From Fimbriiglobus ruber (GTDB taxonomy: Bacteria > Planctomycetota > Planctomycetia > Gemmatales > Gemmataceae), in assembly GCF_002197845.1 (NCBI RefSeq), contig NZ_NIDE01000001.1, positions 992,001-1,056,000 on the forward strand: a stretch of 64,000 nucleotides of DNA, written 5' to 3'. A program made the translations under genes and the position numbers. Below are positions 1 through 64,000 of this stretch, piece by piece. A model generated the notes under the pieces. The model was not told the origin of the DNA. It did not search any database and worked only from the letters and a program-made list of their open reading frames with translations. Within the stretch, counting starts at the first letter, position 1. Every line of letters starts with the position of its first letter.

Positions 1-491
1 CTGACTCGCGGGTGGTCGCCCGCTCCCGCGGCGCGCAGCGCGAGACAGGCCCATGCGGTCGGCTCGACCCAGGAAAACGTGTCTTCCGCCCACGGCCAGC
101 CGAGCAACTTCAAATCAATGTCCAGCATGTCGTCGACTTCGGGGTCGGCTTTGACCACACGACCTTCGAGCGCGAGCAGTCGGTCGGCGACGGGCTTCAG
201 GTCTGCTGGTGGGTGGCCGAGTCCGGCGCGGGCGAACAGCACGAGCGCGGTCGTCCAGGCTGCCTGCGGGCGGCCGCGAGTGAGGCGATAGCTGCCGTCC
301 GGGAGGCGGTGGACGTCCAGGGCGCGGAGTGCGGCCGTGACTCGGTCGGCGTACTTCGCGTCGCCGCCCAGCGCGAGCGCTGAAAGGCAGGTCGGCTCCA
401 GGTGGGTCGGCTGGTTGGGCTGATATCCCCAACCGCCGTCGGCGTTAGTGAGCCCGGTGAGGCGGTCGAGGACGGAAGTCGAGTCGGACAT
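1..491 (-). CDS. Terpene-cyclase/prenyltransferase-like alpha-toroid protein, partial
   Basis: An open frame runs from an ATG at 491 on the minus strand to the window edge, giving 163 residues without a stop; the C-terminal part lies outside. Residues 18-27 read DGGWGYQPNQ, a QW-like motif, followed by helix-rich segments and a second turn containing WTTALVLFARAGLGHP. These repeated Gly-Trp turns are typical of the (alpha/alpha) toroid fold of squalene-hopene cyclases and prenyltransferase beta subunits. The visible part lacks a signal peptide and the catalytic DxDD box, so substrate cannot be told. It is divergent from larC. The family call is an inference from motif spacing; another toroid protein of unknown role is possible. 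Confidence 0.6.
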   Translation of the reverse strand, partial: MSDSTSVLDRLTGLTNADGGWGYQPNQPTHLEPTCLSALALGGDAKYADRVTAALRALDVHRLPDGSYRLTRGRPQAAWTTALVLFARAGLGHPPADLKPVADRLLALEGRVVKADPEVDDMLDIDLKLLGWPWAEDTFSWVEPTAWACLALRAAGAGDHPRV

Positions 492-643
492 GAGGCTGCC
501 CCCGGGGCACGAGATCGGGCCAGAGTTTTCCGTTCAGCATAGAACACAAAGATGCGGCGCGGGCCACGCCTGCCGCCGTCGAGCCATCTATAGACCCATG
601 CGGACCGGCCCGCGGTCGATAATCGCTACAAGGAGAACAACTG

Positions 644-1813
644 GTGCGGGTGGCCCATTTCGACTGCTTTAGCGGGATCAGCGGGGACATGGTTCTTGGG
701 GCGGCGATCGGCGCCGGTGCCGATGCGACGGCCGTCCGCGCGGCACTCGACTCGCTCGGCTTACCGATCGCCCTGGAAATCGAGTCGGTCAAGCGGTGCG
801 GGTTTGCCGCCACCAAGGTGAATGTGGAGGCGAAGGACCAGGAAGATTACCGCTTCTTGCCGGACGTCGAAGCGATCATCGCGCGGGGGGCGCTGACCGA
901 CCGCCAGCGGACCCTCGCGCGGGCGATCTTCCAGAAGGTCGCCGTCGCCGAATCGGCCGCCCACGGCATGCCACTCGAACGGGTCCACTTCCACGAAGTC
1001 GGTGCGCTGGATAGCATCGCGGACATCGTCGGCGCGGCCGTCGCCCTCGACCTGCTCGGAGTCGAGAAGTTCACATCCTCGTCGGTTCCGACCGGCAGTG
1101 GAACGGTGAAGTGCGCCCACGGGATCATGCCCGTGCCGACGCCGGGAACGCTGGAATTGTTGAAGGGCGTTCCGCTGGCCAAGTCCGCGGTGAAGGGGGA
1201 ACTCACCACGCCGACCGGCGCGGCCATTCTGCGAACCGTCGTGACCGAATTTATCGACACGCCGACCATGACCGTCGAGCGGGTCGGGACCGGGGCGGGG
1301 ACCAAGGATTTCATCGAGCAGCCCAACATTCTTCGCCTCTTCGTCGGTACGGTGGCAGCCTCCGCGGTTGATGCGGGCGGCGAGTCGGACATGGTCTGGG
1401 TTCTCGAAACAAACCTGGACGACATCCCTTCGGAAGTGATCGGGTTTTGCGTGGACGAGTTGTTCGCGGCCGGCGCACTGGACGTGTTCACCGTCCCGAT
1501 TCAGATGAAGAAAAATCGCCCGGGCGTGCTGCTCAGCGCGATCGCCGACGACGAAGTTGTGGCGAAGTTGGAAACCATTTTCTTCCGCGAGACGGCCACG
1601 TTCGGCGTGCGGAAATACTGGGCGGTACGAGCCAAACTCCAACGGGAAACGGTGTCTGCTCTGACGCAATGGGGACCGATCCGGGCGAAGCGCGGGTGGC
1701 GGGGCGATTTTGTCGTCATTACGCCGGAGTACGACGATTGTGCCCGTGTCGCCCGCGAGCAGGGCATCCCGCTGCGCGACGTCTATACGGCCGTGCGGCG
1801 GGCTACTGCGTGA
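644..1813 (+). CDS. larC: Nickel pincer cofactor biosynthesis protein LarC
   Basis: This 389-residue protein belongs to the LarC (former DUF111) family, the CTP-dependent cyclometallase that inserts nickel into the pyridinium bis-thiocarboxylate mononucleotide cofactor of lactate racemase and related enzymes. The N-terminus HFDCFSGISGDM and the internal HFHEVGALDSIADIVG block are family signatures. A GTG start at 644 is preceded by AAGGAGAA about seven bases upstream, which fixes the start. Unlike the larC1/larC2 arrangement known in Lactiplantibacillus, the gene is one unbroken frame. No larB, larE or larA is seen in the window, so the recipient enzyme is unknown. Its last 11 bases overlap the convergent DUF2752 gene. 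Confidence 0.92.
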   Translation: MRVAHFDCFSGISGDMVLGAAIGAGADATAVRAALDSLGLPIALEIESVKRCGFAATKVNVEAKDQEDYRFLPDVEAIIARGALTDRQRTLARAIFQKVAVAESAAHGMPLERVHFHEVGALDSIADIVGAAVALDLLGVEKFTSSSVPTGSGTVKCAHGIMPVPTPGTLELLKGVPLAKSAVKGELTTPTGAAILRTVVTEFIDTPTMTVERVGTGAGTKDFIEQPNILRLFVGTVAASAVDAGGESDMVWVLETNLDDIPSEVIGFCVDELFAAGALDVFTVPIQMKKNRPGVLLSAIADDEVVAKLETIFFRETATFGVRKYWAVRAKLQRETVSALTQWGPIRAKRGWRGDFVVITPEYDDCARVAREQGIPLRDVYTAVRRATA

Positions 1814-2258
1814 GCTCGTGCGGGGCGAGGAGAGTCAGGGGGTAGACGGGGATATTGCGAAGAACCGCGTACACGACCATGACGACGACCGATGTCCACC
1901 CGAGCCACTTGGGGAAGATCGAGGTTTGCGGCTGCTCGCCCCAGAACTGAAACCAGACCGCCCGCAAAACCGCGAAGGCAAGATAGGGTGAGACCGCGAC
2001 CATCAGCGGGTTATAGGCAAACGCCTGCTCGAAATGCCCGGTCGCGGCGCTGTGGACGGCGCGGGTCAAGCCGCAGCCGGGGCAGTGGATGCCGAAGAGC
2101 TGATACGACGCACACTTTGGGTAAATACTCTCCGCTGTCGGCGGCACCAGCGCGACCAACACGACTCCCGCCACCATAAGCAGTCCGACAGCTAAAATCC
2201 CGAGGCGGACCTGCCAAAGTTGCCGGCGATTCAGTTTGCGTTGCGAACCTACTTCCAC
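1803..2258 (-). CDS. DUF2752 family membrane protein
   Basis: A 151-residue protein with three likely transmembrane segments (about residues 17-38, 80-100 and 120-138) and the motif FGIHCPGCGLTRAVHSAATG, which is the hallmark of DUF2752. The function of the family is not established; the conserved Cys pair and its membrane setting are the only clues. A GTG start at 2258 is chosen because GGAGG lies eight bases upstream. It converges on larC and overlaps its end by 11 bp, so the two genes probably share no promoter. Confidence 0.85.
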   Translation of the reverse strand: MEVGSQRKLNRRQLWQVRLGILAVGLLMVAGVVLVALVPPTAESIYPKCASYQLFGIHCPGCGLTRAVHSAATGHFEQAFAYNPLMVAVSPYLAFAVLRAVWFQFWGEQPQTSIFPKWLGWTSVVVMVVYAVLRNIPVYPLTLLAPHELTQ

Positions 2259-2445
2259 CGCAACCCCTCCGTTCCGTCATTCGGCCGACACGAATTCATC
2301 ATACCAGCCATCTATCCTGAGCCGAAAGAACAGCCGAGATAGCGGGTATTCCCCCACATGAGAGGATTATCGGGGGCGGGAATCCGACATGACGCAGTCG
2401 GATGGTGGTAATGGGATAAGAGTACCGGTTCAGAACGAGAGAATC

Positions 2446-2473
2446 TTGACATAAAGCCGATCAAGATGATAAT
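2446..2473 (+). promoter_or_regulatory. Predicted sigma-70-type promoter
   Basis: TTGACA at 2446-2451 is a perfect -35 box and GATAAT at 2468-2473 a near-consensus -10 box, separated by 16 bases. It points at the small gene starting at 2591 and would give a leader of roughly 110 bases. The surrounding 2259-2590 stretch is less GC-rich than the genes beside it and shows no other coding signal. Confidence 0.55.
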
Positions 2474-2590
2474 CATAGTGAAGAAAAGTTGATCGGCTCC
2501 GGATTGTGTTGCGCCCTCTTTCTGGCTACAGATGCGATTGTTACGAAGAGCGGAAGTAAAAGACTTGTCCGCCCAGGGAGGTTTCAGAAC

Positions 2591-2815
2591 GTGGTTCTTG
2601 TTAACCAGCTTCACGAAGCGGCCACCAACGTGGCGAATGATTCGGAACTCGAAGCCCACGTGGCCCGCTTAACGCGGGCGGCTTACAACGTCGCCCTCCG
2701 GCACGGCATCAGCGGGTCGTTCGCGGAGCTGGAACTGGCAATCTGGCGGGAGATGCGGGAAATCGTTTTGGAACGCGAAGCCGAGTGTACGAGTGTCGAT
2801 AGCCAGATTGAATGA
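2591..2815 (+). CDS. Small hypothetical protein
   Basis: A 74-residue protein from GTG at 2591, chosen because GGGAGG at 2576-2581 sits nine bases upstream, whereas the longer frame starting at 2489 has no ribosome site and a non-protein-like beginning. The sequence is helical and acidic, with LTRAAYNVALRHGISGSF followed by a Glu/Arg-rich C-terminal helix. I do not recognise a family. A strong promoter lies upstream and the gene stands alone between DUF2752 and thioredoxin, so it is probably expressed as a single unit. Confidence 0.6.
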   Translation: MVLVNQLHEAATNVANDSELEAHVARLTRAAYNVALRHGISGSFAELELAIWREMREIVLEREAECTSVDSQIE

Positions 2816-3094
2816 ATGACGGACAGGCACCGGATTACCGATTCACCGGTGGTAAGGCATTTATCACCGGCGTCAGCAATGGTTGTGTGACAGGACACCA
2901 GCCAGTCACTTCCTGAATTTATCAGCAAATCGAGATCGATTCTGTGCGGTTGGCCTCGAATTTCGGGTCAGACAATCCGCTCGTCGAATCCTTTTCCCGC
3001 CTTTCCGAATCAGATTCTTTAGAATTCCACAACTCGCGAGTTTAGCGCCTGGTCATGGAGCCAATGGGCCTCCTGACTCCGCAGAGGATTTGCC

Positions 3095-3394
3095 ATGCTT
3101 ATGGAAGAATACAACTTCAAGCGGGAAGTGATCGATTCGAGCGAGCCGGTGCTGGTGGACTTTTGGGCCGAATGGTGCGGACCCTGCCGCCATATGAACC
3201 CAGTACTCGCGGCAATCGCTCGCGATTACAAGGTTTGCAAAGTGAACGTCGATACGAATCAACCGCTCGCCGCGAAGTTCCACGTTTCGGCGATCCCGAC
3301 GCTTTTGATCTTCAAAAACGGTTCGGTCGCCAAGCGGTACGAAGGCGTGACGTCCGAACAGGCGCTGCGGGCAGATTTGTTGGCGTTGGCGTAG
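3095..3394 (+). CDS. Thioredoxin
   Basis: A 99-residue, single-domain thioredoxin with the canonical redox site AEWCGPCRHM at about residues 25-34 and the cis-proline loop SAIPTLLIFKNG near residues 67-78. It has no signal peptide, so it should act in the cytoplasm as a disulfide reductase. GAGGATTT upstream of ATG 3095 serves as ribosome site. It lies alone, convergent with transketolase, and the pair share a long hairpin. Several thioredoxin paralogs are usual in this group, so I do not assign trxA. Confidence 0.9.
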   Translation: MLMEEYNFKREVIDSSEPVLVDFWAEWCGPCRHMNPVLAAIARDYKVCKVNVDTNQPLAAKFHVSAIPTLLIFKNGSVAKRYEGVTSEQALRADLLALA

Positions 3395-3449
3395 AAGCAA
3401 AAGCGACGGCGGCAGCGACCTTTGCCGCTGCCGCCGTCGCTTTTGCTTC
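3394..3449. terminator. Bidirectional hairpin terminator
   Basis: Two perfectly complementary 24-base arms (3394-3417 and 3426-3449) flank an 8-base loop between the convergent thioredoxin and transketolase genes. The arms end in TTTTGCTTC-type sequence on either strand, so the structure could stop transcription from both sides. Confidence 0.8.
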
Positions 3450-3465
3450 GATCACTTCACGTCCG

Positions 3466-5544
3466 TCATGCTTTGCCAAGCTGCTTCTTGGCGGCTTTGT
3501 AGACGTTATCAACCGTGAAGCCGAAATGCTTGAGTAGGTCTTTGAGCGGGGCGGACGCGCCGAACCCGCGCATCCCGATGATTTCACCGGTCGGACCGGC
3601 GTACCGTTCCCACCCCATGACGGCTGCCATTTCGACGCAGACGCGGGCCTTGACGGCCGGCGGCAGCACCGAGTCGCGGTATTCCTGCGACTGCTTCTCG
3701 AACAACTCCCACGACGGCAGGCTAACGACCCGGGCCTTGACGCCCTCGGCTTTCAGCTTTTCGTACACTTCGACGCACAACGGCACTTCGGTCCCGGTCC
3801 CGACCAGGATCACGTCCGGCTTGCCGCCCTCGGCATCCGCCAGCACGTACCCGCCCTTGGCGACCCCACTCGCCGGCGCGTACTTGGTCCGGTCGAAGGT
3901 GGGGACGGCCTGACGGGACAGGGCGAAGATCGCCGGCTCGTGCGTATGCGTCATCGCGAAGCGGTAAGCCTCGGCCACCTCGTTCGCGTCCGCCGGCCGG
4001 TACACGATCAGGCCCGGGGTCGCGCGGAGGGACGCGAGTTGCTCGATCGGCTGGTGCGTCGGGCCGTCTTCGCCGACGCCGATCGAGTCGTGCGTGAACA
4101 CGTAAATGACCGGGATTTCCATCAGGCCGGCGAGCCGGATCGGCGTCTTGCCGTAGTCGCTGAAGATCAGGAAGCCGGCCGCGAACGGTCGGAGGCCGGT
4201 GAGGCACATCCCGTTGATGGCGGCCCCCATCGCGTGCTCGCGGACGCCGAAGTGGAAATTCCGGCCGCCCGGCGTCTTGGCCGTGAACGTTCCGGCCCCT
4301 TCAAAGGTGAACTTGGTCTTGGTGGAGGGGGCGAGGTCGGCCGCGCCGCCGAGGAACCAGGGGTAGTTCTTGGCGATGCCGTTCAGCACCTTGCCGGACG
4401 AGTCCCGCGTCGCCAGACCCTTGGCGTCCGCCGGGAACACCGGGAGGTCTTTGTCCCAGCCCGCGGGCAGCGCCCGGTCCTGCATTTCCTGGATTTGTGT
4501 GGCGAGGGCCGGGAACTTGGCTTTGTAATCTTCGAATTTCTTCTTCCAGGCGGTGTGGAGTTCGGCGCCCCGCTTGCCGATGCCGTTCTTGAAATGGTCG
4601 TAGACGCCGTCCGGGACCAGGAATTTTTGGTCCTCGGGCCACTTGTAGAATCGCTTGGTGAGCTTGATTTCCTCGTCGCCGAGCGGTTCGCCGTGGGCCG
4701 CGTTGGTGTCCTGCTTGGTCGGCGCGCCCCAGGCGATGTGCGTCTTGACGATCACGAACGTCGGCCGGTCGGTCGTCTTCTGGAAGGTTTCGAGCGCCCC
4801 GGCCATCCGGGCCATGTCGTTCGCGTCGCTGACGCGGAGGACGTTCCACCCGTAGGCCATGAACCGCCCGGCCACGTCTTCGGTGAACGCGATGTCCGTG
4901 TGCCCTTCGATGGTGATGCCGTTGTCGTCGTAGATCCAGCAGAGGTTGTTCAGCTTCATGTGGGCGGCCATCGACGCCGCTTCGGACGAGATGCCTTCCA
5001 TCATGCAGCCGTCGCCGCAGATCGCGTAGACGCGGAAGTCGAAGAGGTCTTCGAAACCGGGCTTGTTGTAGTTGGCCGCGAGCCATTTCCCGGCGATCGC
5101 CATGCCGACCGAGTTCGCGACGCCCTGGCCGAGCGGCCCGGTGGTCGTCTCAATTCCGGCGGTCAGGTGTGACTCCGGGTGCCCCGGGGTGATGCTGTTT
5201 AACTGACGGAACCGCTTGATCTCGTCGAGCGTGACGGCCTTCCGCCCCTCTTTAAGGTGATTCTCGTTCACCCCGGCGAGGTGGAGGAGCGAATAAAGGA
5301 GCATCGATGCGTGGCCGTTCGAGAGGACGAACCGGTCGCGGTTCGGCCAGCGCGTGTCTTGCGGGTCGTAGCGGAGGAACCGCTGCCAGAGGGTGTAGGC
5401 GACCGGAGCCAGGCCCATCGGCGCACCGGGGTGCCCCGAATTGGCTTGCTGCACCGCATCCATCGCGAGGGTGCGGATCGTGTTCACGCAAAGAACGTCT
5501 TGCGCGGTGAATTCCGGGGCGGGGGGGGCAGCGGCTTCAGCCAT
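3466..5544 (-). CDS. tkt: Transketolase
   Basis: A full-length 692-residue transketolase of the pentose phosphate and Calvin-type sugar interconversions, thiamine-diphosphate dependent. The N-terminal ThDP-binding domain shows NSGHPGAPMGLAP, TGPLGQGVANSVGMA and the GDGCMMEGISSEAA motif that binds the cofactor pyrophosphate. The pyrimidine domain has FHFGVREHAMGAAINGM, carrying the catalytic Glu, and THDSIGVGEDGPTHQP. The C-terminal domain has IGMRGFGASAPLKDLLKHFG. Start at ATG 5544 gives a short Ala/Pro-rich leader before the usual first helix. It appears monocistronic, with a hairpin at its 3' end and a 378-base gap to the HU gene. Confidence 0.96.
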   Translation of the reverse strand: MAEAAAPPAPEFTAQDVLCVNTIRTLAMDAVQQANSGHPGAPMGLAPVAYTLWQRFLRYDPQDTRWPNRDRFVLSNGHASMLLYSLLHLAGVNENHLKEGRKAVTLDEIKRFRQLNSITPGHPESHLTAGIETTTGPLGQGVANSVGMAIAGKWLAANYNKPGFEDLFDFRVYAICGDGCMMEGISSEAASMAAHMKLNNLCWIYDDNGITIEGHTDIAFTEDVAGRFMAYGWNVLRVSDANDMARMAGALETFQKTTDRPTFVIVKTHIAWGAPTKQDTNAAHGEPLGDEEIKLTKRFYKWPEDQKFLVPDGVYDHFKNGIGKRGAELHTAWKKKFEDYKAKFPALATQIQEMQDRALPAGWDKDLPVFPADAKGLATRDSSGKVLNGIAKNYPWFLGGAADLAPSTKTKFTFEGAGTFTAKTPGGRNFHFGVREHAMGAAINGMCLTGLRPFAAGFLIFSDYGKTPIRLAGLMEIPVIYVFTHDSIGVGEDGPTHQPIEQLASLRATPGLIVYRPADANEVAEAYRFAMTHTHEPAIFALSRQAVPTFDRTKYAPASGVAKGGYVLADAEGGKPDVILVGTGTEVPLCVEVYEKLKAEGVKARVVSLPSWELFEKQSQEYRDSVLPPAVKARVCVEMAAVMGWERYAGPTGEIIGMRGFGASAPLKDLLKHFGFTVDNVYKAAKKQLGKA

Positions 5545-5922
5545 AATGCGCTCGCGAGTCCGTGGTGCAATAATTCGTCGGAGACAAGGATACGGGGAAC
5601 AGGGTGTCAGGCAACGGGCGGACCCTCGGACTGCCGGCGTCGCTCGCGTCCGGGGATTGTCTACCTACACCGTATAAGCGTGACGACCAGTCAGCTGGTG
5701 ATCGGAACCGCGGAAAATCCGTGAAAATGCAGCGTCTTTGGGGGTCGATCCGCTCTTTTTCGCGAAAATCCCGGCTCTTTTTGCGGTATTCGGCCTTTTT
5801 CCCCTTGGTTTTAAGGGTAATTCTTCTCTAAGCTGTGTGAGAAACATGTGAACACACGGTGCGAAACTGTTATCCGGGCCGTTCGGAGCGAACGGCCCTT
5901 CAAACCTCTCGGAGACGAAGTC
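5545..5922. other. Intergenic region between divergent tkt and HU gene
   Basis: This 378-base gap must hold the promoters of both tkt (minus) and the HU-like gene (plus). It is T-rich from about 5745 to 5830, with several TTTTT runs, but I could not settle on a clear promoter. Short open frames here lack ribosome sites and protein-like composition, so I call no gene. Confidence 0.4.
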
Positions 5923-6267
5923 ATGGCGAAAGCGACCCCCGGCAAGGCGAAAGCTAAGAAGAAGGCGATGACCAAGTCCGCTCTCTACGCCCACCTGGCG
6001 GAAGGCACCGGCCTCAAGAAGACTGACGTCGTCACGTTGTTTGACAAGTTCCTCGAAGTGATCCATCAGGAACTCGGGCCGAAGGGCTCCGGGCAATTCA
6101 CGCTCCCCGGGATCGCCCGGTTCAAGCTGCGGAAGGTCAAGGCGGTCAAGGGCGGGCAGAAGAAGATCAACCCGCTGAACGGCCAAGAGTACACGACCAA
6201 GGACCGCCCGGCCCACAACAAGGTCCGCGTACTGCCGGTCAAGACCTTGAGCGAAGCCCTCAAGTAA
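5923..6267 (+). CDS. HU-family DNA-binding protein with Lys-rich N-terminus
   Basis: A 114-residue nucleoid protein of the HU/IHF fold. ATG 5923 is chosen because GGAGA precedes it and the protein then begins MAKATPGKAKAKKKAM, a basic tail as seen in planctomycete HU-like proteins. The body follows the HU pattern: helices TKSALYAHLAEGTGLKK and VVTLFDKFLEVIHQELG, then the beta segment GSGQFTLPGIARFKLRKVKA. The arm that normally reads GRNPxTGE is altered to GQKKINPLNGQEYTTKDRPA, so DNA contacts may differ. It is a single gene ended by a strong hairpin, and a second, more canonical HU gene lies at 16.5 kb. Confidence 0.85.
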   Translation: MAKATPGKAKAKKKAMTKSALYAHLAEGTGLKKTDVVTLFDKFLEVIHQELGPKGSGQFTLPGIARFKLRKVKAVKGGQKKINPLNGQEYTTKDRPAHNKVRVLPVKTLSEALK

Positions 6268-6289
6268 GCCGACAAATGTCGACCTACGC

Positions 6290-6339
6290 GAAAGCGGCGG
6301 CGGCCCCGGTTCTCAAGGACCGGGGCCGCCGCCGCTTTC
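6290..6339. terminator. Hairpin terminator after HU gene
   Basis: Perfect 20-base GC-rich arms at 6290-6309 and 6320-6339 with a 10-base loop, followed by TTATTTTG on the plus strand. It also faces the convergent DUF2007 gene and may serve both. Confidence 0.8.
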
Positions 6340-6370
6340 GGCTTATTTTGTCCGCCAAGAGTAATGTTTC

Positions 6371-6721
6371 TTACGGCAGCGGGCGGTGCGGCGGCGCGCC
6401 ATGAGTAGGTCCGCGCGAGGTATCGGGCTTCGGGTCCGAGACCGGGTGGCCGTGTTTCTCGGTCGGGTGTGTCATTTCGTGTCGGTGGGTGTGTTCTTTT
6501 TCTTTTTCCATGCGGCTGACGGCCGCCGTCGCCTTTTCCGCGTCCGAGCGGTGGGCCCAGAGTTCGACCGAATCCGGGAAGGCTGTACCGATCCCGCCGG
6601 TCAATTCTCCACCGACCACGCGGCTATCGATCCCGGCCTCTTTGAGCGCCTGTTGCCACAACTGGACCTGGATGAGCGTCCCGGCCGCTACCATGACAAC
6701 GTCGTCGGGGTTATGAGTCAC
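6371..6721 (-). CDS. DUF2007-like putative signal-transducing protein
   Basis: A 116-residue protein starting at GTG 6721, with GGAGAA about eight bases upstream. Residues 1-65 follow the DUF2007 pattern: DDVVMVAAGTLIQVQLWQQA, then LKEAGIDSRVVGGEL and DSVELWAHRSDAEKA. Such domains resemble the C-terminal part of GlnD-like sensors but no biochemical role is proven. The last 45 residues are His/Pro/Lys-rich and look disordered. It is convergent with the HU gene and divergent from the ThuA gene. The frame stays open far upstream but the extension overlaps the ThuA gene and is not protein-like. Confidence 0.75.
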   Translation of the reverse strand: MTHNPDDVVMVAAGTLIQVQLWQQALKEAGIDSRVVGGELTGGIGTAFPDSVELWAHRSDAEKATAAVSRMEKEKEHTHRHEMTHPTEKHGHPVSDPKPDTSRGPTHGAPPHRPLP

Positions 6722-6850
6722 AGCGGTTTCTCCGGCAGGGTGTGTGCGGAAATGGCCCACGGTTGATCGTACCGCGCCGTTGACGTGATACAAACTCGAC
6801 TGGAGAATCAGCCGAACCGCGACCGTTCCCACCTGACAGGAGCATCTCCC

Positions 6851-7765
6851 GTGCCGACCTCTCGCCTGTTGTCCACCGCAATCGCCGTGGCCGCATTGGC
6901 CACGACCGCCTTTGCGGCCGATCCGAAGATTCGTGTGGTCGTCGTCGACGGCCAGAACAACCACGACTGGAAGTCCACGACGCCGATCATCCTCAAGCAA
7001 TTCGCGGCTTCCGACCGATTCACGGTGGACGTGGCCACGTCGCCGCAGAAGCCCAAAAAGGGTGAATCCGCCGACGACTACAAGGCCGCGATGGACAAGT
7101 TCCACCCGGACCTGACGAAGTACGATGTCCTCGTCAGCAACTACAACGGCGATTCGTGGGGCAAGGCGTTCAACGACGACCTCGACGCCCGGCTCAAGGC
7201 GGGCAAGATCGGCCTCGTCATCGTCCACGCCGCGAACAACGCGTTCGGCGGGTGGAAGGAGTACAACCAGATGATCGGCATGGGCTGGCGCGGCCCGAAA
7301 GACGGTCGGCGACTGAAGTACGACGGCGAAGGCAAAGAAATCATTGTCCCGGCCGGGGAGGACCAGGGTTCCGGTCACCGTTACACGGGACCGTTTACGA
7401 TCACCGTCCGCGATCCCGAACACCCGATCACGAAGGGCATGCCGAAGGAATGGCTTCACGCCCTCGACGAGCTATACGACAACATGCGCGGCCCGATCCA
7501 GAACGTGAAGATCCTCGCAACGGCGCTCTCCGACGCCGCCAAGAAGGGGACCGGGGCCCACGAGCCGATGATCTGGACGGTGACTTACGGCGAGGGCCGC
7601 GTCTTCCACACGCCGATGGGCCATGACGCGAACGCGATGCGGTGCATCGGGTTCGGTGCCACCCTGCTGCGCGGCACAGAGTGGGCGGCCACGGGCAAGG
7701 TCACGATCCCGCTCCCGGTCGACTTCCCGACGGCCGAGAAAAACACGCAGATTCCGGCGAAGTAA
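6851..7765 (+). CDS. Exported ThuA-like domain protein
   Basis: A 304-residue protein with an N-terminal signal peptide (LLSTAIAVAALATTAFAA, cleavage after about residue 20) followed by a ThuA-like domain of the glutamine-amidotransferase-like fold. Visible motifs are VVVDGQNNHDWKSTTPI, DVLVSNYNGDSW, VIVHAANNAFGGWKEYN and the conserved TVTYGEGRVFHTPMGHD. ThuA domains are linked to trehalose/sugar utilisation, and in planctomycetes to exported carbohydrate-active proteins, but the reaction is unknown. GTG 6851 is chosen because AGGAG lies about ten bases upstream and it begins the signal peptide cleanly. Confidence 0.88.
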   Translation: MPTSRLLSTAIAVAALATTAFAADPKIRVVVVDGQNNHDWKSTTPIILKQFAASDRFTVDVATSPQKPKKGESADDYKAAMDKFHPDLTKYDVLVSNYNGDSWGKAFNDDLDARLKAGKIGLVIVHAANNAFGGWKEYNQMIGMGWRGPKDGRRLKYDGEGKEIIVPAGEDQGSGHRYTGPFTITVRDPEHPITKGMPKEWLHALDELYDNMRGPIQNVKILATALSDAAKKGTGAHEPMIWTVTYGEGRVFHTPMGHDANAMRCIGFGATLLRGTEWAATGKVTIPLPVDFPTAEKNTQIPAK

Positions 7766-8033
7766 GTCCCCAAAGGGCAAGGATTAGAGAGGAAGAAGAG
7801 ATCCGAGGCGGTCGCACGGCAACGCAAGGTGTGCGGCTGTCTTTATGCATGTTCGTCGGCAAATACACGTCCGTTGAGTGCCCTCCCAACCGCTGTCCTG
7901 TACTACAAATTTGATGGGTGCGCCGCTTCGGAACGGTTCACCTACACTTTTGCGCGAATGACCAGTAACGTGAAACGAATAACGGGGCGGCGGGGTGTGT
8001 GCCGAGTCCGGTGAGGTTGGCGGAGAGGATGCC

Positions 8034-8612
8034 ATGTCCGAGGGTGTGGAACAAGCCGAAACCCGGTGGGACGCGCAGCCTGCACAACAGGTGGAGACCC
8101 TGGCGGAACGGGTTGCCCGCATGGAGCGCGAGCTGGCCGCGTTGCGCGACACGTCGCAAATGGAGCAAAACCTCGCGGCCAAGGTGATGACGCGGATTCA
8201 GGAGAGCGTCCCGAACGGGTTCGCGGGGTCGTCGGACGGCGGCAGCCTGGTTCCGGCGTCGCTCTTCCACGCGATGCTGCCGGCGGTGGCCGCCCGGGCC
8301 GTGTCGGGAGCCCCGGGTCTTAGCGCGGCCTGGAGCCTGTTGGCCCAGTGGCGCGAATTCCGGCTGATCTTCCGCATGTACTTCGACCCCCGCTACCGGC
8401 TCAGCCGGGTGGCCCAGTTCGGCGGCCCGGTTATCCTCGGATTGATGGTGCTGAACTATTTCACCTTCTCGTTCTGGTCAGTGCCGATTCTTGCCCCGAT
8501 CTTCGAACGGGTCATCCTCATCCTTCTCGCCCTGACGCTATACAAAATTCTGTCCCGCGAAGCGTTGCGGTACGACGAGGTACTGAAATACCTCTCGCGG
8601 TACGGACACTGA
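8034..8612 (+). CDS. Membrane protein with N-terminal coiled coil, unknown function
   Basis: A 192-residue protein from ATG 8034 (GGAGAGGA upstream). Residues 12-45 form a coiled coil (QQVETLAERVARMERELAAL), residues 60-100 are a Gly/Ala-rich linker, and two transmembrane segments follow (GGPVILGLMVLNYFTFSFW and VPILAPIFERVILILLALTL), ending in a short cytoplasmic tail. I recognise no named family. The layout suggests a small membrane scaffold or sensor component. It lies just upstream of the inverted repeat before pdxJ. Confidence 0.75.
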   Translation: MSEGVEQAETRWDAQPAQQVETLAERVARMERELAALRDTSQMEQNLAAKVMTRIQESVPNGFAGSSDGGSLVPASLFHAMLPAVAARAVSGAPGLSAAWSLLAQWREFRLIFRMYFDPRYRLSRVAQFGGPVILGLMVLNYFTFSFWSVPILAPIFERVILILLALTLYKILSREALRYDEVLKYLSRYGH

Positions 8613-8664
8613 ATTTTAAGACATCAAGTCGTCAAGTTTAAATCGTCGTTGGTTGTTGACTCTT

Positions 8665-8740
8665 AATTTGGAGTGCGGCGCTTTACCGCCGCTTTAGTTT
8701 TTAAAAACAAAAGCGGCGGTAAAGCGCCGCACTCCAAATT
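8665..8740. repeat. Long inverted repeat upstream of pdxJ
   Basis: Perfect 31-base arms (8665-8695 and 8710-8740) flank an AT-rich centre that itself pairs with one mismatch, so almost the whole 76 bases can form one hairpin. The outer part reads TTTGGAGTGCGGCGCTTTAC and its complement. It ends two bases before an upstream in-frame ATG of pdxJ. It may terminate the preceding gene or be a dispersed hairpin element. Confidence 0.75.
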
Positions 8741-8763
8741 TGATGACTCAGGACATTCATTCC

Positions 8764-9507
8764 ATGATTCGCCTCGGCGTTAACATCGACCACGTCGCGA
8801 CTGTTCGGCAGGCCCGTCGGGCGAAGGAACCGGACCCGGTCGCGGCTGCCGTGTTGGCCATGCTAGGCGGCGCGGACGGGATCACCGTCCACCTCCGCGA
8901 AGACCGCCGCCATATCCAGGACCGTGACGTACACGTGCTGCGCGAGATCGTCACTACGCGCCTCAACCTCGAACTGGCGGCCTACGAGGAGATCATCCAG
9001 ATCGCTCTCAAGGTCAAGCCGGACGAGGCCACACTTGTCCCCGAGAAACGGCAAGAATTAACCACCGAAGGCGGGCTGGACGTCTGCGCGAACGCCGACG
9101 CGATCCGCGGGGCGGTGGACCGCTTGAAGGCGGCGGGTATCCACGTTTCCCTGTTCATCGACCCGCACCTGGAACAGATTGACATGGCGAAGACGCTCGG
9201 CGCGGACGCGATCGAGTTCCAGACGGCAAGTTACTCTGAGGCGGTTGGCGCGGACGCGGTCGCGAACGAGTTGGCGAAACTCCACACGGCGACCGCCCAC
9301 GCGAAGAACCGCGGCCTCCACGTCCACATGGGTCACGGGCTGAACTATTACAACGTCAAGCCGATCGTCCGCATCCCCGGCGTCGAGGAACTGAACATCG
9401 GGCACAGTATCGTGAGCCGGGCGGTGTTGGTCGGCTTTGAGCGGGCGGTGCGGGAAATGAAAGAAGTGATGCAAGAACACTACCCGCTGGCCAAAAAGCA
9501 GCCGTGA
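8764..9507 (+). CDS. pdxJ: Pyridoxine 5'-phosphate synthase
   Basis: A 247-residue PdxJ, the TIM-barrel enzyme that condenses 1-deoxy-xylulose 5-phosphate with 3-amino-2-oxopropyl phosphate to make pyridoxine 5'-phosphate. The N-terminal strand [17 protein letters not shown] is diagnostic; [26 protein letters not shown] and the phosphate-binding end [20 protein letters not shown] follow. Start ATG 8764 fits both the family N-terminus and an AGGAC element ten bases upstream; ATG 8743 sits at the edge of the hairpin and has no ribosome site. No other B6 gene is adjacent, so it is probably a stand-alone housekeeping gene. Confidence 0.95.
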
Positions 9508-9511
9508 TCGA

Positions 9512-10111
9512 TTAGGTCGCTTGGATGAAGTGCATCAGTATGCCCAGGATTTTCCCTACGTTGTCGACGTACACGTCGTTCGGATGAACGACGATCTCGT
9601 TTCCTTCGTGCTTGAGAAACCGCCACTCAGTTCCGGTCGTGCAAACGCCGTAAGCAATCCGAGTCGGCCGCCCCTCGTTTTCGTTGAACAGTTTGGCAGC
9701 ATAGGTCGTAGCGATGCACTGGCCCATTCCGCCCATCAAGTCCACGTTTTTGGCTTCGACGATCGCCACCAGTGGGGCCGTCATGAGCATCGGCGACGGC
9801 GATCTCGCGAGTACGAAGTCGCAGACGCCGTTGAGCCCGCGAGCGGGGTCGGCGTCGAGAGGTGGCCCCGAAAAGAGGGCGATCTGATTGCCGGCTAACC
9901 GTTGAAGTTCGAGCAGGATGGGCGCGATGACAAATTCGGAACGTGCTTTTTCCGTGTTGTTCAAAGACGCCAGCGGAATGCTTCGGTTCAACGACGCCTG
10001 CACGGTTGGTTCGACAGCAAGAACCGGAACATTTGGGAACAAATCTTCCGTTCGGAAAACGAGGCCCAAATCTTTGAGAACCTTCGGGAACTTGAAGTCA
10101 CCGAATGCCAT
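9512..10111 (-). CDS. PD-(D/E)XK nuclease-fold-like protein
   Basis: A 199-residue protein with an ATG at 10111 preceded by GAGAA. The central part reads GVCDFVLARSP, then APLVAIVEAKNVDLMGGMGQ, that is Asp, hydrophobic strand, Glu-x-Lys, followed by a glutamine in the next helix. This is the order of catalytic residues in PD-(D/E)XK nucleases of the restriction-like superfamily. No partner methyltransferase or helicase is present, so a defence role is not supported. It is the last gene of a minus-strand set after the MBL hydrolase and the EIIA gene. The fold call is an inference from one motif. Confidence 0.6.
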   Translation of the reverse strand: MAFGDFKFPKVLKDLGLVFRTEDLFPNVPVLAVEPTVQASLNRSIPLASLNNTEKARSEFVIAPILLELQRLAGNQIALFSGPPLDADPARGLNGVCDFVLARSPSPMLMTAPLVAIVEAKNVDLMGGMGQCIATTYAAKLFNENEGRPTRIAYGVCTTGTEWRFLKHEGNEIVVHPNDVYVDNVGKILGILMHFIQAT

Positions 10112-10186
10112 ATGATTTTCTCGCGTTCTCTACTCGATCTGGATATCGAGCATCTTACTCCGCTGGTAGTCGAACGCCGCTTGGGA

Positions 10187-10573
10187 TCACCTCGGATCGC
10201 GCAATTGCTGCGCAATCTCTTCAAGAAATCGCAAATGATCGCTCTTCTGCTCTGCGGAAAGAAGCAGCAAACAGACGACGTGTACCGGTTGGTTGTCGAT
10301 CCCGGTGAATGCCACGCCGCCCGGGAATGTGGCGATGGCGGCCATGGCGTCAGTGACGCCCGAATGCCGCCCGTGTGGGACGGCAACGCCTCTGCCGATG
10401 CCGGTCGAGCCCAGCGTTTCGCGACGCAAAATAGCCGCCATCACTTCGTCAACGAAGGCGGGAGGAATCCGCCCGTCAGCCACCAACCGATCCACGACGG
10501 CGCGGATCGCGACCGCTTTGTCGCGGATCGGTTCGGGTGGCATCTCGTAACGCGAAAAGATCAGCGGCAACAT
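10187..10573 (-). CDS. PTS EIIA (PtsN-type) domain protein, possibly truncated
   Basis: A 128-residue EIIA type-2 domain, the phosphotransfer module of sugar or nitrogen PTS. The phospho-acceptor histidine sits in GIGRGVAVPHGRHSG, preceded by VDEVMAAILRRETLGSTG and followed by VHVVCLLLLSAEQ and HLRFLEEIAQQLRDP, all family landmarks. The protein is about 20 residues shorter than usual: a TGA at 10187-10189 ends it right after LRDPR. Reading through in the same frame gives 18 more plausible codons to a TAG at 10130-10132, which would then leave a normal 18-base gap to the next gene. Upstream, the MBL gene ends 11 bases before this start, so the three genes look like one operon. Confidence 0.78.
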   Translation of the reverse strand: MLPLIFSRYEMPPEPIRDKAVAIRAVVDRLVADGRIPPAFVDEVMAAILRRETLGSTGIGRGVAVPHGRHSGVTDAMAAIATFPGGVAFTGIDNQPVHVVCLLLLSAEQKSDHLRFLEEIAQQLRDPR

Positions 10574-10584
10574 CCATCACCCGG

Positions 10585-11664
10585 CTATTCCGCCCCCGGC
10601 CCGCGCAGTAGTGCCGGCACGGCCGCGGCGTGGGCGGTGGCCGGTTCACGCTGGAAATAATCGAGCGGGGCCGGGCGGGCGCCCAGGGTGTTGTGGTCGA
10701 TCTTGCCCTGGTACTCGTTGTAGACGTGCTTCACGTTCTCTTTGATGTCCTTGGCCGCCTTGCCGGTCCATTCCTTGTACCAGGCCATGTCGAGGCTGTC
10801 GGTGATTTCGTCCAGCGGTTTCTTCGCGTCCATTCCCTTCTTGATCTCGGCTCGCATGTCGACGAAGTACCGTTTCTGCTTGGCAAGGACGTCCTTCCCG
10901 CCGACCTTCCCGTGCCCGGGGCAGATCAGGTCGACGTCGAGTTTCTGCATCCCTTCGAGACACGTCACCCATGTGGCCGAGTTCGCGTGGCCCATGAAAT
11001 TGAACGCGCCGTTTACGCAGGCGTCGCCGGTGCAGAGGATCTTTTGCTTGGGCAGGTAGGCGACGGCGTCCCCGCGGGTGTGGCTGTGGCCGAAGTAGCG
11101 GAACTCGACGCGCTGGGTGCCGTCGTCCAGCACGTACTTGTCGTCGAACGAGATGTCGGCTTTTTTCAGCTCGTTGTCCCGGATGTCTTTCCGGTCCTTG
11201 GCCGCGTCCGCCCACGACTTCGGGCCAGCTGTTTCGAGGAGCCGCGCGGCGTTCGTGTGGGCGACGATCTTGGCACCCTCCTTGGCCCAGATGCAATTGC
11301 CGTAGGCGTGGTCGCCGTGGTGGTGCGTGTCGAGAACGTATTTGATCGGCTTGTCCGTCGTCTTCTTGATCGCCGCGATCACGTCGCCGGCTTCTTTCGG
11401 GAAGTTCGCGTCCACGACCACCACGTAGTCCTTGAACACGATCCAGATGTTGTTGCTGCCGCCGAACGGCACCTTCGGGTCAGTCGCACTGATCGATGAG
11501 TAACGGAAGAAAACGCCGGGCGCGATTTCGGTCACGTCGTCGAACTTCATGTCCGGGATTTTGACTTTTGCGGCAGCTTCCGGGGCCGGCTTGTCTTCGG
11601 CCGCCATGACCGCGAGGACGAAGACACCCGCAACAACGGTCAGCATGGCAATACGCTTCAGCAT
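10585..11664 (-). CDS. Exported MBL-fold metallo-hydrolase
   Basis: A 359-residue protein with a signal peptide (MLKRIAMLTVVAGVFVLAVM) and a metallo-beta-lactamase domain. The zinc site HHHGDHAYGN is followed by YFGHSHTRGDAVAYLP, CTGDACVNGAFNFMGHAN and the distal LICPGHGKVGG, so all metal ligands are present. The helical tail at residues 265-330 resembles the C-terminus of MBL proteins related to the quinohemoprotein-associated or SoxH-like branch; substrate is unknown. It is the first gene of the minus-strand set that continues with the EIIA gene 11 bases on. Confidence 0.88.
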   Translation of the reverse strand: MLKRIAMLTVVAGVFVLAVMAAEDKPAPEAAAKVKIPDMKFDDVTEIAPGVFFRYSSISATDPKVPFGGSNNIWIVFKDYVVVVDANFPKEAGDVIAAIKKTTDKPIKYVLDTHHHGDHAYGNCIWAKEGAKIVAHTNAARLLETAGPKSWADAAKDRKDIRDNELKKADISFDDKYVLDDGTQRVEFRYFGHSHTRGDAVAYLPKQKILCTGDACVNGAFNFMGHANSATWVTCLEGMQKLDVDLICPGHGKVGGKDVLAKQKRYFVDMRAEIKKGMDAKKPLDEITDSLDMAWYKEWTGKAAKDIKENVKHVYNEYQGKIDHNTLGARPAPLDYFQREPATAHAAAVPALLRGPGAE

Positions 11665-12120
11665 GACGGAACCTGAAGGGGGAAGTTGGCAGAAAAGGCT
11701 CCGGCATTTGACACCGAACGCACCGGAAAATCAACGACCAGGAGAAAACTTGCGAACGGGCGGCGGGACGAATGGGTTGGGACTGGGATGAGGACGCATT
11801 CGTGCCGCTAACTTCTTCAGGCGACAAAGCTGTCACAATCAGACAATTAAGACATTCGGGTGGGTGCGTTCTTTACCTCGAACCCGACAATCGCTGTAAC
11901 CGGAACACTCGGAGTTGCTTGCGCCATCGACCAAGGCTCGTTCTTCACCGCGGTCCTTGAATCGGACGCCCCAAATTCATACAAATTAAGTAGTCACGTC
12001 GCGCGTGTTTACGATTCACGCGGGTCGAATTTGACATCGAATCCCGGTACCCGGCCCTGCGGCTGAAGTCTAACCGGGGATGCTTTTTACGGCAGTTTGC
12101 CGCTGCCGCGAGGTATCGAG
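11665..12120. other. Intergenic region between MBL gene and hisD
   Basis: This 456-base divergent intergenic stretch holds the promoters of the minus-strand MBL set and the his cluster. Short open frames on the plus strand here have no ribosome sites and no recognisable protein. I saw no attenuator-like His-codon leader before hisD. Confidence 0.4.
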
Positions 12121-13542
12121 ATGGCTTCTCTGAAGGTGCGGCGCATCGACCTTACGGCCAATAATGCCGCCCAACAGTTGGCAAAACTCCGAGATCAGTT
12201 CCGAATCGACGCTGAAGTCACGACTCCGCAATCGAAAAAACTCACCCAAGCTGTTTTCGGTGAAGCACTTGCGCCGGCCAAGGCGGTCGAACGCATCTGC
12301 ACGGACGTTCGCGACAAGGGACTCGAAGCTGTTCTCCACTACACGGAGCTTTTTGACAAGGTCAAGTTGAAGCCGGACGCCATCCGGGTCAAAGAATCGG
12401 AACTTGCCGAAGCCCACGCCGCCGCCGAACCGGAATACCTCGATGTCTTGCGCCGCATCCGGTACAACATTGACTCGTTCCAGTCTGGCTTGTTGCACCG
12501 GGACGCCGAGCTGCGGGTCTCCGGATCCCATGAATTGCACCTGCGCTACCGGCCGCTGAACCGCGTCGGCGTTTACTGCCCTGGCGGGGCGGCCGCTTAC
12601 CCCTCGACTCTGCTCATGACTGTCTGCCCCGCCCAGGCCGCTGGGGTGAAGGATATTGCGGTGACGATGCCCCCGAAGGACACCGGGGCATACAACCGCG
12701 ACATGCTCGCCGCCTGCCACGAACTCGGCGTCAAGGAAGTCTACCGGATCGGCGGCGCACAGGCGATCGCCGCTCTCGCCTACGGGACCGAGGGCATTCC
12801 CGGCGTGGACATGGTGGTCGGACCGGGGAACCAGTTCGTTGCCCTGGCGAAGAAGTTCGTCTACGGCACCGTGGCCGTGGATTGTCTGGCCGGGCCGAGC
12901 GAAGTGGTTGTCGTGGCGGACGACTCCGCCCACCCGAACTACGTGGCCCTCGACCTGATCGCGCAAGCCGAACATTCGCCTGGCGTCTCCATCCTCGTGA
13001 CGTGGTACGAACCGTTGCTGGACGAGGTAAAGGAAGCCCTCGAAAAGCGGCTCGCCAAACTCGGCCGCGGCGACCTCGCCCGCGAGTCGCTGGAACGGTT
13101 TGGGGCGTTCGTACTGGCCCCGGATAAGCAAACCGCGATGGAATGTGTGAACGAGATGGCTCCGGAACATCTCCATATCCAGACCCGCGACCCGGACGCG
13201 TTCGCGGAAGAAGTGGACGCCGGGGCGATCTTCCTCGGCCCGTTCACCCCGGTCGCGCTCGGGGACTACGCCGCCGGCCCGTCGCACGTTCTCCCGACCG
13301 GGGGGACCGCGCGGTTCAGTAGCGGCCTCAGTGCCAACGACTTCCGCAAGCGGACCAGCATCATGCGGTTCACCCGGAACGGCCTGCGGGACTTCGCGGA
13401 AGACGTGGCCTTCCTGGCGAACAAAGAAGGGCTGACCGCCCACGCACTTAGCGTCGAGCAGCGAGCGAATGATTCCGGCCCGGCCGCGCGGCCGAAGCCC
13501 AAGCCCGAAAAAGTCGCCCCCGTGGTGGCAACCAAGAAGTAA
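12121..13542 (+). CDS. hisD: Histidinol dehydrogenase
   Basis: A 473-residue HisD, which oxidises L-histidinol to histidine in two NAD-dependent steps. Motifs include NRVGVYCPGGAAAYPSTLLM, RIGGAQAIAALAYGTE, VGPGNQFVALAKKFVYG, LIAQAEHSPG with the catalytic Glu-His pair, and MAPEHLHIQT. The last 30 residues are a Pro/Lys/Ala tail beyond the normal family end. ATG 12121 follows GCGAGG by seven bases. It opens a hisD-hisC-hisB cluster. A perfect 10-base inverted repeat (13563-13572 and 13608-13617) lies between it and hisC. Confidence 0.95.
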   Translation: MASLKVRRIDLTANNAAQQLAKLRDQFRIDAEVTTPQSKKLTQAVFGEALAPAKAVERICTDVRDKGLEAVLHYTELFDKVKLKPDAIRVKESELAEAHAAAEPEYLDVLRRIRYNIDSFQSGLLHRDAELRVSGSHELHLRYRPLNRVGVYCPGGAAAYPSTLLMTVCPAQAAGVKDIAVTMPPKDTGAYNRDMLAACHELGVKEVYRIGGAQAIAALAYGTEGIPGVDMVVGPGNQFVALAKKFVYGTVAVDCLAGPSEVVVVADDSAHPNYVALDLIAQAEHSPGVSILVTWYEPLLDEVKEALEKRLAKLGRGDLARESLERFGAFVLAPDKQTAMECVNEMAPEHLHIQTRDPDAFAEEVDAGAIFLGPFTPVALGDYAAGPSHVLPTGGTARFSSGLSANDFRKRTSIMRFTRNGLRDFAEDVAFLANKEGLTAHALSVEQRANDSGPAARPKPKPEKVAPVVATKK

Positions 13543-13638
13543 GAAAGAGTCGACCGCACCTGACGGGCGTGTGCCGCATCCAGCGACCTCGGTTGTTTGG
13601 CTGTCGTACACGCCCGTTCCGCGTGCGCGAAAACCGCA

Positions 13639-14682
13639 ATGAACAGCATCCGCCCCAACGTCCGTGCGATGGCCGGGTACACGCCCGGCGAGCAGCTCAA
13701 CGACCCGGACATCATCAAACTCAACACGAACGAAAACCCATACCCGCCTTCGCCGCGGGTATTCGAGGCGATTCGTTCGGCCCTCACCGGCGACAAACTG
13801 CGGAAATACCCGCAACCGTTTGGCGACACCTTCCGTCGGACGGCCGCCCAGGTTCTCGGCGTCGACCCGGACGGCATTCTGATCGGTAACGGCTCGGACG
13901 ACGTGCTAACGATCCTGACCCGCACGTTCGTCCCCGAAGGCGGGTTGATCGCCTCGCCGACGCCGAGCTACATCCTTTACAGGTCGCTCGCAGAAATTCA
14001 GGGCGCGAAGTTTGAAACGGTGCCGTTCTCCGGCGACTGGCAGCTCCCCTCGCCGTGGCCCGTCCGCGGTGCACACCTGACTTTTTTGCCGAACCCGAAT
14101 TCGCCCTCCGGGACCGCCTTGCGGTCGGACGAAGTCGAACGGCTGGCGGCCGATATCGGCGGCCCACTGGTGCTTGACGAAGCCTACGCCGACTTCGCGG
14201 AATGGAACGGGCTATCGCTCGTTAAGCGCGTCAAGAATTTGATCGTGACGCGGAGTTTCAGCAAATACTACTCGCTCGCCGGCATCCGCTTCGGCTTTGT
14301 GGCCGCCGACCCTGCGATCATCCGTGAACTGAACAAGGTGAAGGACTCGTACAACTGCGACGTGTTGAGTCTCGCCGCCGCGACGGCCGCGATTGCCGAT
14401 CAGGAGTATTACTCGGACCTCCGCGCCAAGATCGTCGCGACGCGGGGCCGGTTGACAGTCGCGCTCACCGAACTCGGGTTCACCGTGACACCCAGCCAGG
14501 CGAACTTCGTCTGGTGCCGCCGGTCCGACGTGCCGGTGAAACCGATTTACGAGCAGTTGAAGGCCCGTAAAATCCTCTTCCGGTACATGGCCTATGCCGG
14601 GTATGGGGATGGTTTGCGGATCAGTGTCGGGACACCTGCCGAAGTGGAAAAGCTGCTCGCGGAACTCCGCAAGATCGTGTAA
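13639..14682 (+). CDS. hisC: Histidinol-phosphate aminotransferase
   Basis: A 347-residue PLP-dependent class I/II aminotransferase that converts imidazole-acetol phosphate to histidinol phosphate. The N-terminus IIKLNTNENPYPPSPRV, the loop LIGNGSDDVLTILTRTFV, the Asp of VLDEAYADFAEW and the Schiff-base lysine in RSFSKYYSLAGIRFGF are the HisC hallmarks. ATG 13639 is the best family start although its ribosome site is weak. It lies 96 bases after hisD and 42 bases before hisB. Confidence 0.94.
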   Translation: MNSIRPNVRAMAGYTPGEQLNDPDIIKLNTNENPYPPSPRVFEAIRSALTGDKLRKYPQPFGDTFRRTAAQVLGVDPDGILIGNGSDDVLTILTRTFVPEGGLIASPTPSYILYRSLAEIQGAKFETVPFSGDWQLPSPWPVRGAHLTFLPNPNSPSGTALRSDEVERLAADIGGPLVLDEAYADFAEWNGLSLVKRVKNLIVTRSFSKYYSLAGIRFGFVAADPAIIRELNKVKDSYNCDVLSLAAATAAIADQEYYSDLRAKIVATRGRLTVALTELGFTVTPSQANFVWCRRSDVPVKPIYEQLKARKILFRYMAYAGYGDGLRISVGTPAEVEKLLAELRKIV

Positions 14683-14724
14683 CCCGTTCGCACGCCGCAA
14701 GACTATCAGCCTGAGATTCACGCC

Positions 14725-15315
14725 ATGCCGCGAACCGCGACCCTCACGCGCCACACCAACGAGACGAAAATTGACCTGGCCCTCGACCTCGACGGCCGCG
14801 GCACGGCCGACGTGGCCACGGGGGTCGGGTTCTTCGACCACATGCTGACGCACTTGGCCAAGCACGGCATGTTCGATCTCAAGGTCGCCTGTGTCGGCGA
14901 CTTGCACATCGACGCCCACCACACCGTCGAGGACGTGGGCATCTGTTTCGGGAAGGCGCTGGTCCAGGCGGTTGGGGATAAGGCCGGCATCCGTCGTTAC
15001 GGCGACGCGACTGTGCCGATGGACGAAACGCTCGTCACCGCCGCCGTCGACCTCAGCGGCCGGCCGTTCCTCGTGTGGAAAGCCGACGTACCGAACGAAC
15101 TGCTGGGCACCTTTTCGTCTCAACTGGCCGAGGAGTTTTGGCGAGCCGTGTCGTCGGCCGGGCTGATGAACCTTCACGTCATCCTGCACCACGGCCGCAA
15201 CACCCACCACATCATCGAGGCCACGTTCAAGGCCGTCGCCCGCGCGCTCCGGCAGGCGGTCGAGGCCGATCCTCGCGCGGCCGGGGCGATTCCGTCCACG
15301 AAAGGCGTCCTGTAA
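14725..15315 (+). CDS. hisB: Imidazoleglycerol-phosphate dehydratase
   Basis: A 196-residue monofunctional HisB dehydratase that makes imidazole-acetol phosphate. The manganese-binding histidines are visible in GVGFFDHMLTHLAKHG, HIDAHHTVEDVGICFG and HHGRNTHHIIEATFK, and the C-terminus IPSTKGVL is the usual family end. No phosphatase domain is fused, as expected outside gamma-proteobacteria. It follows hisC closely and is probably co-transcribed. Confidence 0.96.
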   Translation: MPRTATLTRHTNETKIDLALDLDGRGTADVATGVGFFDHMLTHLAKHGMFDLKVACVGDLHIDAHHTVEDVGICFGKALVQAVGDKAGIRRYGDATVPMDETLVTAAVDLSGRPFLVWKADVPNELLGTFSSQLAEEFWRAVSSAGLMNLHVILHHGRNTHHIIEATFKAVARALRQAVEADPRAAGAIPSTKGVL

Positions 15316-15364
15316 GAGATCAGGGACGGGGCTCGGAAGTGACCAGAACAGAGGATGTCGTTTC

Positions 15365-15979
15365 GTGAACTTTCTGGCTCACCTTCACCTGTCTCCCGAC
15401 GACCCCGAAGCCATGATCGGCAACCTGCTCGCCGACTTCGTCAAAGGGCCAGACGTGGAGAAACTGCCACCAGTCGTTCGCGCCGGCGTTCGGCAGCACC
15501 GTCTCGTGGACGGGTTCACCGACCGCCACGCGGTCGTCCACCGGAGTATCGCGCGGATCAACCGGGAATGGCACTGGTTCTCGGGCATTATCGTCGACGT
15601 GTATTACGACCACCTGCTCGCCCGAACCTGGAACCGCTATTCGACCGAGCCCCTTCGCGCGTTCGCCGATCGAGCCTACGAAGTGATCCGGCGAGGAATG
15701 TCGCTCGTTCCGGCTGACGAGGAGCCGTTTTTCCACAAATTCGTGCGGAGTGATCGTCTCGTGCAATATGCCACGACGCAAGGGATCGCGGACACACTCG
15801 CTCGAATCTCGAAAATCATCGCGGACCGGATGCCGACACGCGCCGTCCGGCTCGAACTCGCCATGCCGCTGCTTGAAAGTCTGGATGCCGAACTCGCGGT
15901 CGACTTCCACGCCTTCTATCCGACCCTGCAAGAATTCGCGACGACCGCGTTCGAAGCCCCGAACGGAAAACTGGCCTGA
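15365..15979 (+). CDS. ACP phosphodiesterase (AcpH)-like protein
   Basis: A 204-residue protein of the AcpH/HD-like family, which removes the phosphopantetheine arm from acyl carrier protein. The beginning MNFLAHLHLSPDDPEAMIGN and GVRQHRLVDGFTDRHAVV contain the conserved His and Asp residues, and IIVDVYYDHLLARTW is the family core. GTG 15365 is preceded by AGAGGA. It starts 49 bases after hisB and may be read from the his promoter, but no functional link to histidine is known. Confidence 0.85.
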   Translation: MNFLAHLHLSPDDPEAMIGNLLADFVKGPDVEKLPPVVRAGVRQHRLVDGFTDRHAVVHRSIARINREWHWFSGIIVDVYYDHLLARTWNRYSTEPLRAFADRAYEVIRRGMSLVPADEEPFFHKFVRSDRLVQYATTQGIADTLARISKIIADRMPTRAVRLELAMPLLESLDAELAVDFHAFYPTLQEFATTAFEAPNGKLA

Positions 15980-15989
15980 GCGCGTGCGG

Positions 15990-16030
15990 CCGCCGCGCCC
16001 CGAACAGGTATCCTGTGGGAGGCGCGGCGG
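15990..16030. terminator. Hairpin terminator candidate
   Basis: Ten-base arms CCGCCGCGCC (15990-15999) and GGCGCGGCGG (16021-16030) enclose a smaller ACAGG/CCTGT stem. It lies between convergent genes. There is no clear T tract. Confidence 0.45.
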
Positions 16031-16052
16031 GCTCGCGGCGGACGAACGATCA

Positions 16053-16280
16053 CTACATGATGCCGCCGTGAATCCGCTCGGGCGTCATGTGCGACGGCAT
16101 GTCGTTGAACCAGAACCGCCGCCAGAATTCGCCGATCTGGCGGTAGTCTTCTGACTGGTTCATCATCTGGTCCATGCGGGTGACGGGGTCGGCCGCATAC
16201 TGGTTCAGCACGCAACCGGTGTTTCCGAGGGCCGTTGCGGCGAAGACCCCGATCGCCAGCCGTTTGATGGTACGACGCAT
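16053..16280 (-). CDS. Small putative lipoprotein
   Basis: A 75-residue protein from ATG 16280, with GGAGG and a G-rich spacer just upstream. The first 23 residues form a lipoprotein-type signal (RRTIKRLAIGVFAATALGNTGC), although the box GNTGC is weak. The mature part is short and polar, rich in Met, Trp and Arg (WRRFWFNDMPSHMTPERI). I recognise no family. It resembles the many tiny cell-envelope lipoproteins of planctomycetes and stands alone. Confidence 0.6.
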   Translation of the reverse strand: MRRTIKRLAIGVFAATALGNTGCVLNQYAADPVTRMDQMMNQSEDYRQIGEFWRRFWFNDMPSHMTPERIHGGIM

Positions 16281-16476
16281 CGCCCCGCCTCCGTGCGTGT
16301 AAGACCGTGACCGCACTCCGATTTCAATCTCGGCCCGGCGACCCGTTCGGCCGTCCTGCGGGCTTCGATATCCTGGGAGATGTCATTTTTATCGGCACGA
16401 TTGGTCGAGTCCTTGAATCGAAATCGTTCGGCAAATCCCGCAAATCCAGTCCGGCGGTCAGATCGCGTCAACGAAA

Positions 16477-16503
16477 AAAGGCGGGCCAGAATGGCCCGCC
16501 TTT
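16477..16503 (-). terminator. Rho-independent terminator of the second HU gene
   Basis: Twelve-base arms (16477-16488 and 16492-16503) with a 3-base loop, followed on the minus strand by a run of T. It lies 28 bases beyond the stop of the minus-strand HU gene. Confidence 0.85.
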
Positions 16504-16530
16504 GTGCAAATTCGTCGTTGAACAATCCGC

Positions 16531-16992
16531 TTATCGCGGTTTGAGCGGGGCTCCCGTCGTGCCATCGACCAGCGTGTGATTCGCCCCGGCCGTGCCGTTC
16601 ATCGGTGCCCCGGCGCCGACAACGACCTCCTCATGGTCTTCGCCTTCGTCCGATTCAGACGCCCGAGAGTTCTTGCGGGGCTTGCGTTTCGGTTCGGACG
16701 ACGTCTTCATCTGGCGGACGCGTTCTTCCATAATCTTGCCGGGCTGGAACGTCACGACGTTCTTCGCCTCGACCTCGACCGGCTCGTTCGTCCGGGGGTT
16801 TCTCGCCCGACGCGGCTTCCGGCGCTTCACCTCAAACACGCCGAAGTTCCGCAATTCGATGCGGCCTTCGGTCACCAGGGTTTCGACAATCGCGTCGAAG
16901 GTCCACTGCACGATTTCTTTTGTCTGGAGCTGGGTCAAATTGGCCCGCTCGGCAATCTGCTTGACGATTTCTTTTTTGGTCACGTGAGCCAT
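16531..16992 (-). CDS. HU/IHF-family DNA-binding protein with acidic tail
   Basis: A 153-residue protein. Residues 1-95 are a canonical HU/IHF domain: [36 protein letters not shown], the DNA-arm motif [14 protein letters not shown] and [11 protein letters not shown]. Residues 96-153 form a charged, Ser/Glu-rich and then Gly/Ala-rich tail that is not part of the family. ATG 16992 is chosen because the protein then starts at the usual HU N-terminus; a run of G directly precedes it. The two HU genes in the window differ strongly in their arm sequence and so are unlikely to be recent copies. Confidence 0.9.
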
Positions 16993-17405
16993 CCCCCCGA
17001 CGGTACCGTGCCCCTGATTCTCCACCACATGCGTTTCAAGTCTAAGATTTGCAACGGGTAATGTCAAGCACTTTGATCGTAACTCTTGGGATGTTCGGGA
17101 ACGAATCGTTCGTCTGCGGGAGCGGTCTGTTTTGGCCCCGATTTTGGCCGCCACCTCGATCGTAACGTCGTTGGTGGTTTGATTATCGACAAGGCCTCCC
17201 CGCATCTTTTTTGTAAGCCCTCCAGGCTAGAAAACCGACCAGCATTCTACGGCCATTGGGCGTTGCGGCGGCGGGCGTGAATTTTCGCACCGCCTGTAAG
17301 TGCTTTATGTTGCTGTGCTTTCGTAATGTGCTTTGGTGATCATTGTATCTTCAGAAGGCAGCTTTGTTGATACGGCGGACCGAACTGGTGGGATCGAATT
17401 GAAGA
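16993..17405. other. Intergenic region, no gene seen
   Basis: About 410 bases between two minus-strand genes. It must contain the HU promoter. The octamer-like word GTGCTTT occurs three times within 40 bases (17297-17335). Open frames here overlap the tail of the next gene or lack ribosome sites. Confidence 0.4.
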
Positions 17406-18665
17406 TCAGCGCATGGCTTGGCGCAAAGCGGCCAAACACAGCGCGAGGGCCGTGGCCACGCCAAGAAGCCACTCGGGGTTTCGCCCAAACCACACGGCGA
17501 TTCGTGGGCTCAGATCGCTGGGCTTGGCTTGCTGGGCCGCAGCTGCCACGCCGTATCGTAACGCCACGCGATCCGCCTCGATCATCGCCCGCGCGGTGGC
17601 CCACTCTTCTGCCAAAGTCAGGCGCTGCGACGGCGTCAGCGAGCGAAAGACCGCAAGAGCCAGTGGTTGCCGCACGACGGCGGCCACGCGCGGGGCGACG
17701 TCGGACGCAAGTTCCGGCGGCAGCTCCCGATTACGCCAGGCAGTCCGCAGCCTGGTGGTCCCTTCCAAAAACTCGAACACATGACCGGCCGTCAGTAGAG
17801 CTTCGGATGGGTACGCGAAGAATGGGCGGAGGAGATCCCAGGCGCGAAGAAGTTCACGCAACGCGGCTAGCTCGCGGTACGCGGCCCGCCGGTCCTGCTC
17901 GGTCGGCCGGACGTCGCGCACCGGCAACAACGGCGGTTCGGGGACTTCGACAAAGACCTGCGCCTCGGGAGCTGGCACCGGCTTCTGTCGACGAGGGGGC
18001 TTTCGCGGTTTGGGCGGTCGTGGTTTGGGCGCGGGTTCCGCCGCGACGGCTTCCGCTTCCAGAATGGGCTCGGTGGCGGGCGGCGGCGGCGGTGCGTTCG
18101 CCGCGGGTGACGGTATTTCGCTCGGGTCAATAATCACGGCCCCGAGATCGACTGCCGGGGCGGGCGGCGGTACGCGCGTATGGCCCGATTGTTGGGTAAG
18201 TGACGGTAACGACGACCCGGGGCCGGTCACGAAGGTTACGGGTGGCGCCGCGCGCGGGATCCGCTGCTTTGTCACCGGGGTGGTGGGTGTGGTGCCGGTG
18301 CCGGGATCGGAAGGGGGAACGGGAGTGTAGGGAGCTTTCGGCTCGCGGGCCCGGTCTGCCGGGACGACGGGCCGTGCGAGATCGAGCCGGGTCGCTGGGA
18401 TCGCGTCCTCGTCAACGGCGGGCGGCTGCGGGCTCGGGCCGATCGTTGTGATCGCGATCAGCGCTTGCGCGAGCCGGTTCATGCCCTCGGTCACCAGGTC
18501 CGGGTGAACGAGTTGGTGCGGCCGGAGACGGGCCATGAGGTCGAGCGCCCGCCGCTCGGCATCGGCCGGGTTGATGATGTCGGTGAAGCCGAAGAGAGTC
18601 CGGTCGTCCGGGGGCCACGGACCGGGCGGCAGGCCGAGCCAGGTTCGGAGCAGGTGTGTGTCCAT
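17406..18665 (-). CDS. Hypothetical Pro-rich membrane-anchored protein
   Basis: A 419-residue protein. The N-terminus LGLPPGPWPPDDRTLFGF with ERRALDLMARLRPHQLVHP resembles degenerate J-domain-like segments that I associate with planctomycete hypothetical proteins. Residues 90-250 are a Pro/Ala/Thr-rich, probably disordered linker. Residues 255-390 form a helical domain (RAAYRELAALRELLRAW, SQRLTLAEEWATARAM), and the extreme C-terminus has one transmembrane helix (WLLGVATALALCLAAL), a tail-anchored layout. No enzyme motif is visible and the role is unknown. Confidence 0.65.
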   Translation of the reverse strand: MDTHLLRTWLGLPPGPWPPDDRTLFGFTDIINPADAERRALDLMARLRPHQLVHPDLVTEGMNRLAQALIAITTIGPSPQPPAVDEDAIPATRLDLARPVVPADRAREPKAPYTPVPPSDPGTGTTPTTPVTKQRIPRAAPPVTFVTGPGSSLPSLTQQSGHTRVPPPAPAVDLGAVIIDPSEIPSPAANAPPPPPATEPILEAEAVAAEPAPKPRPPKPRKPPRRQKPVPAPEAQVFVEVPEPPLLPVRDVRPTEQDRRAAYRELAALRELLRAWDLLRPFFAYPSEALLTAGHVFEFLEGTTRLRTAWRNRELPPELASDVAPRVAAVVRQPLALAVFRSLTPSQRLTLAEEWATARAMIEADRVALRYGVAAAAQQAKPSDLSPRIAVWFGRNPEWLLGVATALALCLAALRQAMR

Positions 18666-18811
18666 AACCGTTGGCGGGGCGTCTCGCGGGAATCAACAAC
18701 TCGCCCGAACTCGCTTGCGGAGTCCGGTGCCACAACAAGGTTTTTGTATCGGCCGACCGGGGACCGGTACACCCGCGGTAGGACCTGATCATGTTCCCTT
18801 CATTGTTCGCC

Positions 18812-19987
18812 CTATTGCCCCAAGGACGCCACGAGTATGACAACCAGCGTCACGGCCAGCGCGATACCGAGGACCAGTAACGCGATCTTGACCCAACTCC
18901 ACGGGCGGTACCCGGAAACCCGCCCGGTCCGGCCGTTGACCAGGATTTGAAAGGTGCGCTCTTCGTAGCGGTAGACCGCCACCCACATCGGCAGCAGCAG
19001 CGGCTTGAACGTGACGGCCGTGTGCCGCGTTTGCACGGACGTGACGCGCTGGTGGTCGCCGCCGATGTCCCGGCGCACCAGGCCGTCGATGGCTTTCGCC
19101 ATGAGATCCTTGGCCTGGTTAAACCCGTTCTTCAGCCCGATCGCGTACCGCTCTGTTTTGAAGCCACTCAGGTAGTCGGGTTTGAACGGCTCCAGTTTCG
19201 GCAAATCCCAGTCGCCGAGGCCCGCGATCAGGTCGGCCGGGACGCTCTTCGACCCGCATACGAGAACGTCGTCGAAAAAGTGCTGGACTTCGCCCGAAAC
19301 CGAAGACCAGCTCGTTCGCACGACCGTCCGGCTCCGTTGCTCGGTGCGGCCGTCGGGGAGGGTTTCGGTGTAGTATTCGGTGTCCGTGTAGTCGTCGCCG
19401 CGCTCGCCCTCGTAAAAGCTGTAGGTCATCGAGTCGTAGGTCCAGTACGGCAGGTAGACACCGGTGAGCTGGCCGAGGTTGGCAACCCGCTTCAAAGCGG
19501 ACGGCGCGAACCATAGCCTGTTGAGCCACTGGTCGAAGGCGTCCCGGGCTTTGCGGAGGTCGAGGCGGAACGGCAGGACCGACTCCGGCGGGATCATCGC
19601 GCGGGCGACTTCAGGCTTGGTCTCCAGGTGCGTGGCGCAGAACGGGCAGCGGTCGGTCGCGATCTTGTCTTCGAGCAGCACGACCGCGCCACACCCGGGG
19701 CACTTCGTCTCGGTCGACCGGCCCTCGATCACCGACCCCTTGGCTTCTTCCCGCGACAAGTAGTCTTCAAAGTCGCGCTCGACGATCTCGGCCGCGTCGC
19801 CCCGCTCGATCTTCTGGGTGTACCCGCAGTACGGGCACGCCATGCCTCGCGAGTTCGGATCGAAATCGAGTCGCGCCCCGCATTGCGGGCAGGGGAATTT
19901 CCGCCCGGCCGGGGGCGCGTTCGTGACGGTCGGCTCCTTCACCACCGGTTTCGCGACGGGGAGTGGACGGTGTTGGTCGTTGGGCAT
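18812..19987 (-). CDS. Double zinc-ribbon membrane protein
   Basis: A 391-residue protein. After a short polar leader it carries two zinc ribbons, CPQCGARLDFDPNSRGMACPYCG and then CPGCGAVVLLEDKIATDRCPFC (each quoted motif holds two Cys pairs), comparable to TFIIB/primosomal N'-type ribbons. A large mixed domain with LTGVYLPYWTYDSMTYSFYE and SFPKPLLLPMW-like strands follows (the visible text is FKPLLLPMWVAVYRYEER), and one transmembrane helix ends the protein (IALLVLGIALAVTLVVIL). ATG 19987 is chosen; an upstream extension is low in protein character. Function is unknown; similar proteins are often annotated as helicase-like only because of the ribbons. Confidence 0.7.
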   Translation of the reverse strand: MPNDQHRPLPVAKPVVKEPTVTNAPPAGRKFPCPQCGARLDFDPNSRGMACPYCGYTQKIERGDAAEIVERDFEDYLSREEAKGSVIEGRSTETKCPGCGAVVLLEDKIATDRCPFCATHLETKPEVARAMIPPESVLPFRLDLRKARDAFDQWLNRLWFAPSALKRVANLGQLTGVYLPYWTYDSMTYSFYEGERGDDYTDTEYYTETLPDGRTEQRSRTVVRTSWSSVSGEVQHFFDDVLVCGSKSVPADLIAGLGDWDLPKLEPFKPDYLSGFKTERYAIGLKNGFNQAKDLMAKAIDGLVRRDIGGDHQRVTSVQTRHTAVTFKPLLLPMWVAVYRYEERTFQILVNGRTGRVSGYRPWSWVKIALLVLGIALAVTLVVILVASLGQ

Positions 19988-20163
19988 GGCGAAAGTTTGT
20001 GTCAGGAGGCACGGGCAATTTACTGAAGAGATTGTGATCGAAGAACCGAGACGAGGAAAGCACGGGCAAGTGTCTTTCAACAGGAAAGCCCCGCCGCCAC
20101 GACTCGGGATGATCAATAGTTCTGACATAGTGTTCGCCACAAGCTACTTCGCATTTCCTCGTT

Positions 20164-21699
20164 TCACTTCATCCACAGTTTGCGATCGAGCGTGCGATAC
20201 CCGATCGCCTCGGCGACGTGGTTGGGGGCGATCACCTCGCTTGAGTCCAAGTCGGCGATGGTGCGGGCGACGCGGAGGATGCGGTCGTGGGCCCGGGCGG
20301 ACAGGCCGAGGTCTTCCATCGCGGCCTTGAGCAACCCTTGGCCTTCCTGGCTCAAGGGGCAGAACTTGCGGATCTGTCGGCTGTTCATCCGCCCGTTGAC
20401 AACGAGCCCGCGGTCCCCGAACCGGGCCGCCTGGATCTTTCGGGACGCGAGCACCTGATCCCGCATGACCGCGCTGGAGGTGCCGTCCTTGCCGCCGGAC
20501 AATTCCTCGAATGGAACAGCTGGGACTTCGAGGTGCATATCGATCCGATCGAGCAGCGGTCCACTCAGACGGCTGTGGTACTTCTCGATCTGCATGGGGG
20601 CGCATTTGCACTCCCTTTTGGCGTCGCCCAAATAGCCGCAAGGACACGGATTCATCGACGCGACGAGGACGAACTGGGCCGGGAATGTGACCGAATGCAG
20701 GGCTCGCGAGATGGTGACGTTGCCTTCTTCCAAGGGCTGCCGGAGAACTTCCAGGCTCTTGCGATTGAACTCGGGCAACTCATCGAGAAACAACACGCCG
20801 TGGTGCGCCAGGGAGATTTCGCCCGGGGCCGGTACGGAACCACCGCCCACCATTCCGGCATCGCTGATTGTGTGGTGAGGGGAGCGAAAGGGCCGCGTCG
20901 AGAGGAGCGATTCGCCCGGCTTCAGGTGGCCGAGCGCGCTGTAAATGCGGGTCGTTTCCAGGCTCTCTTCCGGCGCGAGTGGCGGTAAAATCGTCGATAG
21001 TCGGCGGGCGAGCATGGTCTTGCCCGAGCCCGGAGATCCAATCATCAGAACATTGTGCGATCCACTTGCTGCGACCACGAGAGCCCGCTTGGCGTACTCC
21101 TGTCCGCGGACGTCCGAGAAGTCGACGTCGTACTTATTGAGCTGTCCGGCCAGATCGTCGAGGGTGACGGCGATCGGGTCGAGGTCGACCTGGCCGGACA
21201 GGAGCCCCACCGCCTCGCTCAGGGAGGTCACGCCGTACACGCTCAGCTCACTGACGACGGCCGCCTCGCGGGCGTTGGCGGCAGGGACGATCATTCGCTT
21301 GAGCCCGTGGTCGCGGGCTGCCATGGCCACTGACAGACACCCCTTGACCGGGCGGACGCTGCCGTCCAGGGCGAGTTCACCGACGATCGCGCAATCGTTG
21401 GCCTGCTCGGGCAGGATCTGACGGGTGGCGACGAGCATGCCCATCGCGATCGGTAGGTCGAACGCCCCGGCGTCCTTCTTCAAATCGGCGGGGGCGAGGT
21501 TGACGATGGTCCGCCCCTTCGGGCGCTCGTACCCGAGGTTGGCTAACGCCCGTTCGATCCGGTGGACGCTCTCGCGGACGGCCAATTCGGGCAGCCCGAC
21601 GAGGATGGTCTTGGCCATGCCGGGGGCGGTGTCGACCTCGACATCGACGGGTTTGGCGTCGATGCCGAGCAGTCCGAACGTCTTGAGCTTGGCCAGCAT
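20164..21699 (-). CDS. YifB/ComM family Mg-chelatase-like AAA+ ATPase
   Basis: A 511-residue member of the YifB/ComM family, AAA+ hexameric helicases that promote branch migration during natural transformation in Vibrio and Haemophilus. Domain order is an N-terminal Lon-S16-like part (LLGIDAKPVDVEVDTAPGMA), a Walker A GSPGSGKTMLARR, Walker B GVLFLDELPEF, the sensor region ASMNPCPCGYLGD with a Cys cluster, and a C-terminal helical part RAHDRILRVARTIADL. ATG 21699 is the family start although no ribosome site is evident. No competence genes are adjacent, so a transformation role is inference. Confidence 0.9.
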   Translation of the reverse strand: MLAKLKTFGLLGIDAKPVDVEVDTAPGMAKTILVGLPELAVRESVHRIERALANLGYERPKGRTIVNLAPADLKKDAGAFDLPIAMGMLVATRQILPEQANDCAIVGELALDGSVRPVKGCLSVAMAARDHGLKRMIVPAANAREAAVVSELSVYGVTSLSEAVGLLSGQVDLDPIAVTLDDLAGQLNKYDVDFSDVRGQEYAKRALVVAASGSHNVLMIGSPGSGKTMLARRLSTILPPLAPEESLETTRIYSALGHLKPGESLLSTRPFRSPHHTISDAGMVGGGSVPAPGEISLAHHGVLFLDELPEFNRKSLEVLRQPLEEGNVTISRALHSVTFPAQFVLVASMNPCPCGYLGDAKRECKCAPMQIEKYHSRLSGPLLDRIDMHLEVPAVPFEELSGGKDGTSSAVMRDQVLASRKIQAARFGDRGLVVNGRMNSRQIRKFCPLSQEGQGLLKAAMEDLGLSARAHDRILRVARTIADLDSSEVIAPNHVAEAIGYRTLDRKLWMK

Positions 21700-21874
21700 G
21701 TCGGGGTTCGCGCGAGGGTGGATACGGAAGTACACCACCGTTGTACCGGAACGCTTGCGGCACCGCACGCGGGAAAGTGGGGAAAGATCGGAAATGGGCG
21801 ATCTGAAAAGTACGGCCGAGGATGTGGGGTATGGTCAGGGAAGGGTGGGCGTGGCACTCCAAACAGTACAGTAA

Positions 21875-22824
21875 GAGCCTGTCCGGGAAGACTATTTTGA
21901 TGCAACTCTATATTTAAACGGGGGATAACGCTCTTGTGGGTCCATGCGATTGAGGATCAGCTGGATTGGCCGCACACGGATCATGGATTCGCTGGAACTA
22001 TTCAGTCGCTCATAATTACGACTCAACCGCCGGGCCCGCCCGAGCCACCCGAACGTCCGCTCGACGACCCACCGCTTGGGTAACAGGGTGAACCCCTTCA
22101 CCCCGTCCGGTCGGCGGACGATGACGAGTTCCCATCCGAGTTCCGGGTGGCCGTCCTTCCACCCGTTCAGGGTATGGTTGTGATACTTCCCGTCGGCCCA
22201 CACGACCTTCAACCGCGGGTACGCCTCCCGGTCCAACGATTCGAGTACGGTCGGGGCCGCGGCCGCGTCGTCGACGTGCCCGGCGGTCACCGCCACGACC
22301 ATCAACAGGCCCAGCGTATCGACCACGATCGACCGCTTCCGGCCCTGGATTTTCTTGCCCGCGTCGTACCCGTTCCCGCCCGCGTGTTCGGTCCCCTTGA
22401 CCGACTGGCTGTCGATGCTCGCGGCGCTCGGGGTCCGCTCGTGGCTCGGGCGTGGACTTCCCGATACCCCTCCCGGAGGACATCCAGGAGTTCTTGCCAG
22501 GTACCGTCGTCCCGCCACTGGGAGAAGTACTCGTACACCGTACTCTTGGCCGGGAAGTCGTGCGGGAGCATCGACCACTGACACCCCGACCGGTTCACGT
22601 ACAAGATCGCGTTCAGCACCTCCCGGAGGTCCACCGACCGGGGGCGTCCTCCGGGTCGGGCGGCGGGCAGGACGACCTGGATGATCTCCCATTGGAGGTC
22701 GGTCAAATCGGTCGGATACGGTTTGCGAACGGTCACGTCCATGACTTCGCTCCTCGAGTATGAAGGAGCGACTAACTTAAAAGAGACGCACAACTTACAG
22801 CAAGGTCACTTTTCGGACAGCCTC
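21875..22824. mobile_element. IS5-family (IS427-like) insertion sequence, 950 bp
   Basis: The element begins GAGCCTGTCCG at 21875 and ends with CGGACAGCCTC at 22824; after the first 11 bases the arms diverge. It is flanked by TAA on both sides (21872-21874 and 22825-22827), a 3-base duplication typical of the IS427 group. Inside lies one minus-strand transposase in two frames. Length, ends and protein all fit an intact IS. Confidence 0.88.
21892..22742 (-). CDS. IS5-family transposase in two frames (-1 shift)
   Basis: The protein starts at ATG 22742 (GGAG upstream) with PTDLTDLQWEIIQVVLP and a DUF4096-type N-terminal domain reaching REGYREVHA; this frame then loses homology and stops at 22302. 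The catalytic part continues in the -1 frame from about 22430 (PSAASIDSQSVKGTEHAGG) to the stop at 21892. DDE residues are visible: Asp in SIDSQSVKG, Asp in VVWADGKYHN and Glu in RWVVERTFGWLGR. Joined by a -1 shift the product has about 283 residues, normal for the group. No canonical slippery heptamer is seen at the junction, so it may be a point deletion and not programmed shifting. Confidence 0.85.
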
Positions 22825-23030
22825 TAAGTCGAAGGAACTGGCGGATGCCGAGAAAGAGGCTCGCACGCTCGCTCAGGGAGGTCACGCCAACTCGTTTACG
22901 TCCGACATCTCGGGACGTTACGGGTTGCTTATTCTCGGACTCGCCTGAAGTGACACAAGTCGGCCTTGAGCAACCAGGCCTGGATAGCGGAGGATAGATC
23001 CTTCACCGATCCGTCTGCGGGAGGGCAAGG

Positions 23031-23555
23031 ATGCGTCCCCAATATTCGTTTCCCGAACCCGTGGTCCAAGCGATCGCGGACGCGCGCTATCGGCACCCGG
23101 ACCCGCGTGTCCAAGAGCGGATGGAGATTCTCTGGCTCAAGACCCGGAACGTGACGCACAGTCGGATCGCGGAGTTGGCCAACGTGTCGCGCTCCACGGT
23201 GCAGCGGACCCTGCGGATCTATGCGGCGAAGGGTCTGGATGGGGTCCGATCGTTCGGCTGGAAGGGCCAACCCAGTGCGCTGACACCGCATCACGGGACG
23301 ATCGAAGACGCGTTTCGCCGGCACCCGCCGCACACGGCCCACGAGGCGGCGCGGCGGATCGAGGACCTGACGGGCGTCCGACGCAAGGCGTCGCGGGTGC
23401 GCCAGTTCTTGAAAGAGGATCTGGGGATGAAATGCCTGAAGGTGGCACCCATCCCGGTGCCGCCCAAGAAAACGGTCGACGAACACGCCCGCACGCAGGC
23501 GGATTTTTTAAAAGACGGAACTGGAACCGAAGTTGGCGGAAGCCCGCGACGGTAA
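23031..23555 (+). CDS. IS630-family transposase, first frame (DNA-binding part)
   Basis: A 174-residue frame beginning at ATG 23031 with GGGAGGG ten bases upstream. It contains a helix-turn-helix region (TRNVTHSRIAELANVSRSTV) and the winged-helix linker LTPHHGTIEDAFRRHPPHTA, both normal for the N-terminal half of IS630 transposases. It reaches a T6A4 run at 23505-23514, after which the frame loses homology (GTGTEVGGSPRR). The catalytic half follows in the +1 frame. Confidence 0.85.
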   Translation: MRPQYSFPEPVVQAIADARYRHPDPRVQERMEILWLKTRNVTHSRIAELANVSRSTVQRTLRIYAAKGLDGVRSFGWKGQPSALTPHHGTIEDAFRRHPPHTAHEAARRIEDLTGVRRKASRVRQFLKEDLGMKCLKVAPIPVPPKKTVDEHARTQADFLKDGTGTEVGGSPRR

Positions 23556-24099
23556 GCGGACGGTGTACTTCGTGGACGCGTCGCACTTCGTCTTGGCGTC
23601 GTTCCTGGGGTGGGTGTGGTGCTTCGTCCGGTTACATGTCCGGGCCGCGTCGGGACGGCAGAGGTACAACGTGCTGGGTGCGCTGAACGCGGTCACGCAC
23701 GAGCTGGTGACAGAAATCAACACGACGTACATCACGGCCACCTCGGTGTGTGCGTTGCTCCGCAAGATCGCGGCCCTCGGTGGGTCATTGCCGATCACGC
23801 TGGTACTCGACAACGCCCGCTACCAGCGGTGCGCGCTGGTGGAGCACACGGCCAAGGCACTCGGGATCGAGTTGTTGTTCCTGCCGTCGTATTCGCCGAA
23901 CCTGAACTTGATCGAGCGACTCTGGAAGTTCGTGAAGAAGGAGGCGTTGAACAGCCGCCACCATCAGGACTTCAAGAAGTTCCAGGAGGCCATCGACCAT
24001 TGCTTGGCGGATCTGCCGACGAAACACCGAGAGAAACTGGCGACCCTGATGACCCACAAATTCCAGACGTGGGACAATGTGTCACTCCTGGACGCGTAA
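23533..24099 (+). CDS. IS630-family transposase, second frame (DDE catalytic part)
   Basis: A 188-residue frame, homologous from about 23513 (KTELEPKLAEARDGKR), holding the DDE superfamily endonuclease domain: first Asp in TVYFVDASHFVLAS, second Asp in ITLVLDNARYQRC, and Glu in YSPNLNLIERLWKFVKKEAL. A TTG at 23533 could start it, but the usual product would be a fusion with the first frame by a +1 shift (or transcript slippage) at the T6A4 run, giving about 355 residues. The catalytic residues are intact. Confidence 0.87.
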   Translation: MAEARDGKRTVYFVDASHFVLASFLGWVWCFVRLHVRAASGRQRYNVLGALNAVTHELVTEINTTYITATSVCALLRKIAALGGSLPITLVLDNARYQRCALVEHTAKALGIELLFLPSYSPNLNLIERLWKFVKKEALNSRHHQDFKKFQEAIDHCLADLPTKHREKLATLMTHKFQTWDNVSLLDA

Positions 24100-24621
24100 A
24101 GTATAAATTAACGGATAGCGTCTCGATTCAGGAAATCGAAGAAACTGTCGACGATGTTCTTTGGCTTCGATTCTCGGGACCGCATCTTTCGGTCGATCCG
24201 CGCCCGCGACCGCGCAGAAACTCGTCCTGGCCCGCGTATGCACGTCGATGCCTGACGACGAAACGCGATCCACTGAGCGGACCTTTTTCCGTGTATGGAT
24301 ATCTTGGTCCGCCCATCGTCAATAAACGTGCTGCAAGGCGCGAAAAGCGCAGAAATTCCCCTCGGGCCAGGTTTTGTGGCTTTGGCGGTCACCTTCGAGT
24401 CGCAACGGGGGTCGGACTCTGCTCCCTACCATCGGTGTGCAGGTTAGTCTGAGGTCGAAGGAGAGGCCCGGTCTGCTCAGGGGAGCGGCTTGTTAAAAAC
24501 CGACACCCGCGCGAGCATGCCAAACCAATCTCTCCGACGCCACCATTTTTTTGTATGCGGCGGACCGTGACCGGTCTCTCATCTAATAGGAACGATCGCC
24601 ACACACTCCCGCGGCTGACCG
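24100..24621. other. Intergenic region upstream of the ECF sigma gene
   Basis: About 520 bases between the IS630-type element and the sigma factor. I found no gene with a ribosome site or family resemblance, and no repeat. It should include the sigma gene promoter and the former flank of the transposon. Confidence 0.4.
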
Positions 24622-26655
24622 ATGGCCCCAACTGACCCGCCCGTAATGCGTTACCTCCGGGCCGCCCTCGGCCCGACGGCCGACGGGCCAACCGATGCGG
24701 ACTTGCTCGGCCGGTTCGTCGCCGACCGGGACGAGGGGGCGTTCGAGCTGCTCGTCTGGCGGCACGCCGGGATGGTGCTGCGGACCTGCCGCGGCGTTCT
24801 CCGGGATCACCACGCGGCCGAGGACGTGACCCAGGCCGCGTTCCTGGTCCTCGCCCGCAAGGCCGCCGCGATCGGGCGACGGGAGGCCGTGGTTGGGTGG
24901 CTCTACCGCGTCGCCCGGCGGCTCGCGGTTCGGGCGGCGGCCCGTCGCGGGGTACAGCCGGTCAGCCCCGCGGCAGCACTCGATCTCGTACCCGGACCAG
25001 CTGCCGGGCCGTCGGACGATGCGGACATCGCGCCCCTCCTGCACGAAGAAGTTGCGCGGCTGCCGGACCGATACCGGCTGCCCGTATTACTCTGCTACTT
25101 CGAAGGGCTGTCGCACACGGACGCAGCAACGCGGCTCGGGTGGCCGGTGGGGACCGTGTCGGGTCGGCTGGCGCGGGCCAAGGCCACCCTCCACGACCGC
25201 CTGACTCGGCGCGGGGTGGCGGTCTCCGTCGGAGCGGTCGCCGCATTTCTTGCAGGCGACCCGACCGCGGCCGTGTCGGCGTCGTTCGCCGCGGTCACGA
25301 CGCGGGCCGCGGTCTCGTTCGCCGCGGGTGCGGCGGTCATTCCATCCGTCTCGAATTACACGATCGATTTGGCCAGGGGAGCGATCCGAGCCATGATTGT
25401 CACGAAATTCCAGTGGGCGGCCGGCGTGGTCGCCGCGTGCGGGGTGCTGACGTTCGCCGGGGTGTGGGCGTCGGGGCAGGGGCCAGGGCCGGAGGTTCCG
25501 AGCGGGCCGTTGGCGCCAAACCCGGCGAGTCCGCTACCGGTGGCAGCGAAAGCGGCAGACGGAAGTGGACCACGCCCCGATCCCGCCGGGCGAACGGCCG
25601 ATTTCGTGCAGAGGCACCGAAGTCTCAAGAATTTAAGGGCTATTCTCATCGCCATGCACGCTTATCAGGATACGTATGCGCGATTTCCATCGAACTTCGT
25701 CGATCATGGGAAACCGCTCCTGAGTTGGCGCGTCCAACTGCTTCCCTATCTCGACTGCAATGATCTGTTCAACATGTTTAAATTGGACGAACCCTGGGAT
25801 AGCGAACATAACCTCAAGCTACTGCCCAAAATGCCGGACGTGTTCCGCGTCGGGTTCGAGCCTCCGGGAGCGACACACACCTATTATCAGCGGATCGCAC
25901 TGACTGGCATCGTACCCTCAACGGCCGAAGATACAAATATACTGGGGTCGGGCGGCCCTCCCATGCCCGGCTCTGGTGGACCGGGCCCGATTCTCCCAGC
26001 CGCTATAGCCGGCGGTGCTCCGGGTAGCCCCGGCGGGGCGGCTCCAGCAGTACCGGCAGACGGGACGGCCGCGGCTCTTACAACGACGTCGTCCGAACCG
26101 TGGTTGCCCAGCAAGCTTTATGACATCCCCGACGGAACCTCCAATACCCTCGGCGTACTCGAAATCGGACCGGCGGTGCCGTGGACGAAACCGGCCGACT
26201 ACGTTTTCGACGTGAAGAAGAAGACCCGGGAATGGAAGCCACCTTTTGTCAACGTGTTACATGCCGCGGCTTACGACGGCGCGGCCTATACCCTCAAGCC
26301 GAACTTGGAGGACGTACTCGTCCGACGCTTGCTCGGTCCGAGCGACGGCGAGATGACCCCGCCGGTGAAGCAACTCCAAGCCCGGTTCGAGGAAAGCGCG
26401 GAAGAGAAGAAAGAACTGGTCCGTCTTTTTGAAGAAAATCGAAAGTTGATTGAAGAAATCGAACGGCAACAAGCCGAGCAGATCATGCTCTTCGGGACGG
26501 TCAACAAACTCACCAAGGAAATCGAACGCGCCGAAGAGCAACAGCAGGCTCTCAGGCGGGCACTCCAAACGCTTAAGGTCGTCAACAAGAAATGGCGGGA
26601 CGAAATGGGGCTTTCGTCCGGACAATCGGCTCCGAAGCTTCCACTCAATCGATAA
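24622..26655 (+). CDS. ECF sigma factor fused to membrane segment and DUF1559-like region
   Basis: A 677-residue multidomain protein. Residues 25-185 are an ECF sigma-70 factor: sigma2 with ADLLGRFVADRDEGAFELLV and HHAAEDVTQAAFLVLARKA, sigma4 with LPDRYRLPVLLCYFEGLSH and GTVSGRLARAKATLHDRL. A long Ala-rich stretch and a transmembrane segment (WAAGVVAACGVLTFAGVW, near residue 275) follow. Residues 325-560 resemble the DUF1559 exported domain (SLKNLRAILIAMHAYQD, LLSWRVQLLPYL, DIPDGTSNTLGVLEIG). The last 110 residues form a coiled coil. Such long ECF fusions are characteristic of Gemmata-like planctomycetes; here the sigma part could be held at the membrane and controlled by the exported domain, which is inference. 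The start could also be ATG 24646. Confidence 0.85.
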   Translation: MAPTDPPVMRYLRAALGPTADGPTDADLLGRFVADRDEGAFELLVWRHAGMVLRTCRGVLRDHHAAEDVTQAAFLVLARKAAAIGRREAVVGWLYRVARRLAVRAAARRGVQPVSPAAALDLVPGPAAGPSDDADIAPLLHEEVARLPDRYRLPVLLCYFEGLSHTDAATRLGWPVGTVSGRLARAKATLHDRLTRRGVAVSVGAVAAFLAGDPTAAVSASFAAVTTRAAVSFAAGAAVIPSVSNYTIDLARGAIRAMIVTKFQWAAGVVAACGVLTFAGVWASGQGPGPEVPSGPLAPNPASPLPVAAKAADGSGPRPDPAGRTADFVQRHRSLKNLRAILIAMHAYQDTYARFPSNFVDHGKPLLSWRVQLLPYLDCNDLFNMFKLDEPWDSEHNLKLLPKMPDVFRVGFEPPGATHTYYQRIALTGIVPSTAEDTNILGSGGPPMPGSGGPGPILPAAIAGGAPGSPGGAAPAVPADGTAAALTTTSSEPWLPSKLYDIPDGTSNTLGVLEIGPAVPWTKPADYVFDVKKKTREWKPPFVNVLHAAAYDGAAYTLKPNLEDVLVRRLLGPSDGEMTPPVKQLQARFEESAEEKKELVRLFEENRKLIEEIERQQAEQIMLFGTVNKLTKEIERAEEQQQALRRALQTLKVVNKKWRDEMGLSSGQSAPKLPLNR

Positions 26656-26696
26656 AGCATTCGGAACGGGGCTGTTTCAGTCAACGGCGTGCATTT

Positions 26697-27269
26697 TCAA
26701 GTTACCGATACCCCGATCGCCCCGCGCAGCCGATGGATTTGCTCCGCCATCGGTCGTGGCGCGGTCGGGGTCGGTTTCCCGACTTCACCCGCCACTTTCA
26801 GGCTCACGAACGCGGGTCCGGTTCCCGCGAACACGTCCTTCGCACCCGACCGCCAGGCTTCCGCCGTCGCGAACGCAAACACACGCGAGATGCCGGCCGC
26901 CCGTGCGAGGCCGGCGAAATCTGTACGGCCCGCGCCGACCACGGGTTGGCCGCCGGTCACTTCGTAAAGGCCGTTGTCGATGAGTACCACCGTCACGGGC
27001 ACGTCGTGCTGTGCGAGTGTGACGAGACAGCCCAGGTTCATGAGAAGGCCGCCGTCGCCATTGAGAACGACGACACCGAGCCCCGGCTTGGCAAGTGCAA
27101 GGCCCAACCCGAGTGGTATGGCTTGGCCCATGCTCGATGGCAGGTAGGCGAAGTCGAGGGGGGTGTCGGACAGCTGGGGCCAGATGGCGACCGAGCCCAT
27201 TGTCGCGATCACCACGCGATCTTCGCGGTGTGCGGCGACCACTTCCAGGGCTTCGCGGTGGGTCATCAT
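26697..27269 (-). CDS. ThDP-dependent decarboxylase, catalytic beta-like subunit
   Basis: A 190-residue stand-alone C-terminal ThDP-binding domain. The diphosphate motif GDGGLLMNLGCLVTL ends in the expected VVLIDNGLYEVTGGQP, and YLPSSMGQAIPLGLGLALA precedes it. It matches the ComE-type subunit of sulfopyruvate decarboxylase and the equivalent part of phosphonopyruvate decarboxylases. The start 27269 lies only four bases after the stop of the alpha-like gene, so the two are translated together and should form one enzyme. The true 2-oxo-acid substrate cannot be told from sequence. Confidence 0.82.
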   Translation of the reverse strand: MMTHREALEVVAAHREDRVVIATMGSVAIWPQLSDTPLDFAYLPSSMGQAIPLGLGLALAKPGLGVVVLNGDGGLLMNLGCLVTLAQHDVPVTVVLIDNGLYEVTGGQPVVGAGRTDFAGLARAAGISRVFAFATAEAWRSGAKDVFAGTGPAFVSLKVAGEVGKPTPTAPRPMAEQIHRLRGAIGVSVT

Positions 27270-27273
27270 GGTG

Positions 27274-27759
27274 TTACTCCGCCCACAGGATCGCGGCCGA
27301 GCCGCTGCCGGTAGCCAACATTTGTAATGCGAGTTCGCAGTCGGCAGGGGATCGAGTGGTGGGGTCGAACCAGACAGCCGGAATGTCCCACGCCCGGACC
27401 AGCGGCTCGGCGAAGCGCGGGCAGTTGTCGCCAGTCTTGCCGCGCTGGCGGGCGAGCCAGCCGCGTACTCCGACGATCATCTTGAGTGGCAGGCCGAGGT
27501 CGTGAACGACGTTGCGGACCGCATCCCCAGCTTCGAAGAACCCGGTACATTGCACGACGACGAGCGGCCTCGCGCCGCCGAGCATCAAGCCGGCCGCGAC
27601 CGCGACCGCCTCGCCCTCGCGGGTCGCGCGGATTTGCATAATCTTCGGGGAAACGCGCAACACCCCGTCCCAGGTGCCGAGGTGGCTGTCCGGTATCCAA
27701 ACGACGTGCGTAAACCCGGCTCCCTCGATCGCGCGAACGACAGTCGGGCCGTCCACCAT
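27274..27759 (-). CDS. ThDP-dependent decarboxylase, pyrimidine-domain alpha-like subunit
   Basis: A 161-residue protein equal to the N-terminal ThDP pyrimidine-binding domain: GFTHVVWIPDSHLGTW, IQIRATREGEAVAVAAGLML with the catalytic Glu (as visible text IMQIRATREGEAVAVAAG), and GLPLKMIVGVRGW. It corresponds to ComD, the alpha subunit of sulfopyruvate decarboxylase. It sits three bases after the DapA-like gene and four bases before the beta-like gene, forming a tight three-gene operon. Together alpha and beta give a complete split decarboxylase. Confidence 0.82.
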   Translation of the reverse strand: MVDGPTVVRAIEGAGFTHVVWIPDSHLGTWDGVLRVSPKIMQIRATREGEAVAVAAGLMLGGARPLVVVQCTGFFEAGDAVRNVVHDLGLPLKMIVGVRGWLARQRGKTGDNCPRFAEPLVRAWDIPAVWFDPTTRSPADCELALQMLATGSGSAAILWAE

Positions 27760-27762
27760 GAG

Positions 27763-28722
27763 TCACCCCCTCGTCGATACACCATCGAGCCATTCGCGGA
27801 GGATCGCCAGGTCGGAATCCGGCCGCGTCGGACTGGCAGGATGGGTGGCGTCGCAGCCGATCCACCCGCGCAGTTTCAGCAGCATCGCCGCCGAATGTTT
27901 GTACGCCGGGACCGGGTTGCGGAACGCGAAGAAGCCGAGGTATTGCAGGCGGTCGTTTAACTCGTAGAAGCCCGGGTCGCCGGCCGCCCACATCCGGTCG
28001 CGCTCCGCGAACAGATCCGGGGCGAACGTACTCAGGCCGAGCAGGTAATCGCTCCCGTACATCACCATATCAATTGCCAGGTCGTTTCCGGTATAGACTT
28101 TGAAGTCCGGCCGGACTTCGTCGCGGATGCGGAGCCGCTGCCACTCCAGGTCGCGCTTCAGCGACGAGTGCTTCGCCCCTAGGCACTTGCGAACGCCGAG
28201 GAGGTCGCGGTAGACGGCCGCACCGTAGATCTTCCCGAACGGCGCGAACATCGTGCCGAGCTCGAACCCGATGAAGCCGTCGCAGTGTTCACCGAGAGTT
28301 TCGTAGGCTCGGATCAGTTCGCCGTCCGGCAAGCCAGTGAGACCGAACGATTGCACGACGACCGGCGTTCCGCCCCGCGACACGATTGCCGCGATCGAAC
28401 GGATATAGCCGTCGCGGTCGAAAGACGCGCCCGCGCGGTCCGTGACGGAGGCGCCGGCGACGAACGGCCGGTTGCCCAGCGTCGAGCGGGTGGCGTCGAG
28501 AACCGCGGCCCGCTGGTTGGGACTCAGCAAGTTCCCGTAGCCCGTGTCCATGTTCACCGCGGGTACGAGGCCGGCCCGGGCCGTGCGCTCGACGTGGGCG
28601 GTGAACCCGGGCCAGTCGATTTCGCCCGATTCGGTGAAGGGGAGTAAGATGGCGGAGATGCCCGCGATCGGGCGGCCGGGGCGGAGTAAGGCGAGTGGAT
28701 TGACGGAATCTGTAAGGTTCAT
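27763..28722 (-). CDS. DapA/NanA-family aldolase-like protein
   Basis: A 319-residue TIM-barrel protein of the dihydrodipicolinate synthase superfamily. The entry strand GISAILLPFTESGEIDWPGF and NMDTGYGNLLSPNQRAAVLD are typical. The Schiff-base lysine is probably in LGAKHSSLKRDLEW, though its surroundings differ from the GIKEATG of true DapA, so a lysine-pathway role is unlikely. It leads an operon with a split ThDP decarboxylase, which suggests that the aldolase and decarboxylase handle the same 2-oxo-acid. The substrate (a sulfonate, phosphonate or sugar-derived acid) is unknown. Confidence 0.8.
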   Translation of the reverse strand: MNLTDSVNPLALLRPGRPIAGISAILLPFTESGEIDWPGFTAHVERTARAGLVPAVNMDTGYGNLLSPNQRAAVLDATRSTLGNRPFVAGASVTDRAGASFDRDGYIRSIAAIVSRGGTPVVVQSFGLTGLPDGELIRAYETLGEHCDGFIGFELGTMFAPFGKIYGAAVYRDLLGVRKCLGAKHSSLKRDLEWQRLRIRDEVRPDFKVYTGNDLAIDMVMYGSDYLLGLSTFAPDLFAERDRMWAAGDPGFYELNDRLQYLGFFAFRNPVPAYKHSAAMLLKLRGWIGCDATHPASPTRPDSDLAILREWLDGVSTRG

Positions 28723-28766
28723 TGCGTGCGTCGAGTAGAATGACTGTGGACAATACGGCTCTGGTA

Positions 28767-28796
28767 TTGATCACCAGTGCTGGAAAATGTGATAAT
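28767..28796 (+). promoter_or_regulatory. Predicted promoter with extended -10
   Basis: TTGATC at 28767-28772 and GATAAT at 28791-28796 are separated by 18 bases, and TGT directly before the -10 makes an extended -10 element. It points to the cysteine-containing exported gene at 28850. Confidence 0.5.
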
Positions 28797-28849
28797 ATTA
28801 AAGTGTTTTGCGGCCGGGTCCAGTCGATAAATGTCGCGAGGTGTCTCTG

Positions 28850-29311
28850 GTGCGTGTCGTTCTGGCGAGTCTGATTGCACTGGTTCAGATAGCGGGGCCG
28901 TGGCTCTGCTGCTGTGGGCCGGTGTTTTCGGCGCCCGCCGGTCGCGTCGCGTTTGAGCAACCGACAGCGATTGCGGATACTCCGGTCGAAATTCAGGGAA
29001 CGGGCTGCCCGCGTTGCCGGGCCGCGTCTGAAAAACAATCGGACGATGCAGGTCAATCCGGCCACAAATCACCAGTCCCGGAACGCTGCCCCTGTGGCGG
29101 ACACGTGATGGAGCCCGTGCTGGCGGTAGCGCCGGCAATCCAAGACTCGGCGTTCCTGACGCTGAGTGCCGACGTGTTGACTCTGGCGCTCCCGGTGGGC
29201 TTGCTTCCGCTGTCCGCGTTCGTTCCGATTTCCGAGCCGCACGGGACTAGTGAACTTCCCTTCTTGTCCTGCCAATCACGCCTGTTCGAGCATCACGCAC
29301 TCCGTTGTTAA
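28850..29311 (+). CDS. Exported cysteine-containing protein, unknown function
   Basis: A 153-residue protein from GTG 28850, with GAGG ten bases upstream. Residues 1-28 form a signal-like segment that contains a Cys triplet (VVLASLIALVQIAGPWLCCC). The mature part has two Cys clusters, GCPRCRAASE and ERCPCGGHVM, plus a final hydrophobic segment LTLALPVGLLPLSAFV. The arrangement suggests metal binding or a membrane-tethered thiol protein; no family is recognised. It is followed 141 bases on by a second, strongly Cys-rich exported gene, and the two may work together. Confidence 0.6.
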   Translation: MRVVLASLIALVQIAGPWLCCCGPVFSAPAGRVAFEQPTAIADTPVEIQGTGCPRCRAASEKQSDDAGQSGHKSPVPERCPCGGHVMEPVLAVAPAIQDSAFLTLSADVLTLALPVGLLPLSAFVPISEPHGTSELPFLSCQSRLFEHHALRC

Positions 29312-29452
29312 GTTAATCCGTTCGGTGTGATCCGCGACCTCGCCTCCCGGCGTTGTTGCAACCAATCGTACCCCTGTCAGTCGGTGTATGACACCGGCTC
29401 GTGGCGTCGTATTGCATCCATCGTTTCAATGGAATTACAACGGAGTATGAAC

Positions 29453-29743
29453 ATGTTGACGAAATTGATTGTTGGCCTGGTCGCGGTTGTTGGCGTTGCG
29501 GTCGGCGGGTTCTCCTCGGTGGCCGGCACCTCGCTGACCCAGGCCGCCGGGGTCTCGTGTTGCGAGCCGGGCGCGGACTGCTGTTTCCCCGGCTCGCCGT
29601 GTTGCGCCGAGGAAGATTGCTGCGTCGCGGGTTCGCCTTGCTGCGAGTCGGCGGCCGTCGCGCGTGTTAATCAGACCGCGGCCGACTGCTGTGCCGCGGT
29701 CGAAGCCTGCTGCCCGACGGGCGCCTGCTGCGCGAGCTACTAA
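29453..29743 (+). CDS. Small Cys-Cys-rich exported protein
   Basis: A 96-residue protein. ATG 29453 is chosen because GGAG at 29442-29445 lies seven bases upstream; ATG 29447 is too close to it. Residues 1-25 are a signal peptide (LIVGLVAVVGVAVGGFSSVA). The mature 65 residues hold 16 cysteines, all as eight Cys-Cys pairs spaced by short acidic or Gly/Ser links, for example CCEPGADCCFPGSPCC. Such density indicates metal binding or extensive disulfides outside the cytoplasm. I know of no characterised homolog. The gene ends before a clear hairpin. Confidence 0.7.
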   Translation: MLTKLIVGLVAVVGVAVGGFSSVAGTSLTQAAGVSCCEPGADCCFPGSPCCAEEDCCVAGSPCCESAAVARVNQTAADCCAAVEACCPTGACCASY

Positions 29744-29779
29744 AACGGGTCGCAAGTTAGGGCTGTGATCGTGATGAAA

Positions 29780-29809
29780 AGAGCCGCCGAGATTCATCCC
29801 GGCGGCTCT
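29780..29809. terminator. Hairpin terminator
   Basis: Ten-base arms AGAGCCGCCG (29780-29789) and CGGCGGCTCT (29800-29809) around a 10-base loop, followed by TTAAAT. It lies between the convergent Cys-rich gene and the aldehyde dehydrogenase gene. Confidence 0.75.
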
Positions 29810-29845
29810 GTTAAATGTCATGACGTCGCGACCGTTTCCAACAGC

Positions 29846-31309
29846 TCAGTCGCGAAGCTTGATGCTCACGTACTTGGTTTCGAGGTACGCTTCGAGCCCT
29901 TCGTGGCCGAGTTCGCGACCCATGCCCGACTCTTTCATCCCACCGAACGGGCATTGGGGGGTGGCGGGGACCGGGTCGTTCACGCCGATGATCCCGGCTT
30001 CCAACCCTTCCGCCACCTTGAACGCCACCGACAGGTCGTTGGTGAACACGTAGGCGGCGAGGCCGTATTGCGTGTTGTTCGCGGCCGCGATCACGTCGTC
30101 GAGTTTGCTGAAGTCGAGGATTGGCATCACCGGGGCGAACGGCTCGTCCGTCAGCACTTTGGCGTCGTGGGGCAGTTTGTTGAGGATGGTCGGCTCGAAG
30201 AAGTACCCGCGCTCGAACCGGGTCGACCGCTTGCCGCCGGTGAGGCAGGCGGCCCCTTTCCGGGTGGCGTCCTCGATCAAACTGAGCGTGCTGTCCATCG
30301 CCTTCTTCTCGAACATCGGGCCGACGATCACGCCCTCATCGAGTCCGTTGCCGAGCTTGAGTTTCTTGGCTTCCTCGACGGCCACCTCGGTGAACCGCTT
30401 TTCGACGTCCTTGTGGACGAAGAAGCGGCTCGGCGAGATGCACACTTGGCCGTTGTTGCGGAATTTCCCGAGGACCGCCGCCTTGGCGACGATTTCCGGG
30501 TCGGCGTCCGGGAAGACGATGAACGGGGCGTGGCCGCCGAGTTCGAGGCTGAGCCGCTTGACCTGATCGGCCGCGGCCCGCATGAGCTGTTTGCCCACCT
30601 CGGTCGAGCCCGTAAAGCTGATTTTGCGGACGGCCGAATTCTTCATGAACTCGTCGGCGATTTCGGACGCCGATCCGATCACGCAGTTGGCCACGCCCGC
30701 GGGCAGCCCCGCTTCAACCAGGCACTCGAAAACGCCGATCAGCGAGAGCGGCGTCTGGCTGGCCGGCTTGCAGACGATGGTGCATCCGGCCGCGAGCGCC
30801 GGCGCGATTTTCCGCGCCTGGAGGGTGATCGGGAAGTTCCACGGGCCGATCGCCCCGACCACCCCGACCGGGTGCTTGATCGTGAGGTGCCGCTTGCCCG
30901 GCGCGCTGTTGGGGATGACCTGCCCGTAGGCCCGCTTGCCCTCTTCCGAGAACCACTCGAACGTGTCCGCCGAGTGCAGCACTTCGGCCTTCGCCTCCGG
31001 AACCGGCTTTCCCTGCTCGGTCGTCAGCGTGCGGGCGAGACTGTCGGCCCGCTCGCGCATCAGGTCGGCGGTCTTTTTGAGTACCTTGGCGCGGTCGTAG
31101 GCCGTCAACCGCATCCACGCCGGCATCGCCTTGGCGGCCGCGTCGATCGCCTTCTTGCAATCCTCCCGGCCCCCGAACGCGACCTGGGCGATGACCTCTT
31201 CGGTGGCCGGGTTGATCACGTCCAACCGCTTGCCGGACGACGAATCGCACCACTGGCCGTTGATGTACATCTGCCGGTACGGGGCGCTAGTAGCGGTCGA
31301 AGCGGACAT
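29846..31309 (-). CDS. gabD: NAD(P)-dependent aldehyde dehydrogenase, succinate-semialdehyde type
   Basis: A 487-residue ALDH of the succinate-semialdehyde dehydrogenase (GabD) branch. Landmarks are the coenzyme-site GPWNFPITLQARKIAPAL, KPASQTPLSLIGVFE, the Gly loop FTGSTEVGKQLMRAAA, the catalytic Glu in LELGGHAPFIVF, the catalytic Cys in RNNGQVCISPSRFFV and DEPFAPVMPI near the end. ATG 31309 is chosen since GGGAG lies upstream and the protein begins YRQMYINGQWCDSSSG. No GABA transaminase is nearby, so the physiological aldehyde is inferred only from family resemblance. Confidence 0.88.
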   Translation of the reverse strand: MSASTATSAPYRQMYINGQWCDSSSGKRLDVINPATEEVIAQVAFGGREDCKKAIDAAAKAMPAWMRLTAYDRAKVLKKTADLMRERADSLARTLTTEQGKPVPEAKAEVLHSADTFEWFSEEGKRAYGQVIPNSAPGKRHLTIKHPVGVVGAIGPWNFPITLQARKIAPALAAGCTIVCKPASQTPLSLIGVFECLVEAGLPAGVANCVIGSASEIADEFMKNSAVRKISFTGSTEVGKQLMRAAADQVKRLSLELGGHAPFIVFPDADPEIVAKAAVLGKFRNNGQVCISPSRFFVHKDVEKRFTEVAVEEAKKLKLGNGLDEGVIVGPMFEKKAMDSTLSLIEDATRKGAACLTGGKRSTRFERGYFFEPTILNKLPHDAKVLTDEPFAPVMPILDFSKLDDVIAAANNTQYGLAAYVFTNDLSVAFKVAEGLEAGIIGVNDPVPATPQCPFGGMKESGMGRELGHEGLEAYLETKYVSIKLRD

Positions 31310-31696
31310 CGTGAAGGATCTCCCGGGAGGTAGGTCTCTGTTCCGCGTTCCAAGCAGGCGACGCCAGATCGTTTGAGCCACAAGTGGACGAGCGACGGGA
31401 ACTCAGTTCGGATTCGGCTCCGACTCGTAACGGCTGGAACGCTAGGGGTATGCTAGTCGGACCGGGCAGCTTAGCAACTCGGCGGGATGATGAGATCGTC
31501 AGCTCCGCGGGATTGCGATCGGGGAACGAGGTCATTCGTGTCGGCTGAAATCGCGGCCGTACATCCGGTAGAATCCGCACGATTCGCCCCGTTTCGCGAG
31601 GTATGTTTGCGTGCCACTCGTTGTCCTTGTGCATGGTGCCAGGCCAGAGTCGGCCCTGAAACGAGTTTTCGTTTCGCAGTGCGAATCGAGCCTCAG
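31310..31696. other. Intergenic region between gabD-like gene and small exported gene
   Basis: About 390 bases of divergent intergenic DNA. An open plus-strand frame reaches back to 31487 but has no ribosome site and no protein character before ATG 31697. No repeat or clear promoter is evident. Confidence 0.35.
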
Positions 31697-31984
31697 ATGA
31701 AGCGATTATTATTCGCCGCGGTCGTCGTCGTGTGTACCGCTTTTTCGGTCCCACAAAATGCGATGGCCGGGTGCTGCCGGGGCAGGTGTTCGGTCCCCGA
31801 AGACCCGGCGGTGGTTGCGGCTCGCGAAAAGGAGACCCAGGCCCGGGATAAAAAGCTCGCCATCGCGGGTGGCATCGGATTGAGCGTATTCGTCGTTTTC
31901 ATCGGCGTGAATTTTGTCCGCGAGGCCAAACTCGCCGCGGCAGCCACTCAACGTCCGCGGCAGCCTTGGGACGTCGATCTGTAA
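31697..31984 (+). CDS. Small exported or membrane protein, unknown function
   Basis: A 95-residue protein from ATG 31697. It has a signal-like N-terminus (KRLLFAAVVVVCTAFSVPQ, likely cut after NAMA), a short Cys segment GCCRGRCSVPED, a charged helix, and one transmembrane helix (IAGGIGLSVFVVFIGVNFV). I recognise no family. The ribosome site is weak. It is convergent with the BBP7 gene, separated by a large palindrome. Confidence 0.55.
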   Translation: MKRLLFAAVVVVCTAFSVPQNAMAGCCRGRCSVPEDPAVVAAREKETQARDKKLAIAGGIGLSVFVVFIGVNFVREAKLAAAATQRPRQPWDVDL

Positions 31985-32067
31985 ATCAAACGCCCAAAAA
32001 TCGAGAAATGTGGCCAGACTGAAAAACCACAGCGCAGAGAGCTTGATCAGATAAAAATTACGGTACA

Positions 32068-32119
32068 GCGAAAAGGCCGGCGGCCGGGTCGTTAACGACC
32101 CGGCCGCCGGCCTTTTCGC
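32068..32119. terminator. 52-base perfect palindrome, bidirectional terminator
   Basis: The 52 bases are fully self-complementary around a central GTTAAC and include AAAAGGCCGGCGGCCGGGTC on the left arm. Placed between two convergent genes, it ends in TTTTCGC on both strands and should act as a terminator for both. Confidence 0.8.
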
Positions 32120-32158
32120 ACTTATTTATACGTTGCCCACCCGCAACGTCTTGTCGTG

Positions 32159-33628
32159 TTAGAACCGGAATTCGACCCCGAGGCTGATCGAGTTCATCCC
32201 GAACCCGGTCGTCTTCGGGGTGTACGCCGGCAGGGCGGCCCCGTTGAGCGCTTGGGCGGGGGCGATCTGGTTCGTGTTCACCCGCGTGTCGATCTGATCG
32301 CCCGCCCGGGCGACGCCCGACCAGTACAGGTAGTTGTACCCGACGAACATCCGCATGTGATCCGTGACCTGGCAGCCGAGGCGGATGCCGACTTCCGGGA
32401 CCACCGAGAAGCGGTCGCTCGAGTAGGAACCGATGTTCGACGGCTGCGTCAGCAACCCGCCCGGGTAGGTTTGGGCCACCCCGCCCGGCGGGGTGATCGT
32501 GGTCGACCCGTTGATCTGGGTCGTCGTGTGGGTGTCGCCTATCGCGACCGACCCGCGGACCCCGATGTACCAGTGGCTCCACCGCTTCTCGTACGCCAGG
32601 CCGACGTTCGGCCCGTTGAACTGGTTGGTGGTCTTGAAGTGGTCGGTGATCATGAACTGCGTGCCGGCCGGCACGTTCGATCCGGCCTGTGCGGTCAGAT
32701 TTTCGTAGATCGTTACGTCATCCCGCAGGTTCAAGTACCGATACCCGGCGAAGAAATCGAGCCGGCCGCAGGGGTCGCAGCAGAGGTTGCAGAGCAGGTT
32801 AATCCCGCCACCGAGGAAGCTCGACTGGGCCTGCGCCGCGACCGAACCGGACAGAACGCCCGGGAATGAGACCAGCTGGGCGTCTTGCTGCCCGGTCAGG
32901 GCGTTCGTGAAGGGGCGCGTGAGGATTTGCGACCCGTCCGACGAGGCGATCAGGCTTTGGGAACTCGGCTGGAGGTAGAAGAAGTCGCCGCTGATGCCGA
33001 ACCGCTGGCACTGGTCGAGCCACATCCCGGCGTTGATCCGGAACCCGTTCCGCCAGTCGTTGTTGACGGTCTGGCCGCCGAACAAAACCGTCGTCCCGGG
33101 GTTCCCGAGGGCACCAGCTCCGGAGCGGGGCGTTCCCGGCGCGGCGGAAGTGACGAGCGCCGGGATATTTTGCCCGGATGTCTTGGCGTAAATCCATTCG
33201 CCGGACACCCACACGCGGCCGGGCGGGCCGCAAAGGCAGTCACAAGCTGGGGCACAGACGTCGACCGGGCAGGCCCCGGTCGGGCAGCCGCCGGGCGTGG
33301 TCGCGCCGGGGAGGATACCCGTGTTCCCGTAAACGTATGACGGCATCGTGCCGTTCGGCAGGGCACCCGGGGTCGCCGTCGTGGCGGGTGCGCCCGGAAT
33401 CGCCGTTGCGGCAGGTGCCGCGCCGGGGACGCCGGGGACGCCAGGGGCGCCGGCTGCCGGAGGCGCCGCGGCCGTCTGAAACCCAGGCTGTGTGTTGAGA
33501 TAAGTGGTTTGTTGGATTTGCGCCGACGACGGTTTCGGTCGCAACAGGGTTGCCGCGGGTTGCTGGGCAACCGCCACGCCTGCTACTCCCAGACTGACCG
33601 CGACGGCCCCCAGGTAGCGGGTGAACAT
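32159..33628 (-). CDS. BBP7-family outer-membrane beta-barrel protein
   Basis: A 489-residue planctomycete BBP7 (PF07585-type) protein. ATG 33628 follows GGAGG by five bases and begins a signal peptide (YLGAVAVSLGVAGVAVAQ). Residues 25-110 are a Pro/Ala/Gly-rich linker, then a Cys cluster CPTGACPVDVCAPACDC, and from residue 130 a barrel rich in alternating aromatic strands (VWVSGEWIYAKTSG, NGFRINAGMWLDQCQRFGIS, LDFFAGYRYLNLRDDVTIYE, RMFVGYNYLYWSGVARAG) ending in GVEFRF with a C-terminal Phe as in porins. The role is presumably passive transport or envelope structure; no direct evidence. Confidence 0.9.
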   Translation of the reverse strand: MFTRYLGAVAVSLGVAGVAVAQQPAATLLRPKPSSAQIQQTTYLNTQPGFQTAAAPPAAGAPGVPGVPGAAPAATAIPGAPATTATPGALPNGTMPSYVYGNTGILPGATTPGGCPTGACPVDVCAPACDCLCGPPGRVWVSGEWIYAKTSGQNIPALVTSAAPGTPRSGAGALGNPGTTVLFGGQTVNNDWRNGFRINAGMWLDQCQRFGISGDFFYLQPSSQSLIASSDGSQILTRPFTNALTGQQDAQLVSFPGVLSGSVAAQAQSSFLGGGINLLCNLCCDPCGRLDFFAGYRYLNLRDDVTIYENLTAQAGSNVPAGTQFMITDHFKTTNQFNGPNVGLAYEKRWSHWYIGVRGSVAIGDTHTTTQINGSTTITPPGGVAQTYPGGLLTQPSNIGSYSSDRFSVVPEVGIRLGCQVTDHMRMFVGYNYLYWSGVARAGDQIDTRVNTNQIAPAQALNGAALPAYTPKTTGFGMNSISLGVEFRF

Positions 33629-34049
33629 AGCATCCTCCATGAAAGGCAGTCGGCGCGATCGGTTCCTTCCGACCGCATGGGCGATCTGCGGTATTTGGTT
33701 TGTCCCGCAGAACACGTATCGGCCCCTTTGCCCGACATTCTCCAGATTTGCTGGATCAATTAACCTCCCACGTTCCGGCATGACCGGATTAACAGACTTA
33801 TCCTGTGCAAGTTAACAACGTTAACAATTCTGAGCATTGCGCCTGCGCGTTTTGGGAGAATTATCCGGTTGGATCACTTTTGAGGGTGTACTGGAACGCA
33901 TTTCGGGAATACTGAAAGTTAGTCTGCAGCGTCTTGGGAAAACGTAGTTTTGGGGTGGCTTTCTTGCCTCGATAGACGCAAAATCTGCCTCCCGAATTGA
34001 ACCCGCTTCGCGTTGCCAAGCCCTACAACTTGTTTGGCGGAGAATTCCG
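33629..34049. other. Divergent intergenic region of two surface-protein genes
   Basis: About 420 bases drive both the BBP7 gene (minus) and the giant surface protein (plus). TTAAC occurs four times between 33759 and 33826, two of them as GTTAAC nine bases apart (33811 and 33820). This could be an operator but is not proven. No gene is seen. Confidence 0.4.
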
Positions 34050-37000
34050 ATGCCTCGCACTCCCGACCGACGCGAAAATCGTAGCCCTCGGAAGAACCGC
34101 GGAGGTAGGAATCTCCAGGCGAATCAATCCGATACGCCGACCCGACAGCCCAAGCTCCACATTCTCCAATTTGAAGACCGGATCGTCCCGGACGGGACCG
34201 TAACGGGCACCGTTTTTCTCAATTACGAAGCGGACGGGGTTTTCCACCAATCCCCGCAGACCACCCCGACCGTTGGCAACCCGCCGAACACGGCCAACCT
34301 GTCGTCCGACACGGGTTGGAACGGTTCACCCGTACTGGTGACGGCTTACGACGCGAATAACGTGGCCGTCGGGTCCGCCTTCACGCAGTCCTCGTCCAAC
34401 CCCTCGGCGGCCACCAACGGAACCTACACCCTCACGCTGACCCCCGGGAGCCACGGGCCGTACCGGCTCGAATTCACCGACCTCCCGAGCGGCACGTTCT
34501 TCGGCCCGAGCGGGACGAACAGCAACACCGCCGTCCAGTTCATCAACGACCCGAACGGGGGGACGATCACGGGCGAGGATCTCGCGCTCGTCCAGGCGGA
34601 CACGCTCACCCCATCCAACCCGCTCCTGGTCTCGAACGAGTACGTTTTCGGGTCGTACAACGGGATCAACGCCAGCGACCCGGTCGTCGTCAGCTACCCG
34701 TACAACTCGGGCTCGACGATTCCGAATTCGAGTGCGCCCCCGTACGACGCGCCGCAATCGCACGCGATCGAGATCACCCAGAGCCAGGTCGGGTCGACGT
34801 GGGGGGTGGCTTTCAACCCGACCACGAATCAGCTTTACATGGCCGCGTTTTACAAGCAGCACACCGGGGTCGGGCCGGGCGGTGTCGGGGCCGTTTACAC
34901 CACCAACCCGCTGAACGAAACCCAGCTCCTGGCGGCCACCGCGAACAACACCACGGTCCCGACCACCACCAGCGTTCTGTTCGACCTCAACGCCCTCTTC
35001 CCGAGTCAAATGCCGGCCGGCAACGTCGACTTCCGGGACGGGTACACGAGCGACACGGATTACATTTACGACTCGGGGAACGTCGGGTGGGACGCGGTCG
35101 GCAAGGTCGGCCTCGGCGGGTTGGCCACGAGCCCGGACGGCCGCTACGTGTACACGGTCGCGCTCGGCAACCGCGAGCTGTACGTTTACGACACGCTGAC
35201 CCACCAGGCCGAAGGATACTCGTTCAATCTGCCGTCGGATGTCACCGGCATCACCCCAAGTAACCCGCTCGGGGACTTCCGGCCGTTCGCGGTGACGTAC
35301 TACGACGGCTCGATCTACGTCGGCGCGGTCAACTCCGCCGAGAGTACCCAGAACGCGTCCGACCTGCACGCCTACGTATTCCAATTCACCCCCGGCGCGT
35401 CGCCCGCCACGGGGTCCGGGTCGTTCGCCGCGTCGCCGGTGTTCGAGATGGCGGACATGACGTACAACCGCGGGTACGCCCAGGCCTACGCCGGGACGCC
35501 CGACGCGGCTAACCCGAACGGCACGCCCGTCTCGGCGAACTGGAATCCGTGGTCGCCCACTTACCAGGACTTGGCGGACCCGACCCGCCGGGAAGGAATC
35601 TACGCTCAGCCGGAACTGACCGGCCTGTCGTTCGACACCAGCGGTAACCTGGTTCTCGGGTTCCGTGACCGGGCGGGCGACCAGTTCGGCGTGCTGACTC
35701 CCGAACAGGCTGGTCCCGCGGCCACCGCGACCGCGACGGTTGCCGGCGGCAGTCTGACCGCGCTCTCCGTCACCAACGGGTCGAGCGGGTACGTGTACAG
35801 CACGAACCCGACGGTGACGATCACGGGGGGCGGTGGTACCGGTGCGACGGCCACGGCGACCGTCGTCAACGGTGTTGTGACTGGGTTGACGATCACAAAC
35901 GCGGGCACGGGCTACACGTCCGCCCCGACGGTCACGATCGACGCACCCGAAACCATCGCTAAGGTCGGTCTGGGCGTCGGCGACATCCTCCGGGCGACCG
36001 TGAACACGCCCGGCAACGTGGCGAACGGCTGGACGCTGGAGAACGACGGCAACGGGACGGCCGGCGCCGGCGACGACCAGGGGCCGGGCGGCGGCGAGTT
36101 CTACTACGGCGACAACTTGATCGGCAACGAGACCGTCAACGGCGTCCCGAACCAGGACGAGACCCAGGAGCTTTCTCTGGGCGGCGTGCTGCAACTCCCC
36201 GGCAACCCGGACGTCGCCTCGACCACATTCGACGCCGCCCAGATCGTGGGCCGCTTCAACACGGCCGGCATCCGCTGGTACAGCAACACCCCGGGCCCCG
36301 CTCAGGGGTCCGACATTCGCGCGTACGAACTGTACCAGGCCGAAGACCTCGATTTTTACATCAACGACCCCACCGCGTACCCGTTCTTTGCCAAGGCGAA
36401 CGGGCTCGGCGACCTCACGGCCCTCTCCTTCGCGCCGGTCGAAATCGGCAACCGGGTGTGGGCGGACACCAACGGCGACGGCATCCAGGAAGCGAACGAA
36501 CCCGGCATTCCCGGCGTGGTGGTCGACCTCCTCGACGCGAGCGGCAACACGATCGCGACGACCACGACGGCCGCCGACGGGACTTACTACTTCACGTCCG
36601 CCCCGCCGCCGCCCGACCCGTCCCAGGACGTGCCGGGTAAGGCGTACAGCGTCGGCATGCTTCCCGGGTCGCAGTACACGGTCAACATTCCACTGGATCA
36701 ACCGGCGCTCAAGTCCTACGCGATCACGACCGCGTTCGCGAGCTTGAACGGCAGCCCGGCCACAACGATCGACTCGAACATCGTCGCCGGCACCGGCGCG
36801 AGCGCGGGCGACGCCGTCATGTCGATTTCGCCTCTCCAGGCCGGGGAGTCCAACGAGGATTATGACGCCGGCTTCGTGCCGACGCTGAGCCTCGGCGACT
36901 TCGTGTGGACCGACACGAATAATGACGGCGTCTTCGACGACGGCGAATCCGGCCTGGCCGGTGTTCCGGTCCTGCTGCTCGACAGCAGCGGGAACCCGGC

Positions 37001-39854
37001 CAAGGATGCCAACGGAAACGTGGTTGCTCCCACGACCACCGACAGCACCGGGCACTATCTGTTCACGAACTTGCTGCCCGGTACGTACATAGTCCAGATC
37101 GTCGCGCCGTCGGGCTATGTTTCCAGCACGGGCGTGAACAACGCGTACGAGCCGGGGTCGACGGACTACACGGACGCCGGGAATAACCACGACCACGGGA
37201 CGCAAACCGGGCCCGTTATCCTGAGTCAGCCGGTGACTCTCACGCCGGCTGGGACGGACCCGGACACGACGCCGACGACCGGTATCGCAAACACGGCCAA
37301 CTTGAATGTCGACTTCGGCGTCTACCAGCCGCTGGCCCTCGGCGACTTCGTGTGGGTCGACACGAACAACGACGGCATCTTCGATAACGGCGAGTCCGGC
37401 CTGGGCGGGGTGACCGTCGTTCTCTTGAACGCGAACGGAACCCCGGCCACGGACGCGGCCGGGAACCCGGTCGCCCCAACCACGACCGACAGCACCGGCC
37501 ACTACCTGTTCACGGACCTGCTGCCCGGAACCTACAAGGTCCAGATCACCCCGCCGGCCGGGTACGTGTCCAGCACGGGCGTGAACGATGCGTACGAGCC
37601 GGGTTCGACGGACTACACGGACGCCGGCAACAACCACGACCACGGCACCCAGACGGGCGCGGTCATCGTCAGCCAGCCGGTGACACTGACGGCTGGTAGC
37701 ACCAACCCGGACGTGACCCCGACGACGGGCACCGTCGGCACAGCCAACCTGAACGTCGACTTCGGCGTGTACCAACCGCTGGCCCTCGGCGACTTCGTGT
37801 GGGTCGACACGAACAACGACGGCATCTTCGATAACGGCGAGTCCGGCCTGGGCGGGGTGACCGTCGTTCTCTTGAACGCGAACGGGACCCCGGCCACGGA
37901 CGCGGCTGGGAACCCGGTCGCCCCAACCACGACCGACAGCACCGGCCACTACCTGTTCACGGACCTGCTGCCCGGAACCTACAAGGTCCAGATCACCCCG
38001 CCGGCCGGGTACGTGTCCAGCACGGGCGCGAACGATGCGTACGAGCCCGGGTCGGGAGACTACACGGATGCCGGGAACAACCACGACCACGGCACCCAAG
38101 AGGGTGCAGTCATCGTCAGCCAGCCGGTGACTCTGACGGCCGGTGCCACGAACCCAGACACGACCCCGACCACGGGAATCGCAAAGACGGCGAATCTGAA
38201 CGTCGACTTCGGCGTGTACCAACCGCTGGCTCTTGGCGACTTCGTGTGGGTCGACGCGAACGACGACGGTGTCCTCGACAACGGGGAAACGGGTCTAGCC
38301 GGCGTGACCGTCGCTCTCTTGAACGCGAACGGAACCCCGGCCACGGACGCGACCGGGAATGTGGTTGCCCCGACCGTAACCGACAGTACCGGCCACTACC
38401 TGTTCACCAACTTGCTGCCCGGCACTTACGAAGTTCAGATCACGGCTCCCAACGGATACGTCTCCAGCACCGGCAACCCCGGTCGTGCGACCGGGCCGTA
38501 CGAGCCGGGATCGACGGACTACACGGACGCCGGGAATAACCACGACCACGGGACCGGCGCGACCAACGTCATCCTCAGCCAACCGGTGACGCTGACGGCT
38601 GGTAGCACGAACCCGGACGTGACGCCGACGACGGGCACCGTCGGCACAGCCAACCTGAACGTCGACTTCGGCGTCTTCCAACCGCTGGACCTCGGCGACT
38701 TCGTGTGGGTGGACGCTAACAACAACGGCGTCTTCGACAACGGCGAACAGCCGGTGCCGGGCGTTCTAGTCGAACTGCTCGACGGGAACGGGAACCCGAT
38801 CAAGGACATCAACGGCGTTCCGCTGACCGCGACCACCGACGCCACCGGCCACTACCTGTTCACGAACCTGATCCCCGGCACGTACGAGGTCCAGATCACG
38901 CCGCCGGCCGGGTACGTGTCGAGTACCGGCAACCCCGGCAGCCCGACGGGGCCGTACGAACCTGTCGTCGGCAACAGCACGGTCAACAACCAGGACCACG
39001 GGACGACCCAGGCGAACGGCCTGATCCGCACGAACCCGGTCACCCTGGCGCTGCCGGGCAGTTTGGCCAACCCGGACAGCGTGAACGGGGGCACGAACAA
39101 CGCCAACCTGCGGCAGGACTTCGGCATCTACCAACCGCTGGCTCTCGGCGACTTCGTGTGGGTGGACGCGAATAACGACGGCGTCTTCGACAGCGGGGAG
39201 ACCGGACTCGCCGGCGTTCAGGTCAACTTGCTCAACGCCAACGGCTCGCCGGTCACGACGCTCAACGGCAGCCCGATCACGACGACGACCGACGCGACCG
39301 GGCACTACTTGTTCACCAACCTGCTACCGGGCGTCTATCAGGTCCAGATCATTGCACCGGCGGGCTACATCAGTAGCACCGGGACGGGCACACTCACGGG
39401 TGGCGTCGGCCCCTACGAGCCGGGTTCGACGATCTACACGGACGCCGGGAACAATCACGACCACGGCACCGGCGCGACCAACGTGATCGTCAGCCAGCCG
39501 GTCTCCTTGACATCCGCCGGAACTAACCCGGATGTCACCCCGACGACGGGCACCACGGGGACAGCCAATCTCAATGTCGACTTCGGCGTCTTCCAACCGG
39601 TAACACCGCCACCGCCACCGCCACCACCACCGCCGCCCCCGCCCCCGCCCCCGCCGCCGCCCCCGCCGCCCCCGCCGCCGCCCCCGCCGCCCCACCACCG
39701 CCCCGCCGCCGCCCCGCCGCCGCCCCCGCCGCCCCACCACCGCCGCCGCCCCCACCACCGTCGCCCCCGGCTTCGGTCTCGGGGTACGTGTACATCGACA
39801 ATACGGTCACGGGCACGCGTGTTTCGACCGACAAGGGACTCGGCGGGGTGTTGA
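34050..39854 (+). CDS. Giant SdrD-repeat surface protein, N-terminal frame
   Basis: This 1934-residue frame starts at ATG 34050 (GGAG upstream). A basic N-terminus and LHILQFEDRIVPDG resemble the LExR-P-like leader common on planctomycete giant surface proteins. Residues 50-780 are beta-rich, with propeller-like blocks such as GVAFNPTTNQLYMAAFYK and two VTGLTITNAGTGYTS-type units. From residue 796 seven SdrD-B/Cna-B-like modules begin with LGDFVWVDTNNDG-type calcium-binding starts (codons near 36437, 36889, 37334, 37784, 38227, 38689, 39139). It ends in a poly-proline tract where the frame fails; the last 50 residues are frame-shifted nonsense. The true gene continues as the next entry. Confidence 0.85.
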   Translation: MPRTPDRRENRSPRKNRGGRNLQANQSDTPTRQPKLHILQFEDRIVPDGTVTGTVFLNYEADGVFHQSPQTTPTVGNPPNTANLSSDTGWNGSPVLVTAYDANNVAVGSAFTQSSSNPSAATNGTYTLTLTPGSHGPYRLEFTDLPSGTFFGPSGTNSNTAVQFINDPNGGTITGEDLALVQADTLTPSNPLLVSNEYVFGSYNGINASDPVVVSYPYNSGSTIPNSSAPPYDAPQSHAIEITQSQVGSTWGVAFNPTTNQLYMAAFYKQHTGVGPGGVGAVYTTNPLNETQLLAATANNTTVPTTTSVLFDLNALFPSQMPAGNVDFRDGYTSDTDYIYDSGNVGWDAVGKVGLGGLATSPDGRYVYTVALGNRELYVYDTLTHQAEGYSFNLPSDVTGITPSNPLGDFRPFAVTYYDGSIYVGAVNSAESTQNASDLHAYVFQFTPGASPATGSGSFAASPVFEMADMTYNRGYAQAYAGTPDAANPNGTPVSANWNPWSPTYQDLADPTRREGIYAQPELTGLSFDTSGNLVLGFRDRAGDQFGVLTPEQAGPAATATATVAGGSLTALSVTNGSSGYVYSTNPTVTITGGGGTGATATATVVNGVVTGLTITNAGTGYTSAPTVTIDAPETIAKVGLGVGDILRATVNTPGNVANGWTLENDGNGTAGAGDDQGPGGGEFYYGDNLIGNETVNGVPNQDETQELSLGGVLQLPGNPDVASTTFDAAQIVGRFNTAGIRWYSNTPGPAQGSDIRAYELYQAEDLDFYINDPTAYPFFAKANGLGDLTALSFAPVEIGNRVWADTNGDGIQEANEPGIPGVVVDLLDASGNTIATTTTAADGTYYFTSAPPPPDPSQDVPGKAYSVGMLPGSQYTVNIPLDQPALKSYAITTAFASLNGSPATTIDSNIVAGTGASAGDAVMSISPLQAGESNEDYDAGFVPTLSLGDFVWTDTNNDGVFDDGESGLAGVPVLLLDSSGNPAKDANGNVVAPTTTDSTGHYLFTNLLPGTYIVQIVAPSGYVSSTGVNNAYEPGSTDYTDAGNNHDHGTQTGPVILSQPVTLTPAGTDPDTTPTTGIANTANLNVDFGVYQPLALGDFVWVDTNNDGIFDNGESGLGGVTVVLLNANGTPATDAAGNPVAPTTTDSTGHYLFTDLLPGTYKVQITPPAGYVSSTGVNDAYEPGSTDYTDAGNNHDHGTQTGAVIVSQPVTLTAGSTNPDVTPTTGTVGTANLNVDFGVYQPLALGDFVWVDTNNDGIFDNGESGLGGVTVVLLNANGTPATDAAGNPVAPTTTDSTGHYLFTDLLPGTYKVQITPPAGYVSSTGANDAYEPGSGDYTDAGNNHDHGTQEGAVIVSQPVTLTAGATNPDTTPTTGIAKTANLNVDFGVYQPLALGDFVWVDANDDGVLDNGETGLAGVTVALLNANGTPATDATGNVVAPTVTDSTGHYLFTNLLPGTYEVQITAPNGYVSSTGNPGRATGPYEPGSTDYTDAGNNHDHGTGATNVILSQPVTLTAGSTNPDVTPTTGTVGTANLNVDFGVFQPLDLGDFVWVDANNNGVFDNGEQPVPGVLVELLDGNGNPIKDINGVPLTATTDATGHYLFTNLIPGTYEVQITPPAGYVSSTGNPGSPTGPYEPVVGNSTVNNQDHGTTQANGLIRTNPVTLALPGSLANPDSVNGGTNNANLRQDFGIYQPLALGDFVWVDANNDGVFDSGETGLAGVQVNLLNANGSPVTTLNGSPITTTTDATGHYLFTNLLPGVYQVQIIAPAGYISSTGTGTLTGGVGPYEPGSTIYTDAGNNHDHGTGATNVIVSQPVSLTSAGTNPDVTPTTGTTGTANLNVDFGVFQPVTPPPPPPPPPPPPPPPPPPPPPPPPPPPPPHHRPAAAPPPPPPPHHRRRPHHRRPRLRSRGTCTSTIRSRARVFRPTRDSAGC
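37332..38672 (+). repeat. Tandem SdrD-type repeats, 447-base period
   Basis: Successive modules start at 37332, 37779 and 38226, exactly 447 bases (149 codons) apart; the next begins at 38685, after 459 bases. The first two are almost identical over most of their length, including the run coding LGDFVWVDTNNDGIFDNGES. Such near-identity points to recent duplication and possible copy-number change. Confidence 0.85.
39601..39770 (+). repeat. CCN proline tract with four short C runs
   Basis: The tract is made of CCG, CCA and CCC codons for about 50 prolines. Inside it C runs are normally five bases long, but at 39690-39693, 39701-39704, 39712-39715 and 39732-39735 they are four. Each short run moves the frame by one, and the four together produce the break between the two halves of the surface protein. 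Confidence 0.85.
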
Positions 39855-41797
39855 TCGCCCTGAACGGCCCGAACGGGGTCTCGGAAACGACGTATACCGA
39901 TTCGTCCGGATTCTACCAGTTCACGGACTTGACTCCGGGTACGTACACGATTCGCGAGCAGCAGCCGTCGGGCACCTTCTACAACGGGTACACCAACACC
40001 GGGACCGATGCCGGGGTGGTCGACGGTACCTCCGGAATCGACATTATCTCGGCCATCAACCTGAATTCGGGCGATGCCGGCCTGGAGTACGACTTCGGCG
40101 AGATTCAGCCGACCGGAACATTCGGCTACGACTGGTTCGACACCAACCGGAACGGGGTCTACGACCAGGGCAGTGAGCCCCCGATTCCGGGCGTCGCCGT
40201 TACGATCAGTGGGACTGCGTTCGCGGGAACGCCGCTGGCCCGTCCGCTGACCGCGGCCGACGTTCCAGGCGGTCTGACCGTTACCACGAACAGCGCCGGC
40301 CGGTACGACTACCCGGTCCTGCCGCCGGGCGTTTACACGATTACGTCGGTCCAGCCGACGACCTTCGACGGCATGTCGCTCGTTCACTGGCAGGAGCAGA
40401 ACGGCGACCCGACCGGGCCGAACCCGACGATCGACAACCCGAACCCGCGGACGTTCTCGGACGTCGTCCTGACGGCTGGTAATGCGTCCCGCGGGCCGTT
40501 CAACTTCGGCGAGACGGCTTTCAGCGGCTCGCCGCCGACGACGCCCCCGATCATCGTCCCGCCGACGCCGCCATCGAAGCGGGACTTCCTCGACTCGACC
40601 GACACCAGTGGATCGAGTTCAAGCGGGGCGGCGGCGGCCGCGCCCGCGGAAAACGTGGCGCCGTCGTCGCCAGGGGTCAACGCCGCCGTAGCGGATCTGC
40701 CGCAGGATCCGCAATTCGCGGTGTCCACCGGGACGCCGACCGTACCCGCGTTCGTCGCGGTCGGGGCCGGCCCCGGGTCCGCCCCACTGGTTCGGGTGTT
40801 CAATTACGCGACCGGGGTGGAGGTGTTCCAGTTCCTGGCGTACGAGCAGTCGTACACCGGCGGCGTCCATGTCGCGGTCGGTGACATCAACGGGGACGGG
40901 GTGCCGGACATCGTCACCAGCACCGGCGTGGGCGGCGGCCCGCGGGTGCGGGTGTTCAGCGGGATCGACGGGTCGGTCCTCGAAGACTTCTTCGCCTACG
41001 AACCGACGTACACCGGCGGCGTCAGCATCGCGGTCGGGGACGTCGAGGGGATCGGGCGGGACGACATCATCACCGGGACCGAGACCGGCGGTGCCCCCCG
41101 CATCTCGGTATTCAACACGAGCAACGTGTCGAACCCGATCGCGTCCTTCTTCGCCTTCGATTCATCCCAGCGCAGCGGTGTCCGGATCGCGGCCGCCGAC
41201 TTCAACGGGGACGGTAAGGCCGACATCGTGGCCACGACCGGCCCGGGCGTGACCACCCAGGTCCGGGTGTTCAGCGGGGCGGACGTCCTGCTCAACCAGG
41301 CGAACATTTCCCCGATTCAAACGATCAACCCGTTCGGGGGCGCGTTCTCGGGCGGGGCGTACATTGCGACCGGCGATTACAACGGCGACGGCATGCCGGA
41401 CATCATCGTCGGGGCGGATGCAGGCGGCGGTCCGCGGGTCCAGGTGTTCAGCGGGACCGACGATTCGATCCTGGCTGACTTCTTCGCCTACGAGCCGACG
41501 TTCACCGGCGGGGTCCGCGTCGCCGCCCTCGACGTCAACGGGGACGGCCACGCCGACATCATCGCCGGGGCCGGCCTCGGCGGGGCCACCCGGGTCACGA
41601 TCTTCTCGGGCGCCGGCGTCGGGGCGAGCCTGGTCCCGAACGTCATCGACGACTTCTTCGCGTTCGACGCCACCGTCCTGGACGGCGTCTACGTCGGGGC
41701 TGGAACCTCGAAGCCGGTGGGCGGAACGTCGCCGGTGACTACGCCGGCTGCGATCGGCTCCCTCGGCCTCTCGGGGACCATGCCGCCGTTATCGTAA
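39788..41797 (+). CDS. Giant surface protein, C-terminal frame (SdrD and FG-GAP repeats)
   Basis: A 669-residue frame, really open from inside the proline tract (SPPASVSGYVYIDNTVTG). It begins with two more Cna-B/SdrD-like modules (GFYQFTDLTPGTYTIREQ, FGYDWFDTNRNGVYDQGS), a Ser/Ala-rich linker, and six FG-GAP/VCBS-like blades with calcium-type loops (VAVGDINGDGVPDIVTS, AAADFNGDGKADIV, ATGDYNGDGMPDIIVG, AALDVNGDGHADIIAG). No transmembrane anchor is visible at the end. Restoring one C in each of four C4 runs fuses it to the upstream frame into a single protein of 2583 residues. It has no ribosome site of its own, so it is not an independent gene. Confidence 0.85.
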   Translation: MYIDNTVTGTRVSTDKGLGGVLIALNGPNGVSETTYTDSSGFYQFTDLTPGTYTIREQQPSGTFYNGYTNTGTDAGVVDGTSGIDIISAINLNSGDAGLEYDFGEIQPTGTFGYDWFDTNRNGVYDQGSEPPIPGVAVTISGTAFAGTPLARPLTAADVPGGLTVTTNSAGRYDYPVLPPGVYTITSVQPTTFDGMSLVHWQEQNGDPTGPNPTIDNPNPRTFSDVVLTAGNASRGPFNFGETAFSGSPPTTPPIIVPPTPPSKRDFLDSTDTSGSSSSGAAAAAPAENVAPSSPGVNAAVADLPQDPQFAVSTGTPTVPAFVAVGAGPGSAPLVRVFNYATGVEVFQFLAYEQSYTGGVHVAVGDINGDGVPDIVTSTGVGGGPRVRVFSGIDGSVLEDFFAYEPTYTGGVSIAVGDVEGIGRDDIITGTETGGAPRISVFNTSNVSNPIASFFAFDSSQRSGVRIAAADFNGDGKADIVATTGPGVTTQVRVFSGADVLLNQANISPIQTINPFGGAFSGGAYIATGDYNGDGMPDIIVGADAGGGPRVQVFSGTDDSILADFFAYEPTFTGGVRVAALDVNGDGHADIIAGAGLGGATRVTIFSGAGVGASLVPNVIDDFFAFDATVLDGVYVGAGTSKPVGGTSPVTTPAAIGSLGLSGTMPPLS

Positions 41798-41819
41798 CAG
41801 GCTCGATCCGAGCATCCTC

Positions 41820-41850
41820 CCGCGGCCGGTCCTGATCGGACCGGCCGCGG
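41820..41850 (+). terminator. Hairpin terminator of the surface-protein gene
   Basis: Thirteen-base arms CCGCGGCCGGTCC (41820-41832) and GGACCGGCCGCGG (41838-41850) around a 5-base loop, 23 bases after the stop codon. Confidence 0.75.
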
Positions 41851-41975
41851 TCGCGCGCGGAGGCGTATTTCTCGGCGGATTGTGATGCGCGGTCCCGTCC
41901 GGGGACGATAAAATAAAAGTGAACATTCCGGACGCGGTTCGTGTCCGTCTGGTCGAAGCGATCGGAGAGTTCCAG

Positions 41976-42278
41976 ATGCCGATTTACATTTACGAAGTCG
42001 TCTTGCCCGATGGAACGGGCGGCGAACAGTTCGAAACGTTGCAGCGAATGAGCGAGCCCGTGCTGACCGTTCACCCCGAGTCGGGCGAGCCGGTACGCCG
42101 CGTGATAGGGGTTCCGAACGCGCCCAAGACCTGGACCGACTCGCAGGCCAAGACCATGACCAGCGACCGAAACCTCGACCGCATGGGCTTCACCAAATAC
42201 GTGCGCAGCGGCAACGGTAAGTACGAGAAGAAGTTCGGCAAAGGGCCGGACGCGATCAAGAAGCCCCCGTCGGAGTGA
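41976..42278 (+). CDS. FmdB-like small regulatory protein lacking zinc-ribbon cysteines
   Basis: A 100-residue protein from ATG 41976, preceded by CGGAGAG. The start MPIYIYEVVLPDG and FETLQRMSEPVL follow the FmdB/CxxC-SSSS layout (MPIYEYRC..CG..FE..Q..) but every cysteine is replaced. The C-terminal part is basic (FTKYVRSGNGKYEKKFGKG). If it is an FmdB relative, it cannot bind zinc and may keep only the scaffold. It stands alone between a terminator and efp. Confidence 0.65.
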   Translation: MPIYIYEVVLPDGTGGEQFETLQRMSEPVLTVHPESGEPVRRVIGVPNAPKTWTDSQAKTMTSDRNLDRMGFTKYVRSGNGKYEKKFGKGPDAIKKPPSE

Positions 42279-42605
42279 ACCCGCGCGGGAAATAGGGCCG
42301 TCTGCATTTCTCCCGCCGCTCCTCAGCCAAATCGATCAGTCCGGGCCGTGATCGTTCGCCCCTGTAGGCGTGTCGACGACAACGCTCGTGGCGCGGGCGT
42401 TGACAATTCCGGTCATCACAACCTCATTCATAACGCGGTGTTTTCGGCCATCGGCCGCACACCGACCGGGCCATTTAATCGCGTAGGGGGAGCCCGCCGG
42501 TGGCGCGCTACCCTTCTCGGGTCAAGTCGAGTTTGATACCTTAATGTTACTTGGAAATACGAACCGATTCGGGCACACCAGCCCGTTCAATAAGGAGGAC
42601 GAGTT
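42279..42605. other. Intergenic region upstream of efp
   Basis: About 327 bases with no convincing gene. A TTGACA occurs at about 42399, but the nearest -10-like sequence is too distant for a firm promoter call. AAGGAGGA at its end is the efp ribosome site. Confidence 0.35.
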
Positions 42606-43175
42606 GTGGCATCGACGAAGATGATCGACATTCGGCGCGGGATGGTTCTGAACATGAACGGGCAGCTCTTTTACTGCCTCGAACGCGACTTGAACACGCC
42701 CGGGAACTGGCGCGCGATCCTGTATTTGAAATTGAAGAACCTGAAAACCGGGTCGATCACCGACGAGCGGGTTCACCCGGACGACAAGGTGGACGTGGTC
42801 TACCTCGACACCAAGGACTTCATGTACTCGTACAAGGACGGCACGGACTACGTGTTCACCGACGCCGAGACGTTCGAGCAGGTGACGCTGTCCGGCGACA
42901 TGGTCGGGGACAAGATTTACTTCCTGCGGGAAAACGACACCTGCAAGATCACGTTCTACGACGGCAAGGCGCTCGACATGGAGTTGCCGCAGAACGTCGT
43001 GCTGAAGGTGACGGAGACGGAACCCGGCATCAAGGGCGCGACCGCGGCCGCCCAGCACAAACCGGCGACCCTCGAAACCGGCCTGAAAATCAACGTCCCC
43101 TCGTTCATCACCGAGGGCGAAGCGATCGTGGTCGATACGGCCGAAAAGAAGTACCTCCGCCGGGCCAAAGAGTAG
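42606..43175 (+). CDS. efp: Translation elongation factor P
   Basis: A 189-residue EF-P with all three beta-barrel domains. It helps ribosomes through polyproline stretches. GTG 42606 has AAGGAGGA six bases upstream. Domain I starts STKMIDIRRGMVLNMNGQ, the tip loop reads RDLNTPGNWRAILYLKL, domain II contains YVFTDAETFEQVTLS and domain III DTAEKKYLRRAKE. At residue 34, which is Lys (or Arg at 32) in characterised EF-Ps and carries the essential modification, this protein has Asn. No EpmA/B/C, EarP or YmfI partner gene is nearby. The adjacent surface protein contains a long proline tract, a natural client of EF-P. Confidence 0.93.
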   Translation: MASTKMIDIRRGMVLNMNGQLFYCLERDLNTPGNWRAILYLKLKNLKTGSITDERVHPDDKVDVVYLDTKDFMYSYKDGTDYVFTDAETFEQVTLSGDMVGDKIYFLRENDTCKITFYDGKALDMELPQNVVLKVTETEPGIKGATAAAQHKPATLETGLKINVPSFITEGEAIVVDTAEKKYLRRAKE

Positions 43176-43184
43176 TCGAATCCG

Positions 43185-43210
43185 CCCCAGGGCCTCCTTG
43201 CCCTGGGGCA
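43185..43210 (+). terminator. Hairpin terminator after efp
   Basis: Ten-base arms GCCCCAGGGC (43185-43194) and GCCCTGGGGC (43201-43210) around a 6-base loop, nine bases after the efp stop and before the convergent sulfatase gene. Confidence 0.75.
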
Positions 43211-43226
43211 TTCACCTGTTAACAGT

Positions 43227-45014
43227 TCACTTCGCGACTTCGACGAATCTCACTTCCAGATAGTCAGCACCCCTCATTTTGTTAACGTCACCAACACGCG
43301 CAGTCAGTCGTACAGGCCCCTTGGGTAACGTCCTGTTCACTTTTGTTTGCAAGATCGGCGACTTGTTGTCATCAGGTGTTGCTACCGGCCCGCTAACCCG
43401 CGGGCCGACGGTTTGTTTGTTCTCGGGGAAATCGAGGTCGAGTTCGTACCGGCTGAAACCCGTTCGACTTCTCACGGTGAACTCGTAAGTCCCGGCTCGT
43501 TCAGCAAATGCTTCCCAGTATCCTAGACTGTCGGCCGTCCACCCCGCGTTCGGACCGCGCCAGTCCTGGCGGCTGAGGCGCGCCGGGTTTTCATGTTCCG
43601 ACCCGATGTGAACGCGGACCGGGTCGAATCCAGTCTTGGTGACGTCTGTAAACCAGTCGTCGTATTGTTTCTTCAACGCAGCAATCTCGTCCGGACGGTC
43701 GCTTGCCAGGTCGGTTTGCTCGAACGGGTCGGCTTTGAGGTCGAAAAGTTCAAACTTCGGTGTCAACGTATTTTCAGGCGCGACACCCGTCGCTTGGACG
43801 AGTTTGTACCGCGGGCCGCGGGCCGCGAACGCCCGATATCGTTCCGGGGCGTTGCCTCGGTGCCACTGGAGGAATATAGTCCGGTTTGGCCAGGACGTTT
43901 CTGTCCCCGCCAACAAGGCTGTTAACGATCGGCCGTCGAACGCCGGTGAGTCCTTCGCCGCAACGTGGCAGAGGTCGAGGATTGTGGGCGTGAGGTCGAT
44001 GTGGGCGGCCGGCTGCTCGATGACGTGACCCGGCTTGATGCGGCCGGGTAGTCGGACGTAGCACGGCACGCGGATGCCGCCTTCGTAGACCGTGCCCTTG
44101 CGGTTGCGGAGCCCGGCGTTGTAACGGACGCCGCCCGGGCCGTTATCGGTCATGAAGATGACGAGCGTGTCGTCGGCCAGCTTTTTCTCTTCGAGCGCTT
44201 TCAACAACCGCCCGAAATTGGTGTCGATGTTCTCGATCATGCCATAGGCGGCCGCGATTTGTTCGGTGTTGACCTTCGGCCCTGCCCACGGTTGACCGCT
44301 TTTCGGGAACCCGGCGGCTGTCAGATCGAGCTTCCGGTAGGGCGCGGCCAGAGAATCCGGGACTTCAAACGGATCGTGCGGGGCGTTGTACGCGACGTAA
44401 GCGAAAAACGGCTCTCGCTTGTCCGCGGCGATAAAGTCGAGCGCCGCGTCGGTGAAGACGTCTGTGCAATACCCCTTGGTTTTCACCTCCCGGCCGTTGC
44501 GAATTAGGACCGGGTCGAAGTAAGCGGTCGCGGGCTTCATTTCGGGTGAGTCCGAAGGCTGTGCCAGGCCGCCGCCGTTGTGCCAGAGGGTGGTCTGAAA
44601 GCCGCGGTCTTCGGGGCGGAGCGGGTAGTTGTCGCCGAGGTGCCATTTACCGAAGAGGCCGGTGCGATAACCCTGCTCGCCCAACCGTTCCGCGAGGGTC
44701 CGCACGCCGGGCCTCATCATCGCCCGCCCGAGGAAGGTGTCGACGACGCCGGTCCGGTAGTTGTAAAGCCCGCTCAGGAGCGACGACCGCGTGGGCGAAC
44801 AGACCGGGCTCACGTAAAAGTTCTTGAGCCACGCGCTGTTCTTGGCGAAGGCGTCGATGCCCGGCGTCTTGACCACCGGGTTTCCATGCGCCCCCAGGTC
44901 GCCGAACCCCTGATCGTCCGTGATAACGAGTAGGACGTTTGGCCGGTCGGCGGCCCGACCCGCGCCGGCGAAGATCAACAGGGCGGCAACGAGCATGATC
45001 CGGCGGGGTGACAT
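43227..45014 (-). CDS. Exported formylglycine-dependent sulfatase
   Basis: A 595-residue type I sulfatase. ATG 45014 follows GGAGGAG by seven bases and opens a signal peptide (RIMLVAALLIFAGAGRA). Metal ligands sit in NVLLVITDDQGFGDLGAHG and in IFMTDNGPGGVRYNAG; the catalytic Cys72, converted to formylglycine, is in SPVCSPTRSSLLSG, with FGKWHLGD following. The last 100 residues form an extra beta-rich domain (YWEAFAERAGTYEFTVRSR) beyond the sulfatase core that may bind glycans. Planctomycetes use such enzymes on sulfated polysaccharides; the substrate here is unknown. No sulfatase-maturating enzyme is in the window. Confidence 0.93.
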   Translation of the reverse strand: MSPRRIMLVAALLIFAGAGRAADRPNVLLVITDDQGFGDLGAHGNPVVKTPGIDAFAKNSAWLKNFYVSPVCSPTRSSLLSGLYNYRTGVVDTFLGRAMMRPGVRTLAERLGEQGYRTGLFGKWHLGDNYPLRPEDRGFQTTLWHNGGGLAQPSDSPEMKPATAYFDPVLIRNGREVKTKGYCTDVFTDAALDFIAADKREPFFAYVAYNAPHDPFEVPDSLAAPYRKLDLTAAGFPKSGQPWAGPKVNTEQIAAAYGMIENIDTNFGRLLKALEEKKLADDTLVIFMTDNGPGGVRYNAGLRNRKGTVYEGGIRVPCYVRLPGRIKPGHVIEQPAAHIDLTPTILDLCHVAAKDSPAFDGRSLTALLAGTETSWPNRTIFLQWHRGNAPERYRAFAARGPRYKLVQATGVAPENTLTPKFELFDLKADPFEQTDLASDRPDEIAALKKQYDDWFTDVTKTGFDPVRVHIGSEHENPARLSRQDWRGPNAGWTADSLGYWEAFAERAGTYEFTVRSRTGFSRYELDLDFPENKQTVGPRVSGPVATPDDNKSPILQTKVNRTLPKGPVRLTARVGDVNKMRGADYLEVRFVEVAK

Positions 45015-45056
45015 TTCCAAACTCCTCCGGGGAAAGGGTTCGAGAGATATCACACC

Positions 45057-45275
45057 ATGAACACCCTCCGCGAGCAACTGGCCGCCCTGGAACACGAGCA
45101 GTGGGCTCACTGTACGCGGCACCTGCTCGCGCACGCGACGCCGGAAAACATTGCTCGGTGGCAGAGGCAATGTGACACGCCCTACGACCAGCTCACCGAA
45201 GAGGAGAAAGACGCGGACCGGGGATGGGCGGACCGCGCACTCGCGATCATCGAGCGAGACCGGCCGTGCGGATGA
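45057..45275 (+). CDS. Small helical protein overlapping a histidine kinase gene
   Basis: A 72-residue acidic helical protein. LAALEHEQWAHCTRHLLAH and PYDQLTEEEKDADRGWADRA recall the RyR-like domain proteins found in phages and bacteria, a resemblance only from memory of the motif. Its stop overlaps the start of the histidine kinase (ATGA at 45272-45275), so both are translated together. The role is unknown; it could adjust the kinase or just be co-expressed. Confidence 0.65.
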   Translation: MNTLREQLAALEHEQWAHCTRHLLAHATPENIARWQRQCDTPYDQLTEEEKDADRGWADRALAIIERDRPCG

Positions 45276-46621
45276 GCCTCCGCTACCGCCTGCTCGTGCC
45301 GCTGCTGGTCGTCGTGGCCGGGGACGCGGCCGCGACCGCGTGGGCGACACGGTCGGCGGCCGCCAGCGCGGAGCGCCGGATCGCCGCGCAGCTCCGTGCC
45401 GTCGCCCACACCCTGACCGAACCGCCCACGTTTCCCTTGAGTTCCCGGGTGTTAGAGCAGATGCGGGGGCTGTCCGGGGCCGAGTTCCTGCTCGTGCGCG
45501 CCGATGGCACGCGGGTCACGACGTTTCCCGACCCCGAAACGACTCCGCCCGACGAGACCGAGCTGCCTACCAATCCGAGCGACCCGACTGTCGACCTCGG
45601 CCCGCCGGTCAGCGCAGCCGGGGCCGAATTTCGTTGCCTCCGGCTTCCGCTCCGTCAGCAGCCGAACGAAGGTGGCACACTCTTCATCTACTATCCCGAG
45701 TCGCTTCGGCGAACGGCAGTTCGTGAGGCTGCCCAGCCGACGCTGATTCTGGGCGGCGTCGGCGGGTTGGTGGCGGTCGTGTTAACCGTGGTCGTGGGTC
45801 GGCGACTGGTGAACCGCGTGCGAGAACTCGACCAGCGGACTCGCGCGATCGCGGACGGGGATTTTCGGCCGATGCCGATCCCGCGCCAGGACGACGAGCT
45901 GCGCGACCTGTGTCGCGCGGTCAACGACATGGCCCGCCGCCTTGCCGAGTATCAGGACGCTCTCAAGCAAACCGAACGGGTTCGCATCCTCGCCCAGTTC
46001 GCGGGTGGGCTCGCGCACCAGATCCGCAACGCCGCTGCCGGCGCGCGACTGGCCGTGCAACTGCACGCCGGGGACTGCCAGGCGGACGACGGCGAGTCCC
46101 TCGCGGTGGCGCTCCGCCAGCTCGCGCGGATCGAAACCAACCTGCGTCAGTTCCTCGACCTGGGTCGCCCGCCGGACACGGTCAAGAAGGCGTGCGATTT
46201 AGGCGTGTTGATTAGTCAAGCGGTCTCCCTTTTACAGCCACAAGCACGACACGCACAGACCGCGCTGGTCTGGAACGCACCCCCGGACTCGGCACCCTTC
46301 GCCGGCGACCCGACGCAACTCGGTCACTTGTTCCTGAATGTGATCGGCAACGCCGTCGAGGCCGCCGGCCCCGGAGGAGCGGTCGACGTGTTGGTGCGCG
46401 ACGAAACGCCCAACTGGGTCGTGGAAATCAGCGACACCGGGCGCGGCCCGCCGGACGAACTCGCCGACCGGCTGTTCGACCCGTTCGTGACCGGGAAAGA
46501 GCAGGGGATCGGCCTCGGACTGGCGGTGGCTAAACAAGCGGTCGAGGTACACGGCGGCCGGATCGGGTGGTCTCGCCGGGGTGGGAAAACGGTGTTTCGA
46601 GTGGAGTTGCCGAGGGCGTGA
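45272..46621 (+). CDS. Orphan sensor histidine kinase with HAMP domain
   Basis: A 449-residue membrane kinase. Transmembrane helices lie near residues 6-26 and 163-186 and enclose a periplasmic sensor of about 140 residues. A HAMP linker (NRVRELDQRTRAIADGDF) leads to the dimerisation helix with the phospho-acceptor His in FAGGLAHQIRNAAAG. The ATP-binding domain shows HLFLNVIGNAVEAAGPGG, ISDTGRGPPDELAD and GIGLGLAVAKQAVEVHGG. ATG 45272 overlaps the preceding small gene. No response regulator is adjacent, so its partner is encoded elsewhere. Confidence 0.9.
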   Translation: MSLRYRLLVPLLVVVAGDAAATAWATRSAAASAERRIAAQLRAVAHTLTEPPTFPLSSRVLEQMRGLSGAEFLLVRADGTRVTTFPDPETTPPDETELPTNPSDPTVDLGPPVSAAGAEFRCLRLPLRQQPNEGGTLFIYYPESLRRTAVREAAQPTLILGGVGGLVAVVLTVVVGRRLVNRVRELDQRTRAIADGDFRPMPIPRQDDELRDLCRAVNDMARRLAEYQDALKQTERVRILAQFAGGLAHQIRNAAAGARLAVQLHAGDCQADDGESLAVALRQLARIETNLRQFLDLGRPPDTVKKACDLGVLISQAVSLLQPQARHAQTALVWNAPPDSAPFAGDPTQLGHLFLNVIGNAVEAAGPGGAVDVLVRDETPNWVVEISDTGRGPPDELADRLFDPFVTGKEQGIGLGLAVAKQAVEVHGGRIGWSRRGGKTVFRVELPRA

Positions 46622-46737
46622 AAGAACAACAGAGATTAGCCACAGAGGTCACAGAGCCCACAGAGAGAAGACAAGAGACATTACTCTTGTCTTCTCTCTG
46701 TGGGCTCTGTGACCTCTGTGGCTAATCTCTGTTCTTT
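46621..46737. repeat. Large inverted repeat between convergent genes
   Basis: Perfect 47-base arms (46631-46677 and 46684-46730) flank a 6-base loop, and a further seven base pairs follow after a three-base bulge on the left arm. The arm contains TTAGCCACAGAGGTCACAGA, a CACAGAG-rich word I associate with dispersed intergenic elements of planctomycetes. It overlaps the stop codons of both the kinase and the DUF4912 gene and likely ends both transcripts. Confidence 0.85.
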
Positions 46738-48098
46738 TATTGTTCCGTGTATAGGTCGTGAATCATCGGGTCGAGCCGCTTGGTGTTGCGCTCGACGGCG
46801 AGGACGATGGTCTGCTCTTCCATCCCGTCCGACGACGTGGCCACGGCCGGGATGATCTGCCGGCTGTCCGGGAGGCTGAACCGCATGGTGAACCGGCCGT
46901 CCGGGCGGAGCTTCACCGGCTCGTTTTGAAGCGTCACGCTCGCGGTCGGGTCGGTTTTGCCGTAGACGATCAGCTCGGCGTCGATGTCGAAAAAGAACTT
47001 CTTCAGTTTGCCGGGAAGGACCGCCCCGCTGCCGAACGGAGATTCCTTGAGCGGCCGATTGAACTGCTCGTCGAGCAACTCGCGGGCGTGTGCCGTGTCC
47101 GCGTTCGACGCACGATCCGCGGGGGAGCCGTCCCCACCCAAATCGCCATCCAGCGGCTCGCTCGCGCCGGCTTTCGGCGGGTTGATGACGTTGGACCGCG
47201 AGAGCGGGAAGAAGCGGCCGGCGCGGGTGATGTACCCGATGTCCGCCCGGTACGACCGCGGCGGCTGAGGCACGTCGATGTACCAGTGGTTGCAGCCGCC
47301 GTGAATGATGATGTCCCGCAGCGGCGCTTCCGACGTACTCGTCGTGTCCTGCGAGGTCACGTCGAACAGCCGCAGAATTGGCCGCGCCCCGTGCCAGTCC
47401 TGGCCGAGCGCCGCTTCCGCCCGCTGCACCGACTGGAGCGTCAATTCCCAGAAGGCGTGGAGCCAAAAGGGATCGGGTGCGGTCAGAACGATCCGGTCTT
47501 TCATCGGGCCGGATTTGGTGGCTTTGGCCGAGAGGTCCTTGTCGGCGGGGATCATCGCCTCGACCCGCGACGTCGGCTGGATGACCACGGGCGGCTTGCC
47601 GGCCGGTTTCGCGGGAACGGCCTGGCGATTGGCCTGGCCGGGGGTCGGCTTGACCGGCGGCGCGGTTGGCGATTTCGCGGTCGGAACCACCCGCGCGGGC
47701 TGGACCGGCTTGGCTGCGGGCTTTGCGGTCCCGTTCGTACCGTGCTTGGCCGCCCCGTTGACGTGAGATGGGGTTCGGTGGGCGGTCCCGTTGACCGCGG
47801 GTTTATTGACGGGCTTGGCCGGCTTTGAGGAGGACGCGGCAGGGACGGCGGGCGCGGCGGGGGCGGGGGTCGTCCGCGTCGCGCGGGCCGCGGGGCGTGC
47901 CGAGGGCCGCGCGGACGCCTGTCTCGCGGGTTTCGCCGCCGGTCGGGCCGGTTTGGCCGGTTTGACCGGCGGCTCGGATTTCGCCAAAACTCGGACCAGT
48001 TCGTCTTTATTCATACTTTCCCACCCGACGATACCCCGGCGGCGGGCGAGGTCGGCGAGTTCTTTCTTCGTTCGCTCAGCCAAAGGTGGCTTGCTCAT
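46737..48098 (-). CDS. DUF4912 protein with Rho-N/SAP-like start
   Basis: A 453-residue protein. Residues 1-45 (TKKELADLARRRGIVGWE, MNKDELVRVLAKSEP) form a Rho-N/SAP-like nucleic-acid-binding helix pair. Residues 46-170 are a Lys/Pro/Ala-rich linker. Residues 190-453 contain the DUF4912 domain (DRIVLTAPDPFWLHAFWELT, LRDIIIHGGCNHWYIDVPQP, IGYITRAGRFFPLSRSNVI). Its role is not known; in firmicutes and planctomycetes such proteins may act with carbohydrate or glycoprotein metabolism. ATG 48098 has GGGAG upstream. Confidence 0.82.
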   Translation of the reverse strand: MSKPPLAERTKKELADLARRRGIVGWESMNKDELVRVLAKSEPPVKPAKPARPAAKPARQASARPSARPAARATRTTPAPAAPAVPAASSSKPAKPVNKPAVNGTAHRTPSHVNGAAKHGTNGTAKPAAKPVQPARVVPTAKSPTAPPVKPTPGQANRQAVPAKPAGKPPVVIQPTSRVEAMIPADKDLSAKATKSGPMKDRIVLTAPDPFWLHAFWELTLQSVQRAEAALGQDWHGARPILRLFDVTSQDTTSTSEAPLRDIIIHGGCNHWYIDVPQPPRSYRADIGYITRAGRFFPLSRSNVINPPKAGASEPLDGDLGGDGSPADRASNADTAHARELLDEQFNRPLKESPFGSGAVLPGKLKKFFFDIDAELIVYGKTDPTASVTLQNEPVKLRPDGRFTMRFSLPDSRQIIPAVATSSDGMEEQTIVLAVERNTKRLDPMIHDLYTEQ

Positions 48099-48788
48099 CG
48101 AATCACACTCCCTACCGACACCGATGTCGGCGGCGGGCGGAAGGTTTTTGGGGACATCCGTGCGGGTCAGCCCCGGAATCCTTATCCGGGGCAGGTCGAA
48201 TCAACGCCAACGAAAGCCTAACCATACTGTTTCAGCCCAACGGCTCACCGACCCGAGTCGATCCACTCGTCTTATTCTACGGGACGTCACCCGGGCGTTG
48301 ACGGGTCAAACGGCCCCGGGTCATAAGCCAAGGCGGCTGGAACTTCGTTCCGAAAGAAAGGGGCGTAGGTGGGAGGGATCATCTCGACTTCGTTAGAGGG
48401 TCTTCCAAACCATCTCATTAGCCTGATGTAAACTCTAAAGAAAATCGAATCCCTATGTCAACGCGAGTTGGTTATTTATGTCAAGGTTTAGCGATTTTTG
48501 GGCCTGCATGGGACGGCTGGGGCAAAAGCGTCGAGGGGCTGGGAATCATCCGCCGGGGGTGAAGTCCGCGGGAAAACTGAGTGGTTTTTAGCCGGTTCGC
48601 ACCGAAATCATCCGGCCCAAATGCCCTGATTCTGGGCACCTCGGACGATCGGTGGGGGAGCTGTCTCCGGGGCTTGTGAAAAAATTCACGATTAGCGTTG
48701 ACGTTTCTCGTAGCCGTCCGAGAATGCTTGTATCTCAGCACGGATGAGTCTGAAAAAGATACTGTTTTGAGTGAAATCCGGGTGTCTT
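48099..48788. other. Long intergenic region upstream of the ATP synthase operon
   Basis: A 690-base gap, the largest in the window without a convincing gene. Open frames on either strand lack ribosome sites and protein character. It contains the DUF4912 promoter on the minus strand and the ATP synthase promoter on the plus strand; a candidate for the latter is listed separately. I looked for tRNA, tmRNA and SRP-like signatures and saw none. Confidence 0.45.
48698..48725 (+). promoter_or_regulatory. Candidate promoter of the atp operon
   Basis: TTGACG at 48698-48703 and GAGAAT at 48720-48725 with 16 bases between them. The -10 box is weak. It would give a leader of about 55 bases before the atpZ-like gene. 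Confidence 0.35.
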
Positions 48789-49031
48789 ATGCCTCCCCGC
48801 CGGCCCCCGCTCAGTGCGGTCGGATTGGCGATGATCGGGTCTCAGATGGCCGGGTTTACGATCCTCGGCGTGCTGATTGATTGGGCGGCCGGTAGCGTTC
48901 CGTGGGCAACCTGTTTGGGAACCCTGTTCGGATTCGTTGCCGCGTTCATACAACTGATACGGTCGGTTCAGTCGCCCCAGAATCCCGACGGAACAAGTAG
49001 CCCGTCAGATCGCGAAGGCGGACCGGGGTGA
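48789..49031 (+). CDS. AtpZ/AtpI-family small membrane protein
   Basis: An 80-residue protein with two transmembrane helices (VGLAMIGSQMAGFTILGVLI and ATCLGTLFGFVAAFIQLI), the layout of AtpZ, which with AtpI is thought to help c-ring assembly or supply magnesium to the ATP synthase. ATG 48789 is preferred to the GTG at 48771, which lacks a ribosome site. It heads the atp operon and is followed 12 bases later by the AtpI-like gene. Confidence 0.78.
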   Translation: MPPRRPPLSAVGLAMIGSQMAGFTILGVLIDWAAGSVPWATCLGTLFGFVAAFIQLIRSVQSPQNPDGTSSPSDREGGPG

Positions 49032-49043
49032 ACGAGCCGAGCC

Positions 49044-49472
49044 ATGACCAGCGGTGATCTCGGGCGGCTTTTGTTGCCGGTTACCGTGGTGCTTACTGTC
49101 GGCCTTTTGTTTAGTATCTGGTTGGGAAAGTGGTACTGGATCGGAGCCTTAACCGGATTCGGTCTGGTCGTGCCGCTTTTCTTGGCCGCCGCTTTGACCA
49201 CCCGGTGGTTAGTCCACCGTAGCCCGCGATCCGTGCTGCTTGGTTTTTTTGCGACCATGCTGGTTCGCAGCACAGCATTGCTCCTGGGCGGATTGATCGT
49301 ATTTCTAGCTGCCGGTGGGTCCGGCGCTAGGCAAAATGAGGTACTCGCTTATTGGCTGCTTCTGCTCGCTAGTTACTTAGCAATCCTTGTGCCGGAAATT
49401 ATGGGATTGCGAAAGCACACACAGCGGGTGGACGGGACAGCGAGCGGCGTGTCGAACGTGGGGGAGGAGTAA
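49044..49472 (+). CDS. atpI: ATP synthase subunit I-like membrane protein
   Basis: A 142-residue protein with four hydrophobic segments (LLLPVTVVLTVGLLFSIWLG, WIGALTGFGLVVPLFLAAAL, STALLLGGLIVFLAAGG, YWLLLLASYLAILVPEIMG), typical of AtpI. AtpI is an assembly helper of the c-ring and not part of the mature enzyme. It ends three bases before atpB, so translation is likely coupled. Confidence 0.78.
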   Translation: MTSGDLGRLLLPVTVVLTVGLLFSIWLGKWYWIGALTGFGLVVPLFLAAALTTRWLVHRSPRSVLLGFFATMLVRSTALLLGGLIVFLAAGGSGARQNEVLAYWLLLLASYLAILVPEIMGLRKHTQRVDGTASGVSNVGEE

Positions 49473-49475
49473 GCC

Positions 49476-50333
49476 ATGTCGGATCCGGTAACCGGGGGAA
49501 AGCCCCAGATCGACCCGTTCGGCCACGTCGTCGACTCGGCCCACATACAGATTTTCGAGGGAACGGAACTCGGCTTTCCGGACCCGATCTCCAAGTACAT
49601 CGTCTTCCTCGCGCTCGCCGCCCTGGTGGTTGGCGTGATGATTCTTTGGGTGGCGAACAAGATTCAGAGCGGTCAGCCGCCCAAAGGCAAGCTCTGGAAC
49701 CTGATCGAGAGCCTGATCTTTTTCGTTCGCGACAAGATCGCGCGGCCGGGGCTCGGGATCGAGGACGGCGACAAGTTTTTGCCGTTCTTGTCGACTTTGT
49801 TTCTGTTTATTTTCGTCTGCAATTTGTTCGGCATGTTTCCGTTCTTGCCCTCGCCCACCGCGCACATTTACGTGACCGGGGCGTTGGCCGTTGTTTCGTT
49901 CGGCGTGATTCACACGATCGGCATCCGCGAAAACGGACTGGGTGGCTACCTCAAGACCTTCATCCCCCATATCCACATGGAGGGCGGTCTCGGGATGCGG
50001 TTGTTCGGGTTCGTTTTGATGTTCGGGATGGCGATTCTCGAATACCTGACCGCGTTCATCCGCGTCATTATTCTCGCCGTCCGGTTGTTCGCGAACATGC
50101 TGGCGGGCCACACCGTACTTTTCATGATTTTGTTTTTCATCAAGATGGTGGCCGATCCGGTCTATAAGATCGACATCGCACAGGATTGGATGTTCTGGCC
50201 GGTCTCGATCTTTAGCGTGTTGATGGTCACGGCCCTGAGCCTGTTGGAGCTGTTCATCGCGGGGCTCCAGGCATTTATTTTCACGTTCCTCACGGCGATC
50301 TTCATCGGGTTGGCGAAACACCCGCCGCACTAA
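49476..50333 (+). CDS. atpB: F0F1 ATP synthase subunit a
   Basis: A 285-residue subunit a, the stator part of the proton channel. The essential Arg is in VRLFANMLAGHTVLFMILFF, and the final helices are LLELFIAGLQAFIFTFLTAI. Five to six membrane helices are predicted, in the family order. GGGGAGGAG is the ribosome site before ATG 49476. Confidence 0.96.
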   Translation: MSDPVTGGKPQIDPFGHVVDSAHIQIFEGTELGFPDPISKYIVFLALAALVVGVMILWVANKIQSGQPPKGKLWNLIESLIFFVRDKIARPGLGIEDGDKFLPFLSTLFLFIFVCNLFGMFPFLPSPTAHIYVTGALAVVSFGVIHTIGIRENGLGGYLKTFIPHIHMEGGLGMRLFGFVLMFGMAILEYLTAFIRVIILAVRLFANMLAGHTVLFMILFFIKMVADPVYKIDIAQDWMFWPVSIFSVLMVTALSLLELFIAGLQAFIFTFLTAIFIGLAKHPPH

Positions 50334-50414
50334 TTGGAAAGAACGAGGGTCCGCACACGGGCGCGACCCGACCGAACTCTGTTGTCCTCACACCCAACAA
50401 GGGAAGACTTGACC

Positions 50415-50759
50415 ATGCGTAACCTGCTCACCTTGGCCGTCGCTCTCTGTCTGGTTCTCGGGCTGACCTCCTTCGCTTCGGCCGAAGAAAAGCCCGTCGC
50501 CACTGCCGGGACTGCCCCCGCGACCGCTGTGGCTCCGACGAAGATTATCAACAACACGACGGCCGCCATCGGGATGGGACTGAGCGTCCTCGGGATCGGG
50601 TTGGGCCTCGGGCTGATCGGCTTCGCCGCCCTGAGCGGGATCGCCCGCCAGCCGGAACAAGCCGGTGCCATTCAGGGCGCGATGTTCATCATCGCGGGCC
50701 TGGTCGAAGGGGCCGGGATCATCAGCCTCGTGCTGTGTCTCGTGACCATCTTCGTTTGA
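50415..50759 (+). CDS. atpE: F0F1 ATP synthase subunit c with N-terminal signal-like extension
   Basis: A 114-residue subunit c. The first 25 residues (LLTLAVALCLVLGLTSFASA) look like a cleavable signal peptide before the usual two-helix hairpin GIGLGLGLIGFAALSGIARQPEQ and FIIAGLVEGAGIISLVLCLV. The proton-binding Glu is in LVEGAG. The Gln and the Ser/Thr found in sodium-type rings are absent (LGLGLIG, EGAG), which favours protons. AAGGGA precedes ATG 50415. Such long forms with a leader are also known from other PVC bacteria. Confidence 0.93.
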   Translation: MRNLLTLAVALCLVLGLTSFASAEEKPVATAGTAPATAVAPTKIINNTTAAIGMGLSVLGIGLGLGLIGFAALSGIARQPEQAGAIQGAMFIIAGLVEGAGIISLVLCLVTIFV

Positions 50760-50800
50760 TCCCCCGCCCGCCCCCTCACCCACTCGCTGTGGAGGTAGCC

Positions 50801-51424
50801 ATGCGGACGCGGTTGACCGCCCGCCCGGCCGGACTGTTCGCGATCGCCGTCTTCGCCGCGCTCGCCGCCACCTCGCCCGCGCTCGCCGCGAGCCACGGCG
50901 AGGAACCGAGTGGCGGGCTGAGCTTCCTCGCCCTGCACCGATACGATCTGGGCATCTTTACCCTGATCACCTTCGGTTTGCTCTGCGCGATCCTGTACTG
51001 GAAGGCGTGGCCGAAGATTTCGGAAGGGCTGAAGAAGCGGGAAGAAGTGATCACCCAGGCCCGCGACGAGGCGATCAAGACCCGGCACGAGGCCGAGGAG
51101 ATTCGGGCCAAGCTGAAGGCCGAATTCGGCCAGGCCCACGACCAGATTCGGGCTCTGATGGAAGAGGCGCGCAAGGACGCCGAACGGCTCCGGGCCGAGG
51201 AAAAAATCAAGGGCGAAGCCGAAGCGGCCGCCGAGCGGGAACGCGCGAAGCGGGAGATTGCGGCCGCCAAGGAACAGGCCCTGCAAGAGATCTACCAGAA
51301 GTCCGTCCAGCTCGCATCGCTCATGTCGAGCAAGGCCATCCGGCGGAACATGTCCGCGGACGACCACGCCCGGCTGGTGGACGAATCGCTGGCCGAACTC
51401 AAGACCCGCGTTTCCCGGAACTAG
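50801..51424 (+). CDS. atpF: F0F1 ATP synthase subunit b
   Basis: A 207-residue subunit b, the peripheral stalk. A signal-like segment (LFAIAVFAALAATSPALAAS) precedes the true membrane helix LGIFTLITFGLLCAILYWKAW, so the N-terminus may be processed. A long charged coiled coil follows (EEVITQARDEAIKTRHEAEE to AAAERERAKREIAAAKEQAL). ATG 50801 has GGAGG six bases upstream. Only one b-type gene is present, so the stalk is a homodimer. Confidence 0.94.
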   Translation: MRTRLTARPAGLFAIAVFAALAATSPALAASHGEEPSGGLSFLALHRYDLGIFTLITFGLLCAILYWKAWPKISEGLKKREEVITQARDEAIKTRHEAEEIRAKLKAEFGQAHDQIRALMEEARKDAERLRAEEKIKGEAEAAAERERAKREIAAAKEQALQEIYQKSVQLASLMSSKAIRRNMSADDHARLVDESLAELKTRVSRN

Positions 51425-51508
51425 TTGGACACCGGCCCGTGTGTGCGGGCCGGTTTTCAGACACAGAACGGTCCGCGACGGACCCCTTTCCCGAGTGACT
51501 TACCGAGC

Positions 51509-52108
51509 ATGGCCACCAACGGCGCGCAACACGACACCGTACTGGAAGCCACCGGCGCCCGCGCCCGGATCGCACGGGTGTACGCCACGGCGCTCCTGTC
51601 CGCGGCCGAGAAGAGCGGCCGGGTAGACGCGATCGGGGACGAACTCGACGCGTTCGCCAAGGGCGTCCTGGCCGGCCACCCGGCCATCGAGACGTACTTC
51701 AGTGCCACCGGCACCAGCCGGAAGACGACGTTCCCGGCGATCGCGGCGGCACTGGCCCCGCATACTTCGGACATATTCGGGAAGTTTCTCGGCGTACTCA
51801 ATCAAAACGGCCGCCTCGGGCTCTTCAAAGCGATCAACGCTGCTTACCAGAAGCAGCGAGACGAGGTCGCGGGCCGAGTTAAGGTCCGGGTGACGTCGGC
51901 CGCGGCACTGACCGACCCCCAGATCGAAGATCTCAAGCGTACACTGACCGAATCGTTGAAGGCCCAACCGATTTTGGACATTTGGATCGACGCCGAACTG
52001 CTCGGCGGGTTGGTCGTCCAGGTCGGCGACCGGGTGTACGACACCTCGGTCCGGTCCCGGCTGGAAAACCTCCGCACCCACCTGATGGCGAGTGGCACCC
52101 ATGGCTGA
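51509..52108 (+). CDS. atpH: F0F1 ATP synthase subunit delta
   Basis: A 199-residue delta subunit, which caps the F1 head and binds the b stalk. The helical start [20 protein letters not shown] and the C-terminal beta part [25 protein letters not shown] are typical. The stop (52106-52108) overlaps the start of atpA at 52101 by eight bases, which couples their translation. Confidence 0.93.
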
Positions 52109-53825
52109 CAAGATCAACGCCAGCGAAATCGCGGCGATTATTGAGACCCAGATCAATTCGTTCGGCCAGCAGATCGACGTCCGCGAGACCGGCAAGGTGC
52201 TCGAGGTCGGCGACGGGATCGCGCGGGTCTACGGCCTGTCCGCGGTCATGGCCGGCGAACTGATCGACTTCCCGGACGCCAACGTCAAGGGGTTGGCGTT
52301 CAACCTCGAAGAGAACTCGGTCTCGGTCATCATTCTCGGGGACTACCTCAAAGTCCGCGAGGGGATGGGTGTACGTACCACCGGGCAACTCCTGTCGATC
52401 CCGGTCGGCCCGGAAATGATCGGCCGCGTCATCGACCCGCTCGGGAACCCGGTCGACGGCAAGGGTCCGATCTCGACCACCCGCACGCGGCCCGTCGAAT
52501 CGCCCGCGCCTGGGATCGTCGACCGCCAGCCGGTCAAGCAACCGCTCCAGACCGGGATCAAGGCCATCGACGCTATGACCCCGATCGGCCGCGGCCAGCG
52601 GGAACTGATCATCGGCGACCGGAAAACGGGTAAGACGCAGATCGCCGTCGACGCGATTATCAACCAGAAGGAAGAGAACGTCATCTGCGTGTACGTCGCG
52701 TGCGGGCAGATGGAATCGAAGGTCGCCGGCGTGGTCGAAAAGCTCCGCGAGAACGGGGCGATGGATTACACCATCGTCGTCGTCGCCTCGTCGGCCGACC
52801 CCGCTCCGGTCCAGTACATTGCCCCGTACGCGGGGACCGCGATCGCCGAATACTTCATGTACGAAGAAGGCCGCGACACGCTCTGCGTGTACGACGACTT
52901 GTCCAAACAAGCCGCCGCGTACCGTCAGCTTTCGCTGTTGGTTCGCCGTCCTCCGGGCCGCGAGGCGTATCCCGGGGACGTGTTCTACTGTCACAGCCGC
53001 CTGCTCGAACGGTCGGCGAAACTGGCCGAGAAGTGGGTCATCGTCGCCGAGAATACGGACACGGCCAAGGCCGGCGCGGACTGGGGCGTCAACAGCGCAG
53101 TCGACCCGAAGCGGAGTCGTCAACACGGCGAAGCGGGCAAGGTCTATGTCGGCCCGGGCGAATCCGGCGGGTTCGACCAGGCGAAGCACGACCTCAAGAA
53201 CTTTCCCGGTCACAAGATCGCCAAGGTCGCCGGGACGGGTGGGTCGCTGACCGCCTTGCCGATCATCGAAACGCTCGAAGGCGAAGTGTCCGCGTACATC
53301 CCGACGAACGTGATCTCGATCACCGACGGCCAGATCTACCTCCAGCCGGAATTGAAGAACGCCGGGGTACTGCCGGCCGTGGATGTCGGGGTGTCCGTAT
53401 CGCGGGTGGGTGGGAACGCCCAGATCGCGGCCATGAAGTTCAAGCTGGTGGCCGGCGGGTTGAAGCTCGCCCTCGCGTCGTTCCGCGAACTCGAAGCGTT
53501 CGCCCAACTCGGGACAGACCTCGACCCGGCCACGCAAAAGCTCCTCGACCGCGGCTACCGGATGGTCGAGATCCTCAAGCAAGGTCAGTACAAGCCGCTG
53601 AACGTCTTCGACCAAATCATGATCATCTACGCCGGCAACACCGGGGCGCTCGACGCCGTGGACCGGAAGAAGGTCAAGGCGTGGGAAGACCAGTTCCTCG
53701 CGTTCGTGAAGGAGCAGCAGCCGGAAGTCCGCGTACTGCTCGCGAAGGAAAAGAAGATGACGGACGAGGTCATCAAGAAGCTCGACGCGGCGATCGCGGC
53801 CTTCCAGCCGCAATTCAAGGCGTAA
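52101..53825 (+). CDS. atpA: F0F1 ATP synthase subunit alpha with internal insertion
   Basis: A 574-residue alpha subunit, about 65 longer than usual. It has the barrel start [20 protein letters not shown], Walker [39 protein letters not shown] and the arginine finger region [20 protein letters not shown]. The extra residues lie between [15 protein letters not shown] and [14 protein letters not shown] (about residues 311-374) and are polar and Gly/Asp-rich, without homology that I recognise. The insertion is in-frame and everything around it is intact, so the protein is surely functional. It would sit on the outside of the F1 head. Confidence 0.95.
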
Positions 53826-53910
53826 CGACAGACTCGCGCGGCTGACGTTCTCGGCCGCGCGAACACCCCGCACTTACCCGACCCGACACCCGCGCAGAAG
53901 AAAAGGAGGT

Positions 53911-54204
53911 ATGGCCCAGTTCGTTTGGATCGATTGGAACCTGAGCAAGATCGATATGCACGCCCTCTCAACGGCCGAGGTCGAATTCGCGTGGCACAAC
54001 CGGGTCGACACCCGCAGTTGGAGCCTACCCGACCCAGGGACCGAGAGTTATGCGACCCTGCCGTGCGGGCGGCGGGTCAAGATGATCTGGCGATACAACG
54101 GCTTCGGCGACGAAACATGCGTGTTCGTCGTCACCGCGTACAAGGTTCCGGCCCGCAAGTGCCCCGGTAAGCGTATCGGGCGGCACGTTCCCAAACCGAA
54201 TTGA
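53911..54204 (+). CDS. Small BrnT/DUF4258-like protein inside the atp operon
   Basis: A 97-residue protein between atpA and atpG, with AAGGAGGT directly before ATG 53911, an unusually tight ribosome site. IDWNLSKIDMHALSTAEVEF, then CGRRVKMIWRYNGF and CVFVVTAYKVPARKC, follow the order of BrnT/RelE-like and DUF4258 proteins: an N-terminal W-x-x-x-K-x-x-x-H-x-x-S-x-x-E helix and a beta sheet ending in TAYKV. No antitoxin gene lies beside it, so a toxin role is doubtful. It may be a co-opted RNA-binding or assembly protein. The family call is inference. Confidence 0.6.
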   Translation: MAQFVWIDWNLSKIDMHALSTAEVEFAWHNRVDTRSWSLPDPGTESYATLPCGRRVKMIWRYNGFGDETCVFVVTAYKVPARKCPGKRIGRHVPKPN

Positions 54205-54215
54205 GCCCACCACTC

Positions 54216-55127
54216 ATGGCCAACCTTCGCGCTCTCGTTCGCCGCCGCAAGGCGATCCGGAACATCCGGAAGATCACCAAGACGATGGAACTCATCGCCA
54301 CGGCGCGCTTCAAGAAAGCGCTCGACCGGGCGACCGAGGCCGAGGCGTACACGCAAAAGATCGCCGAACTGGCGGCCGACCTGAGCAAGAACGCGGGCGA
54401 GGTCTCGCACCCGCTGCTCGAAACGCGGGCCACCGTCAAGAAGATCCTCTTCCTCGTCATCACCGCGAACCGCGGGCTGTGTGGCGGGTACAACGGCGGC
54501 ATCCTGCGGACGGCCATGGCTCGGGTCCGCGAACTGAACGCAGCCAGTATGCCGTTCACCCTCGAAGTGGCCGGCAAGCGGGGCATCAACTACTTCAAGT
54601 TCCAGGGCGTGCCGCGGACGAACGAATACACCCACTTTGAAGACAAGCCGAAGTTCGAGGAAGTCGACGCGGTCGCGTCTCGGTACATCGACCTGTTCGT
54701 GTCCGGCCAGATCGACCAGGTCGTCGTCTGTTACCAGAAGTTCCAGAGCATCTCCAAGCAATATCCGGTGATCGAGACGCTGCTGCCGTTGTCGTCCGTG
54801 TCGGTCGAAACCGGGAAGAAAGGTCCGACGCCCGCGACGCCGGCAGCGGCCCCACCCGCCGGGGCTGGTGTCGATTACGAATTCCTCCCGGACGCGAGCG
54901 GCATACTCGGTGAACTGGTCCCGGTGGCGTTCAAGGTGCGCTTGTTCAAGTGCTTCCTGGACGCCGCGGTGAGCGAACAGATCGCCCGGCGGGTGGCCAT
55001 GAAGGCCGCGACCGAGAACGCCGGCGACCTCATCAAGGATGTGACCCGCGTTTATAACCGGACGCGGCAGGCGAACATCACGAAGGAAATCAGCGAACTG
55101 ATCGCGGGGTCCGAAGCGCTGAAATAA
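54216..55127 (+). CDS. atpG: F0F1 ATP synthase subunit gamma
   Basis: A 303-residue gamma subunit, the rotor shaft. The conserved N-terminal helix RRKAIRNIRKITKTMELIAT, the block FLVITANRGLCGGYNGGI and the C-terminal helix MKAATENAGDLIKDVTRVYN are present, with a loop extension rich in Ala/Pro near residue 210. ATG 54216 is the family start although no strong ribosome site precedes it, which fits translational coupling to the small gene that ends 12 bases upstream. Confidence 0.95.
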   Translation: MANLRALVRRRKAIRNIRKITKTMELIATARFKKALDRATEAEAYTQKIAELAADLSKNAGEVSHPLLETRATVKKILFLVITANRGLCGGYNGGILRTAMARVRELNAASMPFTLEVAGKRGINYFKFQGVPRTNEYTHFEDKPKFEEVDAVASRYIDLFVSGQIDQVVVCYQKFQSISKQYPVIETLLPLSSVSVETGKKGPTPATPAAAPPAGAGVDYEFLPDASGILGELVPVAFKVRLFKCFLDAAVSEQIARRVAMKAATENAGDLIKDVTRVYNRTRQANITKEISELIAGSEALK

Positions 55128-55157
55128 GACGGTCGAGCCGGAGGGGGAGAGCAATCA

Positions 55158-55646
55158 ATGGCCGGCTCGGATACGCCAGTTCGCCGTGAACTGAAGTTCG
55201 ACACCCTTGACGCGGCCGTCCGCGACGCAGAACACCTGCTCGCGGTCGGGTACGAAAAAGTCGGGAACTGGGATCTCGGGCAGGTTTGCGGGCACCTGGC
55301 GGACTGGATGGGGTTTCCGATCGACGGGTTTCCGAAGTCGCCGGTGCCCGTCGCGTTGATGATGTGGATGCTGCGGAAAACGGTCGGACCGGTTGCCCTT
55401 CGTTCCACGATCACGAAGCGGGAAATGCGGTCCGGTGTAGCGACGATTCCATCGACAGTCCACCCCGTGGGACACGACGCGGTGGCCGCGATCGCCAGGT
55501 TGAAAGCCGCGGCCGCTCGATTTCAGGCGTGGGACGGTGAGATCGTCCCGTCGCCGTTTTTCGGGCGGATGAACAAGGACGAGGCGACCAAACTGCAACT
55601 GGTGCATTGTGCGCACCACCTGAGCTATCTGATTCCAAAAGCGTAG
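55158..55646 (+). CDS. DUF1569/DinB-like protein inside the atp operon
   Basis: A 162-residue helical-bundle protein preceded by GGAGGGGGAG. NWDLGQVCGHLADWMGFP and LQLVHCAHHLSYLIPKA carry the spaced His residues of the DinB/DUF1569 fold, which in some members binds a metal. It has no known tie to ATP synthase, yet it lies between atpG and atpD in the same direction with short gaps (30 and 68 bases). Function unknown. Confidence 0.78.
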   Translation: MAGSDTPVRRELKFDTLDAAVRDAEHLLAVGYEKVGNWDLGQVCGHLADWMGFPIDGFPKSPVPVALMMWMLRKTVGPVALRSTITKREMRSGVATIPSTVHPVGHDAVAAIARLKAAAARFQAWDGEIVPSPFFGRMNKDEATKLQLVHCAHHLSYLIPKA

Positions 55647-55672
55647 GGCACGTTCGCGTGCCAGGTCTATAA

Positions 55673-57166
<1,494 letters not shown>

Positions 57167-57203
57167 TCGCCGGTCTTGATTGTTGGCGCTGGGAGGACGA
57201 CCA

Positions 57204-57689
57204 GTGCGGCATAGCCTGATTGAAGCCTGGCGGGCGGACATTGTCGGCGTCTGGCAGCCCGAATTGTGCGGGGTGGACCTGCTCCACCTCAAACCCGCGG
57301 CGGGCCAGTTCGACAAGCCGCTCACCGTCCGTGGGGACGGAACCTGGGCCTGGCCGAGTCCGACTAATAAGTCCCCGACCGACTTCCCACCTCCGGAGTG
57401 GTGGTCGTGGGGACTGGCGGACGACCGGATGCTTTCCTTGTGGACCCCGGTCGCGCCTAAGCCCGCGTATGGCTTGCCCGACTGGTCCCACGAAGAAAAG
57501 CCGTGGCTGGTTCTGGCGGTCGCGGACCAGTGTTTGGCACTGTCCGAGGGGCACCAAACCATTGTCTTCCGCCGGGTCGATCGTGACGAATACGATCGAC
57601 GTAAGGCCGCTGAATACAGGCAAATGCTCGGCGAGGTGCGGCAACGGATCGCGGGGAGTCGCCCGCCGCCGCCAGCCGAGCAAGCCTGA
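57204..57689 (+). CDS. Hypothetical protein inside the atp operon
   Basis: A 161-residue protein between atpD and atpC. GTG 57204 is chosen because GGGAGG lies about eight bases upstream. It is Trp/Pro-rich (DGTWAWPSPTNKSPTDFPPP, WWSWGLADDRMLSLW, LPDWSHEEKPWLVLAV) and ends in a charged helix. The beginning IEAWRADIVGVWQPELCGVD and the turn structure recall small lipocalin-like or heme-free beta barrels but no family is clear. Third non-ATPase gene in the operon. Confidence 0.65.
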   Translation: MRHSLIEAWRADIVGVWQPELCGVDLLHLKPAAGQFDKPLTVRGDGTWAWPSPTNKSPTDFPPPEWWSWGLADDRMLSLWTPVAPKPAYGLPDWSHEEKPWLVLAVADQCLALSEGHQTIVFRRVDRDEYDRRKAAEYRQMLGEVRQRIAGSRPPPPAEQA

Positions 57690-57765
57690 ACATGATTGCG
57701 CATTAAGTTTCTTGCGACCGAGCGTTCGAGACGACTAAAACACTAAGCCGGGTAAGAGATCAGTC

Positions 57766-58185
57766 ATGGACACGCCAGTCGTCGGTGCTTTGCACCTTGT
57801 CGTCGTAACGCCCGAAAAGGCTGTTTTGGACCAGACCGCAGAAGCCATCACGCTGCCGATGTACGACGGCGAACTCGGCGTTCGTCCCGGCCGGGCGGCC
57901 CTGGTCGGTCAACTCGGGCCGGGCGAACTTCGGTTCACCGCCGGCGGCGTCACCACACGGTATTTCGTGGACGGTGGCTTCGCCCAGGTTCGGGCGAACA
58001 CGGTGACGGTTCTCACCGGCTCAGCGAAGAAGGCCGCGGACATCAAAGCCGAAGACTTGACCAAAGAAAATGAGAAGGCAGCCGCGCTGCCTTCTACAAA
58101 TGGCGTCGAACGGGCGAGCCGGCAACGCGCCCAGCAGCGGGCCACGGCGATGACCAAGGTGGCCGCGAAGGTCGCCGGAGCCTGA
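57766..58185 (+). CDS. atpC: F0F1 ATP synthase subunit epsilon
   Basis: A 139-residue epsilon subunit. The beta sandwich LHLVVVTPEKAVLDQTAEAI, the LPMYDGELGVRPGRAALVGQ block and TRYFVDGGFAQVRANTVTVL are typical. The C-terminal helices (residues 95-139) are Ala/Lys-rich, the part that can inhibit F1 in other bacteria. It closes the operon, with a strong hairpin 20 bases after the stop. Confidence 0.94.
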   Translation: MDTPVVGALHLVVVTPEKAVLDQTAEAITLPMYDGELGVRPGRAALVGQLGPGELRFTAGGVTTRYFVDGGFAQVRANTVTVLTGSAKKAADIKAEDLTKENEKAAALPSTNGVERASRQRAQQRATAMTKVAAKVAGA

Positions 58186-58204
58186 CGCTGGTTTATTCGT
58201 ACTC

Positions 58205-58240
58205 ACGACGCCAGGGGGCCAATTGGCCCCCTGGCGTCGT
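58205..58240 (+). terminator. Terminator of the atp operon
   Basis: A 36-base perfect palindrome (centre AATT at 58221-58224) containing CCAGGGGGCC and its complement, followed by TATTAGG. It ends the ATP synthase transcript. Confidence 0.85.
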
Positions 58241-58472
58241 TATTAGGGGGCGCGTTGGAAGGGGGTGCGTTGGCCCGGTTGTCGGCAGTGTCGCTCCGTT
58301 GGGTTCCCAATGATAATGATGACGGGGAAACGGGCGCGTGTCTCGAAACACCCTGTCGGGATTTCGCAACGTGATTGACGGTAAGAGCCTGCATTCGCTA
58401 TTGCGTTCCTGCTAGGGTGGGCGATATAGGTGTATTTTCCTCACGCAAGCGAATGTTCCGGAGGAATCCGTC

Positions 58473-59285
58473 ATGCTCGCCGCGCCGACCGCCTCGTTCT
58501 CCATCCGCCGTTCGCTCCGCCAACTCCCTGGCGTCCGTTCCCTGGTCGATTACGCGCTCCGCAACAAACCGGTCTTAACCGAACTGGAATTCGCGCAGTT
58601 CCACGCGCACGGATATCTCGTCATTGATCCGGAACTTCCGGAAGAAGCCCTCGACGAAGCCGTGCGGTACGTCCTGGCGCGACCGGAGGCGAAGGTGTCC
58701 CACCACGGGACGCGCGTGTTCAACGCGTGGAAGGAATGCCGGCCGATTCGACAGATCGCGCTTACCGCACGGGTTTTACGCATCCTCCGGCAGCTGTACG
58801 GCCGCGAACCGCTGCCGTTCCAGACGATCAACTTCCCGATCGGCACTGAACAGCGGGTCCACTCGGACGTGATTCACTTCAACTGCGACCCGCCGACGTA
58901 CATGTGCGGGGTATGGGTCGCGCTCGAAGACATCGATTTGGACAACGGCGCTCTCGTCTACTACCCCGGCAGCCACAAACTCCCGGTGGTGACGATGGAA
59001 GACTTCGCGCCCGGCCCCGGCACCAAGTATTACGAGCAATACGAAGACCACATCGAGGGCGTCGCCCGCGCCAGCGGTATCCCGCCCGCGCAGGCGGTCC
59101 TCCGGAAAGGCCAGGCGCTCATCTGGGCCGCCAACCTGCTCCACGGCGGCGGCACGCACCACGACAAGTCGCGCACCCGCCACAGCCAGGTGACGCACTA
59201 TTACTTTGAAGGCTGCCAGTATTACATGCCGCTGGAAAGCTACGGCGGGTACCGGCACCTGCGGTTCGAAGAGTGGATTCGATAG
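58473..59285 (+). CDS. Phytanoyl-CoA-dioxygenase-like Fe(II)/2-oxoglutarate oxygenase
   Basis: A 270-residue PhyH-family oxygenase. The iron facial triad is His-x-Asp in TEQRVHSDVIHFNCDPP and the distal His in AANLLHGGGTHHDKSRTR; the 2-oxoglutarate-binding Arg is probably in THHDKSRTRHSQVTHYY. GGAGGAATC precedes ATG 58473. PhyH enzymes hydroxylate many lipids and natural products, so the substrate is unknown. It is followed in the same direction by a methyltransferase gene, which might act on the same product. Confidence 0.87.
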   Translation: MLAAPTASFSIRRSLRQLPGVRSLVDYALRNKPVLTELEFAQFHAHGYLVIDPELPEEALDEAVRYVLARPEAKVSHHGTRVFNAWKECRPIRQIALTARVLRILRQLYGREPLPFQTINFPIGTEQRVHSDVIHFNCDPPTYMCGVWVALEDIDLDNGALVYYPGSHKLPVVTMEDFAPGPGTKYYEQYEDHIEGVARASGIPPAQAVLRKGQALIWAANLLHGGGTHHDKSRTRHSQVTHYYFEGCQYYMPLESYGGYRHLRFEEWIR

Positions 59286-59389
59286 TCACCTTTCCCCGGA
59301 ACGATCTGGCTCGGCAAGGAGTTCGGATTGACGGTTCCTTCCGCTCTCCCGTACCTTGATGCGTGTACTCACCCGCCCGGGAGAATGCT

Positions 59390-60526
59390 TTGTCCGCTGT
59401 CCCGCGACTGACACCGTTCGTTCCGCCGGCGGTCCGCCGATTATTTCGGCTGGTGTTCCCGCACCGTTCCCCGGATTTCCTCGGCCTATGGCAGGAGTCG
59501 TGTCACAAGTGGGTGGTCGGGAACGCGCACGTTGTAAAAAACGAGCTGCACATAACCGGCTGGCTGGTGGCCCCCCCAAACGTCCGGCCGCACGTGAGCT
59601 TTCGGGTGAACGGCGCTCCGCCGACGAGGGTTGTGTACCCCGTTTCGCGGCCCGATGTGGCCGAGCATTTCCGTTTCGTGCCGAACGCGAGCCAAAGCGG
59701 GTTCGACCTTTGGCTGTCTCTGGAGAAGCCGACGGACGCCCTGGGCGACCTGTCCGTTTCGGTCGTCGACGCGCGGACCGGCGGACCGCTCGGTAAGGAC
59801 TACGCCCCCTACCACATCCCGGCCGCCGCGCGGACGGGGGTGCTCCCCGCGCCGCATCAGATGGCCCGGGTGATCGGCGCCCCGTCCGATTTCTATTTCC
59901 GCATGGGCGGGTACACCTCGTTCCTCAGTCTCGAAGACGCGGTCCGGTCGACGACCGGCCGCGACCTGACCGCTTACCCCCGGGTTCTCGACTGGGGGTG
60001 CGGGTGCGGGCGCGTGTCGCGGCACTTTTTGAATCTGCCGGGGTGTGAAGTCACGGGCGCGGACGTCGACCCCGAGAACGTCGACTGGTGCCGGGCGAAC
60101 CTCCCCGGGGGCAAGTGGGAAGTGCTTCCTCTACGACCCCCGACCCGATTACCGGAAGCGGGCTTCGATCTGGCGTTCGGGATTTCCGTGTTCACGCATT
60201 TGAAGGAACCGGACCAGTACGAATGGCTCGACGAACTCCGTCGCACGATCCGGCCCGGCGGACTCGCCCTGATGACGTTCCACGGCGACGCGAGTATCGT
60301 CTGGTCCGCGCTCAAGCCCGACCGCTACACCGTCCTGCGGCGGGACGGCATCTGTGACCAGCCGAACCCGCTCTACGACGCCGACCTCGCGGAAGACGAT
60401 TACTACCGCGACACGTTCCACACATCCGAATACATCCGCCACGAGTGGGGGCGGTACTTCGAGATCCTGTCCATCCTGCCGAGCCACATCGCCCACCAGG
60501 ATTTGGTCGTGATGCGACGACGCTGA
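59390..60526 (+). CDS. SAM-dependent class I methyltransferase with N-terminal beta domain
   Basis: A 378-residue protein if the TTG at 59390 is used; GGGAG lies six bases upstream. GTG 59363 in the same frame is the alternative. Residues 45-160 are a beta-rich segment (ELHITGWLVAPPNVRPHVSF) that may bind glycan or act as a scaffold. From residue 195 a Rossmann methyltransferase follows: RVLDWGCGCGRVSRHFL (SAM motif I), VTGADVDPENVDWCRANLP, DLAFGISVFTHLKE and IRPGGLALMTFHGD. The substrate is unknown; the close upstream dioxygenase suggests a shared lipid or glycan pathway. Confidence 0.85.
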   Translation: MSAVPRLTPFVPPAVRRLFRLVFPHRSPDFLGLWQESCHKWVVGNAHVVKNELHITGWLVAPPNVRPHVSFRVNGAPPTRVVYPVSRPDVAEHFRFVPNASQSGFDLWLSLEKPTDALGDLSVSVVDARTGGPLGKDYAPYHIPAAARTGVLPAPHQMARVIGAPSDFYFRMGGYTSFLSLEDAVRSTTGRDLTAYPRVLDWGCGCGRVSRHFLNLPGCEVTGADVDPENVDWCRANLPGGKWEVLPLRPPTRLPEAGFDLAFGISVFTHLKEPDQYEWLDELRRTIRPGGLALMTFHGDASIVWSALKPDRYTVLRRDGICDQPNPLYDADLAEDDYYRDTFHTSEYIRHEWGRYFEILSILPSHIAHQDLVVMRRR

Positions 60527-60560
60527 GAAGCCGAGGATCGACTGCAAGGGCGATCAACGT

Positions 60561-60593
60561 AACGGCCCGCGAGATTCATTCTCGCGGGCCGTT
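60561..60593. terminator. Bidirectional hairpin terminator
   Basis: Thirteen-base arms AACGGCCCGCGAG (60561-60573) and CTCGCGGGCCGTT (60581-60593) around a 7-base loop, between the convergent methyltransferase and pgk genes. Confidence 0.8.
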
Positions 60594-60611
60594 TCACTTA
60601 TCTCCGGTCGG

Positions 60612-61814
60612 TTACTTGTCGTCGATTTGAGCCAGGGACGCGAACTTCTTCCCTTCAACGTAAGCCAGGAAGGCGCCGCCGCCGGTCGAGACGTGCGTCA
60701 TCTTGGCGTCGTAGCCGAACTGCTCGACCGCTTCGGCCGTTTCGCCACCGCCGACCACGGTGACGGCGTGGCTCTCCGCCATCGCGGCGGCAACGCCCTT
60801 CGTGCCGGCGCTGAACGCCGGCTTCTCGAACCAACCGACCGGGCCGTTCCAGATCACGGTCGCGGCGGTCTTGATCTTCTCGGCGTAGAGGGCCAGCGTC
60901 TTCGGCCCGATGTCGACGCCCTCGTATCCGGCCCCGATCGGCCCCTCGAACACCTTCGTGCTGGACAGGTCGTCCGACTTGGCGCAAAGCGAATCGACCG
61001 GCAGCGTGATCTTGGCCCCGACGTGGGGGAGCAGGGCCTTGGCCGCGGCCACCTCGGCGTCGTCGATCTTCATCGCGCCCACGTCCACGCCCTGGGCTTT
61101 CATGAACGTGTAGGTCATTTTCCCGCCGATGAGCAGGTGGTCGACCTTCTTCAGTAGGGCATTGATGAACGCGATCTTGTCCGAAACCTTGGCCCCGCCC
61201 ATGACGGCGAAAAGCGGTTGCTTGGGGTGGCCCATCAAACCTTCGATGATCTCCAGTTCCTTCGCCACCAGCAGGCCGACGGCCCGGGGCTTGCCCGCGG
61301 CTTTGAACGCCGCGGGGACGGCCACCATCGACGCGTCCTTGTCGTTGTGGCAGGTGCCGAAGGCGTCGTTCACGTACACATCGGCTAGGTCCGCGAGGGC
61401 GGCGGCGAATTCCGGGTCGTTCTTCTGCTCACGGGCGTCGAAGCGGACGTTTTCCAGAATGGTGACGCCGCCCGGCGGCAACTTGGCGACGGCCGCCGTG
61501 ACATCCGGCCCGACGACGGTGCTGCCGGCCTTGGACACCGGCAGGCCGAGTAGTTCGCCCAGGCGGGTCGCGACCCGGTCTTTCAGGAGCAGCTTGTCCT
61601 TAACCGGGTCGCCGGACGGGCGGCCGAGGTGGCTCATGGCGATGATCGACGCCCCGGCTTTGAGAAGCGCTTGAATGGTCGGCAATGCCCCGCGGATGCG
61701 GCGGTCGTTCTTGATTTCGCCGGTCGTCTTGTCGAGCGGGACATTGAAGTCGACCCGGATGAGGACTTTCTTACCCTTCAAGTCGCCGAGGTCGGCAATC
61801 GTCTTCTTGGCCAT
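60612..61814 (-). CDS. pgk: Phosphoglycerate kinase
   Basis: A 400-residue Pgk of glycolysis, transferring phosphate from 1,3-bisphosphoglycerate to ADP. RVDFNVPLDKTTGEIKNDRR, MSHLGRPSGDP, LENVRFDAREQKND, YVNDAFGTCHND, the hinge region GGAKVSDKIAFINALL, WNGPVGWFEKPAFSAGT and VVGGGETAEAVEQFG are all present. ATG 61814 follows GGGGAGACC by six bases. It is a single gene on the minus strand. Confidence 0.97.
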   Translation of the reverse strand: MAKKTIADLGDLKGKKVLIRVDFNVPLDKTTGEIKNDRRIRGALPTIQALLKAGASIIAMSHLGRPSGDPVKDKLLLKDRVATRLGELLGLPVSKAGSTVVGPDVTAAVAKLPPGGVTILENVRFDAREQKNDPEFAAALADLADVYVNDAFGTCHNDKDASMVAVPAAFKAAGKPRAVGLLVAKELEIIEGLMGHPKQPLFAVMGGAKVSDKIAFINALLKKVDHLLIGGKMTYTFMKAQGVDVGAMKIDDAEVAAAKALLPHVGAKITLPVDSLCAKSDDLSSTKVFEGPIGAGYEGVDIGPKTLALYAEKIKTAATVIWNGPVGWFEKPAFSAGTKGVAAAMAESHAVTVVGGGETAEAVEQFGYDAKMTHVSTGGGAFLAYVEGKKFASLAQIDDK

Positions 61815-62231
61815 GTGAGGTCTCCCCAGGTAATCGGGCCGGGTGTCGTGACCCGCGTCCCGCCACGTCGAGTGATCAGTACCAATACTTCTACGAAAAG
61901 TGCCCCCGTGACGGCCCCCTGAAGAATGCCGCGGCCGACCGTTGCAGCAGGCGGCGAATCGGCCGCTCCGCCCCCCCGCCGAAAAACGCACCCATGAGAA
62001 TAGGGATCGGCGGCCAGTTGCGAAACGGTGTCAGCTGCTTTAGGGCCTCAATAATAGGGTTTATATCGTGGCTAGCGAACCCAACGAGCCCGTATGGTTG
62101 TTGATCCATTAAACTATCATATATGACTGTTCTCATAAAATGTACATCGAGGCTTCACGTTGAGATCGCGTGTTCTTCACACCTCGCAGATAACCTGTCT
62201 TCCCCGCCAACCATCCTCAACAGTACAACTA
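61815..62231. other. Intergenic region between pgk and a DUF1559 gene
   Basis: About 417 bases of divergent intergenic DNA. A minus-strand frame at 61891-62136 (81 residues) is AT-richer and semi-plausible, but it has no ribosome site and no family resemblance, so I do not call it. The stretch 62040-62160 is unusually AT-rich for this genome and probably holds the promoters of both neighbours. Confidence 0.4.
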
Positions 62232-63179
62232 ATGACAGACCATACCCGACGCGCGTTTACACTGATCGAGTTGTTGGTGGTGATCGCCATCATCGCCGTA
62301 CTCATCGGACTGTTGCTACCGGCTGTTCAAAAAGTCCGCGAGGCAGCTAACAGGACCAAATGTGCCAACAACATGAAGCAGATGTGCCTGGCTCTGCACA
62401 ACTACGCCGACACAAACAATAGCAACCTTCCGTCGTCGTCCGGAGCGAATGTGGTGACGGGGGGCGGAAGTGTCGGGTACGTGAGCCTTAATTTTCTCCT
62501 TTTCCCCTACCTCGAACAACAGGCCGCGTTCAACACGGCCCTTCCAGAACCGAGTTCCGCGCCTGAAGCCGGTGCGTACAAGGACGCGAACGGCACCCTG
62601 TTCTGTGGCATCACCCTGTCCATTTTCCTCTGCCCCTCGGACACTTCCGCCCCCAACGGCCTCACCACTTACGCGTGCAAAGAAAAGGACAGCGCGGGGA
62701 ACACGGTCAACTACGCGGCGTGCAACTATGCCCACAACCTTGCCGTCTTCGCGAGTTGGTCCGCGTCCACCGCCAACTACCTCCGGGCGGGCTATACCAT
62801 TGCCAACACTCCCGACGGCACTTCAAACACGATCGCTTTCACGGAACGCCTGGGCGGAAGTAACGCCATCGGCAGCACGATCTGGGCTTCCACACGCGAC
62901 CTTCCGTCGCAATCGCACTCCCAGCAGAATAACTCCTGCGTCGCGTACAATGTCCTCGCGGCACAAGGCAATCCGGCGTCATATACCACTCAGCCGGCCC
63001 CCCAGTTCGCTGTAAACACGAACACATACACCCAGAAAACCGCGGCGACGCCGCACTCGGCAATGGTCACCGGCATGCTGGACGGAAGTGTCCAGATGAT
63101 GGGTAGTGGTATCACGCAGCAGGCCTTTTACTATCTCCTGTCCCCACAAGACGGTCAGATTCCCGACAGCAGTTGGTAA
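62232..63179 (+). CDS. DUF1559 pseudopilin-like exported protein
   Basis: A 315-residue protein of the large DUF1559 group of planctomycetes. The N-terminus [20 protein letters not shown] is a type IV pilin/pseudopilin signal with the Phe and Glu at the normal places, followed by [20 protein letters not shown], the DUF1559 start. The tail carries [18 protein letters not shown] and [12 protein letters not shown], both characteristic. ATG 62232 is at the expected pilin start. These proteins are thought to be processed by prepilin peptidase and exposed on the envelope; their function is unproven. Confidence 0.92.
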
Positions 63180-63316
63180 CACACGGCGGACTGTGAACAT
63201 CCGTCGAAGTCGAATGCGCGGATCGAGGAAGAACTGCCGTCTGATGACGGGCCTGAACAATGGGTACACCTTTACCTATTGCTGCCTTATTAATCCAGAA
63301 AACGACGTACCGCTCG

Positions 63317-63338
63317 GTGAGCGTAATATTACGCTCAC
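63317..63338. promoter_or_regulatory. 22-base perfect palindrome
   Basis: The sequence GTGAGCGTAAT at 63317 is followed at once by its complement, with no loop and no T run. It lies 106 bases before the partial exported gene and resembles a dimeric regulator operator more than a terminator. Confidence 0.4.
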
Positions 63339-63443
63339 GTTATACCTTTGCAGGTTGCGACTTGACGTTCCCCTTACGAACCGAATGACCGCATCCGGCA
63401 AAGCCATAAAAGTCTGTCGCTGTAACACCACTGGAGAAGCGCC

Positions 63444-64000
63444 ATGAAGAACACGTTTTCACTATCGCGCGGACGGCCCTGCGCCGTAAGTGCTGCTCTG
63501 ACGGTTTTCGGATACTTTCTGGTGTTTGGAAGTGCTTCGTCCGTTTCGGGGCAGGAACCCAAACCGCCGGAGTATCATATCTACGCAGGCAGTACCCATG
63601 CGCACACTGCTTTCACCTGGTCGCATGGAGACCAGTGGGCCAAACCAAAAGAGGAATTCGCTAACAAGCCCGTCATTCGTGTAACCGGAGGCGCTCAGTT
63701 CCCTGCCGACTTTATGACGCCCAAGCCCGAATGGAAAAAGCTCCAAGGGCCGCCGGTAGAGCATTTCTCCCGCGCCAAGTCGCACGGGTACGATTTCTAC
63801 ACCGTGACCGACCATTCCCAGGAAGCCGATTTTCAGCCACCGCGGCCGGCCAATGCTAATTGGATGACGACCAAGAAGGCGGCAGCCGAAGCAACCGATG
63901 AGCGGTTCGTGGCATTGACCGGCTTCGAGCACTCCGAGAACGACGGCCCCGGGGGACGCGGGCACATCAACGTCCTGAATACGGAGGAGTATATCAACGC
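63444..64000 (+). CDS. Exported PHP/DUF3604-like protein, partial
   Basis: The frame starts at ATG 63444 (CTGGAGAAG upstream) and remains open to the window edge, giving 185 residues. A signal peptide (AVSAALTVFGYFLVFGSAS) is followed by YHIYAGSTHAHTAFTWSHGD and YDFYTVTDHSQEADF, which carry His and Asp pairs like those of PHP-type metal-dependent phosphoesterase or DUF3604 proteins, and FVALTGFEHSENDGPGGRGH. These residues suggest a metal centre. The C-terminal part is outside, so the domain limits are unknown. Confidence 0.75.
   Translation, partial: MKNTFSLSRGRPCAVSAALTVFGYFLVFGSASSVSGQEPKPPEYHIYAGSTHAHTAFTWSHGDQWAKPKEEFANKPVIRVTGGAQFPADFMTPKPEWKKLQGPPVEHFSRAKSHGYDFYTVTDHSQEADFQPPRPANANWMTTKKAAAEATDERFVALTGFEHSENDGPGGRGHINVLNTEEYIN

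What the first reader, a model, noticed from the sequence alone, without database searches (positions are those of the whole stretch)
39601..39854. Giant surface-protein gene broken by C-run length changes in its proline tract
The frame of the SdrD-repeat half and that of the FG-GAP half meet in a CCN tract. Every C run there that keeps proline coding has five bases, but four runs (39690, 39701, 39712, 39732) have four. Adding one C to each restores an unbroken 2583-residue reading frame. Either these are sequencing errors in a hard repeat, or the tract is a slippage hot-spot that turns the C-terminal domain on and off (phase variation).
Basis: partly seen in the sequence, partly recalled or inferred. 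Interest (0 to 1): 0.7.

Follow-up and report, generated by a model that had tools for sequence, protein, structure and literature searches.

The report
Giant gene split, probably assembly error
A very large surface-protein gene, probably from a peat-bog planctomycete, looks cut in two inside a run of proline codons, but the break is most likely an assembly error of a kind seen elsewhere in the same genome, so it is probably an ordinary intact gene.

Summary
In a 164-base CCN tract, nine C runs have five bases and four (39690, 39701, 39712, 39732) have four; the SdrD-repeat half and the FG-GAP half lie in frames one base apart. They are halves of one protein: a same-genus relative carries both in one open frame of 2502 codons with a short proline linker, and two paralogues in this genome keep the junction in frame. 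(1) In this assembly 5 of 7 giant SdrD loci have interior frame breaks, against 3 of 19 in relatives. (2) One such gene was assembled twice, at overlapping contig ends: over 4.1 kb there is no substitution and ten bases are missing, all in one version; three of them break the frame. (3) The proline tracts elsewhere that I could judge stay in frame. Phase variation is unsupported: no C run exceeds five, there are no population data, and CCN units slip by threes. Against: no reads, platform unknown, and sister-copy comparison of the paralogues' breaks was inconclusive.

The parts
34050..39854 (+). first open reading frame (1934 aa): N-terminal region, SdrD B-like repeats, proline tract, then an out-of-frame tail to the stop at 39852-39854
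   Evidence: Pfam SdrD_B E 1.4e-152, seven stretches
36441..39380 (+). array of SdrD_B domains, seven matches over the cut-off (first 36441-36602, last 39141-39380)
   Evidence: converted with window = G000:C1:992001-1056000
36883..38920 (+). 447-base tandem repeat (4.5 copies, 81% matches) under the SdrD array
39606..39769 (+). proline (CCN) tract, 164 bases; nine C5 and four C4 runs; the frame changes inside it
39690..39735 (+). segment with the four C4 runs (39690-39693, 39701-39704, 39712-39715, 39732-39735); likely site of missing base calls (inference)
39788..41797 (+). second open reading frame (669 aa from its first start codon, GTG): two SdrD_B domains and an FG-GAP region; the frame is open from 39527 but has no ATG, GTG or TTG before 39788
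39773..40099 (+). SdrD_B match that begins three bases after the tract and 15 bases before the first possible start codon of the second frame
40754..41708 (+). FG-GAP repeat region (about residues 323-640 of the second frame, limits by the range of database matches)

Best explanation
The locus is one intact gene for a giant, probably exported, protein: an N-terminal region, a stalk of SdrD B-like repeats, a proline linker grown into a long CCN tract, two more SdrD B-like domains and an FG-GAP beta-propeller head. The deposited sequence is short of bases in C runs of the tract. These are consensus homopolymer-length errors that survived because the tract is GC-rich, low in complexity and inside a repetitive gene. 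Shown: the two halves belong together; this assembly loses single bases in a gene of the same family. Inferred: that these particular C4 runs are such errors, why they survived, and the roles of stalk, linker and head (from domain names).
For: Same-genus relative L035 with SdrD repeats, linker PPVPPTVPPA, and the same domains after it in one open frame of 2502 codons; paralogues on contigs 4 and 7 with the junction in frame. Interior frame breaks in 5 of 7 giant SdrD loci of this assembly against 3 of 19 in relatives, Fisher p 0.014. Contig 8 end and contig 19 start, one locus assembled twice: 0 substitutions and 10 missing bases in 4.1 kb, all in contig 8; three coincide with frame switches absent from the contig 19 version. 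One paralogue (C8 at 379.6 kb) is broken beside another C4 run outside any proline tract. In the seven relatives' tracts that I printed, the proline frame runs on into the downstream flank. Homopolymer-length errors that cause frameshifts and persist in repeats after short-read polishing are documented (PMC8812927, abstract and passages).
Against: No reads were available and the platform of this genome could not be checked (genome paper not held). The tract lies about 0.54 Mb from its contig's nearer end, whereas the twice-assembled control lies at contig ends, and about 290 bases of that overlap which I left out hold all 20 mismatches of the match. Against their nearest sister copies, six breaks in three sibling loci gave a net one-base loss in only 2 of 6; in 4 of 6 the net was 0 or 3, probably because the nearest copy is itself shifted, so the same break can recur in two copies. 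Nine other C runs of the tract are not short. The break counts rest on a home-made codon model, few loci and comparators that I chose.
Confidence: 0.78

Rival explanations
1. The break is real and fixed: a recent net one-base loss in the tract ended the protein after the stalk, so the head is no longer made in this strain (a young pseudogene or a shortened protein).
For: A low-complexity tract with exact internal repeats of 20-25 bases is a plausible place for indels. The downstream half has no other break, which fits a young event. Breaks at the same point in two sister copies of the contig 8 gene could be real.
Against: Four short runs, three of which cancel, are more than one event needs; other SdrD loci of this assembly are broken too, and the locus assembled twice differs by missing bases only over 4.1 kb.
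Confidence: 0.13
2. Phase variation: tract length or C-run length varies between cells, switching the FG-GAP head on and off while the stalk is always made (C-terminal phase variation).
For: C-terminal phase variation by homopolymer tracts is proposed for Helicobacter canadensis (PMC2823697, abstract); a C5/C6 difference between strains is reported for one Neisseria gene (PMC5084427, passage).
Against: The longest C run is five, below the cut-off of six used in that Neisseria survey; trinucleotide units slip in frame; no variation data; the same-genus relative has a short linker instead.
Confidence: 0.05
3. Ribosomal recoding: pausing at polyproline with slips at CCC-C joins the frames in a minority of products.
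For: CCC followed by C or U is a known +1 slippery site when m1G37 is missing, and EF-P suppresses frameshifts on polyproline (PMC7577736, passages). Two +1 slips at CCC-C sites reach the second frame without a stop by 29 routes (one search listed 36, seven of them impossible because the sites overlap).
Against: It needs two slips in one passage, so the yield would be low (inference); any tract rich in CCC offers such sites; the relatives compared need no recoding.
Confidence: 0.03
4. Two separate genes: the FG-GAP half is translated on its own from GTG 39788.
For: An open frame of 669 aa with a start codon exists.
Against: The first start codon lies 15 bases inside an SdrD_B match; the only purine run near it is GGGG three bases upstream (by eye), too close for a usual ribosome site (recalled); in relatives both halves are one protein.
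Confidence: 0.01

Closest known systems
Homopolymer-length errors in long-read bacterial assemblies (Polypolish paper, PMC8812927; abstract and passages seen)
   Same: bases lost in short homopolymers, worst in repeats, breaking reading frames
   Different: the platform used for this genome was not verified here
SdrD_B / FG-GAP giant proteins of the same family of bacteria
   Same: domain content and order; matches to the second half in 39 of 41 genomes searched, own included
   Different: the linker is an unusually long CCN tract and the deposited frame is broken in it
C-terminal phase variation proposed in Helicobacter canadensis (PMC2823697; abstract and section list seen)
   Same: a repeat deep in the gene could alter the C-terminal end
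   Different: homopolymeric tracts with length variation in reads there; C5 at most and no variation data here
Staphylococcal MSCRAMM SdrD
   Same: B-like repeats
   Different: scores 358 bits against a cut-off of 2500 for the NCBIfam SdrD model

Membership tests
assembly indel artefact | relatives carry the gene in one frame | tested here: met
   L035 one open frame of 2502 codons (its last part, after 10499, seems shifted); L036, L037, L038 and L040 join both halves in one frame
assembly indel artefact | the assembly makes deletion errors in comparable sequence | tested here: met
   C8/C19 overlap, 4.1 kb: 10 missing bases, 0 substitutions, one side only, about 290 ragged bases left out; 5 of 7 giant SdrD loci broken
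assembly indel artefact | breaks in sibling genes are single-base losses against sister repeat copies | tested here: inconclusive
   net one-base loss in 2 of 6 breaks examined, net 0 or 3 in 4 of 6
assembly indel artefact | raw reads disagree with the consensus at the tract | not testable with these tools
   no reads held
phase-variable (contingency) locus | long simple repeat whose unit is not a multiple of three | tested here: not met
   longest C run in the tract is five; cut-off six in the cited survey
phase-variable (contingency) locus | length variation within a population or between strains | not testable with these tools
   one genome per species held; 3 genomes in the genus
programmed ribosomal frameshift | slippery site conserved in orthologues | tested here: not met
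   the same-genus relative has an in-frame short linker
MSCRAMM SdrD adhesin | score above the curated SdrD cut-off | tested here: not met
   358 against 2500 bits
SdrD_B domain protein | Pfam PF17210 over the curated cut-off | tested here: met
   499 and 67 bits against 29.7

The most novel reading that the evidence does not exclude
The CCN linker is a real instability hot-spot: its length and phase vary between cells of this planctomycete, so that a stalk with or without its FG-GAP propeller head is displayed, a C-terminal phase variation through a mixed proline tract rather than a long homopolymer; the breaks in four sibling SdrD loci would then be the same strategy, not errors.
Probability: 0.05. 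Interest if true: 0.55.

Novelty: not a real feature. Interest (0 to 1): 0.13.

Why it matters
It matters mainly as a warning: in this 12.4-Mb assembly most of the giant SdrD genes examined (5 of 7) are split in frame, and in one of them three of the splits are differences between two assemblies of the same place. Gene lengths, architectures and 'pseudogene' counts for such proteins should not be taken from it unverified. If the break were real, it would be a new way to switch the head of a stalk protein.

Tried and rejected
Rejected: independent translation of the FG-GAP half (start inside a domain); programmed frameshift (not conserved, two slips needed); an MSCRAMM adhesin. Led nowhere: the scan of 84,980 named genomes gave 27 loci, of which only one is a near relative, a 3-kb MAG contig titled Limnoglobus sp.; a hunch that contigs 2 and 10 duplicate each other, from a shared coordinate, found no match in the two stretch pairs compared; the genome paper is not held and three searches listed no genome report for this organism among the rows shown, so the platform is unknown; one search on polyproline and phase variation returned a single, unrelated paper. 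Comparing six breaks of sibling genes with their nearest sister copies did not settle the kind of indel.

Limits of the codon model. It also reports switches that need not be errors: of the 15, one (window 22434) lies in an IS4/5-type transposase, several look like overlapping gene pairs (by eye), and one place was counted twice because stretches overlap (L116, L135). The 5 of 7 was counted by me: places with four or more SdrD_B matches (three single matches left out), contig 8 end and contig 19 start counted as one; the genes on contigs 5 and 14 are the two intact ones. The 3 of 19 was counted: L180-L190 (11 of the arrays in the capped list, chosen by me, mostly from genomes in few contigs), L035, L036, L044, L039, L040, L041, L043, L045; the three with a switch are L035 (near its C-terminal end), L041 and L045 (near its end, into a short segment). 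L048 was run but is not counted, because it came in for its FG-GAP match and I saw no long SdrD array in it; L042 overlaps L180 and was not run. My first count was 1 of 14 with p 0.006; adding the five further loci gave 3 of 19 and p 0.014. In relative G062 six switches lie beside, not inside, the SdrD gene, unresolved. A switch at L175 11123 lies outside the SdrD gene, in a frame that resembles the window's BBP7 porin (by eye).

Full report
What the sequence shows. The tract 39606-39769 (164 bases) is a CCN array. Thirteen C runs of at least three bases lie in 39595-39790: nine of five bases and four of four bases (39690, 39701, 39712, 39732). The frame of ORF 34050-39854 runs as prolines up to the first short run; the frame of ORF 39788-41797 reads prolines after the last one. 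The frames differ by one base. From the first to the last short run is 42 bases, so three of the short runs cancel and the net break is one base. Pfam finds SdrD_B domains on both sides (seven stretches in the first half, two in the second) and FG-GAP repeats in the second. The SdrD array is a 447-base tandem repeat.

Where it lies. The window is 992001-1056000 of contig 1 of a genome of 12,363,577 bases in 20 contigs. That size matches Fimbriiglobus ruber, 12.364 Mbp, as quoted in PMC5915940 (passage); [quoted passage not shown] No call names the genome, so the name is an inference. The tract is about 0.54 Mb from the nearer end of a 1.57-Mb contig.

One gene, not two. Of 41 genomes searched with the second half (own included), 39 have matches. 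The best match outside this genome is in one of the two other genomes of the genus held here. It carries SdrD repeats, the linker PPVPPTVPPA, and the same two SdrD_B domains and FG-GAP region in one open frame of 2502 codons, stop to stop (L035); its last part, after 10499, seems itself shifted. Paralogues on contigs 4 and 7 of this genome (L037, L038) and relatives L036 and L040 also have the two halves in one frame at this junction. In the window the second frame has no start codon before 39788, which is 15 bases inside an SdrD_B match. The halves are therefore parts of one protein, with a short linker in the relative and a long CCN tract here.

Is this tract unusual? Thirty stretches of this genome around other CCN or C-run motifs gave 25 tract rows, 24 of them distinct. 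In 8 of the 25 rows (6 stretches) both flanks score as coding (at least 0.13 per codon, a line that I drew afterwards); in 8 of 8 the flanks share strand and frame. In three of these eight the tract reads as proline on the coding strand; in five the coding strand is the other one. The other 17 rows have a weak flank and cannot be judged. In the window the flanks score 0.40 and 0.46 in different frames. Seven of the 25 rows hold one or two off-phase bases, so short irregularities do occur. Of 95 genomes of the family (own included), 18 hold a 23-base piece of the tract. From the 20 loci returned, 13 tract rows other than the window's were measured; in 7 of 13 the proline frame stays open for at least 200 codons on both sides. 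In all seven relatives' tracts that I printed, the proline frame runs on into the downstream flank; two of them (L151, L161) begin within 60 codons of an upstream stop. One of the seven has 63 bases with seven C5 runs just before a stretch that looks like an FG-GAP repeat (L154, by eye). Four-base runs in these tracts encode Ala or Arg beside Pro and do not change frame.

The same assembly breaks its other giant genes. A seven-state codon model run over 277,534 bases of this genome (35 stretches, some overlapping) found 15 same-strand frame switches: the window's, one in the contig 4 paralogue, three in the contig 7 paralogue, and ten others, among them a transposase, apparent gene overlaps, a repeat-rich protein, and one place counted twice. 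I then took the eight places with four or more SdrD_B matches; contig 8 end and contig 19 start are one locus, so seven. With the same model 5 of 7 have at least one break inside the gene: the window; contig 4 (one); contig 7 (three); contig 8 end with contig 19 start (five in one version, one in the other); contig 8 at 379.6 kb (one). The loci on contigs 5 and 14 are intact. In relatives 3 of 19 loci have a switch in the gene (L035, L041, L045). Fisher's exact test gives p = 0.014. The comparators were chosen by me and their platforms are unknown. The break at 379.6 kb of contig 8 is beside a four-base C run outside any proline tract.

A direct control. The last 4,098 bases of contig 8 and bases 1150-5254 of contig 19 are the same locus assembled twice: an overlap that runs to the last base of contig 8 and starts near the first of contig 19. 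After three unmatched bases at my cut, the alignment has no substitution and ten missing bases, all in the contig 8 version, seven of them in runs of two to five equal bases. Three lie at 13611, 15143 and 15315 of L173, at the model's frame switches 13624, 15143 and 15317, while the contig 19 version is one coding segment in one frame through that region (709-4422 of L174). I left out of this count the first 290 or so bases of the match, near the ragged start of contig 19, which hold all 20 mismatches and most of the gaps that BLAST reported over 4,410 columns. So this assembly does lose single bases in this gene family, and the losses look like frame breaks. The control is at contig ends; the window tract is not.

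A test that did not settle it. I aligned six breaks of sibling loci (contig 4, one; contig 7, three; contig 8 end, two) to the nearest other copy in the same locus. Two of six show a net loss of one base; the others show a net of 0 (two) or of three (two), so their nearest copy is probably shifted in the same way. The two in contig 8 that give 0 break at the same point of two sister repeats.

Mechanism. Homopolymer-length errors are the most common residual errors of long-read-only bacterial assemblies, they cause frameshifts, and they persist in repeats because short-read alignment is unreliable there (PMC8812927, abstract and passages). A CCN tract inside a gene of similar repeats is such a place. 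Whether this genome was sequenced with long reads I could not check.

Phase variation. No run exceeds five C. A survey of Neisseria used six as the lower cut-off for homopolymers but reports one gene that alternates between C5 and C6 (PMC5084427, passages), so five is unfavourable, not impossible. CCN units, and units of six or 42, slip in frame. C-terminal phase variation is proposed for Helicobacter canadensis (PMC2823697, abstract). Nothing here shows variation. Recoding: CCC followed by C or U is slippery to +1 when m1G37 is missing, and EF-P suppresses frameshifts on polyproline (PMC7577736, passages). The window has 29 two-slip routes to the second frame without a stop, but two slips in one passage are needed and any CCC-rich tract offers them.

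Verdict. I put 0.78 on artefact, 0.13 on a real fixed break, 0.05 on phase variation, 0.03 on recoding and 0.01 on separate translation.

Noticed in passing
L173 11909-16297 (G000 contig 8 end) and L174 857-5254 (contig 19 start): Two contigs of this genome overlap at their ends but were left unmerged; over 4.1 kb the overlap differs by missing bases only. They are probably neighbours on the chromosome.
   Followed up: yes
L173 5322 and 6170: Two sister SdrD repeats break frame at the same point and are of equal length there: a systematic error or a real feature.
   Followed up: partly
window 21892-22793, minus strand: An IS4/5-type transposase in two overlapping frames (DUF4096 part and DDE part), perhaps an element with natural frameshifting, perhaps broken.
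   Followed up: partly
window 24622-26655: One open frame joins Sigma70 regions 2 and 4 to an SBP_bac_10 (DUF1559) region.
   Followed up: no
G000 whole genome: The second half (SdrD_B plus FG-GAP) has 216 matches in this genome with 150 of 203 first-look candidates scored: a very large family.
   Followed up: no
L108 2962-3071 (G000:C1 about 833.6 kb, minus strand): Another long CCN tract (110 bases, 32 of 33 non-C bases in one phase); whether it codes for proline or lies antisense to a glycine-rich gene is unclear.
   Followed up: partly
L175 11123 (G000 contig 4): A frame switch in a stretch that resembles the window's BBP7 porin (by eye); perhaps a further break outside the SdrD family.
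   Followed up: no
L190 7001-13124 (relative G062): Six same-strand frame switches beside an intact SdrD gene; perhaps an error-rich stretch of that assembly or poor gene calls.
   Followed up: no
window 34326-38222, minus strand: A 1298-aa open frame antisense to the SdrD gene, most likely a by-product of codon bias in the repeats.
   Followed up: no
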